Below are positions 1-64,000 of a DNA stretch of 64,000 nt, in pieces. Each line of letters opens with the position of its first letter. Position 1 is the first letter of the stretch. Source of the stretch: Candidatus Methylospira mobilis (lineage in GTDB: Bacteria > Pseudomonadota > Gammaproteobacteria > Methylococcales > Methylococcaceae). A program made the translations under genes and the position numbers. Below the pieces are notes generated by a model, which was given only the letters and a program-made list of their open reading frames with translations, was not told where the DNA came from and did no database searches. The stretch covers positions 4,527,389-4,591,388 of the forward strand of contig NZ_CP044205.1 in NCBI RefSeq assembly GCF_009498235.1, written 5' to 3'.

Positions 1-99
1 GCTAGCGCACACAGCATGGAAGGGGCAGGGTACGATGTTTCATTGAAACCGAAATGCACTATTGATTCTGATTTCCCTGATTTGCGGGACTGTCCTTAA
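1..99 (+). CDS. Possible C-terminal end of a gene truncated by the window edge
   Basis: Frame 1 is open from the first base to a TAA at 97-99 (32 codons, ending DLRDCP). It converges on the HlyD-like gene and overlaps its stop codon by three bases. Nothing in the peptide is recognisable, and an open frame this short can arise by chance. It may simply be non-coding sequence downstream of the HlyD-like gene, so treat it as a weak candidate only. Confidence 0.15.
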   Translation, partial: ASAHSMEGAGYDVSLKPKCTIDSDFPDLRDCP

Positions 100-1115
100 T
101 TTGGTTGCGGCAACAGCACTCGAACCGTTGCAGGCATACCCAGGCGTAAATCATCGCTTTCGTCCGTAACGAACACCCTGACTTCATACGCCAGACTGGG
201 GCGCAACTCTTCGGTTTGAACCGACTTGGGAGTAAATTCGGCTACCGGCGATATGAAACCTATCCAGCCGTGATAGCTCCGGTCCGGAAAACTGTCCACC
301 GACACCTGGGCCTGCGCGCCGGGATGCAGGTGTCCCAAATCGGCTTCGCCGACATAAGCGCGCACCCATTTGGGATCGATCAGCGCCAGAGAGAAAACGG
401 GCCGTACAGGTGAAGCCATTTCCCCCGGCTCCAGCAAGCGCGAACGCACTACGGCGTTGGAAGGAGCCAGTAACTCCGCATCCTTGAGCTGTTGACGCAG
501 GTAGGCCAGTTGCGCCTCGTATGAATGCCATTGCGCCTCCGCCTGAGCGATGTCTTCCTTGCGCGGGCCGATAACCGCCAGATCCAGCGCTTTTTTATTT
601 TGCATGAAACGGGCATCGGCGCTGCTTAAAGTATAACGGCTGCTGTCCAGGTCCTGTTGGCTGACAGCCTTGCCCGACGATTCGCCAGACAATAAACGGA
701 GCCGTTCGTACTGCGCCCGCGCGTAATCGGCATCGGCGCGCGCGGCATCGGTATTGGCGCGCGCCTGCGCGATCTCTTCCGGCCGGCTGCCGTTGTGCAT
801 GCGCTCGACCACATGCTTTTGCGCCTCGGTCTGCGCTTCGACTTCGGCTACACGCGGAATCAGCCGCGAGGTATCCAGACGCGCCAGCACCTGGCCTTTC
901 CGTATCCGGTCGCCTTCCAGCGCCAGCACTTCGCTGATGCGTTCGCTGTTGTTGAACACCAGCGAAACCTGACGCAGATCTATGTTGCCGTAAAGCAATA
1001 AACCCCGATCATCATGAGCCCGGTTGGACCATTGCCACGTCAGAAACGAGCCGCCTATTGCGGCGACACAGAGCAATAAAATCCACTTTTTTTTGAACAC
1101 TGCGTTGAGCGGCAT
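96..1115 (-). CDS. HlyD/YbhG-family periplasmic adaptor (membrane fusion protein)
   Basis: 339 residues. An N-terminal signal anchor (about 9-27) is followed by a split biotinyl-lipoyl-like hairpin (RISEVLALEGDRIRKGQVLA at about 58-77, matched by APSNAVVRSRLLEPGEMASP near 220), an alpha-helical coiled-coil hairpin rich in Ala, Glu and Arg (about 85-215), and a beta-barrel end. This is the layout of the YbhG/EmrA type of adaptor, which links an inner-membrane ABC or MFS pump to an outer-membrane channel. The start is ATG at 1113-1115 with AAAGG upstream. The gene lies 26 bp downstream of a CecR/YbiH-like regulator, as in the Escherichia coli cecR-ybhGFSR operon. The ABC transporter genes expected next would lie beyond the left edge of the window and cannot be checked here. 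Confidence 0.85.
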   Translation of the reverse strand: MPLNAVFKKKWILLLCVAAIGGSFLTWQWSNRAHDDRGLLLYGNIDLRQVSLVFNNSERISEVLALEGDRIRKGQVLARLDTSRLIPRVAEVEAQTEAQKHVVERMHNGSRPEEIAQARANTDAARADADYARAQYERLRLLSGESSGKAVSQQDLDSSRYTLSSADARFMQNKKALDLAVIGPRKEDIAQAEAQWHSYEAQLAYLRQQLKDAELLAPSNAVVRSRLLEPGEMASPVRPVFSLALIDPKWVRAYVGEADLGHLHPGAQAQVSVDSFPDRSYHGWIGFISPVAEFTPKSVQTEELRPSLAYEVRVFVTDESDDLRLGMPATVRVLLPQPN

Positions 1116-1141
1116 GTTTTTTACCTTTAGTTCAGTGGTTT

Positions 1142-1774
1142 TTATTTCTTTAGCTCACGTAATCCCGCCAGAGAAAATTCGGTAATCAGCCGTGCCGTGC
1201 GGTCAATTTCGGCCTGATCGGCAATGACCCCAGGACACACACGATCGATCAATGAGCGCGAATGACGATAAACCAGACATTGCCCCACGATGCTAAAGCT
1301 TATTCTGTGTCTGTCCATTTCCGCTATCGCTGTTCCCAGCACTGCGTCGATTATGTCATGTATCAATGCGCAACGTGGTTTCATACTGGTTTCCAAAACC
1401 TGATCCAGCGCCTTGGTCGGATCGGCGATCTCACGCGTAAACAGTTTGTAATGATGGCCGAGATAGGTATCGTCCAGCAGGCGTTTCAAAAAATTTTGAA
1501 CGAAATAGAACAACCGCTCTTCTGCCGGCAAACATATGTCGCGCGCCATATCGTCAGGATAGCGCTCGCTCGCTTGCCTGCAGGAAAATTCCAGCACCTC
1601 AACGTAAAGGGCTTCCTTGCTGCGGAAATAGTAGTTTACCGAAGCGGCATTAACATCCGCCTTCGCGCATATCTCCCGCACAGTCGCCTCGCGGAATCCT
1701 TTTTCGGCAAAAATCTCCAGGGCCGACGACAGCAGGCGTTCGCGCGTCTGATCGTGTACCGCTTGTTCTTGCAA
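1142..1774 (-). CDS. TetR-family transcriptional regulator, CecR/YbiH type
   Basis: About 210 residues. The N-terminal helix-turn-helix (residues about 10-55) carries the typical TetR sequence around GFREATVREICAKADVNAAS and NYYFRSKEALY, followed by a C-terminal ligand-binding domain like that of CecR (TetR_C_11). I prefer the TTG at 1772-1774, giving MQEQAVHDQT, because GGAGGG sits just upstream of it; the frame stays open to 1786. It heads a minus-strand unit with the HlyD-like gene and is divergent from the RND efflux operon, with about 110 bp between the two starts. TetR proteins in this position usually repress themselves and the adjacent pump genes. The palindrome at 1815-1832 is the likely operator. 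The ligand is unknown. Confidence 0.88.
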   Translation of the reverse strand: MQEQAVHDQTRERLLSSALEIFAEKGFREATVREICAKADVNAASVNYYFRSKEALYVEVLEFSCRQASERYPDDMARDICLPAEERLFYFVQNFLKRLLDDTYLGHHYKLFTREIADPTKALDQVLETSMKPRCALIHDIIDAVLGTAIAEMDRHRISFSIVGQCLVYRHSRSLIDRVCPGVIADQAEIDRTARLITEFSLAGLRELKK

Positions 1775-1814
1775 ATTACCCTCCAAAAATTAAATGAATA
1801 TTTCGAGCAACTGT

Positions 1815-1832
1815 ATCAAACGCTTGTTTGAT
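1815..1832. promoter_or_regulatory. Palindromic operator candidate between the TetR gene and the RND operon
   Basis: ATCAAAC-GCTT-GTTTGAT is a perfect inverted repeat with 7-bp arms. It lies 41 bp upstream of the TetR start and 53 bp upstream of the adaptor start, where a dimeric TetR protein would be expected to bind and control both directions. Binding is inferred. Confidence 0.6.
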
Positions 1833-1885
1833 TTGTAAACCGCTGTGCATTATTATTAGTCATATCGACCAAAACGACTAACACT

Positions 1886-3034
1886 ATGCGAGATATCCCT
1901 TATACATTGAAGCTGTGCGCCAGCGTGGTGCTGGTATTTCTGCTATCGGCATGCAGCCGCGGTACCGGCAATGCAAACACCGCAGCGCCGTCAATGCCGC
2001 CCTCTCCCGTCAAAACCGCACTGCCGGTCGTACGCACCCTGGTCGACTGGGACGAGTACAGCGGCAGGCTGGAATCGGTAGGCAGCGTTGAAATCCGCGC
2101 GCGCGTCAACGGCTATCTGGAAAAGGTCTGCTTCAAGGCGGGCGACAAGGTGCGCAAGGGCGATTTGCTGTTTGTGATCGATCAACGTCCATACCGGATC
2201 GAATTTCAGCATGCGCAGGCCGAAGTGGAGCGTACCCGCGCAAGACTGGATCTGGCGCAGAACGATTACGAACGCGCGGAGCGTTTGTTTCGCGCCAAAG
2301 CCATTTCCGCCGAAGAACAGGATGCGCGCAGCAAGGGCTTGCGCGAAGCCACCGCCACCATGAATTCCGCAGTGGCGACCATGGAAGCGGCGCGTCTGAA
2401 TCTGACCTTCACCGAAGTGCGGGCGCCGATCTCCGGCCGCATCGGCCGCGAACTGATCACTACCGGCAACCTGGTTAACGGCAATGGCGGCGGCGCTTCG
2501 CTGCTGGCGGAGATCGTATCCATCGATCCGATATATCTTTATATCGATGCGGATGAACTTTCCATTCTCAAATACCGCAGGCTGACACGCGAAGGCAAGC
2601 GCGTCAACGATCGCGACACGGAGCTGCCGGCGGAAATGCAATTGATGAACGAAGCGGATTTTCCGCATCAAGGCGTGATCGATTACGTCGATCCGCGCAT
2701 GAACGCCGATACCGGAACGCTGCGCATCCGCGCGGTATTTTCCAACGGCGACGACCAGCTATCTCCGGGATTTTTTGCGCGTCTACGCATACCCGGCAGC
2801 GAGCCGCACGATGCGATTCTGATACCGGACCGGGCGCTTGGAACCGATCAGGGCCAGAAATTTATCTGGGTGGTTGCTGCTGACAACACTGTCGAGTACC
2901 GCAAGGTGAAAACTGGGGCGCTGTCGCAGGGTCTACGCGTGATCAGCGAAGGCCTGGCTCCGCAGGAGCGCGTGGTAATAGAGGGCGTTCAACGCCTGAA
3001 GTCCGGTGCCAAAGTACAACCGGAGGCGCAATGA
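1886..3034 (+). CDS. RND efflux periplasmic adaptor subunit (MexE/AcrA type lipoprotein)
   Basis: 382 residues. It begins with a lipoprotein signal ending LLSAC (Cys23). The first half of the lipoyl-like domain includes NGYLEKVCFKAGDKVRKGDL (about 72-91), then comes a coiled-coil hairpin (about 105-165), the second lipoyl half (LTFTEVRAPISGRIGR, about 172-187) and beta-barrel and membrane-proximal domains to the end. This is the adaptor that joins the inner-membrane RND pump to the outer-membrane channel. Its stop overlaps the start of the pump gene (ATGA at 3031-3034), so the two are translationally coupled. It is likely controlled by the divergent TetR regulator. Confidence 0.93.
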   Translation: MRDIPYTLKLCASVVLVFLLSACSRGTGNANTAAPSMPPSPVKTALPVVRTLVDWDEYSGRLESVGSVEIRARVNGYLEKVCFKAGDKVRKGDLLFVIDQRPYRIEFQHAQAEVERTRARLDLAQNDYERAERLFRAKAISAEEQDARSKGLREATATMNSAVATMEAARLNLTFTEVRAPISGRIGRELITTGNLVNGNGGGASLLAEIVSIDPIYLYIDADELSILKYRRLTREGKRVNDRDTELPAEMQLMNEADFPHQGVIDYVDPRMNADTGTLRIRAVFSNGDDQLSPGFFARLRIPGSEPHDAILIPDRALGTDQGQKFIWVVAADNTVEYRKVKTGALSQGLRVISEGLAPQERVVIEGVQRLKSGAKVQPEAQ

Positions 3035-6000
3035 CCCGTTTTACCCATTTTTTCATAGACCGTCCCATATTCGCTGCAGTCCTGTCCATCGTTATTACGC
3101 TGATAGGCGCTTTGGCGCTTGCGCGCCTGCCGATTGCGCAATATCCGGAAATCGCGCCGCCCAGCGTGGTGGTCGTCGCCAGCTATCCCGGCGCCAGCGC
3201 CGCGGTATTGGGCGAAACGGTGGCGACGCCGATAGAACAGGAAGTCAACGGCGTCGAAGATATGCTGTACATGTCTTCGCAGTCCACCAACGACGGCACC
3301 ATGCAATTGTCGATTACCTTCCGCCCCGGAACCAATCTCGACAAGGCGCAATTGCTGGTGCAGAACCGCGTCGCGCTGGCGGAACCGCGCCTGCCGGAAG
3401 AAGTCCGCCGTCTGGGTATCAGCATCCGCAAACGCAGCCCGGATCTCAGTCTGGTGGTCAATCTGGTGTCGCCGGACGGTCGTTACGACAGTACCTACAT
3501 GAGCAACTATGCGTTGTTGCAAATCAAGGATGCGCTGGCGCGTCTGCCGGGCGTCGGCGATATCACGCTGTTCGGCGCGCGCGAATACAGCATGCGCGTC
3601 TGGCTCGATCCCGATAAAATCGCAACGCGCGGGTTGACGGCGGGCGAGGTGGTGCGCGCGATACGCGAGCAAAACGTGCAGGTAGCCGCCGGCAGCGTAG
3701 GCCAGCCGCCGGTGCCGGCCGGAACCGACTTTCAATACACCGTCACTACTTCGGGGCGTTTGATCGACGAAGCGGAATTCGGCGCCATCATTATCAAAAC
3801 CGGGCGTTCCGGCGAAATCACGCGTCTGCGCGATGTCGCCCGTATCGAACTGGGCTCCAAGGACTACACGTCGGCGCTCTATCTGGACGGGAAGCCTACG
3901 GTCGGACTGGTGATTTTCCAATTGCCGGGTTCGAACGCGCTCGATACCAAGGACGCCGTCGTTAATACCATGTCGACGCTGAAAGAACGTTTCCCGGAAG
4001 GACTCGATTACCGGATCGTTTACGACACCACCGTGTTTATCCGCGAATCGATACATGCCGTGGTCAAAACCCTGTTCGAAGCGCTGGTGCTGGTGGTTCT
4101 GGTGGTGCTGATTTTCCTGCAAAACTGGCGCGCCACGCTGATTCCGACGCTGGCGGTGCCGGTTTCGCTGATCGGCACTTTTGCAGTGATGTTGTCTTTG
4201 GGACTGTCGTTGAACACGCTGTCGCTGTTCGGGCTGGTGCTGGCGATCGGCATCGTCGTCGATGACGCCATCGTCGTGGTCGAAAACGTCGAGCGTAATA
4301 TTGCGTTGGGACTGGATGCGCGCGAAGCTACGCGTAAAGCCATGGATGAAGTGGTCAGCCCTGTGGTGGCTACTGCAGTGGTTTTGGTTGCGGTATTCAT
4401 GCCTACCCTGTTCATCAGCGGCCTATCCGGCGCATTCTATAAACAATTCGCGTTGACGATATCGGTTTCCACCGTGATATCGGCGTTCAATTCGCTGACC
4501 CTGAGCCCCGCTCTGTGCGCGCTGCTGTTGCAGCGGCACGAAAACAAGGACGGCGTGACGCGTTTGCTGGACAAATTCCTGGGCTGGTTTTTCAGCGGCT
4601 TCAATCGCATGTTTGCTTATCTCGATGCCCGCTATCATGCCGCCGTCCAGCGCCTGATCCGTTTCTCCGCCGTGGTCCTGGCAGGCTATGTCGCGCTGAA
4701 CGGGTTGAACTTCGCACTGTTTACCCATGTGCCGACCGGGTTCATACCGCAGCAGGATCAGGGCTATTTCATCGTGTACGCGCAGCTGCCGGATGCGGCT
4801 TCGCTGGAACGCACCAATGCTACGGTGTTGCGTGCAACAAAGATGATAATGGAAACCGAGGGCGTTACGCATATCAACAGCTATGCCGGTTTCTCCATCG
4901 TATCCGGCACCACGCAGTCCAACGCGGGTACGCTGTTCGCCAGGCTCGCCCCGTTCGAAGAGCGCAAAGGGCATCCGGAACTCAGTGCGGACGAGGTTAT
5001 TACAAAACTGCGCGCCAAGCTGTCGCAAATCGAAGACGGTTATATTGCCGTGTTTGCGCCGCCGCCGTTGCGCGGTCTGAGCGCGCTCGGCGGGTTCAAG
5101 GTGCAGATACAGGATCGATCCGGGGCCGGTTTCGACGAACTGGCATCCGGTGTGCAACAAGCTATCGGTCAGGCAACGGCCGGCTCGCAGTTCGTCGGGC
5201 TGCTCAGCAGTTTCAGAGCCAATGTTCCGCAGGTGTTTCTGAACCTGGATAGAACCAAGGTTAAATCGCACGATATCTCGATAGGCGATGTATTCGATAC
5301 CCTGCAAATCTACATGGGCTCGCTCTATGTCAACGACTTCAACCGCTTTGGAAGAACCTTCCATGTCGTCGCCCAGGCCGATAGCGAATTTCGCGCGCTG
5401 CCCGAAGATATCGCACAGCTGGCTACGCGCAATCGCAAGGGCGAAAGGGTGCCGCTGGGATCATTGATGGATATACGCGAAATCACCGCGCCGGACCGCG
5501 TGATGCATTACAACCTGTACCCGAGCGCAGAAATCAGTGGTAACCAGAAACCGGGCATCAGTTCCGGACAGGCAATCAAAATGATGGAAGATGTGCTGAA
5601 ACAGACCCTGCCGCGTACGCTGGGCTTCGAGTGGACCGAACTCAGCCTGCAGGAAGTGCTGGCCGGCAACACCACCGCTTTCGTGTTTCCGCTCAGCGTC
5701 GTTTTCGTATTCCTTGCGCTGGCCGCGCAATACGAAAGCTGGGCGCTGCCATTGGCGATCATCCTTATCGTGCCGATGTGTTTGATGTCGTCGATGACCG
5801 GCATCTGGCTGCGCGGCATGGACAACAATATTTTCACCCAGATCGGGTTTATCGTGCTGGTCGGTCTGGCCTGCAAAAACGCGATTCTGATCGTCGAATT
5901 CGCGCGCCGTCTGGAACGGGAGCAGGGCTACAGCCGTTTTGCCGCGGCGGCGGAGGCGGCGCGTTTGCGTTTGCGTCCGATACTGATGACCTCGCTGGCC

Positions 6001-6180
6001 TTCGTGATGGGGGTGTTCCCGCTGATGGTTTCGACCGGAGCCGGGGCCGAATCGCGGCGCTTTCTCGGCACTGCGATGTTCAGCGGTATGCTCGGCGTGA
6101 CCGTATTCGGGCTATTGCTGACACCGGTGTTCTATGTCGTCGTACAGGGCTGGGTCGCGCGGATGAAGCGAAAGCAATAG
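3031..6180 (+). CDS. RND multidrug efflux permease, HAE1 family (AcrB/MexF-like)
   Basis: 1,049 residues, the normal length for hydrophobe/amphiphile efflux pumps. The N-terminus FIDRPIFAAVLSIVITLIGA forms transmembrane helix 1. A large periplasmic porter domain follows, then the transmembrane block with the proton-relay acidic pair in GIVVDDAIVVVENVERN (Asp411/Asp412). A second periplasmic domain and a second six-helix block contain GFIVLVGLACKNAILIVEFA. The protein should export lipophilic drugs, solvents or detergents using the proton gradient. It overlaps the adaptor gene by 4 bp and is followed after 67 bp by the outer-membrane channel gene, so the tripartite system is complete. The substrate cannot be read from the sequence. 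Confidence 0.96.
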   Translation: MTRFTHFFIDRPIFAAVLSIVITLIGALALARLPIAQYPEIAPPSVVVVASYPGASAAVLGETVATPIEQEVNGVEDMLYMSSQSTNDGTMQLSITFRPGTNLDKAQLLVQNRVALAEPRLPEEVRRLGISIRKRSPDLSLVVNLVSPDGRYDSTYMSNYALLQIKDALARLPGVGDITLFGAREYSMRVWLDPDKIATRGLTAGEVVRAIREQNVQVAAGSVGQPPVPAGTDFQYTVTTSGRLIDEAEFGAIIIKTGRSGEITRLRDVARIELGSKDYTSALYLDGKPTVGLVIFQLPGSNALDTKDAVVNTMSTLKERFPEGLDYRIVYDTTVFIRESIHAVVKTLFEALVLVVLVVLIFLQNWRATLIPTLAVPVSLIGTFAVMLSLGLSLNTLSLFGLVLAIGIVVDDAIVVVENVERNIALGLDAREATRKAMDEVVSPVVATAVVLVAVFMPTLFISGLSGAFYKQFALTISVSTVISAFNSLTLSPALCALLLQRHENKDGVTRLLDKFLGWFFSGFNRMFAYLDARYHAAVQRLIRFSAVVLAGYVALNGLNFALFTHVPTGFIPQQDQGYFIVYAQLPDAASLERTNATVLRATKMIMETEGVTHINSYAGFSIVSGTTQSNAGTLFARLAPFEERKGHPELSADEVITKLRAKLSQIEDGYIAVFAPPPLRGLSALGGFKVQIQDRSGAGFDELASGVQQAIGQATAGSQFVGLLSSFRANVPQVFLNLDRTKVKSHDISIGDVFDTLQIYMGSLYVNDFNRFGRTFHVVAQADSEFRALPEDIAQLATRNRKGERVPLGSLMDIREITAPDRVMHYNLYPSAEISGNQKPGISSGQAIKMMEDVLKQTLPRTLGFEWTELSLQEVLAGNTTAFVFPLSVVFVFLALAAQYESWALPLAIILIVPMCLMSSMTGIWLRGMDNNIFTQIGFIVLVGLACKNAILIVEFARRLEREQGYSRFAAAAEAARLRLRPILMTSLAFVMGVFPLMVSTGAGAESRRFLGTAMFSGMLGVTVFGLLLTPVFYVVVQGWVARMKRKQ

Positions 6181-6190
6181 TACGCGTTAC

Positions 6191-6221
6191 CGTCATTCCG
6201 GCAGGGAACGCCGGAATCCAT
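6191..6221. repeat. Short palindromic repeat (CGTCATTCCGGC type)
   Basis: ATTCCGGC (6195-6202) and GCCGGAAT (6210-6217) form a hairpin inside CGTCATTCCGGCAGGGAACG. It lies between the pump and channel genes. A related hairpin with other bases in the stem occurs at 24856-24885. This palindrome type is common between genes in many proteobacteria. Confidence 0.65.
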
Positions 6222-6247
6222 GTCGTGGATGGAGAGCGTAATCCAAA

Positions 6248-7732
6248 ATGTTCTGTAAGGAATTGAAAGAGACCCGAGCCGTGCCATATAAGTTACTCTC
6301 CTATTTTCTATCTCTGCTTATCAGCCTGCTGCTGAGCGGATGCCCCGCCGTCGGCCCTGACTATGCGCGCCCGGAAACGCCGGTCGGAGACGAATTCGCC
6401 AACAAATCCGCTCCATTTTCGGCCTTGAGCCAGACCGACATAGCCTGGTGGAAGCAGTTCGACGACGATAAGCTCAATCGGATTATCACGCTGACGCTGG
6501 CGCATAACTACGATCTGAAAGCCGCTCTCGCCAATATCCGCGAAGCGCGTGCGCAGTACGTCGAGGCGGCGCTGGATTTTCTACCGACCGTCACTTCGCA
6601 CGCCAATTACACCATGCAGCAACGCAGCTACAGCTCGCTCGGATCGAGTAAGGGCATTGCGCCGACCAATCTGAACCTTTACAACACCGGTTTCGACATG
6701 GCCTGGGAGCTGGACATATTCGGGCGTATCCGCCGCAACGTGGAAAGCCGGGATGCCGATATCGAGGTGGTTGAAGCGCAGGCGCGCGATGTCATGGTCA
6801 GCGTGATCGGAGAAGCGGCGCGCAATTATTTCGAGCTGCGCGGTTATCAGAACCAGCTGGCGGTTGCGCAGAAGAACGCCGAAAATCAGGCCAAGACCTT
6901 CGAAATAACCCAGCTGATGCTCGAAGGCGGGCGCGGCACCGAGCTGGACACCTCCAGGGCGGAAGCGCAGATGAAAACCACGCAGGCGATAGTCCCGCCG
7001 CTGGATACCGCGATACGCAAGGCGATACACCGCCTGAGCATACTGACCGGGCAATTGCCCGATGCGCTGACCGAGCAATTGGCTGTCCCGCAAGCCATCC
7101 CGCGTCATCCCGATGTTCTGAATATCGGCAACCCCACCGAGTTGCTGCGGCGGCGGCCTGATATACAGGCGGCGGAGCGCACCCTGGCCTCATCCACCGC
7201 CCGCGTCGGCGTTGCGGTTGCCGACCTGTTTCCGCGCCTGTTTTTTAATGGCGTGATGTCGCTGGAAGCCGGCGCGTTGATGGGGCTGGGATCGGCAGGC
7301 TCTACCGCCTATTCGCTCGGCCCCAGTCTGCGCTGGGAATTTCTGAACATCGGTCGCGTGCATGCGCGTATCGTCGGCGCCGAAGCGCACGCGGAAGCCA
7401 ATCTGGCCCGCTATCAGCAGGTGGTATTAAACGCGCTGGAAGAAACCGAAAATGCGCTGGTCAACTACCGCAATCTACGCATTCGCATGGAGCAGCTCAA
7501 GCTGGCGGCGAGCGACAGCCTGGAAGCCACCGAACTGGCGCGGCTGCGTTATCGCGAAGGCGTATCCGACTTTCTGAATCTGCTTGATGCCGAAAGACGC
7601 CTGCTGGAAGATCAGGATCGCCTGGCCAACAGCCAAACCTCGGCGGCGGCGGCCCTGGCTACGCTGTACAAGGCATTGGGCGGCGGCTGGGAGGTGGATG
7701 AAAAAGCGATTAAAGAATACGATCATCTTTAA
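6248..7732 (+). CDS. Outer-membrane efflux channel lipoprotein (NodT/OprM family)
   Basis: 494 residues from ATG 6248; GTG 6281 (VPYKLLSYFL) would give a signal peptide of more normal length and is a real alternative. A lipobox LLSGC is followed by PAVGPDYARPETPVG, typical of OprM-type channels. Two repeats of helical hairpins and beta strands (TolC fold) follow, including IREARAQYVEAALDFLPTV and the second-half copy NIGNPTELLRRRPDIQAAERTL. The channel would complete the tripartite pump encoded by the two genes upstream. A REP-like hairpin follows the stop codon closely and may end the transcript. Confidence 0.93.
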   Translation: MFCKELKETRAVPYKLLSYFLSLLISLLLSGCPAVGPDYARPETPVGDEFANKSAPFSALSQTDIAWWKQFDDDKLNRIITLTLAHNYDLKAALANIREARAQYVEAALDFLPTVTSHANYTMQQRSYSSLGSSKGIAPTNLNLYNTGFDMAWELDIFGRIRRNVESRDADIEVVEAQARDVMVSVIGEAARNYFELRGYQNQLAVAQKNAENQAKTFEITQLMLEGGRGTELDTSRAEAQMKTTQAIVPPLDTAIRKAIHRLSILTGQLPDALTEQLAVPQAIPRHPDVLNIGNPTELLRRRPDIQAAERTLASSTARVGVAVADLFPRLFFNGVMSLEAGALMGLGSAGSTAYSLGPSLRWEFLNIGRVHARIVGAEAHAEANLARYQQVVLNALEETENALVNYRNLRIRMEQLKLAASDSLEATELARLRYREGVSDFLNLLDAERRLLEDQDRLANSQTSAAAALATLYKALGGGWEVDEKAIKEYDHL

Positions 7733-7759
7733 AAACGCGTAATTCGCGAAACATTATCT

Positions 7760-7822
7760 TCGTAGGAGCGGGCTTTAGCCCGTAAAAGAAGCCGCTCGCG
7801 GGCTAAAGCCCGCTCCTACGAA
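7760..7822. repeat. REP-like inverted repeat pair (GTAGGAGCGGGCT family)
   Basis: TCGTAGGAGCGGGCTTTAGC and the inverse GCTAAAGCCCGCTCCTACGA face each other across about 20 bp. Related copies occur at 23014-23045 and 35984-36047. The form resembles REP/REPIN elements of gammaproteobacteria. Here it follows the efflux operon and could act as a transcription end or mRNA stabiliser. Confidence 0.75.
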
Positions 7823-7876
7823 GTTTCCTCCGAATGATCATGTTGCAATTTCTTTCAAGCGCGAAGAGTGTCCTGC

Positions 7877-8160
7877 TTAAAACATCTCCACATCAATCTC
7901 CGCATCCATAAACGTCACTGCATGTCCAGACAGAATAACGCGATCGCCGTTCATTTCGCATAAAACCTCGCCGCCGCGTTTGGATGCCTGCCATGCGGCC
8001 AGCGTCGTTTTGCCAAGCCGGGACGACCAATAAGGCGCAAGTTCGCAGTGCGCCGAGCATGTAACGGGATCTTCGGAAATGCCGAATTTAGGCGCGAAGA
8101 AACGGCTTACAAAATCGTTGTCCGAGCCCTGTGCGGTTATGCATACCCCGCGCAAACATC
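7877..8160 (-). pseudogene. Truncated PhzF-family protein (C-terminal fragment)
   Basis: The readable fragment is about 92 residues long and matches the C-terminal third of PhzF/YddE isomerase-like proteins: VCITAQGSDNDFVSRFFAPK, then EDPVTCSAHCELAPYWSSRL and a terminal RGGEVLCEMNGDRVILSG-type strand. The motif that normally reads DPVTGSAH has Cys in place of Gly. A stop codon lies just upstream (8159-8161) and no N-terminal two thirds can be found between here and the VgrG gene, so the gene is a remnant. It lies at the edge of an accessory stretch. Confidence 0.72.
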
Positions 8161-8376
8161 AGAAGGGCGCTCCTCCCGTGCCGCGCATCTTGCTATGGAA
8201 AGGTTTTTCATCGCTCTGTTAATGAGTTACATCAGACTGTAATCTTATTAACGTACAGTGAATGTCCAAGTATGAATGCAGACGTAACCTTCTGCATTCA
8301 TACTTTTCGCTTAATATTCTCATAATGATAAAACAGCGTTTCATCGTTTAAAAACCCATTTATTCAAAGTCTTACC

Positions 8377-10653
8377 ATGATAACTACTGCCCAAATATCA
8401 GGAACGGAGCGTTACTTCGGCTTTGAAGCCGCCAACTTTCCGCCCGATACTTTTCAGGTGGTGCGCTTTGAAGGTGAAGAATCCATCTCTGAACTATACC
8501 GTTTCGAGCTGCTGTTGGCCTCCCGCGATGCGGATATTAATGAAACCACGATTGTGGGCATAGCGGCAAAATTCAGTTTGGATGACGGCTATGATGATAA
8601 AAAGCCGACGGTTTACTACGGACTGATTCAACAATTTACCCTATTGTATAAAATTGATGGCTGGGTTTTACATAAAGTGGTACTGATGCCTAAACTATGG
8701 AAGTTGGATATGTACCATTTATCCGAAGTCTACCTTGATAAAACCCGCCAGGAGATTTTTATCTCCGTGCTATTGAACGGCGGATTGAAGCTTGACGATA
8801 TTGAAGTTCGGATACCTCAGCCGCCGGAACCATTAAAATTGGCTTACACCTGCCAGTATCAGGAAAGTTATCTGACTTTCATTGCGCGCTGGTTCGAACG
8901 TCTAGGAATCTATTGGTGGTATGAAGAAATTAACGGACAAGAAAAAATAATATTTGCCAACAACAAGCTGGCGCATACCGACCGGGCCATGCGGTTGCAT
9001 TATCTACCGCCAGGAGAACTTGATGACGCGCCTATCTTATCGCGCAGGATTCAAAGCCTGATATTCGATACCCAATGCCTGCCGCGCAAGGTTTTACTGA
9101 TGGGATACAATCAGAAACGCGCGAGCCAGGAAGTTCGCGGATCGGCGGAGGTGGATGAGAAGGGTATCGGGGAAGTTTATTTGTACGGGGAATTACTTAG
9201 GAGCGATGACGATGCCGAAAAAGTAGCGCGTTTGCGCGCCGAGGGCATCCGCTGCCGTGGAAAACAATATCACGGCAGCAGCAACGCGACCGGTCTGCGT
9301 TGCGGTCACTTCATGGAAGTAAGCGGTCACTTCCGGGCCGGCTGCAATCGCCGCTTCCTGGTGACTCGTGTACGCCATCAGGGTTCTCAGGCGCTCAGCC
9401 TGTTTGAAAAACTTAGAATCAGAACGCCGGAGCCGGCGGAGCAGAATTTCACCGATGACTTCTATGTCGCCGACTTTACCGCGATTCCATCGGATGTACA
9501 GTTTCGTCCGGAGTTGCGTCATCCCATTCCACGTATCGAAGGTACGCTGAATGCATTTATCGACGCGGAAGGCAGCGGGAAATATGCCGAGTTAAACGAG
9601 CGTGGCGAATATAAAGTGCAACTGCCGTATGATATTACAGATAAAATTACCAACAAGGGCTCGGCATGGATACGCATGGCCTCGCCTTATGCCGGTTCCG
9701 ACCACGGTATGCATTTCCCGTTGCACAAGGGCACGGAAGTGCTACTGTCTTTCGAAAACGGCAACCCGGATAAACCGGTTATTCTCGGCGCTGTATGCAA
9801 TTCTCTTTATAAGAATGTCGTTATAGATGAAAATCAAAAACATTCCGTGATTCAAACCGGAGGCGGTAACAGCCTTGAATTTCATGATAACGAGGGCGCG
9901 CAGGGAATTCATCTGTTCTCACCGGTAAGCAACACAAAAATCAGCATAGGCGCGCCGTTACCCGAAGCGAAAGGGGGCGGTGCGGATGCTACTGTTTATG
10001 GAAACAGTAATCCCGGTGCAGGTTATAATTGCGGTGGAGCTTATTTTTCTACCAGCGGCGATATGAACTTTACATGTGAAAATTCGTTTTCTAATATTTT
10101 AGGAACAAAAACCTCAAATGTCTTAGGCGTTAGCACTTCAATGTATGAGGGGCTTTCTACTTCTACTTATTTGCTTGGAGCATTTTCTACTTATATTGGA
10201 TTTTATAAACCTACTGTTTTAGGTTACAAATACGACAACATATTCGGAGTTTCATTTAAAGGTGTTTATGGTACCAACACCGATGTAATAATTGGAGACG
10301 CCTTTAAAGTCGTGACAGGAGTTACGATGGAGGCTTTTAAAACCAAGGTAAGCGAAGCTAATAGCAAGCTGGAGGCGGCCAACTTTTTATCAGTTACATG
10401 CAATATAAAAGCCACACAGAATAATATAAAAACCGCTGCTAATGCATTTAAAGAAGAAAAAAGTGGCGTAGAAAAGAAAGCTGCGGCAGTTAAGTCGGAA
10501 GAGATTGCAACCAAGTTTTCAAATGTTATAACAAAATTGGATGAAACCGCAACAGAAGTATCAAATGTAGCCGCGAAAGTTGAAACACTTGGCACCGAAG
10601 TGACCGATATACAAGTGGCTATGAAAAGTGGCGTTCAAATTTTGGTGCCATAA
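8377..10653 (+). CDS. VgrG-like type VI secretion tip protein with long coiled-coil tail
   Basis: 758 residues. The first 380 residues follow the gp27-like VgrG fold (RFEGEESISELYRFELLLAS near 30-50). A gp5-like OB domain follows around 390-485, with WIRMASPYAGSDHGMHFPL near 430 and GNPDKPVILGAVCN near 475. After the start of a beta-helix the protein becomes Ser/Thr/Gly-rich and low in GC (about 560-650) and ends in a Lys/Glu/Ala-rich coiled coil (about 650-758). That tail is not part of the core VgrG fold and may carry or bind cargo. No other type VI genes are in the window, so this is an orphan that would depend on a machine encoded elsewhere. The next gene, 130 bp downstream, may be its partner. 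Confidence 0.88.
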   Translation: MITTAQISGTERYFGFEAANFPPDTFQVVRFEGEESISELYRFELLLASRDADINETTIVGIAAKFSLDDGYDDKKPTVYYGLIQQFTLLYKIDGWVLHKVVLMPKLWKLDMYHLSEVYLDKTRQEIFISVLLNGGLKLDDIEVRIPQPPEPLKLAYTCQYQESYLTFIARWFERLGIYWWYEEINGQEKIIFANNKLAHTDRAMRLHYLPPGELDDAPILSRRIQSLIFDTQCLPRKVLLMGYNQKRASQEVRGSAEVDEKGIGEVYLYGELLRSDDDAEKVARLRAEGIRCRGKQYHGSSNATGLRCGHFMEVSGHFRAGCNRRFLVTRVRHQGSQALSLFEKLRIRTPEPAEQNFTDDFYVADFTAIPSDVQFRPELRHPIPRIEGTLNAFIDAEGSGKYAELNERGEYKVQLPYDITDKITNKGSAWIRMASPYAGSDHGMHFPLHKGTEVLLSFENGNPDKPVILGAVCNSLYKNVVIDENQKHSVIQTGGGNSLEFHDNEGAQGIHLFSPVSNTKISIGAPLPEAKGGGADATVYGNSNPGAGYNCGGAYFSTSGDMNFTCENSFSNILGTKTSNVLGVSTSMYEGLSTSTYLLGAFSTYIGFYKPTVLGYKYDNIFGVSFKGVYGTNTDVIIGDAFKVVTGVTMEAFKTKVSEANSKLEAANFLSVTCNIKATQNNIKTAANAFKEEKSGVEKKAAAVKSEEIATKFSNVITKLDETATEVSNVAAKVETLGTEVTDIQVAMKSGVQILVP

Positions 10654-10783
10654 CACGGCGGTTAAAAACGCAGTAGATGGAGTTGAAATATAGTTATTCT
10701 GCCCTGCTAAAATATTTCATTCGTTCTAAAGTTTTTCAAATTACTTATTTGCGGTTATTTTTCATAAATTAAGGAGTATCGTC

Positions 10784-11089
10784 GTGCCGGTAGCTGGAAT
10801 ATTTGAGGTTAATGTAAAAACACCGATAGGTGAAAAAACAGGCATTCTTGAGCTTGTAGTTACCAATGAGGTTTTATCCGGCACGCTTACGGGCGCCAAA
10901 GGTAGATTTGATATAACTGATGGGACGGTAAGCGGCGGAAATATAAGTTTCAACGTGAATATTGACACACCTGCCGGAAATATGAAAGCCCATGTAACAG
11001 GCGCTGTTGAAGGTGATGTTTTAACCGCGATTGCTCAATTACCGATAGGGTCATTGGAGTTATCAGGTCTACGTAATCCTTCATTTTGA
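10784..11089 (+). CDS. Small beta-rich protein downstream of VgrG, unknown function
   Basis: 101 residues from a GTG start with AAGGAG eight bases upstream. The sequence alternates beta strands and Gly turns: GIFEVNVKTPIGEKTGILEL, then SGTLTGAKGRFDITDGTVSG, then FNVNIDTPAGNMKAHVTGAV. The two TP-G segments look like an internal repeat. Similar single-domain repeats occur at the ends of some oxidoreductases and hydrolases, but I cannot name the family. It has no signal peptide. Its place directly behind an orphan vgrG and its low GC content suggest a cargo, adaptor or immunity role acquired together with vgrG; this is inference. Its last bases overlap the sulfate-binding protein remnant on the other strand. 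Confidence 0.6.
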   Translation: MPVAGIFEVNVKTPIGEKTGILELVVTNEVLSGTLTGAKGRFDITDGTVSGGNISFNVNIDTPAGNMKAHVTGAVEGDVLTAIAQLPIGSLELSGLRNPSF

Positions 11090-11356
11090 GTATATCTGAT
11101 CGAAAATGCCGCCGTCGCTGAAATGTTTTTTCTGCGCGTTCGCCCAGTCGCCCGCTGTCTGCTTGACGGTCGGCAATTTCAGCTCGGGAAATTCGCCGCG
11201 ACTCTCCTGCAAAATTGCAGCTAAGCTGGGACGGAAATAATGTTTGGCGATCAGCCGCTGTCCTTCACTCGACCATAAATATTTCAGATAGGCCTCCGCC
11301 GCCTCGCGCATGACTTTTTTGTCGACTATCGTGTCGACACCCGACCAGGGAGGCAT
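11081..11356 (-). pseudogene. Truncated sulfate-binding protein (Sbp/CysP C-terminus)
   Basis: About 91 residues match the C-terminal end of the periplasmic sulfate ABC transporter binding protein: VVDKK-type linker, AAEAYLKYLWSSEGQRLIAK, HYFRPS and the terminal DWANAQKKHFSDGGIFDQIY. The first two thirds, including the signal peptide, are missing, and a 38-bp imperfect inverted repeat borders the break. The fragment is probably a relic left by a deletion or insertion. Confidence 0.75.
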
Positions 11357-11360
11357 AAGG

Positions 11361-11398
11361 GCAGACCACTGTTTAAAAAGGCAAGTAAACCATGGTCT
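11361..11398. repeat. Imperfect inverted repeat at the sbp break point
   Basis: CAGACCACTGTTTA and TAAACCATGGTCTG are complementary over 14 bp with two mismatches, with ten bases between them. The repeat lies directly at the 5' end of the truncated sbp fragment and may mark an old insertion or rearrangement. Confidence 0.5.
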
Positions 11399-11582
11399 GT
11401 CCCCTATTGCGTGTCTTTTACCTCATCCACGCCTTGTAAGCCGCATCAGCTATCGGATCAGGAGTTTTTCACCATCCTGCTAAGTCCATCATTACAGCAT
11501 TCCATAATCTGTTGTTGCGACAAGCCCTCCCGAACCTCATGGCATTTCCAATGCCATGAGGAGAGATTATTGGACTTTTCCG

Positions 11583-12023
11583 CTACTCACACCGGGTTAT
11601 ATTGCTCTGCAGCTTCCGCTTTTGCTCGTCAGTCAGTAGTTTATAAATTGAATTATCCACGGTCGCTTTAAATATACTCAACTCTTTATGCAGAGATGCG
11701 GATTTGTCAAGCAAGGTCTGAATCTTTTTGTCGCTGAAATCATTCGAAAAACTCAGGCGATGCAGTTCCTCTTCAACTTTTTTTATTTCTTCCAGTTCTG
11801 GATCGAATTTGGCGCGGCTGTTATTTAATAAATTCTTGACATCCTCTTGTTGCTGGGCTGACAAATTGATACCACTCAAGAGTCGAGGAAAATGATCTGC
11901 TCCTTTGCCGGCGTGGCGATGATGATGACGGAAGTCACCATAAGCAGATCCTTCATAAAATGGCGGCTCCGCCAGCGCCATGCACGGTAATAACAAGGCC
12001 GCTATCATTAATGAGTTACGCAT
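11583..12023 (-). CDS. Spy/CpxP-family periplasmic stress protein
   Basis: 146 residues from ATG 12023 (GGAG nine bases upstream); the frame is open further but upstream codons lack a signal sequence. A signal peptide MRNSLMIAALLLPCMALA is followed by a His-rich stretch (FRHHHRHAGKGADHF) and a helical hairpin with the LTxxQ-like pieces NLSAQQQEDVKNLL and LLTDEQKRKLQ, typical of Spy, CpxP and ZraP. These proteins are periplasmic chaperones or inhibitors of a sensor kinase and some bind metals. The gene is divergent from the response regulator and kinase genes, the same layout as cpxP-cpxRA. Confidence 0.85.
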   Translation of the reverse strand: MRNSLMIAALLLPCMALAEPPFYEGSAYGDFRHHHRHAGKGADHFPRLLSGINLSAQQQEDVKNLLNNSRAKFDPELEEIKKVEEELHRLSFSNDFSDKKIQTLLDKSASLHKELSIFKATVDNSIYKLLTDEQKRKLQSNITRCE

Positions 12024-12210
12024 ATAGAAATCTCCATTCAGGTAATTTAAATATATCGGAACACGTCTGGTCCCGGCGATTAAATTATGCATCCCACAAA
12101 TGTAAATTGGCGTTAACGTAATGTAAGCTTTGGTAAACCTCGACTTTCGCTGCTGACTGAGGGCCCCATGTCACGTTATCATGCTATGCAAAAACATTAA
12201 GGTGACCGCA

Positions 12211-12897
12211 GTGACAAAAATTTTAATGATCGATGACGACGTGGAGTTGGTTGAACTGTTCAGGGATTATTTACAGACCGAAGGTTTCCAGCTCGATTTC
12301 AGCCATTTCGGTCTAAGTGGCTTGCAACTGGCCTTAACCGGAGCTTATGAACTGGTAATGCTCGACATCATGCTGCCGGATATTACCGGCACTGAGGTAT
12401 TAAACCGAATACGGCAGCAAAGCCGGATTCCGGTGCTGATGTTTACCGCCAGAGGCGATGATGTAGACAAAATTATCGGTCTTGAATCCGGCGCGGACGA
12501 TTACGTACCCAAACCCTGCACCCCGAGAGAACTTGTCGCACGCCTCCGGGCCATCTTAAGACGCACCAGTTACCTGGAGGATATCGCCACCGATTGGCCG
12601 GTTATTGCCGGCCCGCTGAAAATCTGGAGCGAAAGGCGCAAGGCATCCTGGTTCGACAAGGAACTGGAACTAACCAGTACCGAATTCAACCTGCTGGAAA
12701 CCTTGGCGAACAATTTCGGTCGAGTCGTAACCAAACAGAAGTTGTCTGAAAGTAGCCTGGGGCGTCCTTTGGCCCATTTCGATAGAAGTATCGATGTTCA
12801 CATGAGCAGTATCCGTCAGAAACTGGGGTGCCAGAGCGATGGCCGCTCTTATATACAAACCGTGCGCGGGCAGGGCTATCAATTAATTAAGGGTTGA
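12211..12897 (+). CDS. OmpR-family response regulator, CpxR-like
   Basis: 228 residues from GTG 12211 (MTKILMIDDD; AAGGTGA seven bases upstream), rather than the upstream ATG 12181. The receiver domain has the acidic pocket at DDD 8-10, the phosphorylated Asp52 in LVMLDIMLPD and Lys in DDYVPKP. The C-terminal winged helix contains LTSTEFNLLETLANNFGRVV and ends IQTVRGQGYQL. It should activate its own operon and the divergent CpxP-like gene when phosphorylated by the kinase encoded immediately downstream, whose start follows the stop codon by two bases. Confidence 0.92.
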   Translation: MTKILMIDDDVELVELFRDYLQTEGFQLDFSHFGLSGLQLALTGAYELVMLDIMLPDITGTEVLNRIRQQSRIPVLMFTARGDDVDKIIGLESGADDYVPKPCTPRELVARLRAILRRTSYLEDIATDWPVIAGPLKIWSERRKASWFDKELELTSTEFNLLETLANNFGRVVTKQKLSESSLGRPLAHFDRSIDVHMSSIRQKLGCQSDGRSYIQTVRGQGYQLIKG

Positions 12898-12899
12898 AT

Positions 12900-14405
12900 A
12901 TGGGGCGATTATTCTGGAAGTTCTTTCTTGCTTTCTGGCTTGCTTTACTGTTGGCCAGCATCGGCGCCGGTACCGCCGTCTGGTTAAGGCATCAAGTTGA
13001 AACCGGCAATGACGAAATCGCCGGGCCGCTTAACGAAGCGATTGATATAAAACACGCAGCATCTTTGCTGCAAGTCGCCGAACTCGCCAACCGCTACGGA
13101 GGTTCCGAAGAGTTGCGCAGTTTTCTGGATAAATTGCGTTCATCGCATTTGCCTGCCGTCTATGCGGTAGACGATGAGGGTAACGAGATTCTGAAACGAA
13201 AACCGGACCCCAAAGCCGTTCAGCAAGCCCGCAGTCTGTTTTTAAACGGAAATAATCCTGATGCCGTTCGCCTGGTTTCTACAAAGGATGGAAATCGCTA
13301 TTTATTATTTTTGCCTGTGTTCAAGCATGGCATAGTGATGCATCCGCCACATAACAGTTCGGGCAATGATGCGCATCAACGTTTTACCATAATTCCGCCG
13401 CCCCCCATCCCCATGCAGGACGGAACAGGTTTACCGGAACTCCTTGGACCAACGGCGTCATCACAGCAGCACGGACACCATGGCCGATTTGATCATAGCG
13501 CGCAGCGTTCGGAGCTGTTGCCGGTTTTATCCGGGTTTTTTGCCAGTTTGGCATTCAGCTTTGCACTAGCCTGGTATTTTGCCAAACCCATACGCCGGTT
13601 ACGCCAGGCTATAGCCAGCCTGGCCTGCGGCAATCTGGATGTCCGCGTTGCCGATGCAATGGGTAAGCGGCGAGATGAACTCTCCGATCTCGGCCGCGAC
13701 TTCGATCATATGGCCGAGCAAATTAATCATCTGGTACATGCCCAGCAACGGCTGTTACACGATGTTTCTCACGAATTGCGCTCGCCGCTGGCCCGAATCC
13801 AGGCTGCAGCCGGTCTGGCTCAACAGCAGCCCGAAAAATTGCAACCCAGCCTGACGCGTATTGAACGCGAATCGCAGCGCATCAGCGATCTGGTCGGCGA
13901 ATTATTGGCTTTATCCCGTCTGGAAGCCGGCATTTCCGGTAGTAATATGCAAGAGATCGATCTGTGCGGTTTGTTGGAGGAAATCGTCGCCAATGTGAGT
14001 TTTGAAGCCGAGCAACGCCTGGTGCTGATCCGTACTGAAGGTCTGCGTGAAATGCTGGTCACCGCGTCTGGGGAGTTGTTACGCCGGGCTATCGAGAATG
14101 TGCTGAGGAATGCAGTGCAACATTGCCGGAATGGCGGAGAAGTAGACGTAACGTCAGATTTCGATAACAAAACCCGATTGTGGCATCTGCGTATTGATGA
14201 TCAAGGACCTGGCGTTGCAGAAAGCGATTTGACTGAAATTTTTCAGCCATATTTTCGTGGCGGCAACTCCGAAAAGCACCAAAGCGTAGGCTTGGGGTTG
14301 GCGATTGCCAAGCGAGCCATATTAGCCCACGATGGAAAAATCAAGGCCTGCAACCGTCCGGAAGGCGGTTTGCGCGTCGATATGGAAATTTTATTTACAG
14401 AATAG
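12900..14405 (+). CDS. Sensor histidine kinase, CpxA-like, with His-rich periplasmic domain
   Basis: 501 residues from ATG 12900 (AAGGG upstream). TM1 spans about 8-30, a periplasmic domain about 31-204 and TM2 about 205-228. A HAMP linker, the H-box DVSHELRSPLARIQAA (His at about 291), an N-box (RAIENVLRNAVQHC) and the G1/F/G2 ATP lid (DDQGPGVAESDL, GLGLAIAKR) follow. The periplasmic domain ends in an unusual stretch rich in His and Pro (MHPPHNSSGNDAHQRF, then PPPPIP, then QQHGHHGRFDH), which could bind a metal. Together with the His-rich CpxP-like protein it suggests an envelope stress or metal-sensing system. The signal itself is inferred. Confidence 0.92.
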   Translation: MGRLFWKFFLAFWLALLLASIGAGTAVWLRHQVETGNDEIAGPLNEAIDIKHAASLLQVAELANRYGGSEELRSFLDKLRSSHLPAVYAVDDEGNEILKRKPDPKAVQQARSLFLNGNNPDAVRLVSTKDGNRYLLFLPVFKHGIVMHPPHNSSGNDAHQRFTIIPPPPIPMQDGTGLPELLGPTASSQQHGHHGRFDHSAQRSELLPVLSGFFASLAFSFALAWYFAKPIRRLRQAIASLACGNLDVRVADAMGKRRDELSDLGRDFDHMAEQINHLVHAQQRLLHDVSHELRSPLARIQAAAGLAQQQPEKLQPSLTRIERESQRISDLVGELLALSRLEAGISGSNMQEIDLCGLLEEIVANVSFEAEQRLVLIRTEGLREMLVTASGELLRRAIENVLRNAVQHCRNGGEVDVTSDFDNKTRLWHLRIDDQGPGVAESDLTEIFQPYFRGGNSEKHQSVGLGLAIAKRAILAHDGKIKACNRPEGGLRVDMEILFTE

Positions 14406-14409
14406 CTTA

Positions 14410-15174
14410 GGTTCTGTTGACGTATCACCGCAACCAAATGAGAGCTGAGACGAAGTGAAGGAAGGCCATGTAGTTGCGAGCTGTTTTTTCAAAACGCGAA
14501 AATATTCGTCGATAATGTTTGATTTTGTTGAAGAAGCATTCAATCAGATGGCGTTCTTTGTAAATAAACCAATCGCACTCGCGTACCTTGTTTCGATTGT
14601 AGCGCGGAGGAATGACGGCTTTCATATCTCTCGCTACGATGGCCTGGAGCAGCGCATCGCTGTCATGCCTTTGTCGCCGACAAACGCACGCGCACCCGCC
14701 GGCGTCAGCGCCGGCAAGGTTTCGGCCTGTCCGATGTCACTGGCCTGCCCTCCGGTCAGTACGAATTCGAGCGGATTCCCCAAGGCTTCGTCCCGGCGTT
14801 GCCGCCCGCCGCGCCACCGGCGCAGGGATGAGCCCGGTTGATGGTGGAGTCGATAAACACGCTTTGCAAATCAGGATGATGGATGCATCCGGCGAACAGC
14901 GACTGCCAAACCCCATGCTTGCTCCAGCGGGAAAAACGCTTGAACACGGAGTTCCACTTGCCATGCGCTTCCGGCAGCAAACGCCATTGCGATCCAGATC
15001 GAAGAATTTGCAGAACGGCAACCAGAAAGGCCCGGCACTGTTCCCCGGACATGCCGATGTTTCACCAGTATGGGATAGATAACGCTCCAGTCTTCGGGGC
15101 TAATGTCGAGTCGGTCAGCCATTTTCGAAATGGTTCCAGCTTCACTGATGGCGCGTGCTAATGTCAACAGAACC
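14410..15174. mobile_element. Degenerate IS5-family (IS427-like) insertion sequence
   Basis: Perfect 12-bp terminal inverted repeats GGTTCTGTTGAC (14410-14421) and GTCAACAGAACC (15163-15174) are flanked by TA on both sides, the 2-bp target duplication typical of the IS427 group. The 765-bp length is shorter than the usual 820-850 bp, which fits the internal deletion in the transposase. Both ends are intact, so the copy could still be moved by a related transposase. Confidence 0.85.
14425..15140 (-). pseudogene. Broken IS5-family transposase
   Basis: Pieces of one DDE transposase lie in different frames. The start region reads [20 protein letters not shown]. The middle reads [20 protein letters not shown] and [20 protein letters not shown], which contains the first catalytic Asp. 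Next come [20 protein letters not shown] and FVGDKG, where a base is missing. The last piece reads MKAVIPPRYNRNK and ERHLIECFFNKIKHYRRIFS. One frame change might be the programmed shift used by this group, but at least three changes and a loss of about 20 residues after [10 protein letters not shown] show decay. Confidence 0.8.
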
Positions 15175-15424
15175 TAGGCATTTCGGCACTGAAGTGTCTA
15201 ATCGCTCAATGGATACACATTTATCCATCAAGCGTGCCAGAACATGGGACAGACCGTGCCGTTTTGTTATGTGGGTATTTTATGATTGCAAATAAGCCAA
15301 CCAATCATTGTGATCATATAGTATGACGGCCTACCAAGACGCATAACCAATACCCGGCTGGATGGGCAAAAATGTCCACATACAAAACATTTGATAGGGT
15401 GTAAGCGTTCGATTAGAATTATTT

Positions 15425-15575
15425 ATGTACTCGATCAAACCTCTTCCAGAATTTACCACTTGGCTGAACAGCCATTGCAAGACGGTATGACTCAGCGCCG
15501 GGCGGCAGCGATAAGTCTACGCAGACCGCAGACATTGCCAGGGCCGTGAAACGCGCGGTTCATATTGAGGATTAA
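15425..15575 (+). pseudogene. Decayed RelE/HigB-type addiction-module toxin
   Basis: The 5' part reads MYSIKPLPEFTTWLNS and stops early at 15488-15490. The C-terminal end of the same family is recognisable in another frame just downstream (GGSDKSTQTADIARAVKRAV followed by HIED and TAA at 15573-15575). The middle of the roughly 100-residue toxin is missing, so it is inactive. The stop lies three bases before the antitoxin start, the usual toxin-antitoxin order for this family. Confidence 0.7.
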
Positions 15576-15578
15576 GCC

Positions 15579-15857
15579 ATGACCAGGAAAATTCGTGTTG
15601 CCGATCTGCCTGAATTTGATGTGACGGAATAGCATGGAAGCTATCTGGCGATAGCAGAATACCTGATGATCGTGCTGAAAGAAAATGACCCAGCACTATT
15701 GGCCGCCGCGCGTGGCGTGACTGAAATTGCAAAATCTTCTGGCTTGACACGCGAGGCGCCTTATAAGTCGCTGCGACCTGACGCACAGCCGCGTTTCGAT
15801 ACGGTTGCCAAAGTTTTTAGAGCGCTTGGGGTTAGAGCGCGTGCGGAGGCGGGTTAA
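15579..15857 (+). pseudogene. Decayed HigA-like antitoxin of the same module
   Basis: The reading frame MTRKIRVADLPEFDVTE is interrupted by an in-frame TAG, then continues as SYLAIAEYLMIVLKENDPAL, TEIAKSSGLTREAPYKSLRP and DAQPRFDTVAKVFRALGVR, the helix-turn-helix antidote of this addiction-module family. About seven residues are also missing before VTEIAK. An internal ATG (15666) could still give a helix-turn-helix fragment of 63 residues, so residual DNA binding cannot be excluded. Confidence 0.75.
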
Positions 15858-16060
15858 TCACCTGAAAAATCAGTTTCGCTTTATCCTCCATCATCAGGTT
15901 ATGGAGTAGCAAACCGACGATCAGGTAGCCGTCAGTATGGTCGAGGAAAGCCAAAACCGATTTCCCACTTTACGCATAGCGAGCATGGACAAAGGTTTAC
16001 ATAGTCCTGTCAACCAGCGCGCTCTCGCGGAAATATTGGACCTTCCAGCTAGAAAATAGC
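15858..16060. other. Intergenic stretch with an unidentified open frame on the minus strand
   Basis: About 200 bp between the antitoxin remnant and the cis/trans isomerase gene. On the minus strand a frame reads LAFLDHTDGYLIVGLLLHNL and MMEDKAKLIFQVINP without a stop over more than 40 codons (about 15960-15845). It looks protein-like but has no start or end, and I do not recognise it. It is probably another gene fragment in this decayed stretch. Confidence 0.35.
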
Positions 16061-18445
16061 ATGCAAAAGATTTTCTCACTGCTTTGCGCGCTGATAGTAA
16101 TCAGTCCGTTTTTGGGAGGATGCGAGCCTCCGGGACAACTCAGATCAAACGAGCGCTTTGGTCCGTCAGCGGTAATCAACCGCAGTACCCCGGTCCTGCT
16201 GGAAAAAACATCTGCAATCGATTACGAGCGCGATATCAAGCCGATACTGGATAGCCGTTGCGCGGTGTGTCACGGTTGCTACGATGCGCCCTGCCAGCTT
16301 AACCTGACCGCCTTTCCCGGAGTTGAGCGCGGCGCAAACAAGGCGCGCGTTTACGACGGCACGCGCCTGCTGGCCGCCAATCTGACCCGATTATTCGATG
16401 ACGGGCGCTCCGTCGGCGATTGGCGGTCGAAAGGTTTTTCCCCGGTGCTGAACGAACGCAAGCAAACGCTTTTTGTCAACACCGAAAATAGCGTGCTGGC
16501 GCGCATGCTGATGTTGAAGCATTTGAATCCGCTACCCAAAACAGACCGCTTGCCCGACAGCTTCGACTTTTCGCTGGACCGCGACAGTCAGCAGTGTCCA
16601 ACCGCTGAAGAGTTCGACCGGTTTGCCGGCGAGCATGCGCTGTGGGGGATGCCCTACGGTCTGCCCGGTTTGAAAAAAAACGAGGAAGACGCGCTGTTGC
16701 GCTGGCTCAAGGCCGGCTCTCCGTATAAACCTCCGGAGCCGCCGGGCGGCGTGTTTCAGGCGCATATCCAGCAGTGGGAGGCGTTTTTCAATGGGGACAG
16801 CTTGAAGCAGCGGCTGATGAGTCGTTATATTTTCGAACATCTGTTTCTCGCCAATCTCTATTTTGACGACGTTGCGCCGTTGAGTTATTTTCAATTGGTG
16901 CGCTCGAAAACGCCTCCCGGCGTCCCGATTGAATTGATCGCGACGCGCCGTCCGTACGACGATCCCGGCGTTGCGCGGGTATATTATCGGCTCCGGCCAT
17001 TGCCGGGCACCGTGCTTGTCAAGACGCATTTACCTTATGCGCTGAACAGCCGGCGCATGGAGAAATACCGAACCTGGTTCCTCGACAACATTTCCACCGT
17101 CAATTTCCTGCCGTCCTACCGGCCGGAAGTGGCGTCCAATCCGTTTGAGACTTTCAAGGATATTCCCGTCAACAGCCGTTACCGTTTCTTGCTGGACGAA
17201 GCGCAATTCATCGTAATGGGCTTCATGAAAGGGCCGGTATGCCGGGGTCAGGTGGCGCTGAACGTAATAGACGACCGATTTTGGGTTTTCTTTGTCGCCC
17301 CGGAGAAAAAGCTAATGCCCGAAGCCGAAGCGTTTCTGGCGCAGGAAAGCAATAATTTGCGTTTGCCCAGCGAAGAAGGCAGTGAAATCGACCCGTTGTC
17401 GTCCTGGCTGAAATATTCCGCATTGCAAAACAAATACCTTGAATCGCGCTCCGCGCGTTTGACGCGGCTGTTCAAGGAAGGAAACGGCATCAACCTGGAT
17501 TTGATCTGGAATGGCGATGGAGTCAATTCGAACGCGGCTTTGACCGTTTTTCGTAATTTCGACAGCGCTTCCGTCGTCAAGGGGTTGATAGGCGAATCGC
17601 CGAAAACGGCATGGGTGGTCGATTATACGCTGCTGGAACGCATGCATTACCTGCTGGTCGCCGGTTACGACGTATACGGCAACATCGGTCATCAGCTCGC
17701 CAGCCGGCTCTACATGGACTTTATGCGCATGGAGGCCGAATTCCATTTTCTTGGGTTTCTGCCGCAACAAGCGCGGGTGGAAGAACGCGACTACTGGTAT
17801 CGCGGCGCCAGCGACAGCGTAAAGAATTATATTTTCGGCAATCGTTACAATGTCGATTTGCAGACGGCGATACGCTATGCCGGCAATAAGCCCAAGGAAG
17901 AGTTCTTTGGCATGTTAAAACAGCGATTATCGCCGGTTCTGGATCGGCGGCACGAGATTGCCGGAGATGCGGATCAGTTTGTCGCCGAACAATTGGCGCG
18001 TCTGGTTAAAACCCCCGGTTTAAGCGCTTACTGGATGCCGGAAACCGCATTTCTTCTCGTCGAGAACGACGACGCTGCCGAAAAGAGCAAACTGATCGGT
18101 ATCTATACGCTTATCCATGATGATGCGCATAGCAATATTTCACAGCCCTTTCGGGAAAGCAACAACAGGCTTCCGGAAGAGGACCGCTTGAGTATCGCCA
18201 AAGGCATCATCGGCGCTTATCCGAATGTTTTTTTAAGGGCGCCCAAAAGCCGGCTCAGGGAGCTGGTTATCGAGATGCAGCATCTGAACAGCGAAAGCGA
18301 TTATCAAGCCTTGTTAAGTAAGTTCGGCGTTCGCAGGACTCACCCGGATTTTTGGCAAATCAGCGATAGCATGCATCGGGAGTATGGCGCGACCGATCCG
18401 GTTGAAGCCGGCTTGCTGGACTATAATCGCTATGAAAATCGTTGA
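16061..18445 (+). CDS. cti: Fatty acid cis/trans isomerase (haem-binding lipoprotein)
   Basis: 794 residues, the usual length for Cti. A lipoprotein signal ends FLGGC (Cys21), and a single haem-binding motif CAVCH lies at 67-71, as in Pseudomonas and Vibrio Cti. The rest matches the CTI family pattern, with ARVYYRLRPLPGTVLVKTHL and the ending HREYGATDPVEAGLLDYNRY. The enzyme works in the periplasm and turns cis- into trans-unsaturated fatty acids of membrane lipids without loss of the double bond, stiffening the membrane under solvent or heat stress. It stands alone, with its own start after a 200-bp gap. Together with the RND pump and hopanoid genes nearby it fits a membrane-protection repertoire. 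Confidence 0.93.
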   Translation: MQKIFSLLCALIVISPFLGGCEPPGQLRSNERFGPSAVINRSTPVLLEKTSAIDYERDIKPILDSRCAVCHGCYDAPCQLNLTAFPGVERGANKARVYDGTRLLAANLTRLFDDGRSVGDWRSKGFSPVLNERKQTLFVNTENSVLARMLMLKHLNPLPKTDRLPDSFDFSLDRDSQQCPTAEEFDRFAGEHALWGMPYGLPGLKKNEEDALLRWLKAGSPYKPPEPPGGVFQAHIQQWEAFFNGDSLKQRLMSRYIFEHLFLANLYFDDVAPLSYFQLVRSKTPPGVPIELIATRRPYDDPGVARVYYRLRPLPGTVLVKTHLPYALNSRRMEKYRTWFLDNISTVNFLPSYRPEVASNPFETFKDIPVNSRYRFLLDEAQFIVMGFMKGPVCRGQVALNVIDDRFWVFFVAPEKKLMPEAEAFLAQESNNLRLPSEEGSEIDPLSSWLKYSALQNKYLESRSARLTRLFKEGNGINLDLIWNGDGVNSNAALTVFRNFDSASVVKGLIGESPKTAWVVDYTLLERMHYLLVAGYDVYGNIGHQLASRLYMDFMRMEAEFHFLGFLPQQARVEERDYWYRGASDSVKNYIFGNRYNVDLQTAIRYAGNKPKEEFFGMLKQRLSPVLDRRHEIAGDADQFVAEQLARLVKTPGLSAYWMPETAFLLVENDDAAEKSKLIGIYTLIHDDAHSNISQPFRESNNRLPEEDRLSIAKGIIGAYPNVFLRAPKSRLRELVIEMQHLNSESDYQALLSKFGVRRTHPDFWQISDSMHREYGATDPVEAGLLDYNRYENR

Positions 18446-18597
18446 ACGCGGTCTGTAAAACTGTGGTTTATCCTGCTCGCCATAGTTTCAGCATGTTTGA
18501 AGCGCGTAGTTAAAACAATCAAAACCTCGATTCAATGAGTCAAGCTGGTTTAGAATAGCAGGTTTGTTCACATCAGGAATGGATGGTGGTAGTCGTT

Positions 18598-21500
18598 ATG
18601 AACACATCGAATAAGAATCTGCCGGCGGAAACCAGCGCGGCGCAACTGACACTGGGCATCCCCGGCTTTGCTTATGCCGATTTGTACGACAGCGCGCGTT
18701 TGCAGGATTTAACGGCGGTTTTCAACGCCAGAACGCAGGCGAATGATCCGGACGGTTATCAGGCGCTGGAAGACTACCGCTGTTCGGGCGGCGAAGGACT
18801 TACTCCGGAACAAATTTCGGAAGTCATCGTCCGCGTGGCGCCGCATGTCGGCGATTTTATCGCGGAACTGTTTCAGGTACGTGACGTGCGTGCGGAACAA
18901 CAAGCCGAAACTCAAGCCGAGTTCGATAGCATTTTTGCGTTTCGCACAGAGATTGTCGGCAAGCTGGCCGCTCGCTTCAAGGGCGTCGACATCAGTTCCT
19001 GGCACATCGACACGCTACGCAGGCAGTTCAAAGACATCAGCGCGGCATTGATTCCGCTGGCGCAGCGCGATGCCGATCTCGAAAAAGCGGTTGCCGCACT
19101 CGCGCTACAGATTCATTTGCTGGTCTCGATGGAAACACCGGATGCGGACGCGATCGCCAAGCTACGCCACGCATTGAGCGTATCCACCGATATGCGCGAG
19201 CTTTCCGCGCTGGACGATGCCGCGCTGCTGGGTACTCTTCATGACCTGATATTGCGCTGGAGCTACGCGGCTACCCAGGATAATGCGCTGAAACACGATG
19301 TAAGCGATTGGGTCAGTTTCAAAACGCCGGAAAAAACCGATTTCAATCATCTGGTCGAACACGAAACCATTGAACGCGGCGGCTACAAGGCCTGGGGCGT
19401 CGCGCCGGAGCACCAGCGCCGCCGCGACGGCTTTGCGTTGACCGATCCGCGCTTTCCACTGCGCAAGGTGCTATACGAAGTCGATCATTGTATCTATTGC
19501 CATGACCGCGACACGGATTCCTGCTCCAAGGGCATGCGCAACAAGAAAGACGGCAGCTTCAAGACCAATCCGCTCGGCGTCACCAACAGCGGCTGTCCGC
19601 TGGAAGAAAAAATTTCCGAGATGCATGTGCTGAAGCGCAGAGGCGACAATATCGCCGCGCTGGCAATCGTCGCCATAGACAACCCGATGTGTCCCGGCAC
19701 CGGCCACCGCATCTGCAACGATTGCATGAGGGGCTGCATTTACCAGAAAACCGAGCCGGTCAACATACCCCAGATCGAAACCAATGTGTTGACTTCCGTG
19801 CTGTTCATGCCGTGGGGCTTTGAAATCTACAGTCTGCTGACGCGCTGGAATCCGCTTAACGTCAAACGTCCCGTTGCTCTTGCCTATAACGGCAAAAACG
19901 TACTGGTGGCCGGCATGGGGCCGGCAGGCTACACGCTGTCGCATTACCTGCTGAACGAAGGCTTCGGCGTAGTAGGTATCGACGGTCTTAAAATCGAGCC
20001 GCTGCCGCCCGAACTGGTCGGCAACGCCGATACCCCGCCGCGCCCGGTTTTCGATTTCAACGAACTGTACGAAGATCTGGACAAGCGCGTGATGCTGGGT
20101 TTCGGCGGCGTAGCCGAATACGGCATCACCGTGCGCTGGGATAAAAACTTCCTGAAAGTGATTTATCTGAACCTGCTGCGCCGCGCCGCGTTCCGTTGCT
20201 ATGGCGGCGTGCGTTTCGGCGGTACCCTGACAGTGAACGAAGCATGGGACATCGGCTTTGATCATATTGCGATTGCGTCCGGGGCGGGCAAACCGACCGT
20301 CATCGACCTGAAAAATAATCTGACGAGAGGCATACGTAAAGCGTCTGATTTCCTGATGGCGCTGCAACTGAGCGGCGCGGCCAAGGAATCGACTTTGGCC
20401 AATCTTCAGGTACGGCTGCCGGCAGGCGTGATCGGCGGCGGTCTGACTGCGATCGATACCGCCACCGAGCTGCTGGCCTATTACCCGGTGCAGGTGGAAA
20501 AAATTCTGCACCGCTATCAAAAACTGGTAGGAGTGTACGGCGAGGACAGCGTGCGCGCAAATTATGACAGCGAGGAATTGCTGATACTGGATGAGTTTTT
20601 GGGACACGGCCGCGTTATTCAGGACGAACGCGCTCGCGCAGCCGCTGCCGGCGAAAAGCCGCATTTCCAGCCCTTGCTGGCGCAATGGGGCGGCGTCACG
20701 ATGTTTTACCGCAAAGGCATCAAGGACTCGCCCGCCTACCGGCAAAACCACGAGGAAATCGCCGAAGCGCTGGATGAAGGCATCTGGCTGGCGGAAGGCA
20801 TGAGTCCGCTCGAAGCTTTGGAAGATCAGTACGGACATCTGTCGGCTGTCGTATTCGAAACGTTGGAGGAGCAGGAGGGCCGCTGGCGTAAAACCGGGGA
20901 GCGGGAAATAGCGTTGCGCAGCCTGTTCGTCGCGGCGGGCACTTCGCCCAATACCATCTACGAAAGCGAACATCCGGACACCTTCGTGATGGATAAAAAA
21001 TTCTATCAACGCCATGAACCGCAAATCACTGCGGAAGGATACGTGCTGGCGGCTACGGCCGATCGCACCGAACCAAAAATCGGCAAACCGGCGCCTTTCA
21101 CTTCTTATCAGCGCAATGGCCGCTACATCACTTTTTACGGCGACAATCATCCGGTCTACGCCGGCAACGTGGTCAAGGCCATGGCCAGCGCCAAACACGG
21201 CTATCCTTATATCGTCGACCTGTTCGCCAGGGTGCTTGCCGCACAGAACGATGAGGGACAGGCCGAACGCGACAAGGCGCTTACCTGTTTTCAGCAGCAT
21301 CTCGACTCCGCGCTACGCGCGCAGATTGTTTCCATTACCCGGCTAACGCCGACCATAATCGAGGTGCTGGTGAAAGCGCCGCTGGCGGCCAAACACTTCC
21401 GGCCGGGCCAGTTCTACCGGGTACAGAACTACGAAGCGCTGGCGCCGGTGCGCGAAGGCACGGTTTTAGCCACCGAGGGATTGGCGTTGACCGGAGCCTG

Positions 21501-22296
21501 GGTAGACAAGGAGCACGGCCTGATTTCGCTGATTACGCTGGAAATGGGCAGTTCCTCGCGGCTGCTGGCGACCTGGAACCCCGGCGACGCGCTGGTGGTG
21601 ATGGGGGTAACCGGCACGCCGACCGACATCCCGTCGGGCCAGACCGTGCTGCTGCTCGGCGGCGGCCTCGGCAATGCCGTGCTGTTTTCGATAGGCAAGG
21701 CTCTGCGCACGGCGGGCAATCAGGTTATCTACTTCGCCGGTTATCGCAGCAGCGAAGACGTATTCAAGGCGGAAGAAATCGAAGCCGCTTCGGATCTTAT
21801 TGTATGGTCGGTCGATAATCGTCCCGGTAATACTGCGATCACGCCGACACGGCTTCAGGATAAAACCTTCGTCGGCAATATCGTCGAAGCGATGCTGGCT
21901 TATGCGCGCGGCGAGCTCGGCGCTACGCCTATCCATCTGGATGATGTCGATCACATCGTCGTCATCGGTTCCGACCGCATGATGGCGGCGGTCAAGGAAG
22001 CGCGCCGAGGGGTTCTGGCGCCCTACATCAAACCGCATCATGCCGCCATCGGTTCGATCAACTCGCCGATGCAATGCATGATGAAAGGCGTTTGCGCTCA
22101 GTGCCTGTGCAAACATATCGATCCTGAAACCGGCGCGGAAAGCTTTGTTTATTCCTGCAACAACCAGGATCAGGATTTGGACAGGGTAGACTTTCCGAAT
22201 CTGCATGCGCGCCTGAGACAGAACTCTGTGCAGGAAAAGCTGTCTTCCTTATGGCTGAACTATTTGCTGAGCAGCAAAAAATTGGAAACGGCATAA
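18598..22296 (+). CDS. Large iron-sulfur flavoprotein: GltD-like core fused to a PyrK/FNR-like reductase
   Basis: About 1,232 residues from ATG 18598 (ATG 18583 is an alternative). A helical N-terminal region (about 1-280) has no assigned function. It is followed by cysteine clusters HCIYCHDRDTDSC (about 297-309) and CPGTGHRICNDCMRGC (about 364-379), as in GltD-type ferredoxin domains. An FAD fold VLVAGMGPAGYTLSHYLL (about 434) and a second dinucleotide fold GVIGGGLTAIDTATELL (about 610) come next. The last 320 residues resemble an FNR/PyrK reductase (HFRPGQFYRVQNYE near 930, LLLGGGLGNAVLF near 1018) ending in a 2Fe-2S-type cluster CMMKGVCAQCLC near 1160. It should move electrons between NAD(P)H, flavins and iron-sulfur centres. 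The physiological partner is unknown, and nothing nearby identifies a pathway. Confidence 0.82.
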   Translation: MNTSNKNLPAETSAAQLTLGIPGFAYADLYDSARLQDLTAVFNARTQANDPDGYQALEDYRCSGGEGLTPEQISEVIVRVAPHVGDFIAELFQVRDVRAEQQAETQAEFDSIFAFRTEIVGKLAARFKGVDISSWHIDTLRRQFKDISAALIPLAQRDADLEKAVAALALQIHLLVSMETPDADAIAKLRHALSVSTDMRELSALDDAALLGTLHDLILRWSYAATQDNALKHDVSDWVSFKTPEKTDFNHLVEHETIERGGYKAWGVAPEHQRRRDGFALTDPRFPLRKVLYEVDHCIYCHDRDTDSCSKGMRNKKDGSFKTNPLGVTNSGCPLEEKISEMHVLKRRGDNIAALAIVAIDNPMCPGTGHRICNDCMRGCIYQKTEPVNIPQIETNVLTSVLFMPWGFEIYSLLTRWNPLNVKRPVALAYNGKNVLVAGMGPAGYTLSHYLLNEGFGVVGIDGLKIEPLPPELVGNADTPPRPVFDFNELYEDLDKRVMLGFGGVAEYGITVRWDKNFLKVIYLNLLRRAAFRCYGGVRFGGTLTVNEAWDIGFDHIAIASGAGKPTVIDLKNNLTRGIRKASDFLMALQLSGAAKESTLANLQVRLPAGVIGGGLTAIDTATELLAYYPVQVEKILHRYQKLVGVYGEDSVRANYDSEELLILDEFLGHGRVIQDERARAAAAGEKPHFQPLLAQWGGVTMFYRKGIKDSPAYRQNHEEIAEALDEGIWLAEGMSPLEALEDQYGHLSAVVFETLEEQEGRWRKTGEREIALRSLFVAAGTSPNTIYESEHPDTFVMDKKFYQRHEPQITAEGYVLAATADRTEPKIGKPAPFTSYQRNGRYITFYGDNHPVYAGNVVKAMASAKHGYPYIVDLFARVLAAQNDEGQAERDKALTCFQQHLDSALRAQIVSITRLTPTIIEVLVKAPLAAKHFRPGQFYRVQNYEALAPVREGTVLATEGLALTGAWVDKEHGLISLITLEMGSSSRLLATWNPGDALVVMGVTGTPTDIPSGQTVLLLGGGLGNAVLFSIGKALRTAGNQVIYFAGYRSSEDVFKAEEIEAASDLIVWSVDNRPGNTAITPTRLQDKTFVGNIVEAMLAYARGELGATPIHLDDVDHIVVIGSDRMMAAVKEARRGVLAPYIKPHHAAIGSINSPMQCMMKGVCAQCLCKHIDPETGAESFVYSCNNQDQDLDRVDFPNLHARLRQNSVQEKLSSLWLNYLLSSKKLETA

Positions 22297-22382
22297 GGTT
22301 TTCCTTCGTTGTACAGTCCCGCAGAATAGGCATACATCTACACATCCTGCGGGACTGCCAAACCAGCCAGGAGTTTGGGGCT

Positions 22383-22916
22383 ATGGAACAATTTGAGAAT
22401 GACGATGAGGGATACGCGTTCGCGGAACGGCCCAACAAGTCGGCCAACAAACGCGAATGTCTGGAGATGGAGGCCTTGGGCGAAGAGCTGACGGCGTTAA
22501 CGCACGATCGGCTAATGAGCCTGGACTTGCCGGAAAAGCTGCTGAGCGCGGTACAGGAAGCGCAAAAAATCAGCCATGGCAGCGCCAGAAAACGCCAGCG
22601 CAAATTCATCGGCAAACTGCTGCGCAACACCGAGGTTGAGCCCATTCAGGCCCGGCTGGCGCATTACAAACAACTCAGCGCACTCTCGATCCACGATCAG
22701 CACCGCGTCGAACACTGGCGCGACAAGCTCGTCGCCGGGGACAACAGCGCAGTCAACGAACTGCTGGAAAGCTGGCCGGAAGCAGACCGTCAGAAAGTTC
22801 GTCAATTAGCGCAGGATGCAAAAAAAGAACAGGCGCTTGCCGCGCCTCCGAAGTCCGCGCGCTTATTGTTCCGGTACCTGCGCGAAATCATGTTACAGTC
22901 TGAAGATGAAGCGTAG
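22383..22916 (+). CDS. darP: Dual-action ribosomal maturation protein DarP (YjgA/DUF615)
   Basis: 177 residues from ATG 22383, chosen because AGGAG lies upstream and the product then starts MEQFENDDEGYAFAERPNKS like other YjgA proteins. An all-helical, Arg/Lys-rich body contains KISHGSARKRQRKFIGKLLR and HRVEHWRDKLVAGD, the family signature. The protein associates with 50S ribosomal precursors and helps late assembly of the peptidyl transferase centre. The gene follows the large flavoprotein gene by 86 bp and probably has no functional link to it. Confidence 0.88.
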   Translation: MEQFENDDEGYAFAERPNKSANKRECLEMEALGEELTALTHDRLMSLDLPEKLLSAVQEAQKISHGSARKRQRKFIGKLLRNTEVEPIQARLAHYKQLSALSIHDQHRVEHWRDKLVAGDNSAVNELLESWPEADRQKVRQLAQDAKKEQALAAPPKSARLLFRYLREIMLQSEDEA

Positions 22917-22966
22917 AGGAAGCACTTGTTTGTTCAAGCTTACTATTTAACTGTCAATCATTAAAG

Positions 22967-23074
22967 GTAACTATTCAGCCAACGGAACCTGCACGGGTTT
23001 TCGGCGGAAAATGTTGTAGGAGCGGGCTAAAGCCCGCTCCTACACAGACAAGGCAACGGTAGCTGAATAGTTAC
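22967..23074. repeat. MITE-like element with GTAACTATTCAGC ends and a central REP hairpin
   Basis: Perfect 13-bp terminal inverted repeats GTAACTATTCAGC (22967-22979) and GCTGAATAGTTAC (23062-23074) enclose 108 bp without coding capacity. The centre carries the REP-like palindrome TGTAGGAGCGGGCT/AGCCCGCTCCTACA (23015-23044). Related elements or ends occur at 56907-57112, 36050-36075, 39185-39197 and 58054-58066. The phrase GGTTTTCGGCGGAAAA (22996-23011) also recurs at 63289-63304. Confidence 0.7.
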
Positions 23075-23147
23075 GGATTTTGTTTGAATGCCTGAGAGTA
23101 GTTCAGTACGCCCCTAACTTAATCCCAAATACAGAACGAAAGCGCCT

Positions 23148-24821
23148 ATGATTTTAACGACACTCAAAACGCCTGCAACTTTACTCGGTTATCTGCTGTT
23201 GCTGGCTGCAGCGTTTAATTGCAACGCCGAATCTTCGCAGCCGGCCGGCAATACTGAATCCGCCGGCATACAATCGCTGGTCGGCGAAGGCGTTCATCCC
23301 GGGCTGCACTGGGGTAAGTTCCCTGATTATCAGGCTCCGCTTAAGCAACTTTACGAAGGCAACGGCTATCAGCCGCTGTGGACTCAAAACGGAAAAGGGA
23401 CGGCCCAAGCCAAGGCGATGATTGCCAGTCTGGAAACGGCGCATACGCGCGGTTTGAACAACGAGGATTACGATGCAGCCGTGCTGGGCAAATGGCTGAA
23501 CGAACTCGAGGTCGACAAGGACCCGGCTGCCGCGCCGCAAAAAAGCGCATCCTTTGACGTAGCCCTCAGTTTGATGAGCATGCGCTACGCCTCCAATGTG
23601 TACGTAGGCCGCATCAATCCTCGTCATGTGAATTTTGGCCTGGATATCGAACCGAAAAAGCTCGATCTGCCGGCCATGGTCAAGCAGCTAGCCGCAAGCA
23701 GTAATCCCGATGAAATCATCGCCGGCCTGGAACCCAAGCTGCATCTGTACAGGCTGCTGAAAAATGCGCTGCATTCATTTGATGGACGCTCGTTGTCGAC
23801 AACCAGCCCCGCGATCAATCTGCCGGCAAAATTTTCTCCCGGCGATCAGCATCCCGACGTATTAAAACTACGCCAGCTACTGCTCGAGGAAAAAGACAAC
23901 AATCATTCCGAAGTGTACGACGACCAGCTGGCCGAGCGCGTCAAGGATTTTCAGCGCCATAACGGACTGGCGGCGGACGGCGTGATCGGTAAAGGTACGC
24001 AGGCGCAATTGAATATTTCGCCGGCAGGCAAACTCAAGCAGATTCAGCTCAGCATGGAACGTCTGCGCTGGCTGCCCGATCGGCTGGACGGGCGTTACAT
24101 CATCGTCAACATCCCCTCCTTCGAGCTGTTCGGTTTCGATGCCAACGACGCGAAACCGGCCCTGACCATGAATGTGATCGTCGGCGAAGCCATAGACGGA
24201 CGCAACACGCCGGTGTTTCATTCGGATATGACTTACATGAATTTCCGGCCTTACTGGAATGTACCCTATAAAATTGCCGCCAAGGAGTATCTGCCGAAAC
24301 TGCTGAACAATCCCGGCTATCTGGAGCGCAACAACATGGAGCTGGTATCCAATCTTGCGCCCGGTTCCGCCGTCTATCAGCCCAGCCTGGACAATATCGA
24401 AATGCTGGCCAGCGGCGAAGTCAAGCTCAGACAGAAGCCCGGCCCCAAAAATGCGCTGGGACTGGTCAAGTTCGCGTTTCCCAACAATAACAATGTCTAC
24501 CTGCACAGCACGCCGACGCCCAGCCTGTTCAAGAAGTCGAGGCGCGATTTCAGCCACGGCTGCATTCGTGTCGAGCGTCCGTCCGACCTTGCCGAGTATG
24601 TGCTGAAAGAACAAAGCGAATGGAGCCGGGAAAAAATAGATGAAGCGATGAACGGCGACAAAACCCGCACCGTCACGCTGAAGACGCCGATCCCGGTTTA
24701 CATTTTCTACGCCACCGCGCTGGCTGAGGAAAACGGCGAAGTTCGCTATTTCCAGGATATTTACGGCCATGATCAGATATTGCAGGACTTGCTGGCGCGC
24801 GGTTTTCCATACCCGCCATAA
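23148..24821 (+). CDS. Murein L,D-transpeptidase, YcbB/LdtD family
   Basis: 557 residues with a signal peptide (about 1-27). A YcbB-type scaffold domain follows (LYEGNGYQPLWTQNGKGTAQ near 70), then a peptidoglycan-binding domain (FQRHNGLAADGVIGKGTQAQ near 270) and a YkuD catalytic domain. The catalytic motif is YLHSTPTP followed by SHGCIRVERP, with Cys at about 472. The enzyme makes 3-3 cross-links between peptidoglycan stem peptides in the periplasm and typically supports the wall under envelope stress. It has its own 5' gap, with the MITE-like element upstream. Length and domain order are normal for the family. Confidence 0.93.
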   Translation: MILTTLKTPATLLGYLLLLAAAFNCNAESSQPAGNTESAGIQSLVGEGVHPGLHWGKFPDYQAPLKQLYEGNGYQPLWTQNGKGTAQAKAMIASLETAHTRGLNNEDYDAAVLGKWLNELEVDKDPAAAPQKSASFDVALSLMSMRYASNVYVGRINPRHVNFGLDIEPKKLDLPAMVKQLAASSNPDEIIAGLEPKLHLYRLLKNALHSFDGRSLSTTSPAINLPAKFSPGDQHPDVLKLRQLLLEEKDNNHSEVYDDQLAERVKDFQRHNGLAADGVIGKGTQAQLNISPAGKLKQIQLSMERLRWLPDRLDGRYIIVNIPSFELFGFDANDAKPALTMNVIVGEAIDGRNTPVFHSDMTYMNFRPYWNVPYKIAAKEYLPKLLNNPGYLERNNMELVSNLAPGSAVYQPSLDNIEMLASGEVKLRQKPGPKNALGLVKFAFPNNNNVYLHSTPTPSLFKKSRRDFSHGCIRVERPSDLAEYVLKEQSEWSREKIDEAMNGDKTRTVTLKTPIPVYIFYATALAEENGEVRYFQDIYGHDQILQDLLARGFPYPP

Positions 24822-24855
24822 TCAAAAGCTTTGCATGCTGTTCATTCATATGGCT

Positions 24856-24885
24856 CGTCATACCGGCATGGATTGCCGGTATCCA
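24856..24885. repeat. Short palindromic repeat (CGTCATaCCGGCA type)
   Basis: ATACCGGCA and TGCCGGTAT form a 9-bp stem with a TGGAT loop (24860-24882). It follows the L,D-transpeptidase gene and resembles the repeat at 6191-6221. It may act as a weak transcription end. Confidence 0.6.
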
Positions 24886-24981
24886 ATCGACAAGGATGTA
24901 ACTCCGAAGCCATCCCTTCGGTTTCCGCTCAGGGCAAGTCGCTCAGGCTAGGCCATGACGTCTCGGTCCCGGCATTCCCCT

Positions 24982-25052
24982 TCGGCATGGACGCGCTCGA
25001 CCGCGCTCGGGTTGTTGCCTTTGGCCCGGAACAGCTGGAAGAAACCGCTCGG
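24982..25052 (-). pseudogene. Isolated haoA fragment
   Basis: On the minus strand these 71 bases encode GFFQLFRAKGNNPSAVERVH, matching the haoA product (GFFQLFWAKGNNPSAVERVH). Compared directly, the DNA differs from 28795-28865 at only five positions. Nothing else of haoA is present on either side, so this is a dispersed fragment or the relic of a duplicated copy, lying 3.7 kb from the intact gene in the same orientation. Confidence 0.75.
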
Positions 25053-25086
25053 CCAGCCGCCTACATACCGGAAAGGCTATGCCCGG

Positions 25087-25330
25087 CTAAATATCAGGGA
25101 TATCGGCGTTTGGCATACATAGCGTCAGTGGGTCATCAAGAATAGGAACAAACCCAAATCGCGCGTAATACTTTGCCAGACCATCATCCTTTTCATCGAC
25201 AAACAAGAAACTGCCGCCAATTAAGTTGAACGCAACTTTCGCCTGACGCACAGCATAGACAACGAGAAGTTCGCCAAGGTTCTCCACGACTACGTGCGGC
25301 ATGCGGCAATGAGAAAATATGAAAAAAGAG
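25087..25330 (-). pseudogene. Fragment of a GNAT acetyltransferase (TacT-like toxin)
   Basis: The frame ends in DEKDDGLAKYYARFGFVPIL followed by DDPLTLCMP, the C-terminal signature of GNAT acetyltransferases of the TacT/DUF1778-linked toxin group. Upstream LGELLVVYAVRQA resembles the acetyl-CoA-binding helix region with the glycines degraded. The N-terminal half and any antitoxin gene are missing. The frame overlaps the 5' end of the divergent PilZ gene, so upstream sequence has been replaced. Confidence 0.55.
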
Positions 25331-25375
25331 TAGTATATTGACCGACCCTGTTTAAATTTCAAACGCGAAGAACAC

Positions 25376-25765
25376 ATGAATACAACAGATGCAATCAATC
25401 GCCGCCATTTCTCGCGCATACCTTTTCAGGTTGATGTGCTGTTACATTTCCATCCGGCACAAGAAATTCAAACGGCTCATTTGCTGGACATATCGCTGAA
25501 AGGTGCGCTGGTTAATATTATTCAATCCATCGCCAACACCTCTCACAGGGGAAAAATCTGCAGCATGGATCTTCAACTGGATGAGGGTGAAGAACATATC
25601 GTCATGGAAGGCAAGGTGGTTCATCAGGAAGGCCAATGCATTGGCATCGAATGCCAGCATATCGATCTGGACGGCATGACCAACCTTCGCCGATTGGTTG
25701 CTTTGAATATGGGCGACGAGAAACTGCTGGAAAGGGAGTTGGCCGAAATGTTGAAGTTGAAATAG
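25376..25765 (+). CDS. PilZ-domain protein (predicted c-di-GMP effector)
   Basis: 129 residues forming one PilZ domain. The cyclic-di-GMP binding motifs are visible: RRHFSRIPF near the N-terminus (RxxxR) and DISLKGALV near residue 39 (D/NxSxxG). A C-terminal helix (LRRLVALNMGDEKLLERELA) follows. Single-domain PilZ proteins bind cyclic di-GMP and control motility, pili or polysaccharide export through protein contacts. No diguanylate cyclase or pilus gene lies next to it, so the target cannot be inferred. Confidence 0.85.
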   Translation: MNTTDAINRRHFSRIPFQVDVLLHFHPAQEIQTAHLLDISLKGALVNIIQSIANTSHRGKICSMDLQLDEGEEHIVMEGKVVHQEGQCIGIECQHIDLDGMTNLRRLVALNMGDEKLLERELAEMLKLK

Positions 25766-25961
25766 GGGGCAACTCACGAAATGGAAAAAATAGCAGGCTA
25801 AGGTTGCGCCGAGGCTGGAATCCATCGGTATAGCGTTGGTACGGAAACAAGCAAGCAAGGGGCCAAGTCTAGTAGCAAAATAGCATTCCTTGTTACATTC
25901 TCACTATGTCCCACCCAGTCCGCAACTTATCTAGACATGACCCTATCGGTCCATCACATGG

Positions 25962-25987
25962 TTGACATTTGTATTTACAAATGTCAA
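25962..25987. promoter_or_regulatory. Perfect 26-bp palindrome upstream of brnT, probable BrnA operator
   Basis: The 12-bp arms TTGACATTTGTA and TACAAATGTCAA are separated by two bases. The left arm begins with TTGACA, a consensus -35 box, and the right arm ends five bases before the first ATG of the brnT frame. BrnA antitoxins repress their own operons by binding palindromes upstream of brnT, so this is the likely site. Confidence 0.7.
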
Positions 25988-25991
25988 TGTT

Positions 25992-26312
25992 ATGACTATG
26001 CAAATCCATGGCGTAACAGGTTTTGATTGGGATGACGGAAACGTGAGCAAGTGCCAAAAGCACGGAGTTTCTCTTTCCGAGATTGAAACCGCTTTTCACG
26101 GAGAAATGAAAGTTTTTCCTGATCTTGCTCATTCGCAAAACGAGACAAGATATATCGGACTGGGTAAGACGGAAGAAGGGCGCAATCTTTTTGTTTGCTT
26201 CACCTTGCGGCAACGCGAAGGGGAAGCTTATATCCGCCCCGTCAGCGCGCGCTACATGCACCGAAAGGAGGTTGAATATTATGAAAAAGCAATTACCCGT
26301 CCTCAACACTGA
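25992..26312 (+). CDS. brnT: BrnT-family toxin (RelE-like ribonuclease)
   Basis: About 106 residues from ATG 25992 (ATG 25998 equally possible; the frame is open from 25962 but the palindrome occupies that part). The family features are clear: FDWDDGNVSKCQKHGVSLSE near the start, then HSQNETRYIGLGKTEEGRNL, and the C-terminal RPVSARYMHRKEVEYYE. BrnT cleaves RNA and is neutralised by BrnA in a tight complex that also represses the operon. The gene overlaps the antitoxin gene by 32 bp. All family landmarks are present, so the module may be active, unlike the decayed toxin genes nearby. Confidence 0.88.
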   Translation: MTMQIHGVTGFDWDDGNVSKCQKHGVSLSEIETAFHGEMKVFPDLAHSQNETRYIGLGKTEEGRNLFVCFTLRQREGEAYIRPVSARYMHRKEVEYYEKAITRPQH

Positions 26313-26535
26313 CAAAGAAGCCGAGGATTTTATCGGCCAAGCCGATCTGACAGAATACGACTTGTCTTCTCTAACTCCCGTCCGCTTTGAATTTCAGCCA
26401 AAGGAACGCAGCATAACCATGCGTCTGTCCGAATCGCTGCTCGAAGCCATCAAGGAGGAAGCAGGACGTTCAGGGATACCCTATCAACGGTTTATCCGTC
26501 AAACGCTCGAAAACGCAGTGCATCCTAAACGCTAG
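26281..26535 (+). CDS. brnA: BrnA-family antitoxin (ribbon-helix-helix)
   Basis: 84 residues. The start is ATG 26281, preceded by an ideal AAAGGAGG; the frame is open upstream but that part lies inside brnT. The N-terminal half (LNTDKEAEDFIGQADLTEYD) wraps the toxin in known complexes. The C-terminal half SITMRLSESLLEAIKEEAGR and IPYQRFIRQTLENAV is a CopG-like ribbon-helix-helix DNA-binding domain. It should neutralise BrnT and bind the palindrome upstream of brnT. Confidence 0.88.
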   Translation: MKKQLPVLNTDKEAEDFIGQADLTEYDLSSLTPVRFEFQPKERSITMRLSESLLEAIKEEAGRSGIPYQRFIRQTLENAVHPKR

Positions 26536-26743
26536 AACTAAAAACAGGCGCGGGAGCCTTGGTCGTTCGTTTCGTCTCATGTTTGAGAGTATCGTGACCC
26601 CTGGAAGCCGCTAAAATCAAGGAGCGGGCTTCTGGACATCGGACAATTTGGCTCATTCTGTCCAATCACATCAAGCAGCCGTTACACGCCAACGAATTTT
26701 TGTGGTAAAAATACAATGCTACTAGACAAAGGTGAGATAACTT

Positions 26744-27100
26744 ATGGCCGCATGTAAAAAATCCGCATCAGACGCGTCGAATGAGATAAAAAAGGCGATT
26801 TCATTGGCTTTCTATGACGAGTTTAAAAAAGGAAATATGGACTATTGTCCAAATGGAATTAATAAAACTTCGGCAAAAATGACTATGAATTGGCTTGACC
26901 ATATGCTATATCCAGGAAAGTATTCAAAACCTTGGGGTCGAGGATGTAGCCTTATGCAATATAGCGTTATCTTAGAAAAAATCACACAGGATCATGGTAG
27001 TCAGAGAGCAAAAGAAGCGGCATTATCACAAATGGAGTATTGCAAAAAATATAAAAAGCAATCCCATCTAATGATATTAGAACGGTTTATAAATATTTAA
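26744..27100 (+). CDS. Hypothetical protein, AT-rich orphan
   Basis: 118 residues, unrecognised. ATG 26744 has AGGTGAG about ten bases upstream. The protein is Lys-rich and mostly helical (SNEIKKAISLAFYDEFKKGN, then MNWLDHMLYPGKYSKPWGRG, then EALS-type helices near the end), with no signal peptide or membrane segment. Codon use and base composition are clearly more AT-rich than the housekeeping genes around it, as expected for recently acquired DNA. It lies behind a BrnTA module in a fragment-rich stretch. A 14-bp inverted repeat about 55 bp beyond the stop may end the transcript. Confidence 0.5.
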   Translation: MAACKKSASDASNEIKKAISLAFYDEFKKGNMDYCPNGINKTSAKMTMNWLDHMLYPGKYSKPWGRGCSLMQYSVILEKITQDHGSQRAKEAALSQMEYCKKYKKQSHLMILERFINI

Positions 27101-27154
27101 AAACTCTATTGTCTTGCGATAATAGCCATACAAGCTTTGTCATGCGTAAATATG

Positions 27155-27214
27155 AGACAAAACGGCACGAACTGTCTAATCGGTAAACATGAGACAATTT
27201 GTGCCGTTTTGTCT
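27155..27214. repeat. Inverted repeat between the orphan gene and haoB
   Basis: AGACAAAACGGCAC (27155-27168) and GTGCCGTTTTGTCT (27201-27214) are perfectly complementary; pairing can continue inward with mismatches. The right arm is followed by GATTTTT, so in plus-strand RNA it could work as a terminator. It might also be a small mobile-element relic. Confidence 0.55.
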
Positions 27215-27228
27215 GATTTTTCAAAATC

Positions 27229-27243
27229 CCCGCCTGCGGCGGG
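27229..27243 (-). terminator. Probable rho-independent terminator of the hao operon
   Basis: CCCGCC-GCA-GGCGGG in the minus-strand transcript, followed by GATTTTG. It lies 35 bp beyond the haoB stop codon. The U-run is short and interrupted, so strength is uncertain. Confidence 0.6.
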
Positions 27244-27277
27244 AAAGAAATAGTTAAATGGGGCGGATGCAAGCGCG

Positions 27278-28306
27278 CTATCTGTTCCATCGAAAAACCG
27301 TCAGATAAGAAGCCTGGGGCGACTGGTACACCGTTTCCAGTTCTGCAAGCGGATTTTCCAGCGAGCCGGTAAAAGGCAGCAATTTCGCCAACAAGGTTTC
27401 CCCGGTTTCCGCATTTTCGATGCGCCAGGCGCGTATGCCGCTCCCCGGCGTGTTTTGAATCAGATAACTGCCGCTCCCTTTCTCCTGCGCCCAGCGTTTT
27501 ACTTCGGCAATTTGCGCGTGGATATCGCCGGCGCGCGGGAACTGCGCGGCTTCGATAGCCGGCTTTTTTCCAGCAAGCCGTTCGATCTCGGCCAGCCGCG
27601 CCAGATCGTCCAGGCACACCAGAAAATAGACCGGCGTAGCGGCGGGCAGGGTTGCGGCCATTTCCGCCAACGCGTCGTGCGCGTTCATCGTCAGCCAGCG
27701 CGCCAGTTGGCGCAGACGCGTTTCGTCGCCGGCAAACGGCCCCGCCAGCTCCGCCCAAAGCTTCCGCTCGCTGCGAGCGGCAAAAGCCGTGGCGATGGGA
27801 GCGCCGGCCCAGGCAGCGCGCCCGGTAAACCAGTCGATGCGTTGCGCGTTGTCCCACCAGGTTAAAAACAATGCGTTTGCTTCGGCGTGACGGTTTAAAG
27901 CCTCCATGGCATTGGCCCATAACTCCCGGCGCGAAAACAGCGCGTCCGGCCCGGTTTCGACCGCTTCGGCGTTTAGGCCGGGATACAGAACCGCCCGCCG
28001 CCTCTCGCCGTCGGCAGCGCGGTAGCTTACGGCATCGAGCGGAAACGAAACCTCTTCGCCTTGCCGCAGCCGGTAATGGTCTATGCGTTCGGCCGAATAA
28101 TGTCCGCCCAAGGCCGGAAAACCGGGCTCGCCCGCGATCTGTTCTCCGGTTTTTTCCGCCGTCAATGCAGACGGCAAGCGCTCGATAATGGCGAGACCCA
28201 GTATCCATGCGCCGGCAGTAAGGCAGATCAGGCCTATCAGCAAACGAACGGAAATACTTTTCCTGAAGCCGTGGCCGGCTCCAACAGAGGCGCTACGCTT
28301 ATCCAC
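27278..28306 (-). CDS. haoB: Hydroxylamine oxidation-associated protein HaoB
   Basis: 342 residues from a GTG that overlaps the stop of the tautomerase gene. One N-terminal membrane helix (SVRLLIGLICLTAGAWILGL, about 19-38) is followed by a soluble domain of about 300 residues outside the cytoplasm, without cysteine haem motifs. Length, topology and the place downstream of haoA agree with haoB of methanotrophs such as Methylococcus capsulatus. Its biochemical role is unknown; it is thought to assist or anchor HaoA. A short membrane-anchored periplasmic partner would fit the C-terminal membrane helix on the HaoA encoded here. Confidence 0.75.
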   Translation of the reverse strand: MDKRSASVGAGHGFRKSISVRLLIGLICLTAGAWILGLAIIERLPSALTAEKTGEQIAGEPGFPALGGHYSAERIDHYRLRQGEEVSFPLDAVSYRAADGERRRAVLYPGLNAEAVETGPDALFSRRELWANAMEALNRHAEANALFLTWWDNAQRIDWFTGRAAWAGAPIATAFAARSERKLWAELAGPFAGDETRLRQLARWLTMNAHDALAEMAATLPAATPVYFLVCLDDLARLAEIERLAGKKPAIEAAQFPRAGDIHAQIAEVKRWAQEKGSGSYLIQNTPGSGIRAWRIENAETGETLLAKLLPFTGSLENPLAELETVYQSPQASYLTVFRWNR

Positions 28307-28502
28307 CCCGCGATTTTTTCCATTCGTCCGTCAGCAGCCCGGCGTATCCCCAGTTTTCCTCGTCTATCTCCTGAATGACGACATGCGTATGCTCCGGATT
28401 CTTGCCAAGCACGCGCACCAGGGAATCGGTGACCTCCCTGACCAATTGAGCCTTCTGTTCTCTGCTTGCGCCCTTGGTGATTTGGATATTGACATATGGC
28501 AT
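28299..28502 (-). CDS. 4-oxalocrotonate tautomerase family protein
   Basis: 67 residues from ATG 28502, giving PYVNIQITKG after removal of Met, so the catalytic N-terminal proline of the family is kept. The rest (REQKAQLVREVTDSLVRVLG and HTHVVIQEIDEENWGYAGLL) is normal for the small 4-OT fold, which forms hexamers. Such enzymes catalyse keto-enol tautomerisation in aromatic breakdown, but no such pathway is present here. It lies between haoA and haoB on the same strand and overlaps haoB by 8 bp, so it is almost certainly cotranscribed with them. A role in the hao operon is not known to me. Confidence 0.85.
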   Translation of the reverse strand: MPYVNIQITKGASREQKAQLVREVTDSLVRVLGKNPEHTHVVIQEIDEENWGYAGLLTDEWKKSRGG

Positions 28503-28523
28503 GTTGCTCGTTTCCAAAATCCG

Positions 28524-30128
28524 TTATGAGCGTTTATTGCGCGTCAGGATGAATGCGACGCCCGCGCCGATCAATACCAGCCCCAGCAGATATCTGCTGG
28601 TTAAAAACTCGACAAAGCCGTTTTTAGCCGGTTTAGGCAGATTTCTCGCATGTTCTTCGCGCAGCACGGTGTTTTCATTCATGATGAACGCATAATCCTT
28701 CATCAGTTCCGACCAGCCTTCGGTATAGGTAAAGCCGCCCGGATTGGCGTGAACCAGACCCTTATACAATTTCACCAGGTCATGCTCCCACATGTCGGCA
28801 TGAACGCGCTCAACCGCGCTCGGGTTGTTGCCTTTGGCCCAGAACAGCTGGAAGAATCCGCCCGGCGCATCCTTTTCCGGCGCGGGCGGGACCGGACGAT
28901 TGGTTTTTTGGCCGGTCAGCTGTCCGTCTTTATACAAATTTTCGACGACATGCCTGGCTTCCTGTTCCACTTTCAACCCGGCTATCGTGCCTTTGTCCGC
29001 AGCGGTTAAATACGCTTCGGCAAAACCGGGCGAATGGCAGTCGGCGCAGGTTTTCAGCCAGGCCTCCTTGCGTTCGCTGAACCACGGATGCTGCAGATTG
29101 TCGGCTATGGCCGGCGTCGGATTAAAACCCCAGCGCACCTTGCGCACCAGATTATGGGAAAACTCACCTTCGAATTCGAAGTGGCAATACTGGCAGGTCG
29201 GCGCGGTGTAGCCGCCCTTGGTCAATGCATCCTTGAGCGGCGCTTCGAAATTCCATTTCGCCTTGCCTTGCGTCTGGTAAACCGTGCCGTGTTTGGACAA
29301 CATGAAGTTTTCGAATTCGTTGTGATCGACACCGTTGTGGCAGGTGGCGCAGGCTTCCGGCTGGCGCGCTTCGGCGGCGGAGAAGGTGTGGCGGGTGTGA
29401 CAGCCGTCGCACTTGTTCTGCTGGTAATGGCACATGTCGCAGCCCTGTGCGATTTCACGTTCGGGCATGCCGGCCCAGATCGCGGTTTCCACGTTCGCTT
29501 TCCAGTCCATGGAGTGCGACGGATGCCCTTTCGGCCATTGGCCTTGCGGCCAGGTTTGCGCCTTTTCCGATTCCGCCTCGGCAAATTGTTCGACATGGCA
29601 GGTTCCGCAGGCCGCCCGGTCCGGCATGATCAGCTTTTTGGCATGATCGACGGATTTGGCGCCAACGCCGGAATGACAATCGATACAGCCGACCTGGGCG
29701 AGATTTTCGCTTTCGCGAAGCAGGCCGCGTTGGCGCAGATTTTTTTCAACATCTTCGAGCTTTTGCTTCTTGTAGAAGCGCGCGTCTTCGCTGCTCAGAT
29801 TCCGTATATTGTCGAGATTGGCGTGGATGCTGTTTTTCCAGGCATGAAACGCGCCGGGTGTGAGGCTCTGATGGCATTCGACGCACTGTTCGGCGGTTTT
29901 CTCGCCCTGCACCGAAGAAGGCGGCTGGTAGAAATCTTTGGGATTCCAGTATTTCTGGATTGGGATCGGCGACCACAGCGGTCCGTATTTGCCCTTTCCG
30001 GGATGGTCCTTGTAGTAGGCCGCGCTTAAATCCTGAAAGTCAGGCTCGTTGGCCTGGGAGAGCGCGGGAAGCAGCAGTGTTTGAGCGATGACCAGTACAA
30101 ACAGTTTGAGCGCGGCGTTGTAATTCAT
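28524..30128 (-). CDS. haoA: Octaheme hydroxylamine oxidoreductase
   Basis: 534 residues from ATG 30128, which gives a clean signal peptide ending ALSQA. Eight CxxCH haem motifs are present in order: CVECH, CIDCH, CGTCH, CDMCH, CDGCH, CATCH, CQYCH and CADCH. A C-terminal membrane helix (LLGLVLIGAGVAFILT) ends in NKRS. The enzyme oxidises hydroxylamine in the periplasm. In methanotrophs hydroxylamine arises because methane monooxygenase also oxidises ammonia, so HaoA both detoxifies it and may return electrons to cytochromes. It is followed by a tautomerase and haoB and preceded by a CysZ-like gene on the same strand. A 71-bp piece of the gene is repeated at 24982-25052. The tyrosine that cross-links the P460 haem could not be assigned with confidence. 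Confidence 0.93.
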   Translation of the reverse strand: MNYNAALKLFVLVIAQTLLLPALSQANEPDFQDLSAAYYKDHPGKGKYGPLWSPIPIQKYWNPKDFYQPPSSVQGEKTAEQCVECHQSLTPGAFHAWKNSIHANLDNIRNLSSEDARFYKKQKLEDVEKNLRQRGLLRESENLAQVGCIDCHSGVGAKSVDHAKKLIMPDRAACGTCHVEQFAEAESEKAQTWPQGQWPKGHPSHSMDWKANVETAIWAGMPEREIAQGCDMCHYQQNKCDGCHTRHTFSAAEARQPEACATCHNGVDHNEFENFMLSKHGTVYQTQGKAKWNFEAPLKDALTKGGYTAPTCQYCHFEFEGEFSHNLVRKVRWGFNPTPAIADNLQHPWFSERKEAWLKTCADCHSPGFAEAYLTAADKGTIAGLKVEQEARHVVENLYKDGQLTGQKTNRPVPPAPEKDAPGGFFQLFWAKGNNPSAVERVHADMWEHDLVKLYKGLVHANPGGFTYTEGWSELMKDYAFIMNENTVLREEHARNLPKPAKNGFVEFLTSRYLLGLVLIGAGVAFILTRNKRS

Positions 30129-30138
30129 TTTGCATACC

Positions 30139-30876
30139 CTACACTGACTCATTTTTCCCAATCAGCAGCGTCGCCGCCACCACCGCCGCCGGCGGGACTA
30201 TCACGCTGAAAACCGGGATAGTCAGGCCCGCCAATACCAGCCCGCCAAAGGACAGCCACTCGATACGCCGTTTTTTGAGCAGCGCGAGCTGTTCGTCGAA
30301 GGTGGCGTCGCGCGCTTCCAGCGCATAGCCGCTGTATTCGATCGCCAGACTCCACGCAAAAAACGCCAGCGCCAGCGGCGGGGCCAGCATGTTGACGCCG
30401 GGTATCAGCATTATCAGCAGCAGCGCCAGCCCCCACCCGGCGGAAAAACGCAAGCGCCTGAGTTCGGAAGCGATACTGATACCGATCTGCTTCAGCGCCG
30501 CGGGTTTGGTTTTTTGGCTGTCTTCAGCGGAAATACCCGCCAGTTTGGCAGCCGCTTCGGCCAGATGACCGTAAAAGGGCGAGCCGATCAGATTGGCAAC
30601 CAGCGTGAATGTGAAAAAAGCGAATCCGAAAAACAGCATGGCGAACAGCGGCCACAGCAGCCAGCGCAGCCATTCGAGCCACGCCGGTATCAGACGATCC
30701 ATCACCTCGGCAAAATAATGCAGCGACAGCCACAGACCGAGGCCGTAGAGCAGCAGGTTGATCAGCAGCGGCCAGATCACGAAGCGCCTCAGTTGCGGGT
30801 GAGGCAGCATGGCGATGCCGCGCAACAGGCACTGCACTACGCCGGGTATGACCGGTAATGTTGTTGTGTTGTTCAT
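30139..30876 (-). CDS. CysZ-like / EI24-domain membrane protein
   Basis: 245 residues from ATG 30876 with GGAG upstream. Several membrane segments are visible: FVIWPLLINLLLYGLGLWLS, WLLWPLFAMLFFGFAFFTFT, GWGLALLLIMLIPGVNML and a final VLAGLTIPVFSVIVPPAAVV. The loop GSPFYGHLAEAA matches the CysZ/EI24 family signature. CysZ proteins carry sulfate into the cytoplasm for cysteine synthesis, but many family members have unknown substrates. The gene ends 11 bp before the haoA start and begins 20 bp after the end of cstA, so it could be part of either transcript. No cys genes are adjacent. Confidence 0.8.
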   Translation of the reverse strand: MNNTTTLPVIPGVVQCLLRGIAMLPHPQLRRFVIWPLLINLLLYGLGLWLSLHYFAEVMDRLIPAWLEWLRWLLWPLFAMLFFGFAFFTFTLVANLIGSPFYGHLAEAAAKLAGISAEDSQKTKPAALKQIGISIASELRRLRFSAGWGLALLLIMLIPGVNMLAPPLALAFFAWSLAIEYSGYALEARDATFDEQLALLKKRRIEWLSFGGLVLAGLTIPVFSVIVPPAAVVAATLLIGKNESV

Positions 30877-30896
30877 AGTTGCCACTCCGTTATGAT

Positions 30897-33000
30897 TCAA
30901 TCCTGCAGCCACGCTTCCGCCAAACGGCTGGGACTATGCGGCGTTTCCGTGGAAACAGGGTGGGATCTACCCATCCGCACGCAATAGCAGACGCGCGCGG
31001 TATCCACCGCCAGCACCCAGGAAATCAGCAAAAAAAACGCCGTCAGCGCTGCATCCAGATAATCGTTAAAAATCAGCCGCGGTGCGGCGGTAGCCTGATC
31101 CGCCGGCAATGCGCCCGCCGACAGTTTCGCCGATAAATCGGCGGCGTGCGCGAGAAAGCCGATACGGATTTCCGGGCTGAACAGCTTTTCATAAGCCGCC
31201 GTGGATGTGACCGCTATCAGCCATAGCAGCGGAATCAACGTCACCCAGATATAGCGGGCGCTCGGCGACTTCATCAAAATGGTAGTGGCCACGCACAGCG
31301 CTATCGCCGCCAGCATCTGATTGGCGATGCCGAACAGCGGCCACAGGCTGTTGATGCCGCCCAGCGGATCGATCGTTCCCATGTACAGAAAATAGCCCCA
31401 GCCGCCCACCACCAGCCCCGAAGTCAATAATACGCCGGGATACCAGCCGGTTCTACCCAGCGCAGGCACCCAGTTTCCGAGCATATCCTGCAGCATGAAA
31501 CGAGCGACGCGCGTTCCGGCGTCCAGCGTGGTCAGGATGAACAGCGCCTCGAACATAATGGCGAAGTGATACCACAGCGACAGCAGTTTTTCGCCGAAGG
31601 CGCGCGCAAACAGCGTGGCCATGCCCACCGCCAGCGACGGCGCGCCGCCGGTGCGCGCGAACAGCGAGGATTCGCCCATTTCACGCGCCAGGTCCTGCAT
31701 CTGCACCAGCGTGACCGGGAAGCCCCAGCCGCTGATGCGCGCGACCGCATCGGCGGCTTCCTTTCCGACGATACCGGCGGGGCTGTTGATCGCGAAATAC
31801 ACGCCCGGTTCCAGCACCGTCGCGGCCACCATCGCCATGATCGCGACGAAGGATTCCATCAGCATCGCGCCGTAGCCGATCAGCCGCGCGTCGGCTTCGT
31901 TGGCCAGCAGCTTGGGCGTGGTGCCGGAGGAAATCAGCGCGTGAAAACCGCTGATCGCGCCGCAGGCGATGGTAATGAACACGAACGGAAACAGCTTGCC
32001 GCCGAAAATCGGGCCGCTGCCGTCGATGAAGCGCGTCAAAGCCGGCATCTTGACTTCCGGGTGCAGCACGATGATGGCGACCGCCAGCGCGCTGATGGTG
32101 CCGAGCTTCATGAACGTCGACAAATAATCGCGCGGGGCCAGCAGCAGCCAGACCGGCAGAACCGCCGCCAGAAAACCATAGGCGATGATCATCAGCGCCA
32201 GATCGGGACCGTCGAAATCGAACCAGCCGCGTAATGCCGGGTTATGGTCTATCCAGCCCCCGGCGGCAACCGAGCGAGCCGATCAGCAGGCCCACGCCCA
32301 ACAGAGTGGACTCCATCACGCGTCCGGGGCGCAGATTGCGCATGTACAATCCGACGATCACCGCGATCGGTATCGTCGCCGCCACGGTGGAAGTCGCCCA
32401 GGGACTATGCTTCATCGCGTTGGTCACCACCAGCCCCAGCACCGCGATCAGTATGATCATGATCATCATCACGCCCACCAGCGCCGCCGTGCCGCCGATC
32501 GGCCCCAGCTCGTCGCGCGCCATTTGCCCCAGCGAGCGCGCATCGCGGCGCAGCGAGAAAAACAGGATCACGAAATCCTGCACGCAGCCGCCCAGCACCG
32601 CGCCCGCCAGTATCCACAGCGTACCCGGCAGATAACCGAACTGCGCGGCCAGCGTCGGCCCGATCAGCGGCCCAGGACCTGCGATAGCCGCGAAGTGATG
32701 CCCGAAAACCACCCAGCGATTGGTTGGAACAAAATCCCGCCCGTCATCAAGACGTTCCGCCGGGGTGGCGCGGCCGGCGTCGAGCATCAACACCCGCGCG
32801 GCGATAAAGGCGCTGTAAAAACGATAGCCCAGCGCGTATACGCAGATCGCAGCGATAACAAACCACAGACTGTTCAGCGTTTCTCCCCGGCTCCAGGCGA
32901 TAACGCCAAGCGCCGCGGTTCCAAGAACAACCAGCGTCAGCCAGCCCAGAGTTTCGAGTAGCGGAGGATAAGTAAGCCGGTTGGCGTGCGATTTCTGCAT
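30897..33000 (-). pseudogene. cstA: CstA/BtsT-family pyruvate or peptide transporter, split by one frameshift
   Basis: Two frames together give a full CstA-type protein of about 690 residues. The N-terminal part (about 33000-32270) reads MQKSHANRLTYPPLLETLGW and contains FGHHFAAIAGPGPLIGPTLA and LGGCVQDFVILFFSLRRDAR, typical of CstA. It then runs off as CRRGLDRP and stops. The C-terminal part continues in another frame as [20 protein letters not shown] and [20 protein letters not shown]. Removing one base of the CC at 32270-32271 restores a continuous frame reading [14 protein letters not shown]. CstA proteins import pyruvate or small peptides through many membrane helices. This is either a real inactivating mutation or a single-base sequence error; everything else is intact. 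Confidence 0.85.
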
Positions 33001-33073
33001 GATGGTTCAGGTTGCCGGAAGGAGGAAAGTCAAATCGTCAATGAGGTATACTGAATTATTATCAGGAGGTGAT

Positions 33074-33268
33074 GTGTTCTTGTTTATCTCTGTTCATCTG
33101 TCCTGCGTCAGGCGGTTTATGCGCGCACTGTGCGGCGAAGATCAATACGAGCGCTATCTCGATCACTGGCATCGTCATCACAGCGGCGCGGGCGCGCCGC
33201 TCAGCCGTAAAGCCTTCTTTCGCGAACAGACCGAACGCAAATGGAACGGCGTCAAGCGCTGCTGCTAG
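33074..33268 (+). CDS. ybdD: YbdD/YjiX (DUF466) small protein linked to CstA
   Basis: 64 residues from GTG 33074 (AGGAGGT just upstream; TTG 33080 has better spacing). The sequence RRFMRALCGEDQYERYLDHW and APLSRKAFFREQTERKWNG, with the ending KRCC, matches the YbdD family, which ends in a Cys pair and has a conserved FFRE. YbdD is needed for the activity of CstA-type pyruvate transporters. In Escherichia coli ybdD lies downstream of cstA on the same strand. Here it diverges from cstA, and its end overlaps the fructosamine kinase gene on the opposite strand by 4 bp. Confidence 0.75.
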   Translation: MFLFISVHLSCVRRFMRALCGEDQYERYLDHWHRHHSGAGAPLSRKAFFREQTERKWNGVKRCC

Positions 33269-34149
33269 CCCGCTTCCGCCAGCAGACGCTCGATCATTCC
33301 CAGCGCCTGGCCCTGGTAGCCGCCGCCGAACAGGTTCAGGTGATTGAGTATGTGATAAACATTGTAAAGTGTTTTGCGCACCGGATATCCGGCATCGAGC
33401 GCTAATGTTTCACGATACGCCGCATAAAAATCCTGGCCGAAGCCGCCGAACAATTCCGTCATCGCCACATCCGCTTCACGGTCGCCGAAATAACAGGCCG
33501 GATCGTATATCAGCCCCTCATTGCGCGAGTTGCTGGCGGCATTGCCGCCCCATAAGTCGCCATGCAGCAATGAAGCGTGCGGGCGGTAATTCTTGAAAAA
33601 AGCAGGCAGCAACTCCATCAAGCGTTCGCCTTGCTGCTGCAAGCGCCCTCCATAGCCGTTGCGCGCGGCAAGATCGAGCTGAAAACCCAGACGGTTGGCG
33701 CGCCAGAAAGCGACCCAATCCAGCCGGTCCGGGCAAGGCGCATTCGGTTGCGGATTGGTTCCTATCCAATTATCGTCGCGCCAGCCGAAACAGGGTTGAA
33801 CGATTGCGTGCATTTCCGCCAGCTTTTGTCCCAGATTCCGTGCTGAACCGCCTCCCAGCGCGTTCATGTCCAGCCACTCCAGCACCAATACCGCCTGATT
33901 GCCAATGATACCGCAGCAAAGCGGATTCGGCACATTTACGGTATGTGTTGCCTGAATCGCCTGAAGACCAGCGATTTCCGCTTCGAGTATCCCCAGACAG
34001 CGGGCAGGCAGACATTTAACGAAGTAATCCCGCTCCCGGCCTTTCGCGCGATAGCTTTCGCCTATACAGCCGCCGCTTACCGGTACTTTTTCCGTTAGAT
34101 GAAAAGCTTGTCCGGAAGCATCGGCAATCAATTTTTCAAGCGCGCGCAA
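33265..34149 (-). CDS. Fructosamine kinase family protein (YniA-like)
   Basis: 294 residues of the fructosamine-3-kinase / YniA family. The N-terminal lobe carries VSGGCIGESYRAKGRERDYF with the ATP-anchoring lysine following. Family motifs GWRDDNWIGTNPQPN, the catalytic loop HGDLWGGN and the metal-binding YDPACYFGDREADVAM are all present. These kinases phosphorylate sugar adducts on lysines, so that the adduct falls off and glycated proteins are repaired. The gene is monocistronic as far as can be seen, on the strand opposite to ybdD, with which it overlaps by 4 bp at its 3' end. Confidence 0.92.
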   Translation of the reverse strand: MRALEKLIADASGQAFHLTEKVPVSGGCIGESYRAKGRERDYFVKCLPARCLGILEAEIAGLQAIQATHTVNVPNPLCCGIIGNQAVLVLEWLDMNALGGGSARNLGQKLAEMHAIVQPCFGWRDDNWIGTNPQPNAPCPDRLDWVAFWRANRLGFQLDLAARNGYGGRLQQQGERLMELLPAFFKNYRPHASLLHGDLWGGNAASNSRNEGLIYDPACYFGDREADVAMTELFGGFGQDFYAAYRETLALDAGYPVRKTLYNVYHILNHLNLFGGGYQGQALGMIERLLAEAG

Positions 34150-34333
34150 GCAAACCCCCTGTTATTTTTCGTAAATTTCGATGAAATATACGCCATGCGC
34201 GTCGATAGCTGTTGGCAAGTATACAGAACTGCCAGTAAACTCTGAGTGGGCGTACGGATAGGAGTTCAACAATAGCTGTTCCTTCTCTCCGCCGTTATTT
34301 TCGCGCATCCGAATCTCTTATCACGAGGAACTC

Positions 34334-34993
34334 ATGGACTACTCCAGCTTTACCCGATTGAAATACGGCATTGCCGGTATTATTGCAAGCACTGCGCTGT
34401 TCGGCTGTGCCGATAAAACCACCAAGCCGGAAACGCCGCCCGTTGCCGCAGCTCCGGCTGCAGAAGCGCCAAAACCGCCCGTTGCCGCTAAAAAGCCGGA
34501 CGCCATCGAAGGCGAACTGATAGTGCTGAAAGCAACGGTTAAAGCCATCAACAAGAAGAAGCGCATTGTTACGCTGCTGGATGAAAACGGCAAGCAGTTC
34601 CAGGTAACCTGCGGTCCGGAAATCGAAAACTTTTCGCAGATACGTATCGGCGACAAGGTAACGACCCAGTTCCTCGAAAGCGTCGAAATCGAAGTGACCG
34701 CCAGTAAGACCGCACCGCATGCCGACCAATCGGAAACAGTCGAGCGCGCGCCCAAAGGCAACAAACCGGAGCTGCTCGTAGTCGATAAAGTGGAAGTTTA
34801 CGCTACGGTGCAGAGCATAGACTACAATACCCGGCAAGTGACCCTGCTCGGGCCGGAAGGCAAGGTGCTTAAAGTCAAGGCCGGCCCGAACGTAGAGCGG
34901 TTTAACGAAATCAAGGTGAACGATACGGTTATCGCCCGCTTGACAGAAGCTGTGGATGTCAAAGTCGAAGCGCCGGCAAAGGCGAGTAAATAG
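34334..34993 (+). CDS. Lipoprotein with two copies of a small beta-domain
   Basis: 219 residues. A signal peptide ends ALFGC (lipobox, Cys25) and an Ala/Pro-rich linker follows (about 30-55). Two related segments come next: KATVKAINKKKRIVTLLDEN (about 64-83) continuing to EIENFSQIRIGDKVTTQFLE, and YATVQSIDYNTRQVTLLGPE (about 156-175) continuing to NVERFNEIKVNDTVIARLTE. Each copy looks like a small beta-barrel of about 60 residues, and they are joined by a charged linker. The position after the lipobox (Ala-Asp) suggests possible inner-membrane retention. The function is unknown; this is a cell-envelope lipoprotein of the DUF5666-like kind. Confidence 0.7.
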   Translation: MDYSSFTRLKYGIAGIIASTALFGCADKTTKPETPPVAAAPAAEAPKPPVAAKKPDAIEGELIVLKATVKAINKKKRIVTLLDENGKQFQVTCGPEIENFSQIRIGDKVTTQFLESVEIEVTASKTAPHADQSETVERAPKGNKPELLVVDKVEVYATVQSIDYNTRQVTLLGPEGKVLKVKAGPNVERFNEIKVNDTVIARLTEAVDVKVEAPAKASK

Positions 34994-35088
34994 AGCCGCG
35001 CTCGCGCCCCCCTGGATTAATATTCTTTTTCTCCCTGTGTTCTTGTATCGAAGACGCAGGGACTCTCGCCTCCTTAAGTTCAAGTAAT

Positions 35089-35246
35089 GATTAAGTCTCC
35101 CCTGTATTCGGGGCCGAGGAACTGTCTTAAACAAGTGAACCCGCAGGTTACGCTATGCATATATCGTAGACAGGCTTATTAAAGGCACCGGCAGCGTACC
35201 GTACCCTACGGATTATAGATGTAAGACAAGAGCGTAAAACTTAATC
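35089..35246 (+). ncRNA. Candidate structured RNA upstream of zur
   Basis: In the 413-bp gap between the lipoprotein and zur (34994-35406) I see no coding frame but many nested complementary segments. GATTAAGT (35089-35096) pairs with ACTTAATC (35239-35246) and closes a 158-nt domain. Inside are CCCC/GGGG (35099-35102 with 35110-35113), AACC/GGTT (35138-35141 with 35146-35149) and CCGTA/TACGG (35199-35203 with 35207-35211). CTGTCT (35122-35127) can pair with AGACAG (35168-35173), but the overlapping GTCTTA (35124-35129) can instead pair with TAAGAC (35222-35227), so two exclusive folds are possible. It matches no RNA family I know; strand and transcription are inferred. The rest of the gap holds nothing recognisable. 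Confidence 0.35.
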
Positions 35247-35406
35247 GGAAACATTCTTTCTGTTTCGTATAGCTTTGGCTATGCCGCTCAAATCACGCTG
35301 CGTGCCTCAATAACAGAGAGCGTCAGTTTCTAAGCAATACCTTTGATATGATGCGCCTATGACCACGGCATTAATAATGCCCCAAAGAATTCGCAATAGC
35401 CGCCAC

Positions 35407-35907
35407 ATGACAACCTCGAAAATTTCACCCCATAACCATAAGCGCTGCATAGACAGCGCAATGAGCAATGCCGAACAGTTATGCGCGCAAAGAGGTTTGA
35501 GGCTTACGCCGATACGTCGCAAGGTCTTCGAGTTGATTTGGGAAAGTCATCAGGCGGTGAAAGCCTATGACTTGCTGGAGCGTATCCGTCCGTTTGAAAT
35601 GTCCGCCAAACCACCCACCGTATACCGTGCGCTGGAATTTCTGCTGGATTTGGGGGTTATCCATCGCGTTGAAAGCCTCAATGCCTTCATAGGCTGCATC
35701 GATTCGGGACGCACCCACGAACAGCTTTTACTGATTTGTACGGAATGTCAACAAGTGACCGAATGCTCCGCGCCGGAAGTCATGGGCGCACTCGCTGCCG
35801 AAATCCGCATGCAGGGTTTTAGCGCGCGCCAGAAAAGCATCGAGATTCACGGTACCTGCAGGACTTGCGCGCAAAACGCCGATACTAAAGACACCCTGCC
35901 GTCATAG
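35407..35907 (+). CDS. zur: Fur-family transcriptional regulator, Zur-like
   Basis: 166 residues from ATG 35407 (MTTSKISPHNHKRCIDS; ATG 35359 or 35461 are alternatives, none has a strong ribosome site). The winged helix is GLRLTPIRRKVFELIWESHQ with PPTVYRALEFLLDLGVIHRV. Zinc sites are visible as HNHKRC near the N-terminus, THEQLLLICTEC and the C-terminal GTCRTC. Zur proteins repress zinc uptake genes when zinc is plentiful. The N-terminal HNHxxCI stretch is typical of Zur rather than Fur. No zinc transporter lies next to the gene. Confidence 0.85.
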   Translation: MTTSKISPHNHKRCIDSAMSNAEQLCAQRGLRLTPIRRKVFELIWESHQAVKAYDLLERIRPFEMSAKPPTVYRALEFLLDLGVIHRVESLNAFIGCIDSGRTHEQLLLICTECQQVTECSAPEVMGALAAEIRMQGFSARQKSIEIHGTCRTCAQNADTKDTLPS

Positions 35908-35983
35908 ACATCTTGCTCTCACCAAGGCGCGCAGGCGAGCGCGTGAGCGCTAGCCTTCAGATGGAAGCTCTTTTGAAACCGCT

Positions 35984-36075
35984 TTGTAGGCAAGGACTTT
36001 AGCCCGCGATCGCCCTTTTGTCGCGGGCTAAAGCCCGCTCCTACGAAATAGGCAACGCGAGCGGAATAGCTACCG
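35984..36075. repeat. REP-like repeat pair joined to a MITE-type end
   Basis: TTGTAGGCAAGGACTTTAGC and the better kept inverse GCTAAAGCCCGCTCCTACGA (36027-36046) flank a short spacer. This is followed by AGGCAACGCGAGCGGAATAG and CTACCG (36050-36075), which matches the right end of the 22967-23074 element. It ends three bases before the stop of the glutathione transferase gene. Confidence 0.65.
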
Positions 36076-36077
36076 TA

Positions 36078-36728
36078 CTATTTATTGGCCATGAACTCGG
36101 CCATCGCATTGGCGCGATCTGCGGCGACAGCCTGCACATGCAGGCGCTTTCCGATCATGCTCATATAATCCGCGGTAGCCGGCAAATATTTGGCTATGAA
36201 ATCCTCGCCATACATTTTTTGCGTCGTCATCGAAATCAGGCCGAAATGTATCCAGGCGACACTATCAGCAGCGGTGTAGACGTTTCCTCCGATATATGGT
36301 GAAAATTTCGCCAGTTTGGACAATCCCTTCAAACTGAGCTCCAACCTCTCCCTGACTTCGGTCCTGGTTTCATCCGATGCGGTGCCGCCGAAAAAGGCCG
36401 CCTTGTATAAACGGCGCGCGATCAACTCGACATTCAGTTCAACATGCTGTATCAATTCGCGGCATTTCGCGCGTTGGAACGCATCACGCGGATAAAGCGG
36501 AAGCTCCGTATAACTATCTTCGAGGTATTCGAGAATAGCCTGCGATTCCGATAAACAGCCGTGTTCGGTCTCTATAAAAGGGACCTTCCCCAAAGGCGAA
36601 CGCGCCAGCAGAGCTTCGTCCTGTGACGGATATACCAGCTCCTCGCTGAATGCTATCTGTTTTTCCAGCAACACCAGTTTGATCTTGTTGTAATAGTTGC
36701 TTAAGCCAAAACCGCATAACTTAATCAT
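36078..36728 (-). CDS. Glutathione S-transferase family protein
   Basis: 216 residues from ATG 36728 (MIKLCGFGLSNYYNKIKLVL), the third of three ATGs after AGGAG and the best spaced at seven bases. The N-terminal thioredoxin fold has the glutathione-binding turn SPLGKVPFIETEHGCLSESQ (cis-Pro and the Glu-Ser pair). The helical C-terminal domain contains SPYIGGNVYTAADSVAWIHF with the conserved Asp. Such enzymes conjugate or reduce electrophiles and peroxides with glutathione. No operon partner is visible. Confidence 0.88.
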   Translation of the reverse strand: MIKLCGFGLSNYYNKIKLVLLEKQIAFSEELVYPSQDEALLARSPLGKVPFIETEHGCLSESQAILEYLEDSYTELPLYPRDAFQRAKCRELIQHVELNVELIARRLYKAAFFGGTASDETRTEVRERLELSLKGLSKLAKFSPYIGGNVYTAADSVAWIHFGLISMTTQKMYGEDFIAKYLPATADYMSMIGKRLHVQAVAADRANAMAEFMANK

Positions 36729-36807
36729 CATCATCTCCTGAATATCCATCCAAACCGGTCATGACCGGACAGTAAGCGATAATATCCGAATCGTTGCCGT
36801 TCAACCA

Positions 36808-36846
36808 TAAAAAAAGCCCCGGCGCCATGGCGTCCGGGGCTTTTTA
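36808..36846. terminator. Strong bidirectional rho-independent terminator
   Basis: AGCCCCGGCGCC and GGCGTCCGGGGCT form a GC-rich hairpin with a run of A on the left and TTTTT on the right. It lies 15 bp beyond the stop of the membrane protein gene, whose transcript it ends, and upstream of the glutathione transferase gene. Confidence 0.88.
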
Positions 36847-36860
36847 ACGAGTAGCGGGGA

Positions 36861-37202
36861 TCAGTTGGGCACAACCACAAAATAGCCCAGAATCAGATAG
36901 CACACGACAGCAAGCGCAGCGTGGGCAAACACGATACCTTTCGGCGCTACGCCGGTTTTATGCTTGCGTATCGAAAGCACCAAACCCAGAGCGATAATAA
37001 CGACCGCCAGGCCGATATTGATAAACACGCGAGTATCCCCTTGCAGCGCGTCCAGAATGACCAGCGCTGAGCCGATCACCGCCAGTATGGCATGAGCGAC
37101 AGCGAACTGACGATCCGATGGACGTCCCTTAAAGTGGTCGACGGCCAAAAACAGGCCCATAATTGCAACCAGGGTAAAAACTAACAGTGCAAACAATAAC
37201 AT
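36861..37202 (-). CDS. Small four-helix membrane protein, unknown function
   Basis: 113 residues from ATG 37202 with GGAG seven bases upstream (a TTG four codons earlier is possible). Four hydrophobic segments are visible: MLLFALLVFTLVAIMGLFLA, VAHAILAVIGSALVILDAL, FINIGLAVVIIALGLVLSI and GIVFAHAALAVVCYLILGYF. Charged loops such as KGRPSDRQ and RKHKTGVAPKG lie between them. The two 'AHA' helices suggest an internal duplication of a helical hairpin. I do not recognise a family with a known role. It is monocistronic and ends at a strong terminator. Confidence 0.7.
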   Translation of the reverse strand: MLLFALLVFTLVAIMGLFLAVDHFKGRPSDRQFAVAHAILAVIGSALVILDALQGDTRVFINIGLAVVIIALGLVLSIRKHKTGVAPKGIVFAHAALAVVCYLILGYFVVVPN

Positions 37203-37308
37203 TATTAACTCCAAAGGAACTATTATTAAACAATATTTTACAAATGTGCCTTAAAAGAGTAATGTTTTTTAAAACAACAAACAATGGGACAATTTGTCGC
37301 ACCGGTGT

Positions 37309-38118
37309 CTAACCGTTGAATCGCAACGAATCCGTTACATGCGGCGCTATCGTCTCATACATCAGCGCATGCAGTTTCGGGTTTGCGCCCAGAATATTTC
37401 CTGTTTCAAAGAGTTTGTCGCCTTCCTCAAAATCGGTAACGATACCGCCAGCTTCCTGTATCAACAGGATCCCGGCAGCAATATCCCAGGGCATCAAGCC
37501 GATTTCCCAGAAGCCATCAAGCCGTCCGCAGGCGACGTATGCCAGATCCAGGGCGGCGGAACCGGCGCGGCGAACGCCGGCGGCGTCTTTCATCAAATCA
37601 CGGAACATGCCAAAGTAGGCATCGTTATTGCTTTGTTCCTTGAATGGAAATCCCGTTCCCAGCAAAGCGCCTTCGAAAACCAATTGTTTGGTCACGCGTA
37701 AACGGCGATTATCCAGCATCGCGCCGCCGCCGCGCTTGGCGGTAAACAATTCCTGGCGTAATGGGTCGTAAATGACGCCGCACTCGATCCTGTCCCGGTG
37801 TAGCAGCGCTATGGAAACGCAAAATGCGGGAAATCCGTGCAGGAAATTTGTTGTGCCGTCAAGCGGGTCGATCACCCAGGTATATTCACTCTTGCCAAAG
37901 CCCTGACGGCCACCTTCTTCTCCGAGAAAACCGTGTTGCGGATAAGCTTTATGCAATATGTTGACTATTTCCTGTTCGGCCTGTTTATCGACTTCGCTGA
38001 CAAAATCGTTACGGCTCTTGGCCGTTATGTGGAGCGTATCCACGCGATCCAGATAACGCATAATTAAGTCGCCTGCTGCGCGCGCCGCTCGCACCGCCAT
38101 GTTAAGCATTGGATCCAT
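37309..38118 (-). CDS. suhB: Inositol-1-monophosphatase SuhB
   Basis: 269 residues from ATG 38118 (AGGTG upstream). The metal-binding motifs of the family are intact: FLGEEGG, WVIDPLDGTTNFLHGFP and WDIAAGILLIQEAGGIVTD. Besides its phosphatase activity, SuhB of gammaproteobacteria is part of the rRNA transcription antitermination complex. It is divergent from trmJ, a frequent arrangement in gammaproteobacteria. Length and start match the family. Confidence 0.95.
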   Translation of the reverse strand: MDPMLNMAVRAARAAGDLIMRYLDRVDTLHITAKSRNDFVSEVDKQAEQEIVNILHKAYPQHGFLGEEGGRQGFGKSEYTWVIDPLDGTTNFLHGFPAFCVSIALLHRDRIECGVIYDPLRQELFTAKRGGGAMLDNRRLRVTKQLVFEGALLGTGFPFKEQSNNDAYFGMFRDLMKDAAGVRRAGSAALDLAYVACGRLDGFWEIGLMPWDIAAGILLIQEAGGIVTDFEEGDKLFETGNILGANPKLHALMYETIAPHVTDSLRFNG

Positions 38119-38217
38119 TATCAACACCTGTTGCTAGTGATTAAACTGAAGTCGGCCTAGATTAGCAAATTTCTGCTAATATCGTCGCTTTTTTACGCGA
38201 TCAAAGAGAGAAGCTTC

Positions 38218-38958
38218 TTGCTGGGAAACATTCGTATCGTCATGGTGGCGACCAGTCACCCTGGAAATATCGGCGCAGCGGCGCGGGCAATGAAAAACAT
38301 GGGATTGCACGATCTCGCTCTGGTTACGCCGAAGCTGTTTCCCCATGAAGAAGCCGACGCGCGCGCGGCGGGCGCTGACGACATCCTGAAAGCCGCAAGG
38401 GTTTTCAACACTCTGGACGATGCCATTCAGGACAGGCATCGCGTCATCGGGGCCAGTGCTCGCCTGCGTACCATACGCTGGCCGCAATTGACCCCGCGCG
38501 AATGTGCTGCTTCGATCGCGGAAGGGGGAAGCGCTCTTAAAAGCGCCATCGTATTCGGGAGAGAACACGCCGGTCTTACCAATGAAGAACTGGAACGCTG
38601 CCATTATCTGCTAAACATACCCTGTAATCCGGATTTCAGCTCCTTGAATGTCGCCGCTGCGCTGCAGGTTGTCAGTTATGAGCTGTTTCAGACCAGCCTG
38701 GGCGCGCCGCTTCAAACATTGGAAAGCGACATCGAACCTGCAACCGGCGAGGAAATGGAATCCTTCCACGGCCATTTGATTCAAACCCTGTTCGACATCG
38801 GTTTTTTACATGAACGTAAAACTTCGCCGGCTCTCACCCGGCGCTTACGGCGCATTTTCAATCGCGCCGCGCTGGAAAAAACCGATATAAATATCCTGCG
38901 CGGCATATTGACGGCGGTGCAGATCAGAACACGTATGGGGAAGCCGCCAACGCCGTAA
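38218..38958 (+). CDS. trmJ: tRNA (cytidine/uridine-2'-O)-methyltransferase TrmJ
   Basis: 246 residues from an unusual TTG start (GAGAGAAG upstream). It is a SPOUT methyltransferase with the N-terminal IRIVMVATSHPGNIGAAARA, and the knotted S-adenosylmethionine site SAIVFGREHAGLTNEELERC and NPDFSSLNVAAALQVVSYEL. A helical C-terminal extension ends in LRRIFNRAALEKTDINILRG, as in TrmJ of Escherichia coli. It methylates the ribose at position 32 in the tRNA anticodon loop. It is divergent from suhB. Confidence 0.95.
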   Translation: MLGNIRIVMVATSHPGNIGAAARAMKNMGLHDLALVTPKLFPHEEADARAAGADDILKAARVFNTLDDAIQDRHRVIGASARLRTIRWPQLTPRECAASIAEGGSALKSAIVFGREHAGLTNEELERCHYLLNIPCNPDFSSLNVAAALQVVSYELFQTSLGAPLQTLESDIEPATGEEMESFHGHLIQTLFDIGFLHERKTSPALTRRLRRIFNRAALEKTDINILRGILTAVQIRTRMGKPPTP

Positions 38959-39239
38959 CGGCGATGGGTTTACGCTGCCCCTGTGATACCCGGGACGCGA
39001 ATGAATTGCTGTTGTAAAAAAACCATGGGCCAGTTGCAAGCCAGCTTATTCAAACTATCAAATCTCATATAAATATCCGATTATTATCCGACCGCAAAAT
39101 GCAGCTTCAAGCCCGTATCCTCAAGCCCGACAAGATGCGGAGGGAAAAGCACCAATGATTCCAACAGCTCAAAGGCTTTAATCAACTGGATAGTTACGAA
39201 CTAAATTTAGTCATGACGTGCTTAAAAGCCAGTACAACA

Positions 39240-40022
39240 CTAAGCCAAGGTGCCGCTACTGCGGTTTCGGGCAAGATAGTCATAAAGCACGCTGCCATAA
39301 GGTAGCGTCAGGTCGGCAATATAATGAGTACCGTTGATCACTTTCCTTACCGGTAGATCCGCAACCGGCGCGTTGACGTGCGGCACCAAATGCAGTCGTG
39401 CCGGACCGCGCCAAGCGCCTTTGATTTCGATGCTGAAAAGCTTATAAACAACCAGCTGTGCGATCGCCAGCGTTCCGTCGACATCGGGAACCAGCTTAAG
39501 ATTGACCTGTGACTTGCTCAACTTTTCAGCTATCGCAACGGCATCCCTGCCGCCAGGTTCGATCAGGTTTTCATGCTTGTAGCCCATGGTGCCGAGCGCG
39601 ACCCGTTGACCGGCATAATCGAGCGTGCCGGTCAGCGTATCACCGGCCACATGCAATGCCGGGTTGGCGTATTTTTTCGGAAAGCCCCAAATCTCGCGTC
39701 CCCCGGCCAGCGGCGGATCGCAATCGAGATACATCTGCGCTGTGAAGTTGACGGCTTCGCCGCGATAGGCGCAGGGTATGACCACGCCCGATTCGGTGTA
39801 ATCGCCGAAGCCGGAACTGTCCGGCATGCGGATGAATTCGTAGCATACGGTGTTGCTGCCATCGGGCTCCAGCGGTTCCGGCACCGCTTCGCGGATAGCT
39901 TCCGGATCGGATTCGTAAGTGATGATCAAATATTCCCGGTTGACGAATCGATACGGGCCGTGTGGATAGCTGGGGCTTGCAATCGGCATCGAAGGTTGTT
40001 TCAGGATTTCCGCTATTTTCAT
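39240..40022 (-). CDS. adc: Acetoacetate decarboxylase
   Basis: 260 residues from ATG 40022. The active-site motif EIWGFPKK, with the Schiff-base lysine, lies near residue 118, and the N-terminal YPHGPYRFVNREYLIITYES and C-terminal TLPYGSVLYDYL fit Adc. The enzyme converts acetoacetate to acetone and carbon dioxide. The gene follows the 3-hydroxybutyrate dehydrogenase gene after 22 bp on the same strand, so the pair can turn 3-hydroxybutyrate into acetoacetate and then acetone. No polyhydroxybutyrate synthase or CoA transferase is in the window. Confidence 0.93.
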   Translation of the reverse strand: MKIAEILKQPSMPIASPSYPHGPYRFVNREYLIITYESDPEAIREAVPEPLEPDGSNTVCYEFIRMPDSSGFGDYTESGVVIPCAYRGEAVNFTAQMYLDCDPPLAGGREIWGFPKKYANPALHVAGDTLTGTLDYAGQRVALGTMGYKHENLIEPGGRDAVAIAEKLSKSQVNLKLVPDVDGTLAIAQLVVYKLFSIEIKGAWRGPARLHLVPHVNAPVADLPVRKVINGTHYIADLTLPYGSVLYDYLARNRSSGTLA

Positions 40023-40044
40023 GACTGCTTGCGTCCTTTGTTGG

Positions 40045-40827
40045 TTAATGCGCCGTCCAGCCGCCATCAACGGGTACCGCCGCGCCGGTTATCTGCGCGG
40101 CTGAATCGCTGCACAGGAATACAGCCAATGCGGCGATCTGTTCGACGGTGACGAATTGCCTGGTCGGCTGCGCGGCTAACAACACGTCGCGGATAACCTG
40201 TTCTTCGGTCATGTTGCGCGCTTTGGCGGTGTCCTTGATCTGCCCTTCCACCAGCGGCGTCAACACATAACCCGGACAAATCGCGTTGCTGGTGATGCCG
40301 GACTCGGCAAGTTCCAGCGCGACGGTTTTCGTCAAGCCCAGCAATCCATGCTTGGCCACTACATAGGCTGATTTGAACGGCGAAGCTATCAGCGAGTGCG
40401 CGGAACCGATATTGATGATCCGCCCCCAGCGATTGGCTTTCATCCACGGCACAGCGGTGCGGATCGTATGAAACGCGGACGACAGATTGATTGCGAGTAT
40501 GGCGTCCCATTTATCGATAGGAAACGCCTCTATCGGCGCAACTTTCTGAATACCCGCGTTGTTGACAATAATATCCACGCTGCCGAAGCGCTGTTTGGCT
40601 TCTTCCAGCATCGCGGCGATCTGTTCGGGCCGGCTCATGTCCGCGCCGTTATATATCACACGCGCGCCGGTCGAGGACGCTAGTCCAGCGCGGGTTTTTT
40701 CGATTTCATCCGCATCGCCCAGCCCATTTATCACGATGTCTGCTCCAGCTTCAGCCAGTCCTTGCGCAATCCCCAAACCGATGCCGCTGGTGGAGCCGGT
40801 TATTAAGGCCACTTTATTTTTTAGCAC
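40045..40827 (-). CDS. bdhA: 3-hydroxybutyrate dehydrogenase
   Basis: 260 residues from GTG 40827 (GGAG eight bases upstream), giving MLKNKVALITGSTSGIGLGI. It is a short-chain dehydrogenase with the NAD-binding TGSTSGIGLG, NNAG, the catalytic Ser in IINIGSAHSL, YVVAKHG, and the ending QITGAAVPVDGGWTAH. The combination of IQKVAPIEAFPIDKWDAILA and NIGSAHSLIASPFKSAYV is typical of BdhA. It oxidises 3-hydroxybutyrate to acetoacetate with NAD. It forms an operon with adc. Confidence 0.92.
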   Translation of the reverse strand: MLKNKVALITGSTSGIGLGIAQGLAEAGADIVINGLGDADEIEKTRAGLASSTGARVIYNGADMSRPEQIAAMLEEAKQRFGSVDIIVNNAGIQKVAPIEAFPIDKWDAILAINLSSAFHTIRTAVPWMKANRWGRIINIGSAHSLIASPFKSAYVVAKHGLLGLTKTVALELAESGITSNAICPGYVLTPLVEGQIKDTAKARNMTEEQVIRDVLLAAQPTRQFVTVEQIAALAVFLCSDSAAQITGAAVPVDGGWTAH

Positions 40828-40923
40828 GTCGTAGTCTCCGTTACCTGTCTGTAGATTGCGTTTCAAGGCGAGAGCGCATCTCTATCCTAGCCGATGATAC
40901 CGCGGTTTAGATGAAAAGCTCAT

Positions 40924-40992
40924 CCAACCCGCATTGCCGTAGCATGCTCCGCAGGTTCCCCCGCCTTCGCCCCGGTGGGAGAGGCGGGTTGG
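40924..40992. repeat. Long-range inverted repeat upstream of bdhA
   Basis: CCAACCCGC (40924-40932) and GCGGGTTGG (40984-40992) are complementary and enclose GC-rich sequence containing CCCCCGCC and GGGAGAGGCGGG, which can pair in turn. It lies between copD (which ends at 41049) and bdhA and may terminate the copD transcript or be a repeat relic. Confidence 0.45.
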
Positions 40993-41048
40993 CGTTCGCT
41001 ACGCGATTTGCATGCTAACAGCATTGCGGACAGGAAAGGAAGCTCCGC

Positions 41049-42713
41049 TTAATATAACGGCTCTCGATAGAACATCAGAAAACAGCCTATCAGCAGCATG
41101 GCGGCCATCGCGATAAAACCGGCGATACGTCCTTCCAGAGTCGAGGCCTGCGAAGGCTGGGTATCGGCGGAAACGCCGGCAAGTCGAAGTTCGAGCCAGC
41201 GACCGCTGGCCATGATGACCGCCAGCAGTCCCATGCTGGTATGGGTGGACTGTATCAGAAATTCGCTTTTCAGCTCGAACTGCGCGTGCGCATGCGTCAG
41301 CAACAGGATGCCGCCGAATGCGCACAGCAGCGGGAAAATGTACTGCAGTTTGCGCGTATGATCGCTGGTGCGCGCCTGCATTTCTATGCTTCCGAGCACA
41401 AACAACAGTATGGTTGCGATTCGGTGCTGAAATACTTCGCCGTTACCGAAGGTGCTTTCCCAAAAGCCGATCGGACCCAATGGCCAGGTTTCGGCGTCGC
41501 TGCGGAAAAACAGGAAAATGCCCAGACCGATGAAGCCGACCGGCCAGTAATTTGCCCAGCTGAAACGGCGCACATAGGACAGCATTGCAGTCAGGCTCAT
41601 TACTGTCAGGAAGATGCCGGCAATATTGTGGTTGTAATCCGACCATTCGGCGCCCGCGACCGAAGGCACCTTGTTGACGACCGCGACGCGGCCCGGCTCC
41701 GCCGCCATCAAAGCCTCATGCGACGGCGAGTGTATCTTGGGCAGGCGCGGCATGAACATCTGCACCACTTCCTCGACCGTGGCGGTGCGATCGGGGATAT
41801 CGATGGACGGTGGCTGCGAAGAAAGCGTCGCGGCGATAAATAATATGCCGACCAGTATGAAAGTTTCCGCCTCTATGTAATAAGGAACGCGCGTATTGAG
41901 GCTATCGTTGCGCGCATTTTCCCGCCAGCGTCTGCCGGCGCGGTTATTCAGCCAGGCGAAACCCAGCGCGACGACAAGCAGACTCGCCTTGGTTACCACC
42001 AGGCCGCCGTATCCCGTTCCGAATAAACCGTTCCAGCTGCCGATATAGGTCCAGGCCAGCGGCAGCCCGGTTATCAGCAGCAATATTACGGAAAAGATGC
42101 CCAGATTGGCAAAGCGGCTGATTGCCAGCGGCCATAGGCCTCTCGCTCCGGCATCCTGGCGGCTGGTGCGCCATAATATGAGGAGCTGCGCCACGCAACC
42201 GAACCATATCGCCGCCGCCAGCTGGTGTGCGACTGTAATTATCATCAGCATTTCACGGTCTTCGAAACGTCCGACCGCATGCACCAGCCAGGCGCCGCTG
42301 ATTACCAGCGGCAGGGCCAGCCATCCCGTAACGCGCCACAATGACTGCGAAGCGGGGGCCGTCTGCAACTGTTTGCCTGCCTGCAGCAGCGCCAGCGCCA
42401 ACACGAAACGCAGCAGTCCGGCTTTGAACTGCACTGTATTGGCATAAGCCAGCCATGGCAGCTCGCCCAGGGTGGACCACAGCACCAGGCCTTTGATCAG
42501 CAGCTTGATGCCGACGGTGATCGCCAGCGATTTCGAACCGAAATTAAGCAGACGAACGCTGCTGAGCACCACGCTGTCGGAAGCGCTGCCGGGAGAAAAC
42601 ACGCGAAGAATAAAAAAACTCCATAGCACGCTGCCGACCACCAGCGCGTAGCTGATGAGCATCAAACCGCCCAGGAAGTCGTCGATAAAATTGGCAAGGC
42701 CCTGCATGTACAT
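41049..42713 (-). CDS. copD: Copper resistance D family membrane protein (CopD)
   Basis: 554 residues with about twelve hydrophobic segments. The first half matches the CopD/PcoD family: the N-terminal helices, then LVHAVGRFEDREMLMIITVA HQ and NLGIFSVILLLITGLPLAWT. The second half carries further helices with conserved His residues, as in long CopD versions (HNIAGIFLTVMSLTAMLSYV, QHRIATILLFVLGS, HAHAQFELKSEF). CopD works with periplasmic CopC in moving copper across the inner membrane. It starts 6 bp after the end of copC and they form one unit, downstream of the hopanoid genes. Copper supply is central to methanotrophs because particulate methane monooxygenase is a copper enzyme. Confidence 0.88.
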   Translation of the reverse strand: MYMQGLANFIDDFLGGLMLISYALVVGSVLWSFFILRVFSPGSASDSVVLSSVRLLNFGSKSLAITVGIKLLIKGLVLWSTLGELPWLAYANTVQFKAGLLRFVLALALLQAGKQLQTAPASQSLWRVTGWLALPLVISGAWLVHAVGRFEDREMLMIITVAHQLAAAIWFGCVAQLLILWRTSRQDAGARGLWPLAISRFANLGIFSVILLLITGLPLAWTYIGSWNGLFGTGYGGLVVTKASLLVVALGFAWLNNRAGRRWRENARNDSLNTRVPYYIEAETFILVGILFIAATLSSQPPSIDIPDRTATVEEVVQMFMPRLPKIHSPSHEALMAAEPGRVAVVNKVPSVAGAEWSDYNHNIAGIFLTVMSLTAMLSYVRRFSWANYWPVGFIGLGIFLFFRSDAETWPLGPIGFWESTFGNGEVFQHRIATILLFVLGSIEMQARTSDHTRKLQYIFPLLCAFGGILLLTHAHAQFELKSEFLIQSTHTSMGLLAVIMASGRWLELRLAGVSADTQPSQASTLEGRIAGFIAMAAMLLIGCFLMFYREPLY

Positions 42714-42719
42714 GGCGTG

Positions 42720-43121
42720 CTACCGTTTTGGCGCTACGTGGAAACGAAGGACATCTTCAGTCAAATGGCCGTCGGCCGCGAAGACCTTGTATTTGATTGC
42801 ATAATCGCCTTCGGCCAGCGCCGGCAGGTGTATCAGCATCTCGCCCGGTTTCTTGCCGTTATTGATCTCAACCGGCTGATAAACATCGCCGGCGCTGACC
42901 AGGTATACGCGGGATAAGGCCAGTTCGATTCCGGAGTTGAAATACAGTATGACTTCAGTCGCCTTGCCGACCGGTATCGGCGTGGTGCGCAACGATGACT
43001 CGGTGACGACGGCATGCGCCTGAGCCTGTTCCGGCAGCGCGGCGGCCAAAGTTAAAACCGCGCATAAAGCGGCCGAGCTGAATGCCCGGGTCATTATCAT
43101 CGGTAGTCGCATTGAGTTCAT
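42720..43121 (-). CDS. copC: Periplasmic copper-binding protein CopC
   Basis: 133 residues from ATG 43121 (GAGG upstream). The signal peptide ends PEQAQA, leaving the mature protein to start with His (HAVVTESSLR), one of the Cu(II) ligands of CopC. The distal ligands are in FAADGHLTEDVLRFHV (Asp and His). The methionine-rich Cu(I) site of some CopC proteins is absent, so this is the Cu(II)-only type. It precedes copD by 6 bp and follows hpnO by about 50 bp. Confidence 0.9.
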   Translation of the reverse strand: MNSMRLPMIMTRAFSSAALCAVLTLAAALPEQAQAHAVVTESSLRTTPIPVGKATEVILYFNSGIELALSRVYLVSAGDVYQPVEINNGKKPGEMLIHLPALAEGDYAIKYKVFAADGHLTEDVLRFHVAPKR

Positions 43122-43174
43122 TGCTTTTTCCTCGTCATTGCTGTTTGCAGCCATGTGGCTTGATTTATTATTAA

Positions 43175-44569
43175 TCAGTTGGAGCCCGCTTTTGCCTTAA
43201 GCGCATGGCCGGCGAGATTTTTACCCAGCTCCCAAATGGCCCCGCCGACTTTCTGCGTATCGCCGATCACAGTATCCATCGCGCTCAAAATCCAGTCTTT
43301 ATCCTTATCGTTGACAACCAGGGGAGGCAGGAACTTGACGACGTTCATGCCATGTCCGGCAACCTGACTGAGTATCCGGTGATTTTTAAACAGCGGAATA
43401 GTAACGGTTTGGCTGAATAATCCCTTGTTGGCCGCTTCCAGAGTCAGCCAGGCCGGTTTACGCAACAGGCTGTCCGGCGCGCCGAATTCCACGGCGATCA
43501 TCAACCCCTTACCGCGGACTTCCTTCAGAAAGTCGTACCTGGGTATCAGCGCCTGCAAGTCGTTAATGATTTCCGTTCCGATTCTGGCGGCATTCTCGAC
43601 CAGCTTTTCTTCTTCAATGACGTTGATGGTCGCCAGTCCGGCCGCCATCGCCATGTTGTTCTTGGAGAATGTGGAACCGTGAACCACGGCTCTGTCCATG
43701 CGGTTGAACACCGCGTCCATGATATGCTGCGTCATCGCCACCGCGCCGACCGGTATGAACCCGCCCGACAGCGCCTTGGCCATCAGTATCATGTCAGGCT
43801 CCAGGTTCCAGTGCTCTATGGCCCAGAATTTTCCGGTACGGCCGATGCCGGTCTGTATTTCATCGGCTACGAACAGCGTCCCGTATTTTTTGCATAAACG
43901 CGCCGCTTCCTGCCAATAGTTGTCGTCAGGAAGGTTGACGCCCTTGCCTTGAATGGGCTCAAAGATAAATGCGGCCACATCGCGCCCGCTCAACGCCTGT
44001 TCCAGCGCGGCCAGATCGTTGAACGGCACGGAGGCGCAAGCCGGAAGCAACGGCCCGAAGCCTTCCTTGAACACTTCTTCGCCGTTCAGCGACAACGCGC
44101 CCAGCGTCAGGCCGTGAAAAGCATGATCGCAGTAGATGATTTTTTCCCGGCGCGTGCTAAAGCGGCTGAATTTGATCGCCGCTTCGACTGCTTCGGCGCC
44201 GGAGTTGCAATAAAACATGCGCGTCAGTGCGGGTGGACACAGGCTCAGGATTTTCTCGGACAGCAGGCCGCTCAGCAGAGAAACATCCATTTGCACCATG
44301 TCGGGCAAACCGGCGTCAAGCACATCCTTTAACGCCTGCACGACCACAGGATGGTTGCGCCCCAGCGCGAACACGCCGAATCCGCTCAACAGGTCGAGAT
44401 ATTCGTTATTCTGCTCGTCGTACAGGTACGGCCCGTTTGCGCGCGTGTAAACGCGGTCGTAGCCTATGGTTTTCAGCACTTTAACCATCTGGGTATTGAG
44501 ATGTTTGTCGTGCAGATCGAAGTTTTCACCTGCTCGATCCTTGATGATTTGTGCGATGGATAGTGTCAT
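43175..44569 (-). CDS. hpnO: Hopanoid aminotransferase HpnO
   Basis: 464 residues, class III PLP-dependent aminotransferase. Visible motifs are FYCNSGAEAVEAAIKFSRF, LFVADEIQTGIGRTGKFWAI and the PLP lysine in LMAKALSGGFIPVGAVAM. The N-terminus DKHLNTQMVKVLKTIGYDRV is typical of the HpnO group. HpnO installs the amino group on the C35 side chain, giving aminobacteriohopanetriol-type hopanoids. Methanotrophs are rich in such aminohopanoids. It lies 18 bp after the hpnN stop on the same strand, so it belongs to the hopanoid operon. Confidence 0.9.
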   Translation of the reverse strand: MTLSIAQIIKDRAGENFDLHDKHLNTQMVKVLKTIGYDRVYTRANGPYLYDEQNNEYLDLLSGFGVFALGRNHPVVVQALKDVLDAGLPDMVQMDVSLLSGLLSEKILSLCPPALTRMFYCNSGAEAVEAAIKFSRFSTRREKIIYCDHAFHGLTLGALSLNGEEVFKEGFGPLLPACASVPFNDLAALEQALSGRDVAAFIFEPIQGKGVNLPDDNYWQEAARLCKKYGTLFVADEIQTGIGRTGKFWAIEHWNLEPDMILMAKALSGGFIPVGAVAMTQHIMDAVFNRMDRAVVHGSTFSKNNMAMAAGLATINVIEEEKLVENAARIGTEIINDLQALIPRYDFLKEVRGKGLMIAVEFGAPDSLLRKPAWLTLEAANKGLFSQTVTIPLFKNHRILSQVAGHGMNVVKFLPPLVVNDKDKDWILSAMDTVIGDTQKVGGAIWELGKNLAGHALKAKAGSN

Positions 44570-44587
44570 GACGATTCCTTTTCGATC

Positions 44588-47230
44588 TCAGTTTGTTGCG
44601 GCGCCCTGCTTGCGTTTGATATGCCATTCGCTGAACGCCGGCAGCACCACCAGCGCGCATATCAGCGTCCACAACAGGCCCAGCGCCAACAGTATGCCCA
44701 TCGACGCCGTGCCGCGGTGCGGCGTGAAGGCAAGGCTGCTGAAGCTCCATATGGTGGTCAGCGCGCCGTAGAAAACGCCGCGCGCCTCGCTGGTGTCGAG
44801 CAGGTTTTCTTCCTGCGTGCGCAAATAATGCAGGCGATGCGCCATGTGGATGCCGCTGTCGACGCCGAGGCCGAACAGCAGCGGCAATGCGATGATATTG
44901 GCGAAATTGAACGGCACGTTGAATATCACCGTGCAGGCCGCGGTAAACAGAGCCGCCAGCAATAATGGCAGCAATACAAGCAAAGTATCCTTGATGTTGC
45001 GCAATATAACCAGCAACAGCAGCGTGATGGCGACCAGCGCGATTTCAAACGCCTGTACAAATGCATCGACGACGGTCGTCATCGATTCCAGGTAGGTTAC
45101 CGGCAGATCGGTCACATCGGGATCGATTTGCTGCGCGTCCCGGATGAACTCGCGCATGCTGTCCAGGTCGTTCATATCCTTTTTCGGGAATAGCTGGATG
45201 CGGTATAAACCTGCCGGACTCAACCAGCGTTGCATCAATTCTCTGGGCAGGCTATCCGGATTGACGGTCTCCGCGTTCAGGCTGAGCGCAAGATTGTTGA
45301 TGGTCGCAGGCAGCTTGCCCAGTATGCTTTGCTGTAATTGTTCCAGTTCGATCCGTCTCGCTTCCGGCGCGAGCTGATCCAGTTTTCCGATATAGGCCGT
45401 CAGCGTTTCGTTGAGCGGCTGTATGTGGGCGGCGTCCGCCTGTTGTTTTGCCGGACGCGCAACAAGCGCTCGCTGGAAATTCTGCAGGGTATCGAAACCG
45501 GCTCCTTGCGGGTTGAGTGGGGCAAAGTTGCTCAAACTGGAACCGAGCAGCAGATTCATTTCTTCCATCAAGTCCAGCTTTTCCTGCTGATTGCCGGGTA
45601 TGAAATCCATCAGGGTTTGTACTCGGTCCACGGTTTCCAGTTGCGCAAAGCGGCGGCTTTTTTCGCGCGCTTCCTGCTCGCTGCCGGCCAGCGCCGTCAG
45701 CGTCATCGGCGAGGTATCCCTGGATTTAAGCAGATATTTGAAGGTCTGCACCGATTCGGTAGTGGGATCGCGCAGGTTGATCGGGTTAAAGTCGACTTCA
45801 ACCCGCGTCATCAGGATCAACGCGCCCAGCGTCATGAAGCCGGTGATATAGCGGATTTGACGCGCGTAAGTCAGCGGCCAGTTGGTGCCAAAAAAGCTTT
45901 TGCGCGCGCGCTTCTTCGGCTTTTGATCTATCGGCATCAGTTTTATCAGCGCCGGCAACAGGGTAAAGGTGGTCAGCAGCGCGATAAACATGCTGGTGCC
46001 GGCGATGACGCCGAGTTCGGAAACGCCGACATAGCTGGTCGGAATAAAGGCGTACAGACCGATCGACGCGGTGATCGTGCATAATATCAGCGACGATCCG
46101 GTCGAGGTCAAGGTATGCAGCAACGCGTCGCGCTGGTTTTCGCCGTAAAGTATCAATTCGCGATAGCGCAGACAGAAATGCGAGGAGTAGGCGTCGCCCA
46201 TGCCGATGAACAAGACGGCGAAGGCCATGGAAATCAGGTTAAGGTGTCCGATTGCCACTGTCGCGAAACCCAGCGAATAAACCAGGCCGACCGTCAGCGT
46301 CAGAAACGTCGCGAACATCAGCTTGAAGGAACGGTAGGCAAACCACAACGTGGTGCAAACCATCAGCAACGAAACGATGCCGGCGGTCGCGGTGCTCTGG
46401 CTCAGGGTCAGCAGTTCTTCGTATTCGAGTACCACTTCGCCGGTCAACAGCATCCTGACATCGGCCAGATCGCCTTGCAAAACCTGTGCTTTTACCGCAT
46501 TGATCGCGTTAACGGCCTGTTCGGCAGGCAGAAATTCCTGTTTGTGCAGGATAGGCTTTACCAGCAGAAAGCGTTTGGTAATCCCTAAGCCGTTTTTCTG
46601 ATCCAGCATCAGCTGTTGCCAGGATAACTGGTAGCGCGAGCCATCCAGACGCGCCTGTATTCCTTCACGTATGTTATCGAGCAGCGGGTTAATGTCCATT
46701 TCCGCGGTATCGCCGTCCTTGTCGAGGGCTTGCCCCAGCACGCCGAACAAGCCTCGCAGGCTGTCGTCGCGCGCCAGCCGTCCGATAAACGGCTGCGCAT
46801 CGGCCAGCTTGATCGACACCCGGCGCAACTCGCCGGTATCGAGGTACAGCATGCCGTTGCGCGTAAAAAACGCCCCTTCATCGGGGATATAGACCGATTC
46901 GATAGCTTCGGGTTTGGCGCGCAAGCCTGCCGCCAGAGCCTCGACCGCTGCGTTGGTTTCTTCGGGGGTTCTGCCTTCGATCAGCAGCAGCGCCGTACCC
47001 AGATCCTGCGGAAACGCGTGCTCCAGGCGATGATTGTTCTTCTGGAACGGCAAATCGGGAGAAAACATGTCCGCGGTGTTGGTATCCACGGTCAGGTTGT
47101 CCGCCGTATATTTGCCGATAGCGGCGCATGCAACCAGCGCGATCACCACAATCAGCCAGGGATGGTACAGGACTTCCTTTTCCCACCAGTGTATGGCTTG
47201 CACAAGCAGGTTAAAGCGGGATTTGCGCAT
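44588..47230 (-). CDS. hpnN: Hopanoid transporter HpnN (RND superfamily)
   Basis: 880 residues of the MMPL/HpnN branch of RND transporters. TM1 (HPWLIVVIALVACAAIGKYT) is followed by a large periplasmic loop, a five-helix block with FAVLFIGMGDAYSSHFCLRY, a second periplasmic domain (about 480-690) and a final block with LPLLFGLGVDSGIHMAHRLH, where the Asp residues are the likely proton relay. HpnN moves hopanoids from the inner to the outer membrane. It lies between hpnG and hpnO on the same strand, 49 and 18 bp from its neighbours. Length and domain order are normal. Confidence 0.93.
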   Translation of the reverse strand: MRKSRFNLLVQAIHWWEKEVLYHPWLIVVIALVACAAIGKYTADNLTVDTNTADMFSPDLPFQKNNHRLEHAFPQDLGTALLLIEGRTPEETNAAVEALAAGLRAKPEAIESVYIPDEGAFFTRNGMLYLDTGELRRVSIKLADAQPFIGRLARDDSLRGLFGVLGQALDKDGDTAEMDINPLLDNIREGIQARLDGSRYQLSWQQLMLDQKNGLGITKRFLLVKPILHKQEFLPAEQAVNAINAVKAQVLQGDLADVRMLLTGEVVLEYEELLTLSQSTATAGIVSLLMVCTTLWFAYRSFKLMFATFLTLTVGLVYSLGFATVAIGHLNLISMAFAVLFIGMGDAYSSHFCLRYRELILYGENQRDALLHTLTSTGSSLILCTITASIGLYAFIPTSYVGVSELGVIAGTSMFIALLTTFTLLPALIKLMPIDQKPKKRARKSFFGTNWPLTYARQIRYITGFMTLGALILMTRVEVDFNPINLRDPTTESVQTFKYLLKSRDTSPMTLTALAGSEQEAREKSRRFAQLETVDRVQTLMDFIPGNQQEKLDLMEEMNLLLGSSLSNFAPLNPQGAGFDTLQNFQRALVARPAKQQADAAHIQPLNETLTAYIGKLDQLAPEARRIELEQLQQSILGKLPATINNLALSLNAETVNPDSLPRELMQRWLSPAGLYRIQLFPKKDMNDLDSMREFIRDAQQIDPDVTDLPVTYLESMTTVVDAFVQAFEIALVAITLLLLVILRNIKDTLLVLLPLLLAALFTAACTVIFNVPFNFANIIALPLLFGLGVDSGIHMAHRLHYLRTQEENLLDTSEARGVFYGALTTIWSFSSLAFTPHRGTASMGILLALGLLWTLICALVVLPAFSEWHIKRKQGAATN

Positions 47231-47279
47231 GATGTCGGAATGGAGAAAAAAGAGCAGGATACAACAGTCTTGCCTAAAC

Positions 47280-47978
47280 TCAAGCGTTCATGTAAATACG
47301 AACTGCGCGCAATGTTCTCGCCGCCGCCGAAAAATGCCGTCCGAGCCTGATCAGCGCCGCGATTTCCGCCGGTTTCAGCAGAACATGGCGCAACAGGAGC
47401 GGCAGGTGAATGTTTCCGTTTTCACCGCTTGCGGCAAGCACCGATGCAGGCACGGTCATCGCCGCGGTATCGGCGATTGCGCGCACCGCCAGAAACGGCA
47501 CCTGGTTTCTGGCTGCGCATCGGGCTACCGCGCCGCTTTCCATGTCGACAGCCAGTGCGCCGTAACGTTGCAGCAACCCGGCTTTCGCTTGCGGTGTCGC
47601 CACGATTTGCCTGCTCTCCACCAGCGCGGCCTGATGGATATTTAAACGGCTTGCGCTCAGCTTTCCGGCGAGCCGGTTTCTTAATTCATCATCGGTGGGT
47701 CGCACCGAGCCGTTATACTCGATCACATGGCTGGCCAGCACCAGAGCGCCCGGCATAAGAGCGCTGTCAAGCGCGGCAGCGCAGCCCCAGCTTACCAGGA
47801 AACCCGCCCCTTCGGCCAGCAGGCGCCGGGCGGCTCGTTCTGCGGCCTCCGGTCCTACGCCCGAAAACGCCATCAGACTGCCGTCCTCCAGTCGGATGCA
47901 TTCTCCGATGCGCACGCGCGTTTTTGTCAGACTGCCGCACTCGGCTTTGAGCGCAACAAGAAATCCGGCTTTGTTCAC
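47280..47978 (-). CDS. hpnG: Adenosylhopane nucleosidase/phosphorylase HpnG
   Basis: 232 residues from GTG 47978, whose bases overlap the stop of shc (GTGA). It is a member of the purine nucleoside phosphorylase superfamily: FSGVGPEAAERAARRLLAEG, LVSWGCAAALDSALMPGALV and the nucleoside-binding ALAVDMESGAVARCAARNQV. HpnG removes adenine from adenosylhopane to give (phospho)ribosylhopane, the step after HpnH. Coupling to shc and the presence of hpnH across the divergent promoter support the assignment. Confidence 0.9.
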   Translation of the reverse strand: MNKAGFLVALKAECGSLTKTRVRIGECIRLEDGSLMAFSGVGPEAAERAARRLLAEGAGFLVSWGCAAALDSALMPGALVLASHVIEYNGSVRPTDDELRNRLAGKLSASRLNIHQAALVESRQIVATPQAKAGLLQRYGALAVDMESGAVARCAARNQVPFLAVRAIADTAAMTVPASVLAASGENGNIHLPLLLRHVLLKPAEIAALIRLGRHFSAAARTLRAVRIYMNA

Positions 47979-49951
47979 GCCACCGAACAAATATCGTTGC
48001 GGTAACGCGCCAGCGCCCACAACGGGAAGAATTTATCGTATCCGTGGTACTTCAAATAAAACACCTTCGGAAAGCCGGGCGCGGTAAAGCATTGATCTTT
48101 CCAGAAACCGTCTGCCTGCTGATGTTTTATCAGGTAATCGACGCCGGCTTTTACCTCGGGAGACTCGGCTTCTCCTGCGGCGAGCAGCGCAATCAGCGCC
48201 AGACCGGTCTGGAATGCGGTGCTGGTATGAAAGTCGCCGCGCGTTGCGTCGTCGTGATAACTCTCGTTGCCTTCTCCCCAGCCGCCGTCCGAACGCTGTT
48301 TGCTCTTCAACCAGGCGACGGCGCGCCGGGTGCTGGGATCGTCGGTCGAAACGCCGGCGGTTTCGTAAGCGAGCAATACCGACCAGACGCCGTAGATGTA
48401 ATTGGTGCCCCAGCGCCCGAACCAGGAGCCGTCGGCTTCCTGCTCGGCTCTGAGGTAATCTATGCAGCGATCCAGCACCGGTCTGAACTCCGGTTTTTGT
48501 TTCGCCAGCTTGCCGAGGAACATCGCGCACCGTCCGCTGACATCGGCTGTCGGCGGGTCGAGCAACGCGCCGTGATCGGCGAACGGGATGTAGTTCAGAT
48601 AATAATGGGTATTGTCGACATCGAATGCGCCGTAGCCGCCATTGCCGGACTGCATGCCGCCTATCCAGGCGCCGGCGCGATCGACATTCTCGTCAAACTC
48701 CTGTTCGCCGGACTGAATCAGCGCATGCGCGACCACGGCGGAATCGTCGACATCCGGGTAATAGCTGTTGCCGAACTGGAAGGCCCAGCCGCCGCCGGAC
48801 AGGCCGGGACGCTTCACCTGCCAGTCGCCCGGCTCGTCATGCAGTTGCTTGCTTGCCAGCCAGCGCAGCCCATGACGTATCTGTTCGCGGAGAGCGGGAT
48901 CGTCTTCGTAGCGGTCGACTTCCTGCAACGCCAGCGAAACCAGCCCGGTATCCCAGATCGGCGATACGCAGGGCTGACAGTAGGCGCTGTCCTCGTTGAT
49001 TACCAGCAAACGCTTGATCGATTCCAGTGCAACGCGGCGCTGCTCGTTATCCGGAGGAATGCCGAGGTAATCCATGGCTTCATAGGCATTGACCATTGCC
49101 GGAAAGATGGCTCCCAGCCCGTCGTAGCCATTGAGACGCTCGGTGAACCACTCGTGTGCGCGCTGCGTGGCTTTTTTGCGCATGGATGAGGGAATCAGCG
49201 GTTCCAGCATGCGTCCGGTGCGCTCCAGAGCCAGAACCATCTTGCCCAATGGGGTTTTGACGTGCGAGAAGTAATTTTTTTCCTTCTCCGGCGCAGTCAC
49301 GAACAATTCGCGCACATCCACTTTTCCCGGATTGCGCGCCTTGACGCGATAAGTGCACAGAATCAGCAGCGGCACCATCACCGTGCGCGACCAGTAGGAG
49401 ATTTTGTCCAGATGAAACGGGAACCATTTCGGCAGCAGCATGATTTCAACCGGGATAAACGGCACGCCGCGCCACGGAATCTGCTCGAACATCGCCAGCA
49501 TGATGCGTGTGAATACGTTGGAGCGGGCTGCGCCGCCTTGCGCGAGTATCCATTCGCGCATGCGCTTCATGTGCGGCGCGTCGATTGAATCGCCCGCCAG
49601 CTTCAGTGCATAGTAAACCTTGACCGTGCAGCTGATTTCGCCCTGACCGCCCTGGAATAACGGGTAGCTGCCGTCGGCGCTTTGGCGTCCACGCAAAAAA
49701 TTGGCTATTTTCGCCTGCAATCCGGCGTCGATTTCATCCATGTAGTGCATCATCAGGATGTATTCGGACGGTATGGTGCAATCCGCTTCCAGCTCGAATA
49801 CCCAATAGCCTTCGGCGTGTTGCAGGCCGAGCAGCTTTTCTCTGGCGCGCGCGATGGCTTCGTCCAGAGGAGAGTCTTTTAACGAACCCAGCAGGGCGGC
49901 ATCAAATCGGGTAGTCGTCGCTTGTTTTAACATGTTGGGAGTGTTCTTCAC
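47975..49951 (-). CDS. shc: Squalene-hopene cyclase
   Basis: 658 residues from GTG 49951 (AAGGA six bases upstream; ATG 49933 is an alternative). The catalytic acid motif DVDDSA lies around residue 400. Several QW repeats are visible, such as QSGNGGYGAFDVDN, QEADGSWFGRWGTNYIYGVW and QRSDGGWGEGNESYHDD. The N-terminal DEAIARAREKLLGLQHAEGY WVF motif is also typical. The enzyme folds squalene into hopene at the inner membrane, the committed step of hopanoid synthesis. It is downstream of the squalene synthase gene and coupled to hpnG. Confidence 0.96.
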   Translation of the reverse strand: MKNTPNMLKQATTTRFDAALLGSLKDSPLDEAIARAREKLLGLQHAEGYWVFELEADCTIPSEYILMMHYMDEIDAGLQAKIANFLRGRQSADGSYPLFQGGQGEISCTVKVYYALKLAGDSIDAPHMKRMREWILAQGGAARSNVFTRIMLAMFEQIPWRGVPFIPVEIMLLPKWFPFHLDKISYWSRTVMVPLLILCTYRVKARNPGKVDVRELFVTAPEKEKNYFSHVKTPLGKMVLALERTGRMLEPLIPSSMRKKATQRAHEWFTERLNGYDGLGAIFPAMVNAYEAMDYLGIPPDNEQRRVALESIKRLLVINEDSAYCQPCVSPIWDTGLVSLALQEVDRYEDDPALREQIRHGLRWLASKQLHDEPGDWQVKRPGLSGGGWAFQFGNSYYPDVDDSAVVAHALIQSGEQEFDENVDRAGAWIGGMQSGNGGYGAFDVDNTHYYLNYIPFADHGALLDPPTADVSGRCAMFLGKLAKQKPEFRPVLDRCIDYLRAEQEADGSWFGRWGTNYIYGVWSVLLAYETAGVSTDDPSTRRAVAWLKSKQRSDGGWGEGNESYHDDATRGDFHTSTAFQTGLALIALLAAGEAESPEVKAGVDYLIKHQQADGFWKDQCFTAPGFPKVFYLKYHGYDKFFPLWALARYRNDICSVA

Positions 49952-49985
49952 TTGAAATCCTTGGGTTTGTCCTTCCTGCGGTGGC

Positions 49986-51074
49986 TCATACCTGTTGGCT
50001 GCCAACGCGCGCGGTTTCGGTGGAAGCCATGGGTAGCCTTGCGCCGGCCAAAGTAAAAGCCAGTTTTAACAGCGTATCGCTGGAGCGCGTAACGCGAGTG
50101 GTCAGTATCGTCGCCTTAACGCTGGCGCGGGTAATTTTCACCTGGGAAGACTCGCTGAAATCGAGATTTCCGTTTACCTTGCGCAGCGTGAGTACAGCCA
50201 TGCCCAGCGCCCACAGGCAAAACTCGCGCATTCCGGACTCATGGACGGGTATCAACAACGTATATTCGAGCGCATTGCGTAAATGCGCATGGGCTATGCC
50301 GATCAGTTGCACGAATCCTTCACGGAATCGGGGATTGTTGTGATGCGGTTTCAAATGCTTCAGGTCGAATCCGGCAGCGTCGAAAATCTCGCGCGGCAGC
50401 CAGCATACGCCTCTGGCGTGATCGTCCCAAAGATCCTTGAGTATATTGGTCATCTGCAGGCCCTGACCGAAAGAAACGGCCAGTTCCATCATGCGTTCGC
50501 GGTGCGCCGCGATTTCCGGCGAATAGTGGCAAAACAATCGCGTCAGCATTTCGCCGACCACGCCGGCGACGAAGTAGCAGTAGCGGTTCATTTCCGCCAG
50601 GGTTTCAACGCCGTAACGCAGGTCGCGGTCCTGAAATTCGGCCATCCCGGTGCCCATGATGCGTACGCATTCGCTCAGTGCTTCGCGTTGCGGCGCATCG
50701 AAGCCATGGGTAATCGCGATCACGCGCGGAATCAGGCGGATCAGCTCATGCTCCGCAGAAATGGTTTGCGCGGACAGCAGCGGCGCAAGCTCGGAGGCGA
50801 GCGCGGCGGGATCGTCGTCGCCGGCAACGACACGCGTGAACTGCTGACAAAACCGCCGTTTCTGCAGGTTATCCAGCGAAACTTCATCCTCTATGGTATC
50901 GACGATACGGCATAGAAGATACGCGTTGGATACCGGCTTCGCCAAACCTTCCGGCAGCCGCGGAATTGTCAGCGCAAACGTGCGCGAAACGCCCTCAAGC
51001 AGCCATGACTGCAGTGCATCGTCGCCCAACTCATTCTGACAGGGTATCAATACACCACTGCGATTTTTGCTCAT
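49986..51074 (-). CDS. sqs: Squalene synthase (farnesyl-diphosphate farnesyltransferase type)
   Basis: 362 residues from ATG 51074. Both substrate-binding acidic motifs are present, DTIEDE (about 59-64) and DLWDDHARG near 215, together with SRTFALTIPRLPEGLAKPVS and QGLQMTNILKD. The length and the pattern YLLCRIVDTIEDE fit one-step squalene synthases, which condense two farnesyl diphosphates and reduce the product with NADPH, rather than the shorter HpnC/HpnD proteins used with HpnE. No hpnC, hpnD or hpnE genes are in the window. A squalene synthase of this kind is known from Methylococcus. It heads the minus-strand hopanoid operon, ahead of shc. Confidence 0.88.
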   Translation of the reverse strand: MSKNRSGVLIPCQNELGDDALQSWLLEGVSRTFALTIPRLPEGLAKPVSNAYLLCRIVDTIEDEVSLDNLQKRRFCQQFTRVVAGDDDPAALASELAPLLSAQTISAEHELIRLIPRVIAITHGFDAPQREALSECVRIMGTGMAEFQDRDLRYGVETLAEMNRYCYFVAGVVGEMLTRLFCHYSPEIAAHRERMMELAVSFGQGLQMTNILKDLWDDHARGVCWLPREIFDAAGFDLKHLKPHHNNPRFREGFVQLIGIAHAHLRNALEYTLLIPVHESGMREFCLWALGMAVLTLRKVNGNLDFSESSQVKITRASVKATILTTRVTRSSDTLLKLAFTLAGARLPMASTETARVGSQQV

Positions 51075-51602
51075 ATCTGCATCAACCTGTTGTTTTAAGT
51101 CCAACTTTTCTCCTGCAGCATGGGTATACACACACTACCCCGCCTTGTGCGCAAGGGTTAGGACGATGGGGTGAATGTTGTTGGTTTTCTTCGGCATTAT
51201 CGCACGCTTCCTGCTGGTTTTGCCCCCATCCTTGCCTTCACCCGTAGGGAACGGAGTTCAGAGTCTGACTCTTCAACATGCCTGTGCCGCCATATGGAGA
51301 GTACTTGATACCCCAAATCCGGAGTCGATAGTCGTTAAAATTTTATACTTTTAATATTTTGCGTCAAGTCGTTGTTGCATTTATGGCAAAAACGTTGCCA
51401 AAATACAACTGAAATCGCTTTTCTTGTGTGACAATAGCGCGAAGCGTTTCGGAATACCTTATAATCGAGTATTGCTCTTGCGTATTCCAAAGTATTTTAC
51501 TCGGGAATAGGGTACTATTCGCAACACTTGCCGAATATATCCGATGTTCCGCCATAGAGCGATGCCCGCGTCGCCGGAGATTAAACCAGGAGATAATACA
51601 GA
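51075..51602. promoter_or_regulatory. Divergent control region of the hopanoid cluster
   Basis: 528 bp without a convincing coding frame separate sqs (leftward) from hpnH (rightward), so both hopanoid transcripts must begin here. A perfect TATAAT lies at 51460-51465 but without a clear -35 partner. The left half is pyrimidine-rich (CACACACTACC and similar). I see no strong palindrome that would mark an operator. Confidence 0.5.
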
Positions 51603-52706
51603 ATGAGTGTCCCTTTACGTCAACAAATCAGCGTAGCATCCTACCTGTTCAAGCAAAAAATCAAAGGCGTCAAACGCTACCCGTTAGTGCTCATGCTGGA
51701 ACCGTTGTTCCGTTGCAATCTGGCCTGCGCGGGCTGCGGCAAAATCGATTATCCGGACGATATACTGAACAAGCGGCTCAGCGTGGAAGAGTGTCTTGCC
51801 GCAGTGGACGAGTGCGGCGCGCCGATAGTTTCGATAGCAGGCGGCGAGCCGCTGCTGCACAAGGAGCTGCCGCAAGTGGTTGAGGGCATGATCGCGCGCA
51901 AAAAATATGTCTATCTGTGTACCAACGCGCTGTTGCTGAAAAAGCGCATGGATGATTACAAGCCTTCCCCCTATTTTAACTTTTCGATACATCTGGACGG
52001 CACGCGCGAGCGTCATGACGCTTCCGTTTGCCAGGAAGGTGTATTTGACAAAGCGATCGAAGTGATCAAGATGGCATTGGAGCGCGGTTTCCGCGTCACG
52101 GTGAACTGTACTCTGTTTCAGGGCGAAACGCCCGAGGAAGTTGCTGAGTTTCTCGACTTTACCAAGTCGCTGGGTGTCGAGGCGGTGACCATCGCGCCCG
52201 GTTTCAGTTACGAGCATGCGCCGGCCCAGGATGTTTTCATCAAGTTGCGCGAAGGCAGAGAGCTGTTCCGCAAGGTTTTCCAGATCGGTAAAAAGCGTAA
52301 ATGGAATCTGAATCATTCCAGTCTTTATCTCGACTACCTGGCCGGCAATCAGGATTACCATTGCACGCCATGGGGAAATCCCACGCGCAATGTTTTCGGC
52401 TGGCAAAAACCTTGTTACCTGCTGGCCGACGAAGGGAACGCTGCTTCGTTCAAGGCGCTGCTCGAAGAAACTCACTGGGAAAAATACGGCAACACCAAAA
52501 ACCCCAAATGCGCGAACTGCATGGCGCATTGCGGCTTTGAAGCAACGGCGGTGGAAGACGCGATTAGCAACCCGTGGAAAGCGGTATGGACAGGAATTAC
52601 CGGTCCGCGCACCGAAGGCCCGATGGCGCCTGAACCGGTACACGAGTGGGAACACAACTCCACCCCCGCCGGCCATCCGCATTTCCAGATACAGGCGGTG
52701 GATTAG
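51603..52706 (+). CDS. hpnH: Hopanoid biosynthesis radical SAM protein HpnH (adenosylhopane synthase)
   Basis: 367 residues from ATG 51603 (AGGAGA upstream). The radical SAM cluster motif CNLACAGC lies at 38-45 (Cys38, Cys42, Cys45), followed by the SAM-binding SIAGGEPLLHKELPQVVEGM. The C-terminal part has extra cysteines (NPKCANCMAHCGFEATAVED), as is usual for HpnH. The enzyme adds a 5'-deoxyadenosyl radical to diploptene, making adenosylhopane, the first step of the extended side chain. It is the first gene of the plus-strand hopanoid operon, 10 bp ahead of hpnB. Confidence 0.95.
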   Translation: MSVPLRQQISVASYLFKQKIKGVKRYPLVLMLEPLFRCNLACAGCGKIDYPDDILNKRLSVEECLAAVDECGAPIVSIAGGEPLLHKELPQVVEGMIARKKYVYLCTNALLLKKRMDDYKPSPYFNFSIHLDGTRERHDASVCQEGVFDKAIEVIKMALERGFRVTVNCTLFQGETPEEVAEFLDFTKSLGVEAVTIAPGFSYEHAPAQDVFIKLREGRELFRKVFQIGKKRKWNLNHSSLYLDYLAGNQDYHCTPWGNPTRNVFGWQKPCYLLADEGNAASFKALLEETHWEKYGNTKNPKCANCMAHCGFEATAVEDAISNPWKAVWTGITGPRTEGPMAPEPVHEWEHNSTPAGHPHFQIQAVD

Positions 52707-52716
52707 TTTTGCCGCC

Positions 52717-53856
52717 ATGACCGAAACATCCGCATTGATCATCGTAACGCTGGCGGCTTTTTCCTGGATGGTCGTTCTGCTGCTGCCATGGCGGCCGTGG
52801 TTCAATACCGAAGCGCTGGAACCTTCGAAAATTGCCGACGGGTTCGATTTGTCCGAGTTGACCGTGGTGATACCGGCGCGCAACGAAGCTGATGTCATCA
52901 CGGAAACGTTGCAAGGGCTGGCGGCGCAGGGTACCGGGCTGCGCGTGCTGGTGGTGGACGACAACTCCACCGACGCGACCGCGGAAACCGTGCGAACTAC
53001 CGGCGGTATTTCCGCAGAATTGATCAGCGGTCAGCCTCTCCCCGACGGCTGGAGCGGTAAGCTCTGGGCGCTGGATCAAGGTGTAAGGCGCGTGGATACG
53101 CGATATATCTTGCTGCTGGATGCGGATATCCTGCTAAAACCGGGCATGCTTACCGGAATGGTGAAAAAAATGCGCGCGCATCAGCTTCACTTTCTGTCCA
53201 TCATGGCGACCCTGCGCATGCACACGCTGTGGGAAAAACTGCTGATGCCCGCGTTCATTTACTTCTTCAAACTAATGTATCCGTTCCGGCTGGCCAACTC
53301 TCCCTCGCGCCATTTCTCGGCTGCAGCGGGCGGTTGTATTTTGCTGGAAACACGGTTGCTGAAAGAGATCGACGGATTCACCAGCCTGCGTGACCGGCTT
53401 ATCGACGACTGTTCTCTTGCGCATAAAATCAAACAGGCGGGATATCGCACCTGGATCGGACAATCGCACTCGGTGATCAGTCTACGCGGCTACGACACGC
53501 TCAGCCCAATATGGGAGATGGTCGCGCGCACTGCATACACGCAATTGCACTATTCGATTTTGTGGCTGGCGTTCTGCACCTTAAGCCTGGTGCTGGTATT
53601 CTGGGTTCCGCTCGCGGGCTTGGCCTCAACAAACTCCACCATCTTTACATTGGCGCTTTACGCCTGGCTGGGCATGACGGGCAGCTATCTGCCCACTTTG
53701 CGATATTACCGTCAACATCCGCTGTGGGCGCTGACATTGCCGATGATAGCCGGACTGTATATGGCGATGACCTGGACGTCGGCGATACGTTATTGGCGCG
53801 GCGAACGCAGCCGCTGGAAAAACCGCAGCTACGCCACGCCGGCGCCGCATGACTGA
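52717..53856 (+). CDS. hpnB: Hopene-associated glycosyltransferase HpnB
   Basis: 379 residues from ATG 52717 (the frame is open further inside hpnH). An N-terminal membrane helix (LIIVTLAAFSWMVVLLLPW) is followed by a family 2 glycosyltransferase domain: LTVVIPARNEADVITETLQG, VDDNSTD, the metal-binding LLLDADI and RDRLIDDCSLAHKIKQAGYR. Three or more C-terminal membrane helices follow. HpnB proteins are assigned to hopanoid clusters by context; the exact sugar transfer is not established. It follows hpnH by 10 bp and overlaps the glycosidase gene by 8 bp. Confidence 0.9.
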   Translation: MTETSALIIVTLAAFSWMVVLLLPWRPWFNTEALEPSKIADGFDLSELTVVIPARNEADVITETLQGLAAQGTGLRVLVVDDNSTDATAETVRTTGGISAELISGQPLPDGWSGKLWALDQGVRRVDTRYILLLDADILLKPGMLTGMVKKMRAHQLHFLSIMATLRMHTLWEKLLMPAFIYFFKLMYPFRLANSPSRHFSAAAGGCILLETRLLKEIDGFTSLRDRLIDDCSLAHKIKQAGYRTWIGQSHSVISLRGYDTLSPIWEMVARTAYTQLHYSILWLAFCTLSLVLVFWVPLAGLASTNSTIFTLALYAWLGMTGSYLPTLRYYRQHPLWALTLPMIAGLYMAMTWTSAIRYWRGERSRWKNRSYATPAPHD

Positions 53857-55204
53857 TGTCGCTCAATTCCCACCCGGCTTTCTGTGGGGCGCGGCGACCT
53901 CAGCTTATCAGATCGAAGGCTCGCCGCTCGCCGACGGCGCCGGCCCCAGTAACTGGCATTTGTTCTCGCATCGCGACGGCACGATAAGCGATGCAAGCAA
54001 CGGCGACATTGCCTGCGACCATTACCGGCGTTTTGGCGAAGACATCGGTCTCATGCGGCAGCTGGGCTTACAGGCCTATCGCTTCAGCCTGTCCTGGAGC
54101 CGCATATTTCCGGCGGGTACCGGTAAAATCAATCAGAAAGGTCTGGATTTCTATCGGCGCCTGTTAAACGCGCTGCTCGATGCCGGCATACAGCCCTATC
54201 CGACGCTTTTTCATTGGGATCTCCCTGCCGCGCTGGACGAACGCGGCGGCTGGACCAACAGCGACTGCGCTCACTGGTTAGCCGATTATGCGCAAACCGT
54301 GTTTGGCGCGCTGGGCGGGCTGGCGGAAAACTGGACGACATTGAACGAGCCCTGGGTTATTGCCGACGCCGGTTTTCTGGACGGCATTCATGCGCCAGGA
54401 CACCGGTCTTTGCAGGAAACGCCGCTGGTTGCGCATAACCTGTTGCGCGCGCATGCGCTGGCGGTCCAGGCGTTCCGCGCGGAAAGCAATGGTCGTATCG
54501 GCATCGTCGTCAACATCGAGCCGAAATATGCCGCATCGGACCAACGCGGCGATCAGACGGCTGCCGAACGCGCGCACGCCTACATGAATCGGCAGTATCT
54601 GGACCCGTTGTTCCTGGGCGGCTACCCGGATGAATTGGCGGAAGTTTTTGGCGATTACTGGCCGAGGCATAACGAAGCCGACATGCGGCTGCTGCGTACG
54701 CCGTTCGATTTCCTGGGCGTCAATTACTACACGCGTTCGGTTAATCGCGCAGACGGCAACAACCTGCCGGTTCGAGCCTCGCCGGTAGCGCAGCCGGGTG
54801 CGGAATATACGGAAATGGGCTGGGAAGTGTTTCCCCGAGGCCTCAAGGAAACCCTGCTGTGGATCAAGCGGCGCTATGGGGATATCCCGTTATACGTAAC
54901 GGAAAACGGAGCGGCTTTTAAGGATCCGCCGCTAACCGCGCAAGGCCGTCTTCACGACGCAAGACGCGTCGAGTATTACCGAACCCATTTGAACGCATGC
55001 CGCGAAGCAATCGGCAGCGGCGTTAATCTCAAAGGCTATTTTGCCTGGTCGCTGTTCGATAACTTTGAATGGAGTTACGGCTACAGCAAACGTTTCGGGC
55101 TGATTCATGTCGATTTCGATACGCAAAAGCGTATTTTTAAAGACAGCGCCTATTTTTTTAGCGAGGCCATCCTTTCAAATGGCGCGAGTATTGATTCCGA
55201 TTGA
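53849..55204 (+). CDS. Family GH1 beta-glucosidase
   Basis: 451 residues, the usual length of a GH1 TIM barrel. The acid/base motif TLNEPW lies near residue 165 and the nucleophile motif YVTENG near 353; FLWGAATSAYQIEGSPLADG at the N-terminus and WSLFDNFEWSYGYSKRFGLI at the C-terminus complete the substrate pocket. There is no signal peptide, so it acts in the cytoplasm. The start overlaps the end of hpnB by 8 bp, which makes it part of the hopanoid operon. In that setting it might trim sugars from a glycosylated hopanoid or recycle sugar donors, but ordinary beta-glucoside use is equally possible. Confidence 0.93.
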   Translation: MTDVAQFPPGFLWGAATSAYQIEGSPLADGAGPSNWHLFSHRDGTISDASNGDIACDHYRRFGEDIGLMRQLGLQAYRFSLSWSRIFPAGTGKINQKGLDFYRRLLNALLDAGIQPYPTLFHWDLPAALDERGGWTNSDCAHWLADYAQTVFGALGGLAENWTTLNEPWVIADAGFLDGIHAPGHRSLQETPLVAHNLLRAHALAVQAFRAESNGRIGIVVNIEPKYAASDQRGDQTAAERAHAYMNRQYLDPLFLGGYPDELAEVFGDYWPRHNEADMRLLRTPFDFLGVNYYTRSVNRADGNNLPVRASPVAQPGAEYTEMGWEVFPRGLKETLLWIKRRYGDIPLYVTENGAAFKDPPLTAQGRLHDARRVEYYRTHLNACREAIGSGVNLKGYFAWSLFDNFEWSYGYSKRFGLIHVDFDTQKRIFKDSAYFFSEAILSNGASIDSD

Positions 55205-55208
55205 TACT

Positions 55209-56000
55209 TCAGCGATACACTTCCCAGGTTTCCAGCAGTAATTGATAAGGCGCGGAGGAAACGCTGACCTCGCCTCGGAACGGGTTATCGACCGCTGCCG
55301 TTAAAAACACAACCAGCCCGGAAAAAACGGCCATAACGGCGGTCAAGACCACATGTGTGCGGAAGTGGGAAAAGTGATAGAAGTAAGTAACGAACATACT
55401 CAGTATCGCTCCGCTGAAAACGACTATCCATAATACTGCCGGCAATCCGCTGTCCACGGAGTCCAGACGCATGCGACGCGCTTCGACCAAGCGGTTGTAA
55501 GCTGCGAAGCCTTGCGATTGCGCAACTTTATCCCGCGCGGTGTCAGGCCTCAGCTCGAGCAGGGTATTTTGCAGGCCCAGCAGAATTTGCCTGCCGCCAT
55601 GTACCCGCTGCCCTTTTGACTGCGCGGGCCATTCCGAGTCGACTACGAAATGAACATAGGTTTTCAACCGGTTCTGCAGCTCTGTTTTATACGGTTCGGG
55701 ATAGCTGCTGATATCCTGATAAAAAACGCTGATCGCGCTTGCTTCGCGAGAAACCAGGGTGGAAGCGCTGTTGTAATCCTGCCATGTAGCGACCGCAACC
55801 AATCCAAGCAGCAAGCGAAAAAGTCCGCCGACATTGGCATTGTAGCCATTGACGCCGCCTCTGTTGCTCAGATCGGAAAGGCCGAAATGATTCTTGATGT
55901 AGCCGCGCGACAGATACAGCCCGCCAATGGAAACGGCCACAAAAAGCGTGACGATCGAAACGCCCAGCTGCCAGGTCGGTATATCGTAAATCCAAAACAT
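55209..56000 (-). CDS. DUF4239 membrane protein, copy 1 of 3
   Basis: 263 residues. Two N-terminal membrane helices lie around 8-28 and 58-75 (LFRLLLGLVAVATW), a soluble helical middle contains VSREASAISVFYQDISSYPE and DSEWPAQSKGQ, and two C-terminal helices follow (LPAVLWIVVFSGAILSMFVT and TAVMAVFSGLVVFLTAAVDN). The ending AAVDNPFRGEVSVSSAPYQL is shared by all three copies. DUF4239 proteins resemble bestrophin-type channels in layout, but their function is unknown. The gene is 18 bp downstream of copy 2 and converges with the GH1 gene. Confidence 0.82.
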   Translation of the reverse strand: MFWIYDIPTWQLGVSIVTLFVAVSIGGLYLSRGYIKNHFGLSDLSNRGGVNGYNANVGGLFRLLLGLVAVATWQDYNSASTLVSREASAISVFYQDISSYPEPYKTELQNRLKTYVHFVVDSEWPAQSKGQRVHGGRQILLGLQNTLLELRPDTARDKVAQSQGFAAYNRLVEARRMRLDSVDSGLPAVLWIVVFSGAILSMFVTYFYHFSHFRTHVVLTAVMAVFSGLVVFLTAAVDNPFRGEVSVSSAPYQLLLETWEVYR

Positions 56001-56018
56001 TACGCTCTAAACCTCTTT

Positions 56019-56876
56019 CTAATGATCAGCAATCGACGCTCCAGCCGATCGCTGCGCCTCATCGGCGGACGGAGCCTTCGACACGGAATCGGATGCCCAG
56101 GTTTCCAGTAAACGATGGTAGGCGTCAGGAGACACGCTAACCGCGCCTCTGAATGGATTATCGACCGATGCGGCCAGAAACACCATTAATCCAGCCAGCA
56201 CCGCCAGTGCGGTAGTCATCAGCAAATGACTGCGGAAATGGGTGAAATGATAAAAATAGCTAATAAGCACACTCAGTGCCGCACCCGAAATCACGATGAT
56301 CCATAATACGACCGGCAAACCGTCATCGACCGCGTCCAAGCGCATTCTATGCGCCTCTATCAGTTTATTGTACGCTTGAAATGCTTCCGCCATTATCAGC
56401 TGCTTTCGGCTGTCTCCGAGGTCTACGTCCAGCAGCGACTGCTGCAGGTCGAGTAAAATTTTTCTGCCGCCGTAGAGCAGCTCCCCATGCGCCTGGGCAG
56501 GCCATTCGTTGTTAATTATATAATTCACATAAGATTTTATAGTTTCACGCATTTGCGTTCGCTGCGGCTCGGCATAGCTGCCGACATCGACATACAATGC
56601 GCCGATCGCGGCTTCTTCGCGCGATACCAGTCTGGACGCATTGTCGTAGTATTGCCAGGAAGCTACAATGACCAAGCCCAGCAATAGTCCATACAAACTG
56701 GTAATGCCGCCAAAATACCCGCTGACGGCTTCATTCATGCTCTCAGAGGTATTAAATTTCCTTTTGATATAATCGTTTGATAAAAGCAGACCACCTACAG
56801 AAAACGCTACAAAAATAGCAACCGTGGCCAGGCCGAACAGCCAAACCGGCAAATCGTAAATCCAGTAAATCGTCAT
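56019..56876 (-). CDS. DUF4239 membrane protein, copy 2 of 3
   Basis: 285 residues from ATG 56876 (MTIYWIYDLPVWLFGLATVA). The frame is open to 56921, but that part runs into the MITE-like element and does not match the other copies. The family landmarks are present: YGLLLGLVIVASWQYYDNAS, REEAAIGALYVDVGSYAEPQ, NEWPAQAHGE, LDAVDDGLPVVLWIIVISGA and ASVDNPFRGAVSVSPDAYHR. A hydrophilic C-terminal tail of about 25 residues (SDSVSKAPSADEAQRSAGAS) is unique to this copy. It is cotranscribed with copy 1. Confidence 0.82.
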   Translation of the reverse strand: MTIYWIYDLPVWLFGLATVAIFVAFSVGGLLLSNDYIKRKFNTSESMNEAVSGYFGGITSLYGLLLGLVIVASWQYYDNASRLVSREEAAIGALYVDVGSYAEPQRTQMRETIKSYVNYIINNEWPAQAHGELLYGGRKILLDLQQSLLDVDLGDSRKQLIMAEAFQAYNKLIEAHRMRLDAVDDGLPVVLWIIVISGAALSVLISYFYHFTHFRSHLLMTTALAVLAGLMVFLAASVDNPFRGAVSVSPDAYHRLLETWASDSVSKAPSADEAQRSAGASIADH

Positions 56877-56906
56877 GATTGTTTTGAAGGTAGACGTAAA
56901 TCGATT

Positions 56907-57112
56907 GTAACTATTCAGCATACCTGCTGGAGAGGAAGAGATGTGGGTGTGGGGCGGGCGAGACCTTCTGCGCCCATTGATGGGTGCAGAGAGCTTCCAG
57001 GCACGGATTTGCAGCGTCGTTAAAATTCCAACATGCTTCCGCGCGTTTCGACTGGCTTACCTCATTTCCGGCTGCTTCGGTCATGACTCAAAAGCACTCA
57101 CTGAATAGTTAC
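56907..57112. repeat. MITE-like element between DUF4239 copies 2 and 3
   Basis: The 16-bp ends GATTGTAACTATTCAG (56903-56918) and CTGAATAGTTACAATC (57101-57116) are exact inverse copies and enclose about 200 bp with no coding capacity. The same GTAACTATTCAG end occurs at 22967-23074. The interior differs from that copy, so only the ends are shared. It separates two copies of a tandem gene family, so it probably inserted after the duplications. Confidence 0.65.
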
Positions 57113-57145
57113 AATCAATTTATAAAATTTAAATTCTGTTTCTAA

Positions 57146-57934
57146 TTATGGATTTGTCGACCAGGATTCCAGCATCATCCGGTATAAATCAGGAGATATG
57201 CTGACTTCACCCCGAAACGGATTGTCGACTGCGGCAATCAAAAAAACCATTATTCCGGTGAAAAGAGCGAACTTACCGGTCAGGATCAAGTGTACTTTAA
57301 AACTGGGGAAATGAAAAAAATAGGTTGTGGCTATGCTGACAACCGAGCCGATCAACACTACATACCAAAGCGGGGCCGGCAGGCCGTCGTCAACGGCGTC
57401 CAGACGCATGCGGCGCGCGTTTAATACATTATTAAGGGCATGAAATACTTCCGCCTGCAACACCTGCTGATTTATGGTTTTAGGCTCAAACGTAAATATC
57501 TCATGATGCAGGCGATGCAGATGCCGCATGCCGTCGTGCGCAACCTGGCCGCGCATCTGCGCGGGCCACTCCGTATCGATAACCGTCGTTAGATAGGTTT
57601 TCAGAATTTCCTGCATGTTTTTTGCATAGGGCGGGGGGTAGCTGCTCACGTCAAGATAAAGAGAGCCGACTTCCGCTGCTTCGCGCGTCGCCAAACTGGC
57701 TGCATTATTAAAAGCCTGCCAAGTGGCGACCGCTACAAACCCCAGCAAAAGACCCAAAACAGCGCCGATACCGCTAATATACCCGCAAACCGCATTATTG
57801 GTTTCGTTCGAAAGCATTAATCTTTCGCGGATAAATCCGTGCGACAGCAGCAATCCGCCCAGGGAAACGAATAAAAAAACCGCTACAGCCAAAACCCCCA
57901 ATAACCATGTCGGTATATCGTAGATCCAGTACAT
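57146..57934 (-). CDS. DUF4239 membrane protein, copy 3 of 3
   Basis: 262 residues. It begins MYWIYDIPTWLLGVLAVAVF like the other copies and shares VLGLLLGFVAVATWQAFNNA, REAAEVGSLYLDVSSYPPPY, DTEWPAQMRGQ, RRMRLDAVDDGLPAPLWYVV and AAVDNPFRGEVSISPDLYRM. Four membrane helices are in the same places. It is the most upstream of the three on the minus strand. The element at 56907-57112 lies between it and copy 2, so it may now be transcribed separately. Confidence 0.82.
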   Translation of the reverse strand: MYWIYDIPTWLLGVLAVAVFLFVSLGGLLLSHGFIRERLMLSNETNNAVCGYISGIGAVLGLLLGFVAVATWQAFNNAASLATREAAEVGSLYLDVSSYPPPYAKNMQEILKTYLTTVIDTEWPAQMRGQVAHDGMRHLHRLHHEIFTFEPKTINQQVLQAEVFHALNNVLNARRMRLDAVDDGLPAPLWYVVLIGSVVSIATTYFFHFPSFKVHLILTGKFALFTGIMVFLIAAVDNPFRGEVSISPDLYRMMLESWSTNP

Positions 57935-58068
57935 TCCTACCCCGGAAGAAAAACGAACTCGTTAGTCTGAATTAAAATATAAAATCCGCCTCCGCACCGG
58001 GCTTGTCATTCCGGCTGGGAAAGGCGCCACTGTCGGAGACGGGAATTGCTTTCGCTGAATAGCTACTC

Positions 58069-58185
58069 CTACTGTAATATTTTCATCAGCGCCAAGCCTT
58101 TCAGCAAATGGTAAAGAACAAAAAGGCCTACGACCACCATCGCGGTGGTCGTCAACAATTTCCCCGTGTTTTTGATCATGCTCAT
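58069..58185 (-). CDS. Possible 38-residue single-helix membrane protein
   Basis: A short frame with GGTGAG just upstream of its ATG encodes MSMIKNTGKLLTTTAMVVVG followed by LFVLYHLLKGLALMKILQ. A positive N-terminus, one hydrophobic helix and a positive end form a sensible small membrane protein. It lies between glcF and the DUF4239 genes, and its stop directly abuts a MITE-type half site (58054-58066). No homologue is known to me, so this rests only on composition and the ribosome-binding site. Confidence 0.4.
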   Translation of the reverse strand: MSMIKNTGKLLTTTAMVVVGLFVLYHLLKGLALMKILQ

Positions 58186-58316
58186 ACGCTCACCCAGTGC
58201 AGACTGAAGAAACAAATTGACTGGAAAACCAGTCCGATGCTTATAGAAATGAGGTTAGCATGACCATATGACAGACCGGCGTATGCAGGCGGTCCGATTA
58301 TAAAAGCAGGTAGGCA

Positions 58317-59516
58317 TCAGGAGATCAGCCGGCTTGCAATAAACTGGACGGGGTGCATCACCTTGATGTTTGCAACATTGCGCGCCTTTAGTCCGGCCCG
58401 CAAATGGATTGCGCAGCCTACATTGGATGTCAATAGCAAGCCTGCCGCTGAGCCCGGCGATATCGAGTCCAGTACGTCGTCGCGCAAAGCCGCCGCCATT
58501 TCCGGCTGCTCCAGCATGTAACTGCCGGCCGCGCCGCAGCAATATCGATCGGCGACGGTTTGCAACTGCATGCCCGGAATGCGCATCAGCAGTTTCAGAG
58601 GATAGGCGCCTGCTTTTTGCGTGTTTTTCAGGGTGCAGGGCGTATGCAGAAAAACTTTGTCCTGGGAGTCCCAAAGCGCCAATTGTACATGCGCCGGCCA
58701 GGCAAGGCTATCGAGGAACTGACTGATATCCTGAACCTTGCCGCCGTCCAGTGTACTCATGAGCGCTGAACCGCAGCCGCTGGCCAAGGTAATGACCTTA
58801 TCGGGTTCATGTTGTTTAAACGCAGACCGGTTGTCCTGCTCAAGCCGCAGTGCGGTTGCGATGTTGCCGCTATGTCGCGCCAGTGCGCCGCAACAGGATT
58901 GCTGCGCCGAAACGCGTACGCCTACGCCCAGCGTATTTAAAACGCGTATGGCGGCCTTGACGGTTGCAGCGTCGGCCATTTCGGCCATGCAGCCCGTAAA
59001 CAGATCCACCCTACAGCGTTCTTCGCCAAGCGCTGGATGGAAGCCCACCCAATCGACCGAGTGTTCCGGGGCGGGCAAACCGTCCATAACAGCAGCAAAA
59101 CCGGCTGCGCGCGTTCCACCGGCTTTATTCAAAAGTGATCCAAGACGGCTACCCAGTTGTCTTTGCGCCGAGGAGCCCTGTACAAAGCGTTGCAATGCAC
59201 TCATGCGCAGTTTCGACAGCAGCGACTTTTGCTCGTTCGCGGCGGTCTCGGCCCGGAAGCGGTTGATTAGCTCAGCATAGGGTACATTGGCCGGGCAAGC
59301 CGATTCGCAGGCGCGGCATAGCAGGCAGCCTGCTATGTGGCCGTGCAGTCTTTCCGTTTCCGGCAGCTGTCCCGCCGCCCAGGCCTGTATCAGTGCAATG
59401 CGGCCGCGCGGCGACTCGTTTTCGTCCTGCGTCTTGTTGTAGGTCGGACAGTGCGGCAGACATAGTCCGCACTTCACACACAGGTCGGTATCCGAAAAGT
59501 TGCAATGCGTACTCAA
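58317..59516 (-). CDS. glcF: Glycolate oxidase iron-sulfur subunit GlcF
   Basis: 399 residues. Two 4Fe-4S motifs, [12 protein letters not shown] (13-24) and [12 protein letters not shown] (about 64-75), are followed by two CCG domains ([16 protein letters not shown] and [15 protein letters not shown]). This is GlcF, which passes electrons from glycolate oxidation by GlcD/GlcE to the membrane quinone pool. The start is an unusual TTG whose bases overlap the purH stop (TTGA), with no other start nearby, so translation is probably coupled to purH. glcD and glcE are not in the window. Confidence 0.9.
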
Positions 59517-61081
59517 TGTCTGAAATGCCTGATACCGGTGAATACCATTGCCATGCCATGCTCGTCCGCGGCCGCTATTACCTCGTCATCGCGCACGGAG
59601 CCGCCGGGCTGGATTACCGCTTTGATACCGGCCTTTGCCGCTGAATCTATGCCGTCACGGAAAGGAAAAAAAGCATCCGAAGCCATTGCCGCATCTTTCA
59701 GGCTCAGCCCGACGTCGCTTGCCTTCATACCGGCTATGTGCGCGGAATAGATCCGGCTCATTTGTCCGGCACCGATACCTATGGTCTGACGGTCCCGGCA
59801 AAACACAATCGCGTTGGATTTGACGAATTTTACCGCTTTCCAGGCAAACAGCATATCCTCGATCTCGCGCTCGCTGGGCTGACGCTTGCTGACTATCCGC
59901 AGTTGTTCGCGCGTCAATCGGCCTCTATCGCGTTCCTGCACCAGCAAACCGCCGGTAACTTTCTTGAAATCCCAGCCCGCCGCTGTTTCGTCTCGCCATA
60001 ATCCGCTTTCGAGAACGCGGACATTGGGCTTTTTCGTCAACAGCGGCACGGCTTCCGTAGAGACTGCAGGCGCGATGATGACTTCGACAAATTGCCGGTC
60101 GATAATGGCCTGGACAACCTCGGCATCCAGTGGCTGGTTAAACGCGATAATTCCGCCGAAAGCCGAGGTCGGGTCCACTTTGTAAGCGCGGTCATAGGCA
60201 TCCAGCAACGTTGCGCCCTGGGCTATGCCGCAGGGGTTGGCGTGCTTGACGATCACGCAGGTGGGGATATCTCGCTCGAAACTCTTGACTGCTTCCAGCG
60301 CCGCATCCGCATCCGCGATGTTATTGTAGGAAAGTTCCTTTCCCTGTAACTGTCTTGCCAAAGCGATGCTGCCGACCGGCGGCTTGGGGTCGCGATAAAA
60401 CGCGGCATGCTGGTGCGGATTCTCGCCATAACGCATGATCTGCACGCGCTCCTGTCCGATCAGCAGGTGCTCCGGAAACGCGTCGCCGGCTTCATCCTGA
60501 CTGTTCAGATAGCCGGCAATTGCCGCATCGTAGCGAGCGGTATGGGCAAACGCTTTTGCCGCGAGTCTGAAGCGCGTCGGCGCGCTTAACACGCCCTGAT
60601 TGCTCTTCAGTTCGGAAATGATGATGGGATAATCGAACGCATCGACCACTACCGCTACAGCGTCATGGTTTTTGGCAGCGGAGCGTATCATCGCCGGTCC
60701 GCCGATATCGATGTTTTCTATCGCCTGCTGCAACGAGCATTCGGGGTTGGCAATGGTCTGTTCGAACGGATAAAGATTGACCACAACCAGGTCGATCGGC
60801 AGTATGTCCTGCTCTTGCATGACGGCATCGTCGATGCCCCGCCGTCCGAGAATCCCGCCATGTATTTTCGGGTGCAGCGTTTTGACGCGACCATCCATCA
60901 TTTCGGCAAATCCGGTGTACTCGGCGACATCAATTACCGCCATGCCGTTTTCACGAAGCAGACGCGCTGTCCCCCCGGAAGAAAGCAATTCGACACCCAG
61001 CCTGGAAAGCTCCGACGCCAGTTCGACCGCGCCAGTTTTGTCTGAAACGCTGAGCAGCGCACGGACGACCTTGTTATTCAT
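59513..61081 (-). CDS. purH: Bifunctional AICAR formyltransferase / IMP cyclohydrolase PurH
   Basis: 522 residues from ATG 61081 (GGGAA upstream). The N-terminal MGS-like IMP cyclohydrolase domain begins [20 protein letters not shown] and includes [14 protein letters not shown]. The AICAR transformylase domain contains [19 protein letters not shown], the catalytic Lys-His in [15 protein letters not shown], and [20 protein letters not shown]. It carries out the last two steps of purine synthesis. It lies between fis and glcF in one direction. Length is normal. Confidence 0.97.
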
Positions 61082-61093
61082 GTTCAATTCCCA

Positions 61094-61390
61094 TTATTCC
61101 AGTTTGTAGTGGGATATCTTTTTGCGGAGGGTGCCGCGACTGATTCCCAGCATCAGGGAGGCTCTGCTCTGATTGTAGTTGCAGCGTTCCAGTGTAACCT
61201 GCAACAGTGGGCGTTCGACCTCGCTCATGACCATATTGTACAAATCGGCCGCCGATTCGCCTTCCAGACTTTCAAAATATCCGGCGAGCATCAGCTTGAC
61301 CTGCTCGCAAAGCGGCAGACAGGACTGCCATTGCGCATCGGTGGATGAAAAAAATGTATTGCTTTTTGTATTTAACATATCGCTAGCCAT
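61094..61390 (-). CDS. fis: DNA-binding protein Fis
   Basis: 98 residues, the normal size. The N-terminal dimer region includes EGESAADLYNMVMSEVERPL, and the C-terminal helix-turn-helix is YNQSRASLMLGISRGTLRKK, almost the same as in Escherichia coli. Fis bends DNA and tunes rRNA, recombination and many growth-phase genes. It lies 21 bp downstream of dusB, the conserved dusB-fis operon, and 12 bp upstream of purH. Confidence 0.97.
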   Translation of the reverse strand: MASDMLNTKSNTFFSSTDAQWQSCLPLCEQVKLMLAGYFESLEGESAADLYNMVMSEVERPLLQVTLERCNYNQSRASLMLGISRGTLRKKISHYKLE

Positions 61391-61411
61391 ACCGTCTGTT
61401 CCGGGACAGTG

Positions 61412-62371
61412 TTAGTCAAACAGGAGATCCGTTAATCGATGCTGTAAGTCAGCGTCGTCCACGGCGAGAAGTTCCCTTAAGCCGGCCGGGTTAATCTCCG
61501 GCCAGTGTTTGGCATACCAAGCGATATGTTTGCGCGCGATACGCAGGCCTGCTCGCCTGCCATAGAAAACATGCAGATTATGGACATGCTCCAGTATCAC
61601 TCGTTTCCGCTTCTCCGCGGAAGGAACATCCGAAACGGGAGTGCCGCTTAACTCCAGGTCGAGCTGAGTGAACAGCCAGGGTCTCCCCAAGGCTCCACGC
61701 CCCACCATGACAGCGTCGGCCCCCGTTGCGTCCATTACCTTCCGAGCCAGCGCCGGTGAACAGATATCGCCATTGGCGATAACCGGGATATTCACCGCAC
61801 GTTTTACATCTGAAATTGTATTGTATTCTACCTCGCCGGAAAACCCGCATGCACGTGTACGTCCGTGCACGGTCAGGGCCTGTATGCCGGCCGACTCGGC
61901 AATTTTAGCAATTGTCACCGCATTACGCTGTTCCTGATCCCAGCCGGTACGTATCTTCAGCGTTACCGGCACCGAAACGGCAGCCACCACGGTATCGAGA
62001 ATGCGCCCCACCAGTTTTTCGTCGCGCAATAATGCGGAGCCGGCCGCAACATTGCAAACCTTTTTTGCAGGACACCCCATGTTGATATCGATGATTTGCG
62101 CGCCCCGTTCGACGTTCAGGCGTGCGGATTCCGCCATCTGCAGCGGGTCGGCGCCCAGTATCTGGGTCGCGCGCGGGGCGGGTTCGCCGCTATGATCCGT
62201 GCGCAGCAAGGTACGTGCGTCCGTTTGCAAATCCGGGCGCGAACTGACCATCTCGGAAACCGCCATAGCGGCCCCATGTCGGCGGCAGATCAGCCTGAAC
62301 GGCAAATCGGTCACACCGGCCATCGGGGCGAGAATCACCCGGCCCGTCAGAGTGTAAGGCCCAATACGCAT
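61412..62371 (-). CDS. dusB: tRNA-dihydrouridine synthase DusB
   Basis: 319 residues from ATG 62371 (MRIGPYTLTGRVILAPMAGV, matching the family start; the frame begins at a TTG three codons earlier). It has an FMN-binding TIM barrel with the catalytic cysteine in DINMGCPAKKVCNVAAGSAL, then TLKIRTGWDQEQRN, TVHGRTRACGFSGEVEYN and ADAVMVGRGALGRPWLF. It reduces specific uridines in the tRNA D-loop. It is the first gene of the dusB-fis-purH-glcF string. Confidence 0.96.
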   Translation of the reverse strand: MRIGPYTLTGRVILAPMAGVTDLPFRLICRRHGAAMAVSEMVSSRPDLQTDARTLLRTDHSGEPAPRATQILGADPLQMAESARLNVERGAQIIDINMGCPAKKVCNVAAGSALLRDEKLVGRILDTVVAAVSVPVTLKIRTGWDQEQRNAVTIAKIAESAGIQALTVHGRTRACGFSGEVEYNTISDVKRAVNIPVIANGDICSPALARKVMDATGADAVMVGRGALGRPWLFTQLDLELSGTPVSDVPSAEKRKRVILEHVHNLHVFYGRRAGLRIARKHIAWYAKHWPEINPAGLRELLAVDDADLQHRLTDLLFD

Positions 62372-62380
62372 ATCAGTCAA

Positions 62381-62693
62381 AGCCGATATTTAATCGTCAA
62401 GCCCGAATCGAACGGGTTCAGCCAGGGCATAGACGTGTATCCTCCAATGATAGACCACCGGTCAAAATAAAATTATGCGCCGGTTGGCGAATATTTTCAC
62501 TGCCCGCATGTCTTTCATGTGGGGGATGCGGATGGGATAGTTATCAATCTGCGGAAAAGGTTAGTGTAAGCAGCAATTTAACGATGGGCAAATCCGAACG
62601 GGTATTGTTCTGTTTGTTCCGGAAAAGTATTTCCGGAACAGCAGGAAATATTTGCCGTATCGGCGCAAAAAAGCGATGGAGTATCCTGGAGTT
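62381..62693. other. Intergenic region with one perfect hairpin
   Basis: 313 bp between dusB and the hydrogenase-like genes. TGTTCCGGAAA (62615-62625) and TTTCCGGAACA (62630-62640) form an 11-bp hairpin with a four-base loop, about 55 bp beyond the stop of the NuoB-like gene. No U-run follows on the minus strand, so terminator activity is doubtful. CCCGAATCGAACGGG near 62401 is a second short palindrome. The promoter of dusB must lie here. No coding frame is convincing. Confidence 0.5.
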
Positions 62694-63209
62694 CTACACG
62701 GTTGAGAAAAGATTGAGTATACCGCGCATTAAATCGATCGGCGCAGGCGGACAGCCGTTTATCACTATATCTACCGGTATTATATTGTTTATCGCGCCAC
62801 GGCTGGCATAAGATATGCCGAATTCGCCGCCGCAGGCGCCGCAATCACCTACGGCAATCACCCACTTTGGATTGGCCATCGCTTCATAAGTACGCCGCAA
62901 CGCGGCTTCCATGTGGCGGGACACCGGCCCTGTCGCCATCAGAATATCGGCATGGCGCGGCGAGGCTACAAAATGTACGCCGTAGCGTTCAATATCGTAG
63001 TATACGTTGTTGAGCGCGTGTATTTCCAGCTCGCAGCCGTTGCAGGACCCGGCATCCACCTGCCGTATGGCGACGCTGCCCTGGAAGCTTTTGTCGATGA
63101 CCGCTTTCAGGGTCTGCCCGGCGTGTATAACCGACTGGTCTTCCGGCAGCTTCAGCAATTTCTCGGTCAACATGCCGGTTTTGATTATTTTTCCGTAAAG
63201 ACTCAACAT
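62694..63209 (-). CDS. Small (NuoB/HyfI-like) subunit of a group-4-hydrogenase-like complex
   Basis: 171 residues from ATG 63209. All four cysteines for the proximal 4Fe-4S cluster can be placed: VDAGSCNGCELEIHALNN (Cys56, Cys59), GDCGACGG (Cys123, with an extra Cys126) and NGCPPAPIDL (Cys153). The sequence GSCNGCELEIHALN is typical of HyfI/HycG and other energy-converting hydrogenase small subunits and differs from respiratory NuoB. The protein faces the cytoplasm on a membrane arm. The large subunit gene lies upstream on the same strand after 168 bp. Confidence 0.85.
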   Translation of the reverse strand: MLSLYGKIIKTGMLTEKLLKLPEDQSVIHAGQTLKAVIDKSFQGSVAIRQVDAGSCNGCELEIHALNNVYYDIERYGVHFVASPRHADILMATGPVSRHMEAALRRTYEAMANPKWVIAVGDCGACGGEFGISYASRGAINNIIPVDIVINGCPPAPIDLMRGILNLFSTV

Positions 63210-63377
63210 GGGAACCCCATATGCATGTGTTGATATATCTGATATCGATGACTTACTAGGCTTCCCTGTTCTGCGTCCACTCACCGGTGGTTTTCGGCGG
63301 AAAACTGCCTTGGCACGCCCGATTAAATACGCAACCAGGGTTTATTAATGCGGCAACCGACTGCGGCCGGCCTGTTT

Positions 63378-64000
63378 TTATAAATCGTGACCCGAATAGG
63401 ATGCGTTAACCGATTTGTTGCATACCGGGAAATCGGGGACGATATTGCCCAGAACCAGCTTTTCCAGCGCTGGCCAGTTGACTGCGCTGGGATCGCGCGG
63501 CCAATAACGGCTCACGGCGTTATCGCCATCGAAGCGGACAAAGCACAATACCTCGCCGCGCCAGCTCTCGATTGCGGCAAAGCCTTGAGCGCCTGCGGCG
63601 GGCGCTTGCCAGGACAGGGATACATCGCCGTAAGGCATTGTATCCAGTAAAGCTTCGATCAGATGAAAACTTTCGCGCAATTCCTTGTAACGCACCCAGA
63701 AGCGGGAAGCTACGTCGCCCTGACTTTCAACCGGTACACGAACCTGCAAACTGTCATAGGGCGCATAGGGTATGTGAGCGCGCGCATCGAAAGTCTGACC
63801 GCTGGCGCGTCCGACAAAGCCCAGCGCTCCCAGCGCATCGGCCAGTTCCACGGACAACATGCCGGCGCCGATAAAACGATCTTCCAAAGAAGAGTTATAG
63901 TCGAGTATGGTCAGCAACTCGTTGACTTCCCCTCGTATCGTGGTGACGGATTCGCGCATCAACCTGTTTGTTTGCGACGAAATATCCGAAATTACGCCGC
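63378..64000 (-). CDS. C-terminal part of a HyfG/NuoD-like large subunit lacking the C-terminal NiFe ligands
   Basis: At least 207 residues; the frame is open to the right edge, so the gene starts outside the window. The visible part aligns with the C-terminal half of HycE/HyfG/NuoD: RFIGAGMLSVELADALGALG, GRASGQTFDARAHIPYAPYD, WRGEVLCFVRFDGDN and NWPALEKLVLGNIVPDFPV. In [NiFe] hydrogenases the end reads DPCxxC and binds nickel. Here the matching residues are VNASYSGHD, with Ser and Gly in place of both cysteines. The protein therefore cannot hold a normal NiFe site and is more like the hydrogenase-related (Ehr) complexes. The N-terminal CxxC motif is outside the window. Confidence 0.82.
   Translation of the reverse strand, partial: GVISDISSQTNRLMRESVTTIRGEVNELLTILDYNSSLEDRFIGAGMLSVELADALGALGFVGRASGQTFDARAHIPYAPYDSLQVRVPVESQGDVASRFWVRYKELRESFHLIEALLDTMPYGDVSLSWQAPAAGAQGFAAIESWRGEVLCFVRFDGDNAVSRYWPRDPSAVNWPALEKLVLGNIVPDFPVCNKSVNASYSGHDL

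Follow-up and report, generated by a model that had tools for sequence, protein, structure and literature searches.

The window analyzed here, a 64,000-nucleotide stretch of the single-contig Candidatus Methylospira mobilis genome (positions 4527389-4591388 of 4,703,534 bases), ends in what is on balance best read as an Ehr/Hyq-type, six-subunit, complex-I-like redox ion pump that works without hydrogen chemistry and that, in the methanotroph order Methylococcales, is tied to a SulP anion transporter. Judged from its genes, the complex is real, intact and of an already known kind (Ehr/Hyq), and by its defining motifs it is no hydrogenase; the new part is a gene-neighborhood lead, to SulP and a two-component system, in this branch.

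The minus-strand sequence at 63378-64000, with an ORF at 63378-63998 that is open at the window end, is the 3' part of a HyfG/HycE-like large subunit gene, a fusion of NuoC and NuoD. The start of the gene is found 1006 bases past the right-hand end of the window, and the full-length gene (L004:2766-4394, minus strand) encodes 542 aa with zero internal stops, comprising a NuoC-like and then a NiFe-hydrogenase/NuoD-like domain (PF00329, PF00374, PF00346). Among solved structures, the closest in sequence is the formate hydrogenlyase subunit HycE from E. coli (7z0s_E, E 3.6e-61), followed by MBH (6cfw_L) and then by complex I subunits. An earlier note on this DNA had described a group-4-hydrogenase-like large subunit without C-terminal nickel ligands, and alignment with HycE bears this out: the C-terminus NASYSGHDL (residues 534-542; codons at 63381-63407, minus strand, computed from the full gene, with the stop codon directly 3' at 63378-63380) aligns with DPCYSC, and both copies of the gene in this genome read NASYSG at the former nickel motif, where hydrogenase rows carry (D/E)xCxxC, such as DPCxxC. 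The N-terminal CxxC of group 4 [NiFe] hydrogenases, which the same note had singled out for checking in extended sequence, is likewise absent. The window gene reads RVSGDCTVAH versus RICGVCSVAH or RVCGICGFAH in hydrogenase rows, and the two copies carry RVSGDC and RVSGDA, the first ligand Cys being replaced by Ser and the second position being Cys in the window gene and Ala in the second copy.

This loss can be followed across a wider set of relatives. A relatives search and genome matches gave 121 loci, from which 7 duplicates (among them L024, a duplicate of L045) were removed and 13 were set aside (L029-L036, L038, L056-L058 and L078; 12 for carrying CxxC or grouping with CxxC rows, and L038 as a fragment), leaving 101 loci and, as one locus has two, 102 large subunits. 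At the four nickel-ligand positions, one ligand Cys is retained in 3 of the 102 (the window gene, L136 and L137) and two in none, versus four of four in all 12 set-aside CxxC rows; the missing CxxC pairs among the 102 are partly a matter of selection, since CxxC rows were set aside before the count. The residue counts that follow, at these and nearby positions, are free of such selection. Asp248, in the loop of the former first CxxC, is invariant (102/102), Ser246 is found in 97/102, and position 249 is Ser in 57, Thr in 38 (together 95/102), Ala in 5, Met in 1 and Cys in 1, the window gene; at the C-terminus, Asn534 is conserved in 101, Ser536 in 95, and Gly539 and Asp541 in all 102. Because the motif-less pattern recurs in 102 large subunits, CxxC rows having previously been set aside, it cannot reasonably be put down to a sequencing error. 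All 102 terminate three residues after Gly539, and we rejected a missing C-terminal extension as a mark of Ehr because 10 of the 12 CxxC rows also stop three residues past the motif.

The complex I residue that we take to be the quinone-binding Tyr of NuoD falls in the column of Gly247, with the His of the neighboring loop kept as His194 in the alignment; a complex-I-like quinone site is thus not conserved as such. A predicted structure of a relative (L024, 519 aa, mean pLDDT 78.4) was set aside as uninformative on the pocket of the rebuilt site, residues 503-519, which hold the motif, scoring below 50; the fold of this model matches HycE first and NuoCD second.

The large subunit is encoded by the G gene within an intact operon of six genes (hyfB-C-E-F-G-I) in the gene order of Hyq, with homologues of HyfF, HyfE, HyfC and HyfB upstream on the same strand and the small subunit downstream within the window. 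Beyond the operon come a RimO/MiaB-type gene and ftsK at one end and dus at the other. The same genome has a second complete B-C-E-F-G-I operon at about 3.747-3.755 Mb, whose large and small subunits are 54% and 56% identical to those of the first, and all six genes have open frames in both copies. Neither operon contains the NuoE, F, G and I modules of complex I, and the genome carries a separate Nuo. The HyfI/HycG/NuoB-like small subunit is called as a minus-strand ORF of 196 aa from GTG (62694-63284), and the conserved start in the alignment with the second copy suggests that translation may begin from a Met at about 63209. As the earlier note had also observed, it keeps its iron-sulfur cysteines: the first [4Fe-4S] pair C81-x-x-C84 (CNGC, 63033-63044), the third cysteine C148 (in GDC, 62841-62843) and the fourth, C178 (in GCPP, 62751-62753), all on the minus strand, are Cys in 98/98 sequences, consistent with the proximal cluster of Ehr complexes. 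The antiporter-like and NuoH-like membrane subunits that characterize Ehr are present in both operons (PF00361 twice, PF00146 and a HyfE-like subunit). Across 94 sequences of B, 99 of F, 97 of C and 97 of E, their charged residues vary little or not at all, with Glu135, Lys224 and Lys303 of HyfF found in 99/99; in the antiporter-like subunits of complex I, such residues function in ion transfer.

Elsewhere in this part of the genome, hypA, hypB and a NiFe-large-subunit relative, presumably HupK-like, lie at L004:17576-19971, starting about 8 kb upstream of hyfB, and further hydrogenase large-subunit matches occur at 4.63 and 4.64 Mb; true hydrogenase genes therefore lie near the Ehr operon but outside it. 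The window also holds three adjacent Bestrophin-like (PF14023) genes at 55209-57934 and, in a row at 51603-55204, a Radical SAM protein with DUF3463 (which we take to be HpnH-like), a glycosyltransferase and a GH1 glycosidase, a set suggestive of a cluster for hopanoid or lipid modification.

A tree, a check that the earlier note had called for, places the complex outside true hydrogenases. It was built in a quick IQ-TREE run with SH-aLRT support only, from the NuoD part of 77 large subunits after removal of the two motif stretches (341 columns). In it 67 CxxC-less rows form one clade (SH-aLRT 96; support is 83 when the divergent second copy of L027 is included as a 68th row), outside which stand the 8 CxxC rows. 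The nearest rows to this clade are the CxxC-bearing L056-L058, from three genomes of the same family (joint clade 100); the placing of three long branches, those of the genome's own NuoCD, the second copy of L027 and L078, is unsure. The window subunit belongs to a 21-row set (99), 15 of them SulP-linked, while the second copy groups with L046-L048, elsewhere among the rows from what we infer to be methanotrophs. At the threshold used, matches occur in 28 of 38 genomes of the family, two of which (G027 and G029) have the hydrogenase type only, and in 122 of 251 genomes and 39 of 48 genera of the order, or 120 of 251 genomes minus G027 and G029. Matches also occur in 51/377 genomes of the class and in 78/398 of the phylum, the latter including ordinary hydrogenases. 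Both the Ehr and the CxxC-bearing type are carried by G024 and G030. In L111 and L118, G alone is recognized; the other operon genes may be absent, may have diverged or may have escaped ORF calling. A Rhodoferax MAG has a second, divergent B-C-F-G-I set opposite its Ehr operon (L027:13539-20882), the G of which is 31% identical and reads VGDSS and DLSYCG. At L025/L052, a record titled Methyloversatilis universalis duplicates the stretch from G007, a genome assigned to the same genus as the Methylocaldum genome G006, and the title is probably wrong.

The genes around the operon speak to its electron partner. The earlier note had proposed that the complex couples a reaction other than that of hydrogenases to ion pumping, like the Ehr complexes, and that in a methanotroph it might link formate or ferredoxin oxidation to energy conservation. 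With the nickel site absent and the antiporter-like subunits intact, the first part remains the natural reading of the genes; the second gains no support from the neighboring genes. No soluble electron-input module (NuoEFG, HyfA/H, formate dehydrogenase) is part of the operon; neither operon of this genome contains a formate dehydrogenase gene or a HyfA/HyfH-like ferredoxin gene, the 2x[4Fe-4S] subunit of group 4 hydrogenases, and the associated formate dehydrogenase of formate hydrogenlyase is missing from both operons and the 101 loci. A 2x[4Fe-4S] ferredoxin-like ORF was found in 0 of the 101 Ehr loci (stretches of about 9 kb on either side, shorter at contig ends), whereas in the set-aside loci, which served as a positive control, the same pattern matched 9 of 13. 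The one molybdopterin-oxidoreductase match in the 101 loci (L080) is closest to the NuoG-like protein beside this genome's Nuo genes. That formate or ferredoxin oxidation nevertheless feeds the complex, as in formate hydrogenlyase or in the formate dehydrogenase-Ehr arrangement proposed for Margulisbacteria, is thus unlikely, even though the large subunit is homologous to HycE and, in the available excerpts, proposals of this sort have been published for Acidithiobacillus ferrooxidans and Margulisbacteria (PMC2621215, PMC6349859). An absent neighboring gene is compatible with a partner encoded elsewhere, and two PF00384 oxidoreductases besides NuoG do exist far away in the genome.

What does accompany the complex is a SulP anion transporter (PF00916), which adjoins or sits inside the operon in 26 of the 101 loci: 25 of the 44 from the order and 1 of the 57 from outside it (L074, in a distant clade). 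The linked transporters are all of a single SulP type, sharing 53-100% identity with the query set, on the same strand and within about 330 bases of the operon or inside it, and lie before hyfB in 23 loci and between hyfF and hyfG in 3 (L041, L045, L051), the last of which additionally has a 200-aa SulP piece before hyfB. The linkage thus occurs in two positions and two distant clades, and on the tree the label requires 6 changes, or at least 4 counting starred branches only. The solved structures closest to this SulP are those of SLC26Dg (5da0) and of a cyanobacterial SulP (6ki1), which we take to be BicA. The count of linked loci leaves out two distant SulP types (23-28% identity) found downstream in L105 and L134, and a SulP lying 5 kb downstream in L086. 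It also leaves out a 109-aa ORF between F and G (L040:8726-9052), possibly a SulP remnant, which BLAST clustering places with SulP but which gives neither a Pfam match nor a tblastn match at 1e-15. Further companions are a DUF2490 gene, beside the operon in 13/101 loci (5 checked with Pfam), and a sensor kinase with an NtrC-type regulator, which follow the operon in several loci; a response regulator 56-70% identical to that beside this genome's SulP is found in 11/101.

Neither operon of this genome has a SulP beside it, although the window large subunit belongs to the SulP-linked clade. Among its three PF00916 genes, one is of the linked type (66% identity to the L074 SulP) and lies at 366 kb, directly followed by a kinase and regulator of the type that accompanies the complex elsewhere, so that parts that travel with the complex in other genomes are present here but split. 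Nor is the tie exclusive: of the order's 251 genomes, 201 have a SulP of the linked type but just 120 the complex, at least four genomes (G002, G007, G009, G023) have the complex with no SulP match at the threshold used, and 75 of the 101 loci have no linked SulP, a few because contigs end.

In the literature searched, we found no report of a SulP linkage to this complex. The excerpted report on Methylococcus models a SulP beside carbonic anhydrase as a bicarbonate importer, a model its authors call speculative (PMC11423575). The tie to SulP and a sigma-54-type two-component system suggests that in the methanotroph order the complex serves, or responds to, the uptake of inorganic anions such as bicarbonate. 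It is possible, though less likely than not, that in gammaproteobacterial methanotrophs the hydrogenase-derived pump, the BicA-like SulP, the DUF2490 envelope protein and the two-component system together form a redox-powered bicarbonate uptake machine, in which the complex would make a local ion gradient at its rebuilt Asp/Ser/Asn pocket and SulP would spend it.

The same SulP evidence could be read without electron transfer, the complex being a non-redox or indirectly driven ion or inorganic-carbon machine like DAB or the cyanobacterial CO2-hydrating NDH-1, SulP carrying the anion and the cluster serving structure only. Intact antiporter-like subunits, the lack of electron-input genes, the SulP in or beside 26/101 operons and the excerpted Methylococcus model (PMC11423575) would all suit such a machine. 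We nonetheless regard it as quite unlikely: the cluster cysteines kept in 98/98 sequences argue for redox use, most loci outside the order are without SulP, and a beta-carbonic anhydrase like this genome's five own sequences, which served as queries, was found beside the operon in 0 of 101 loci.

A third alternative is that the complex has remained a hydrogenase and relies on an unorthodox active site in which the four classical cysteines play no part. This has been claimed for Hyq of Azorhizobium caulinodans, which, in the excerpts available, lacks both CxxC motifs yet has been assigned roles in taking up and evolving H2 on the strength of deletion mutants: loss of the NifA-regulated hyqRBCEFGI operon slows diazotrophic growth and alters both activities (PMC2650096, PMC3357923). 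If correct, these assignments contradict the loss of hydrogen chemistry favored here. Within the order, nifH is present in 80 of the 120 complex-bearing genomes versus 51 of the 131 without the complex (80/40/51/80, odds ratio 3.1, p 1.5e-5, uncorrected for kinship, completeness and genome size), and it is present in this genome; this co-occurrence keeps the nitrogen-fixation connection of Azorhizobium open. On the other side, 40 of the 120 lack nifH at the threshold used, and the Hyq authors themselves, in the accessible part of their paper, regard the presence of a NiFe site in HyqG as uncertain or even unlikely (PMC3357923). Matched by spacing, the presumed counterparts of the first two of the three conserved Hyq cysteines are Cys in 85 and 82 of the 102 large subunits, and that of the third in only 15. 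On these grounds a surviving hydrogenase seems very unlikely. For the family as a whole, finally, a decaying, functionless remnant is already refuted and leaves next to no probability: the nickel site and, in this genome, the SulP linkage have been lost, but the six genes are open in both copies, invariant residues persist in all subunits over about 100 loci, and 120 of 251 genomes of the order carry the complex.

The favored reading, a redox ion pump of the Ehr/Hyq kind, would work as follows. An electron carrier would hand electrons singly to the small-subunit cluster, and these would react with a substrate, most economically taken to be a quinone, within the large-subunit pocket that formerly held NiFe and that may be lined by Ser246, the invariant Asp248, Ser/Thr249, Asn534 and Ser536. 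The resulting conformational change would drive H+ or Na+ through HyfC, HyfF and HyfB, and the complex could also run in reverse, an ion gradient pushing electrons uphill. In the methanotroph order, the SulP and two-component tie would give it a role in, or a response to, bicarbonate uptake. A complete respiratory-type complex that is usually named a hydrogenase is present in nearly half of the order's 251 genomes, the linkage offers a first concrete, testable lead on its job in these bacteria, Asp248 is a residue to mutate, and the finding bears on the claim that Hyq makes hydrogen without nickel ligands.

The name Ehr was reportedly introduced by Marreiros et al. 2013. Ehr complexes without nickel ligands, their function given as unknown, are described in the excerpted reports on Margulisbacteria and comammox Nitrospira (PMC6349859, PMC10284858), and they share with the complex studied here a relation to group 4 hydrogenases, antiporter-like subunits and the absence of CxxC motifs. 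They differ in that no formate dehydrogenase or NuoEF-like genes lie nearby here, and the SulP and two-component linkage of the methanotroph order goes unmentioned for them in those excerpts. The same six-gene set, hyfBCEFGI, is present in Acidithiobacillus ferrooxidans and Nitrospira (PMC7735108, PMC2621215, PMC5596200, each as excerpted), with one Nitrospira having a CODH adjoining it that is not seen here. Its naming varies: the available text on At. ferrooxidans classes the large subunit as non-hydrogenase (PMC7735108), whereas the genome papers on Nitrospira (PMC5596200, in part) and Methylocaldum (PMC10974252) report these genes as hydrogenase-4.

E. coli formate hydrogenlyase (HycE/HycG) and Hyf (7z0s) provide the closest solved structure by sequence and fold and have homologous membrane subunits, but their NiFe ligands, ferredoxin-like subunits and formate dehydrogenase are absent here. 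Closer to home, L056-L058 (L056:391-8153, L057:3799-11388, L058:2127-9845), from the same family, have the same B-C-E-F-G-I set, also without a ferredoxin-like ORF or 2x[4Fe-4S] subunit; unlike the window complex, they keep ICGVC and ELCYSC intact and are therefore, from these motifs, probably true hydrogenases, the nearest to the Ehr clade. The likeness to Azorhizobium Hyq, as far as the available portions of the two papers go (PMC2650096, PMC3357923), extends to the same six structural genes in the same order, a large subunit without both CxxC motifs, a small subunit with four Cys and the lack of ferredoxin-type genes. It stops short of the XRE-type hyqR, as no ORF of at least 80 aa was called between either operon here and its upstream neighbors (XRE-type genes do precede the operon in some relatives). 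As to the NifA control of Hyq, a sigma-54 promoter pattern scan before both operons here gave match counts at chance level. One of Hyq's three conserved cysteines is not conserved in the wider family, and it is for Hyq that hydrogen activity has been claimed (PMC2650096, PMC3357923, in the same portions).
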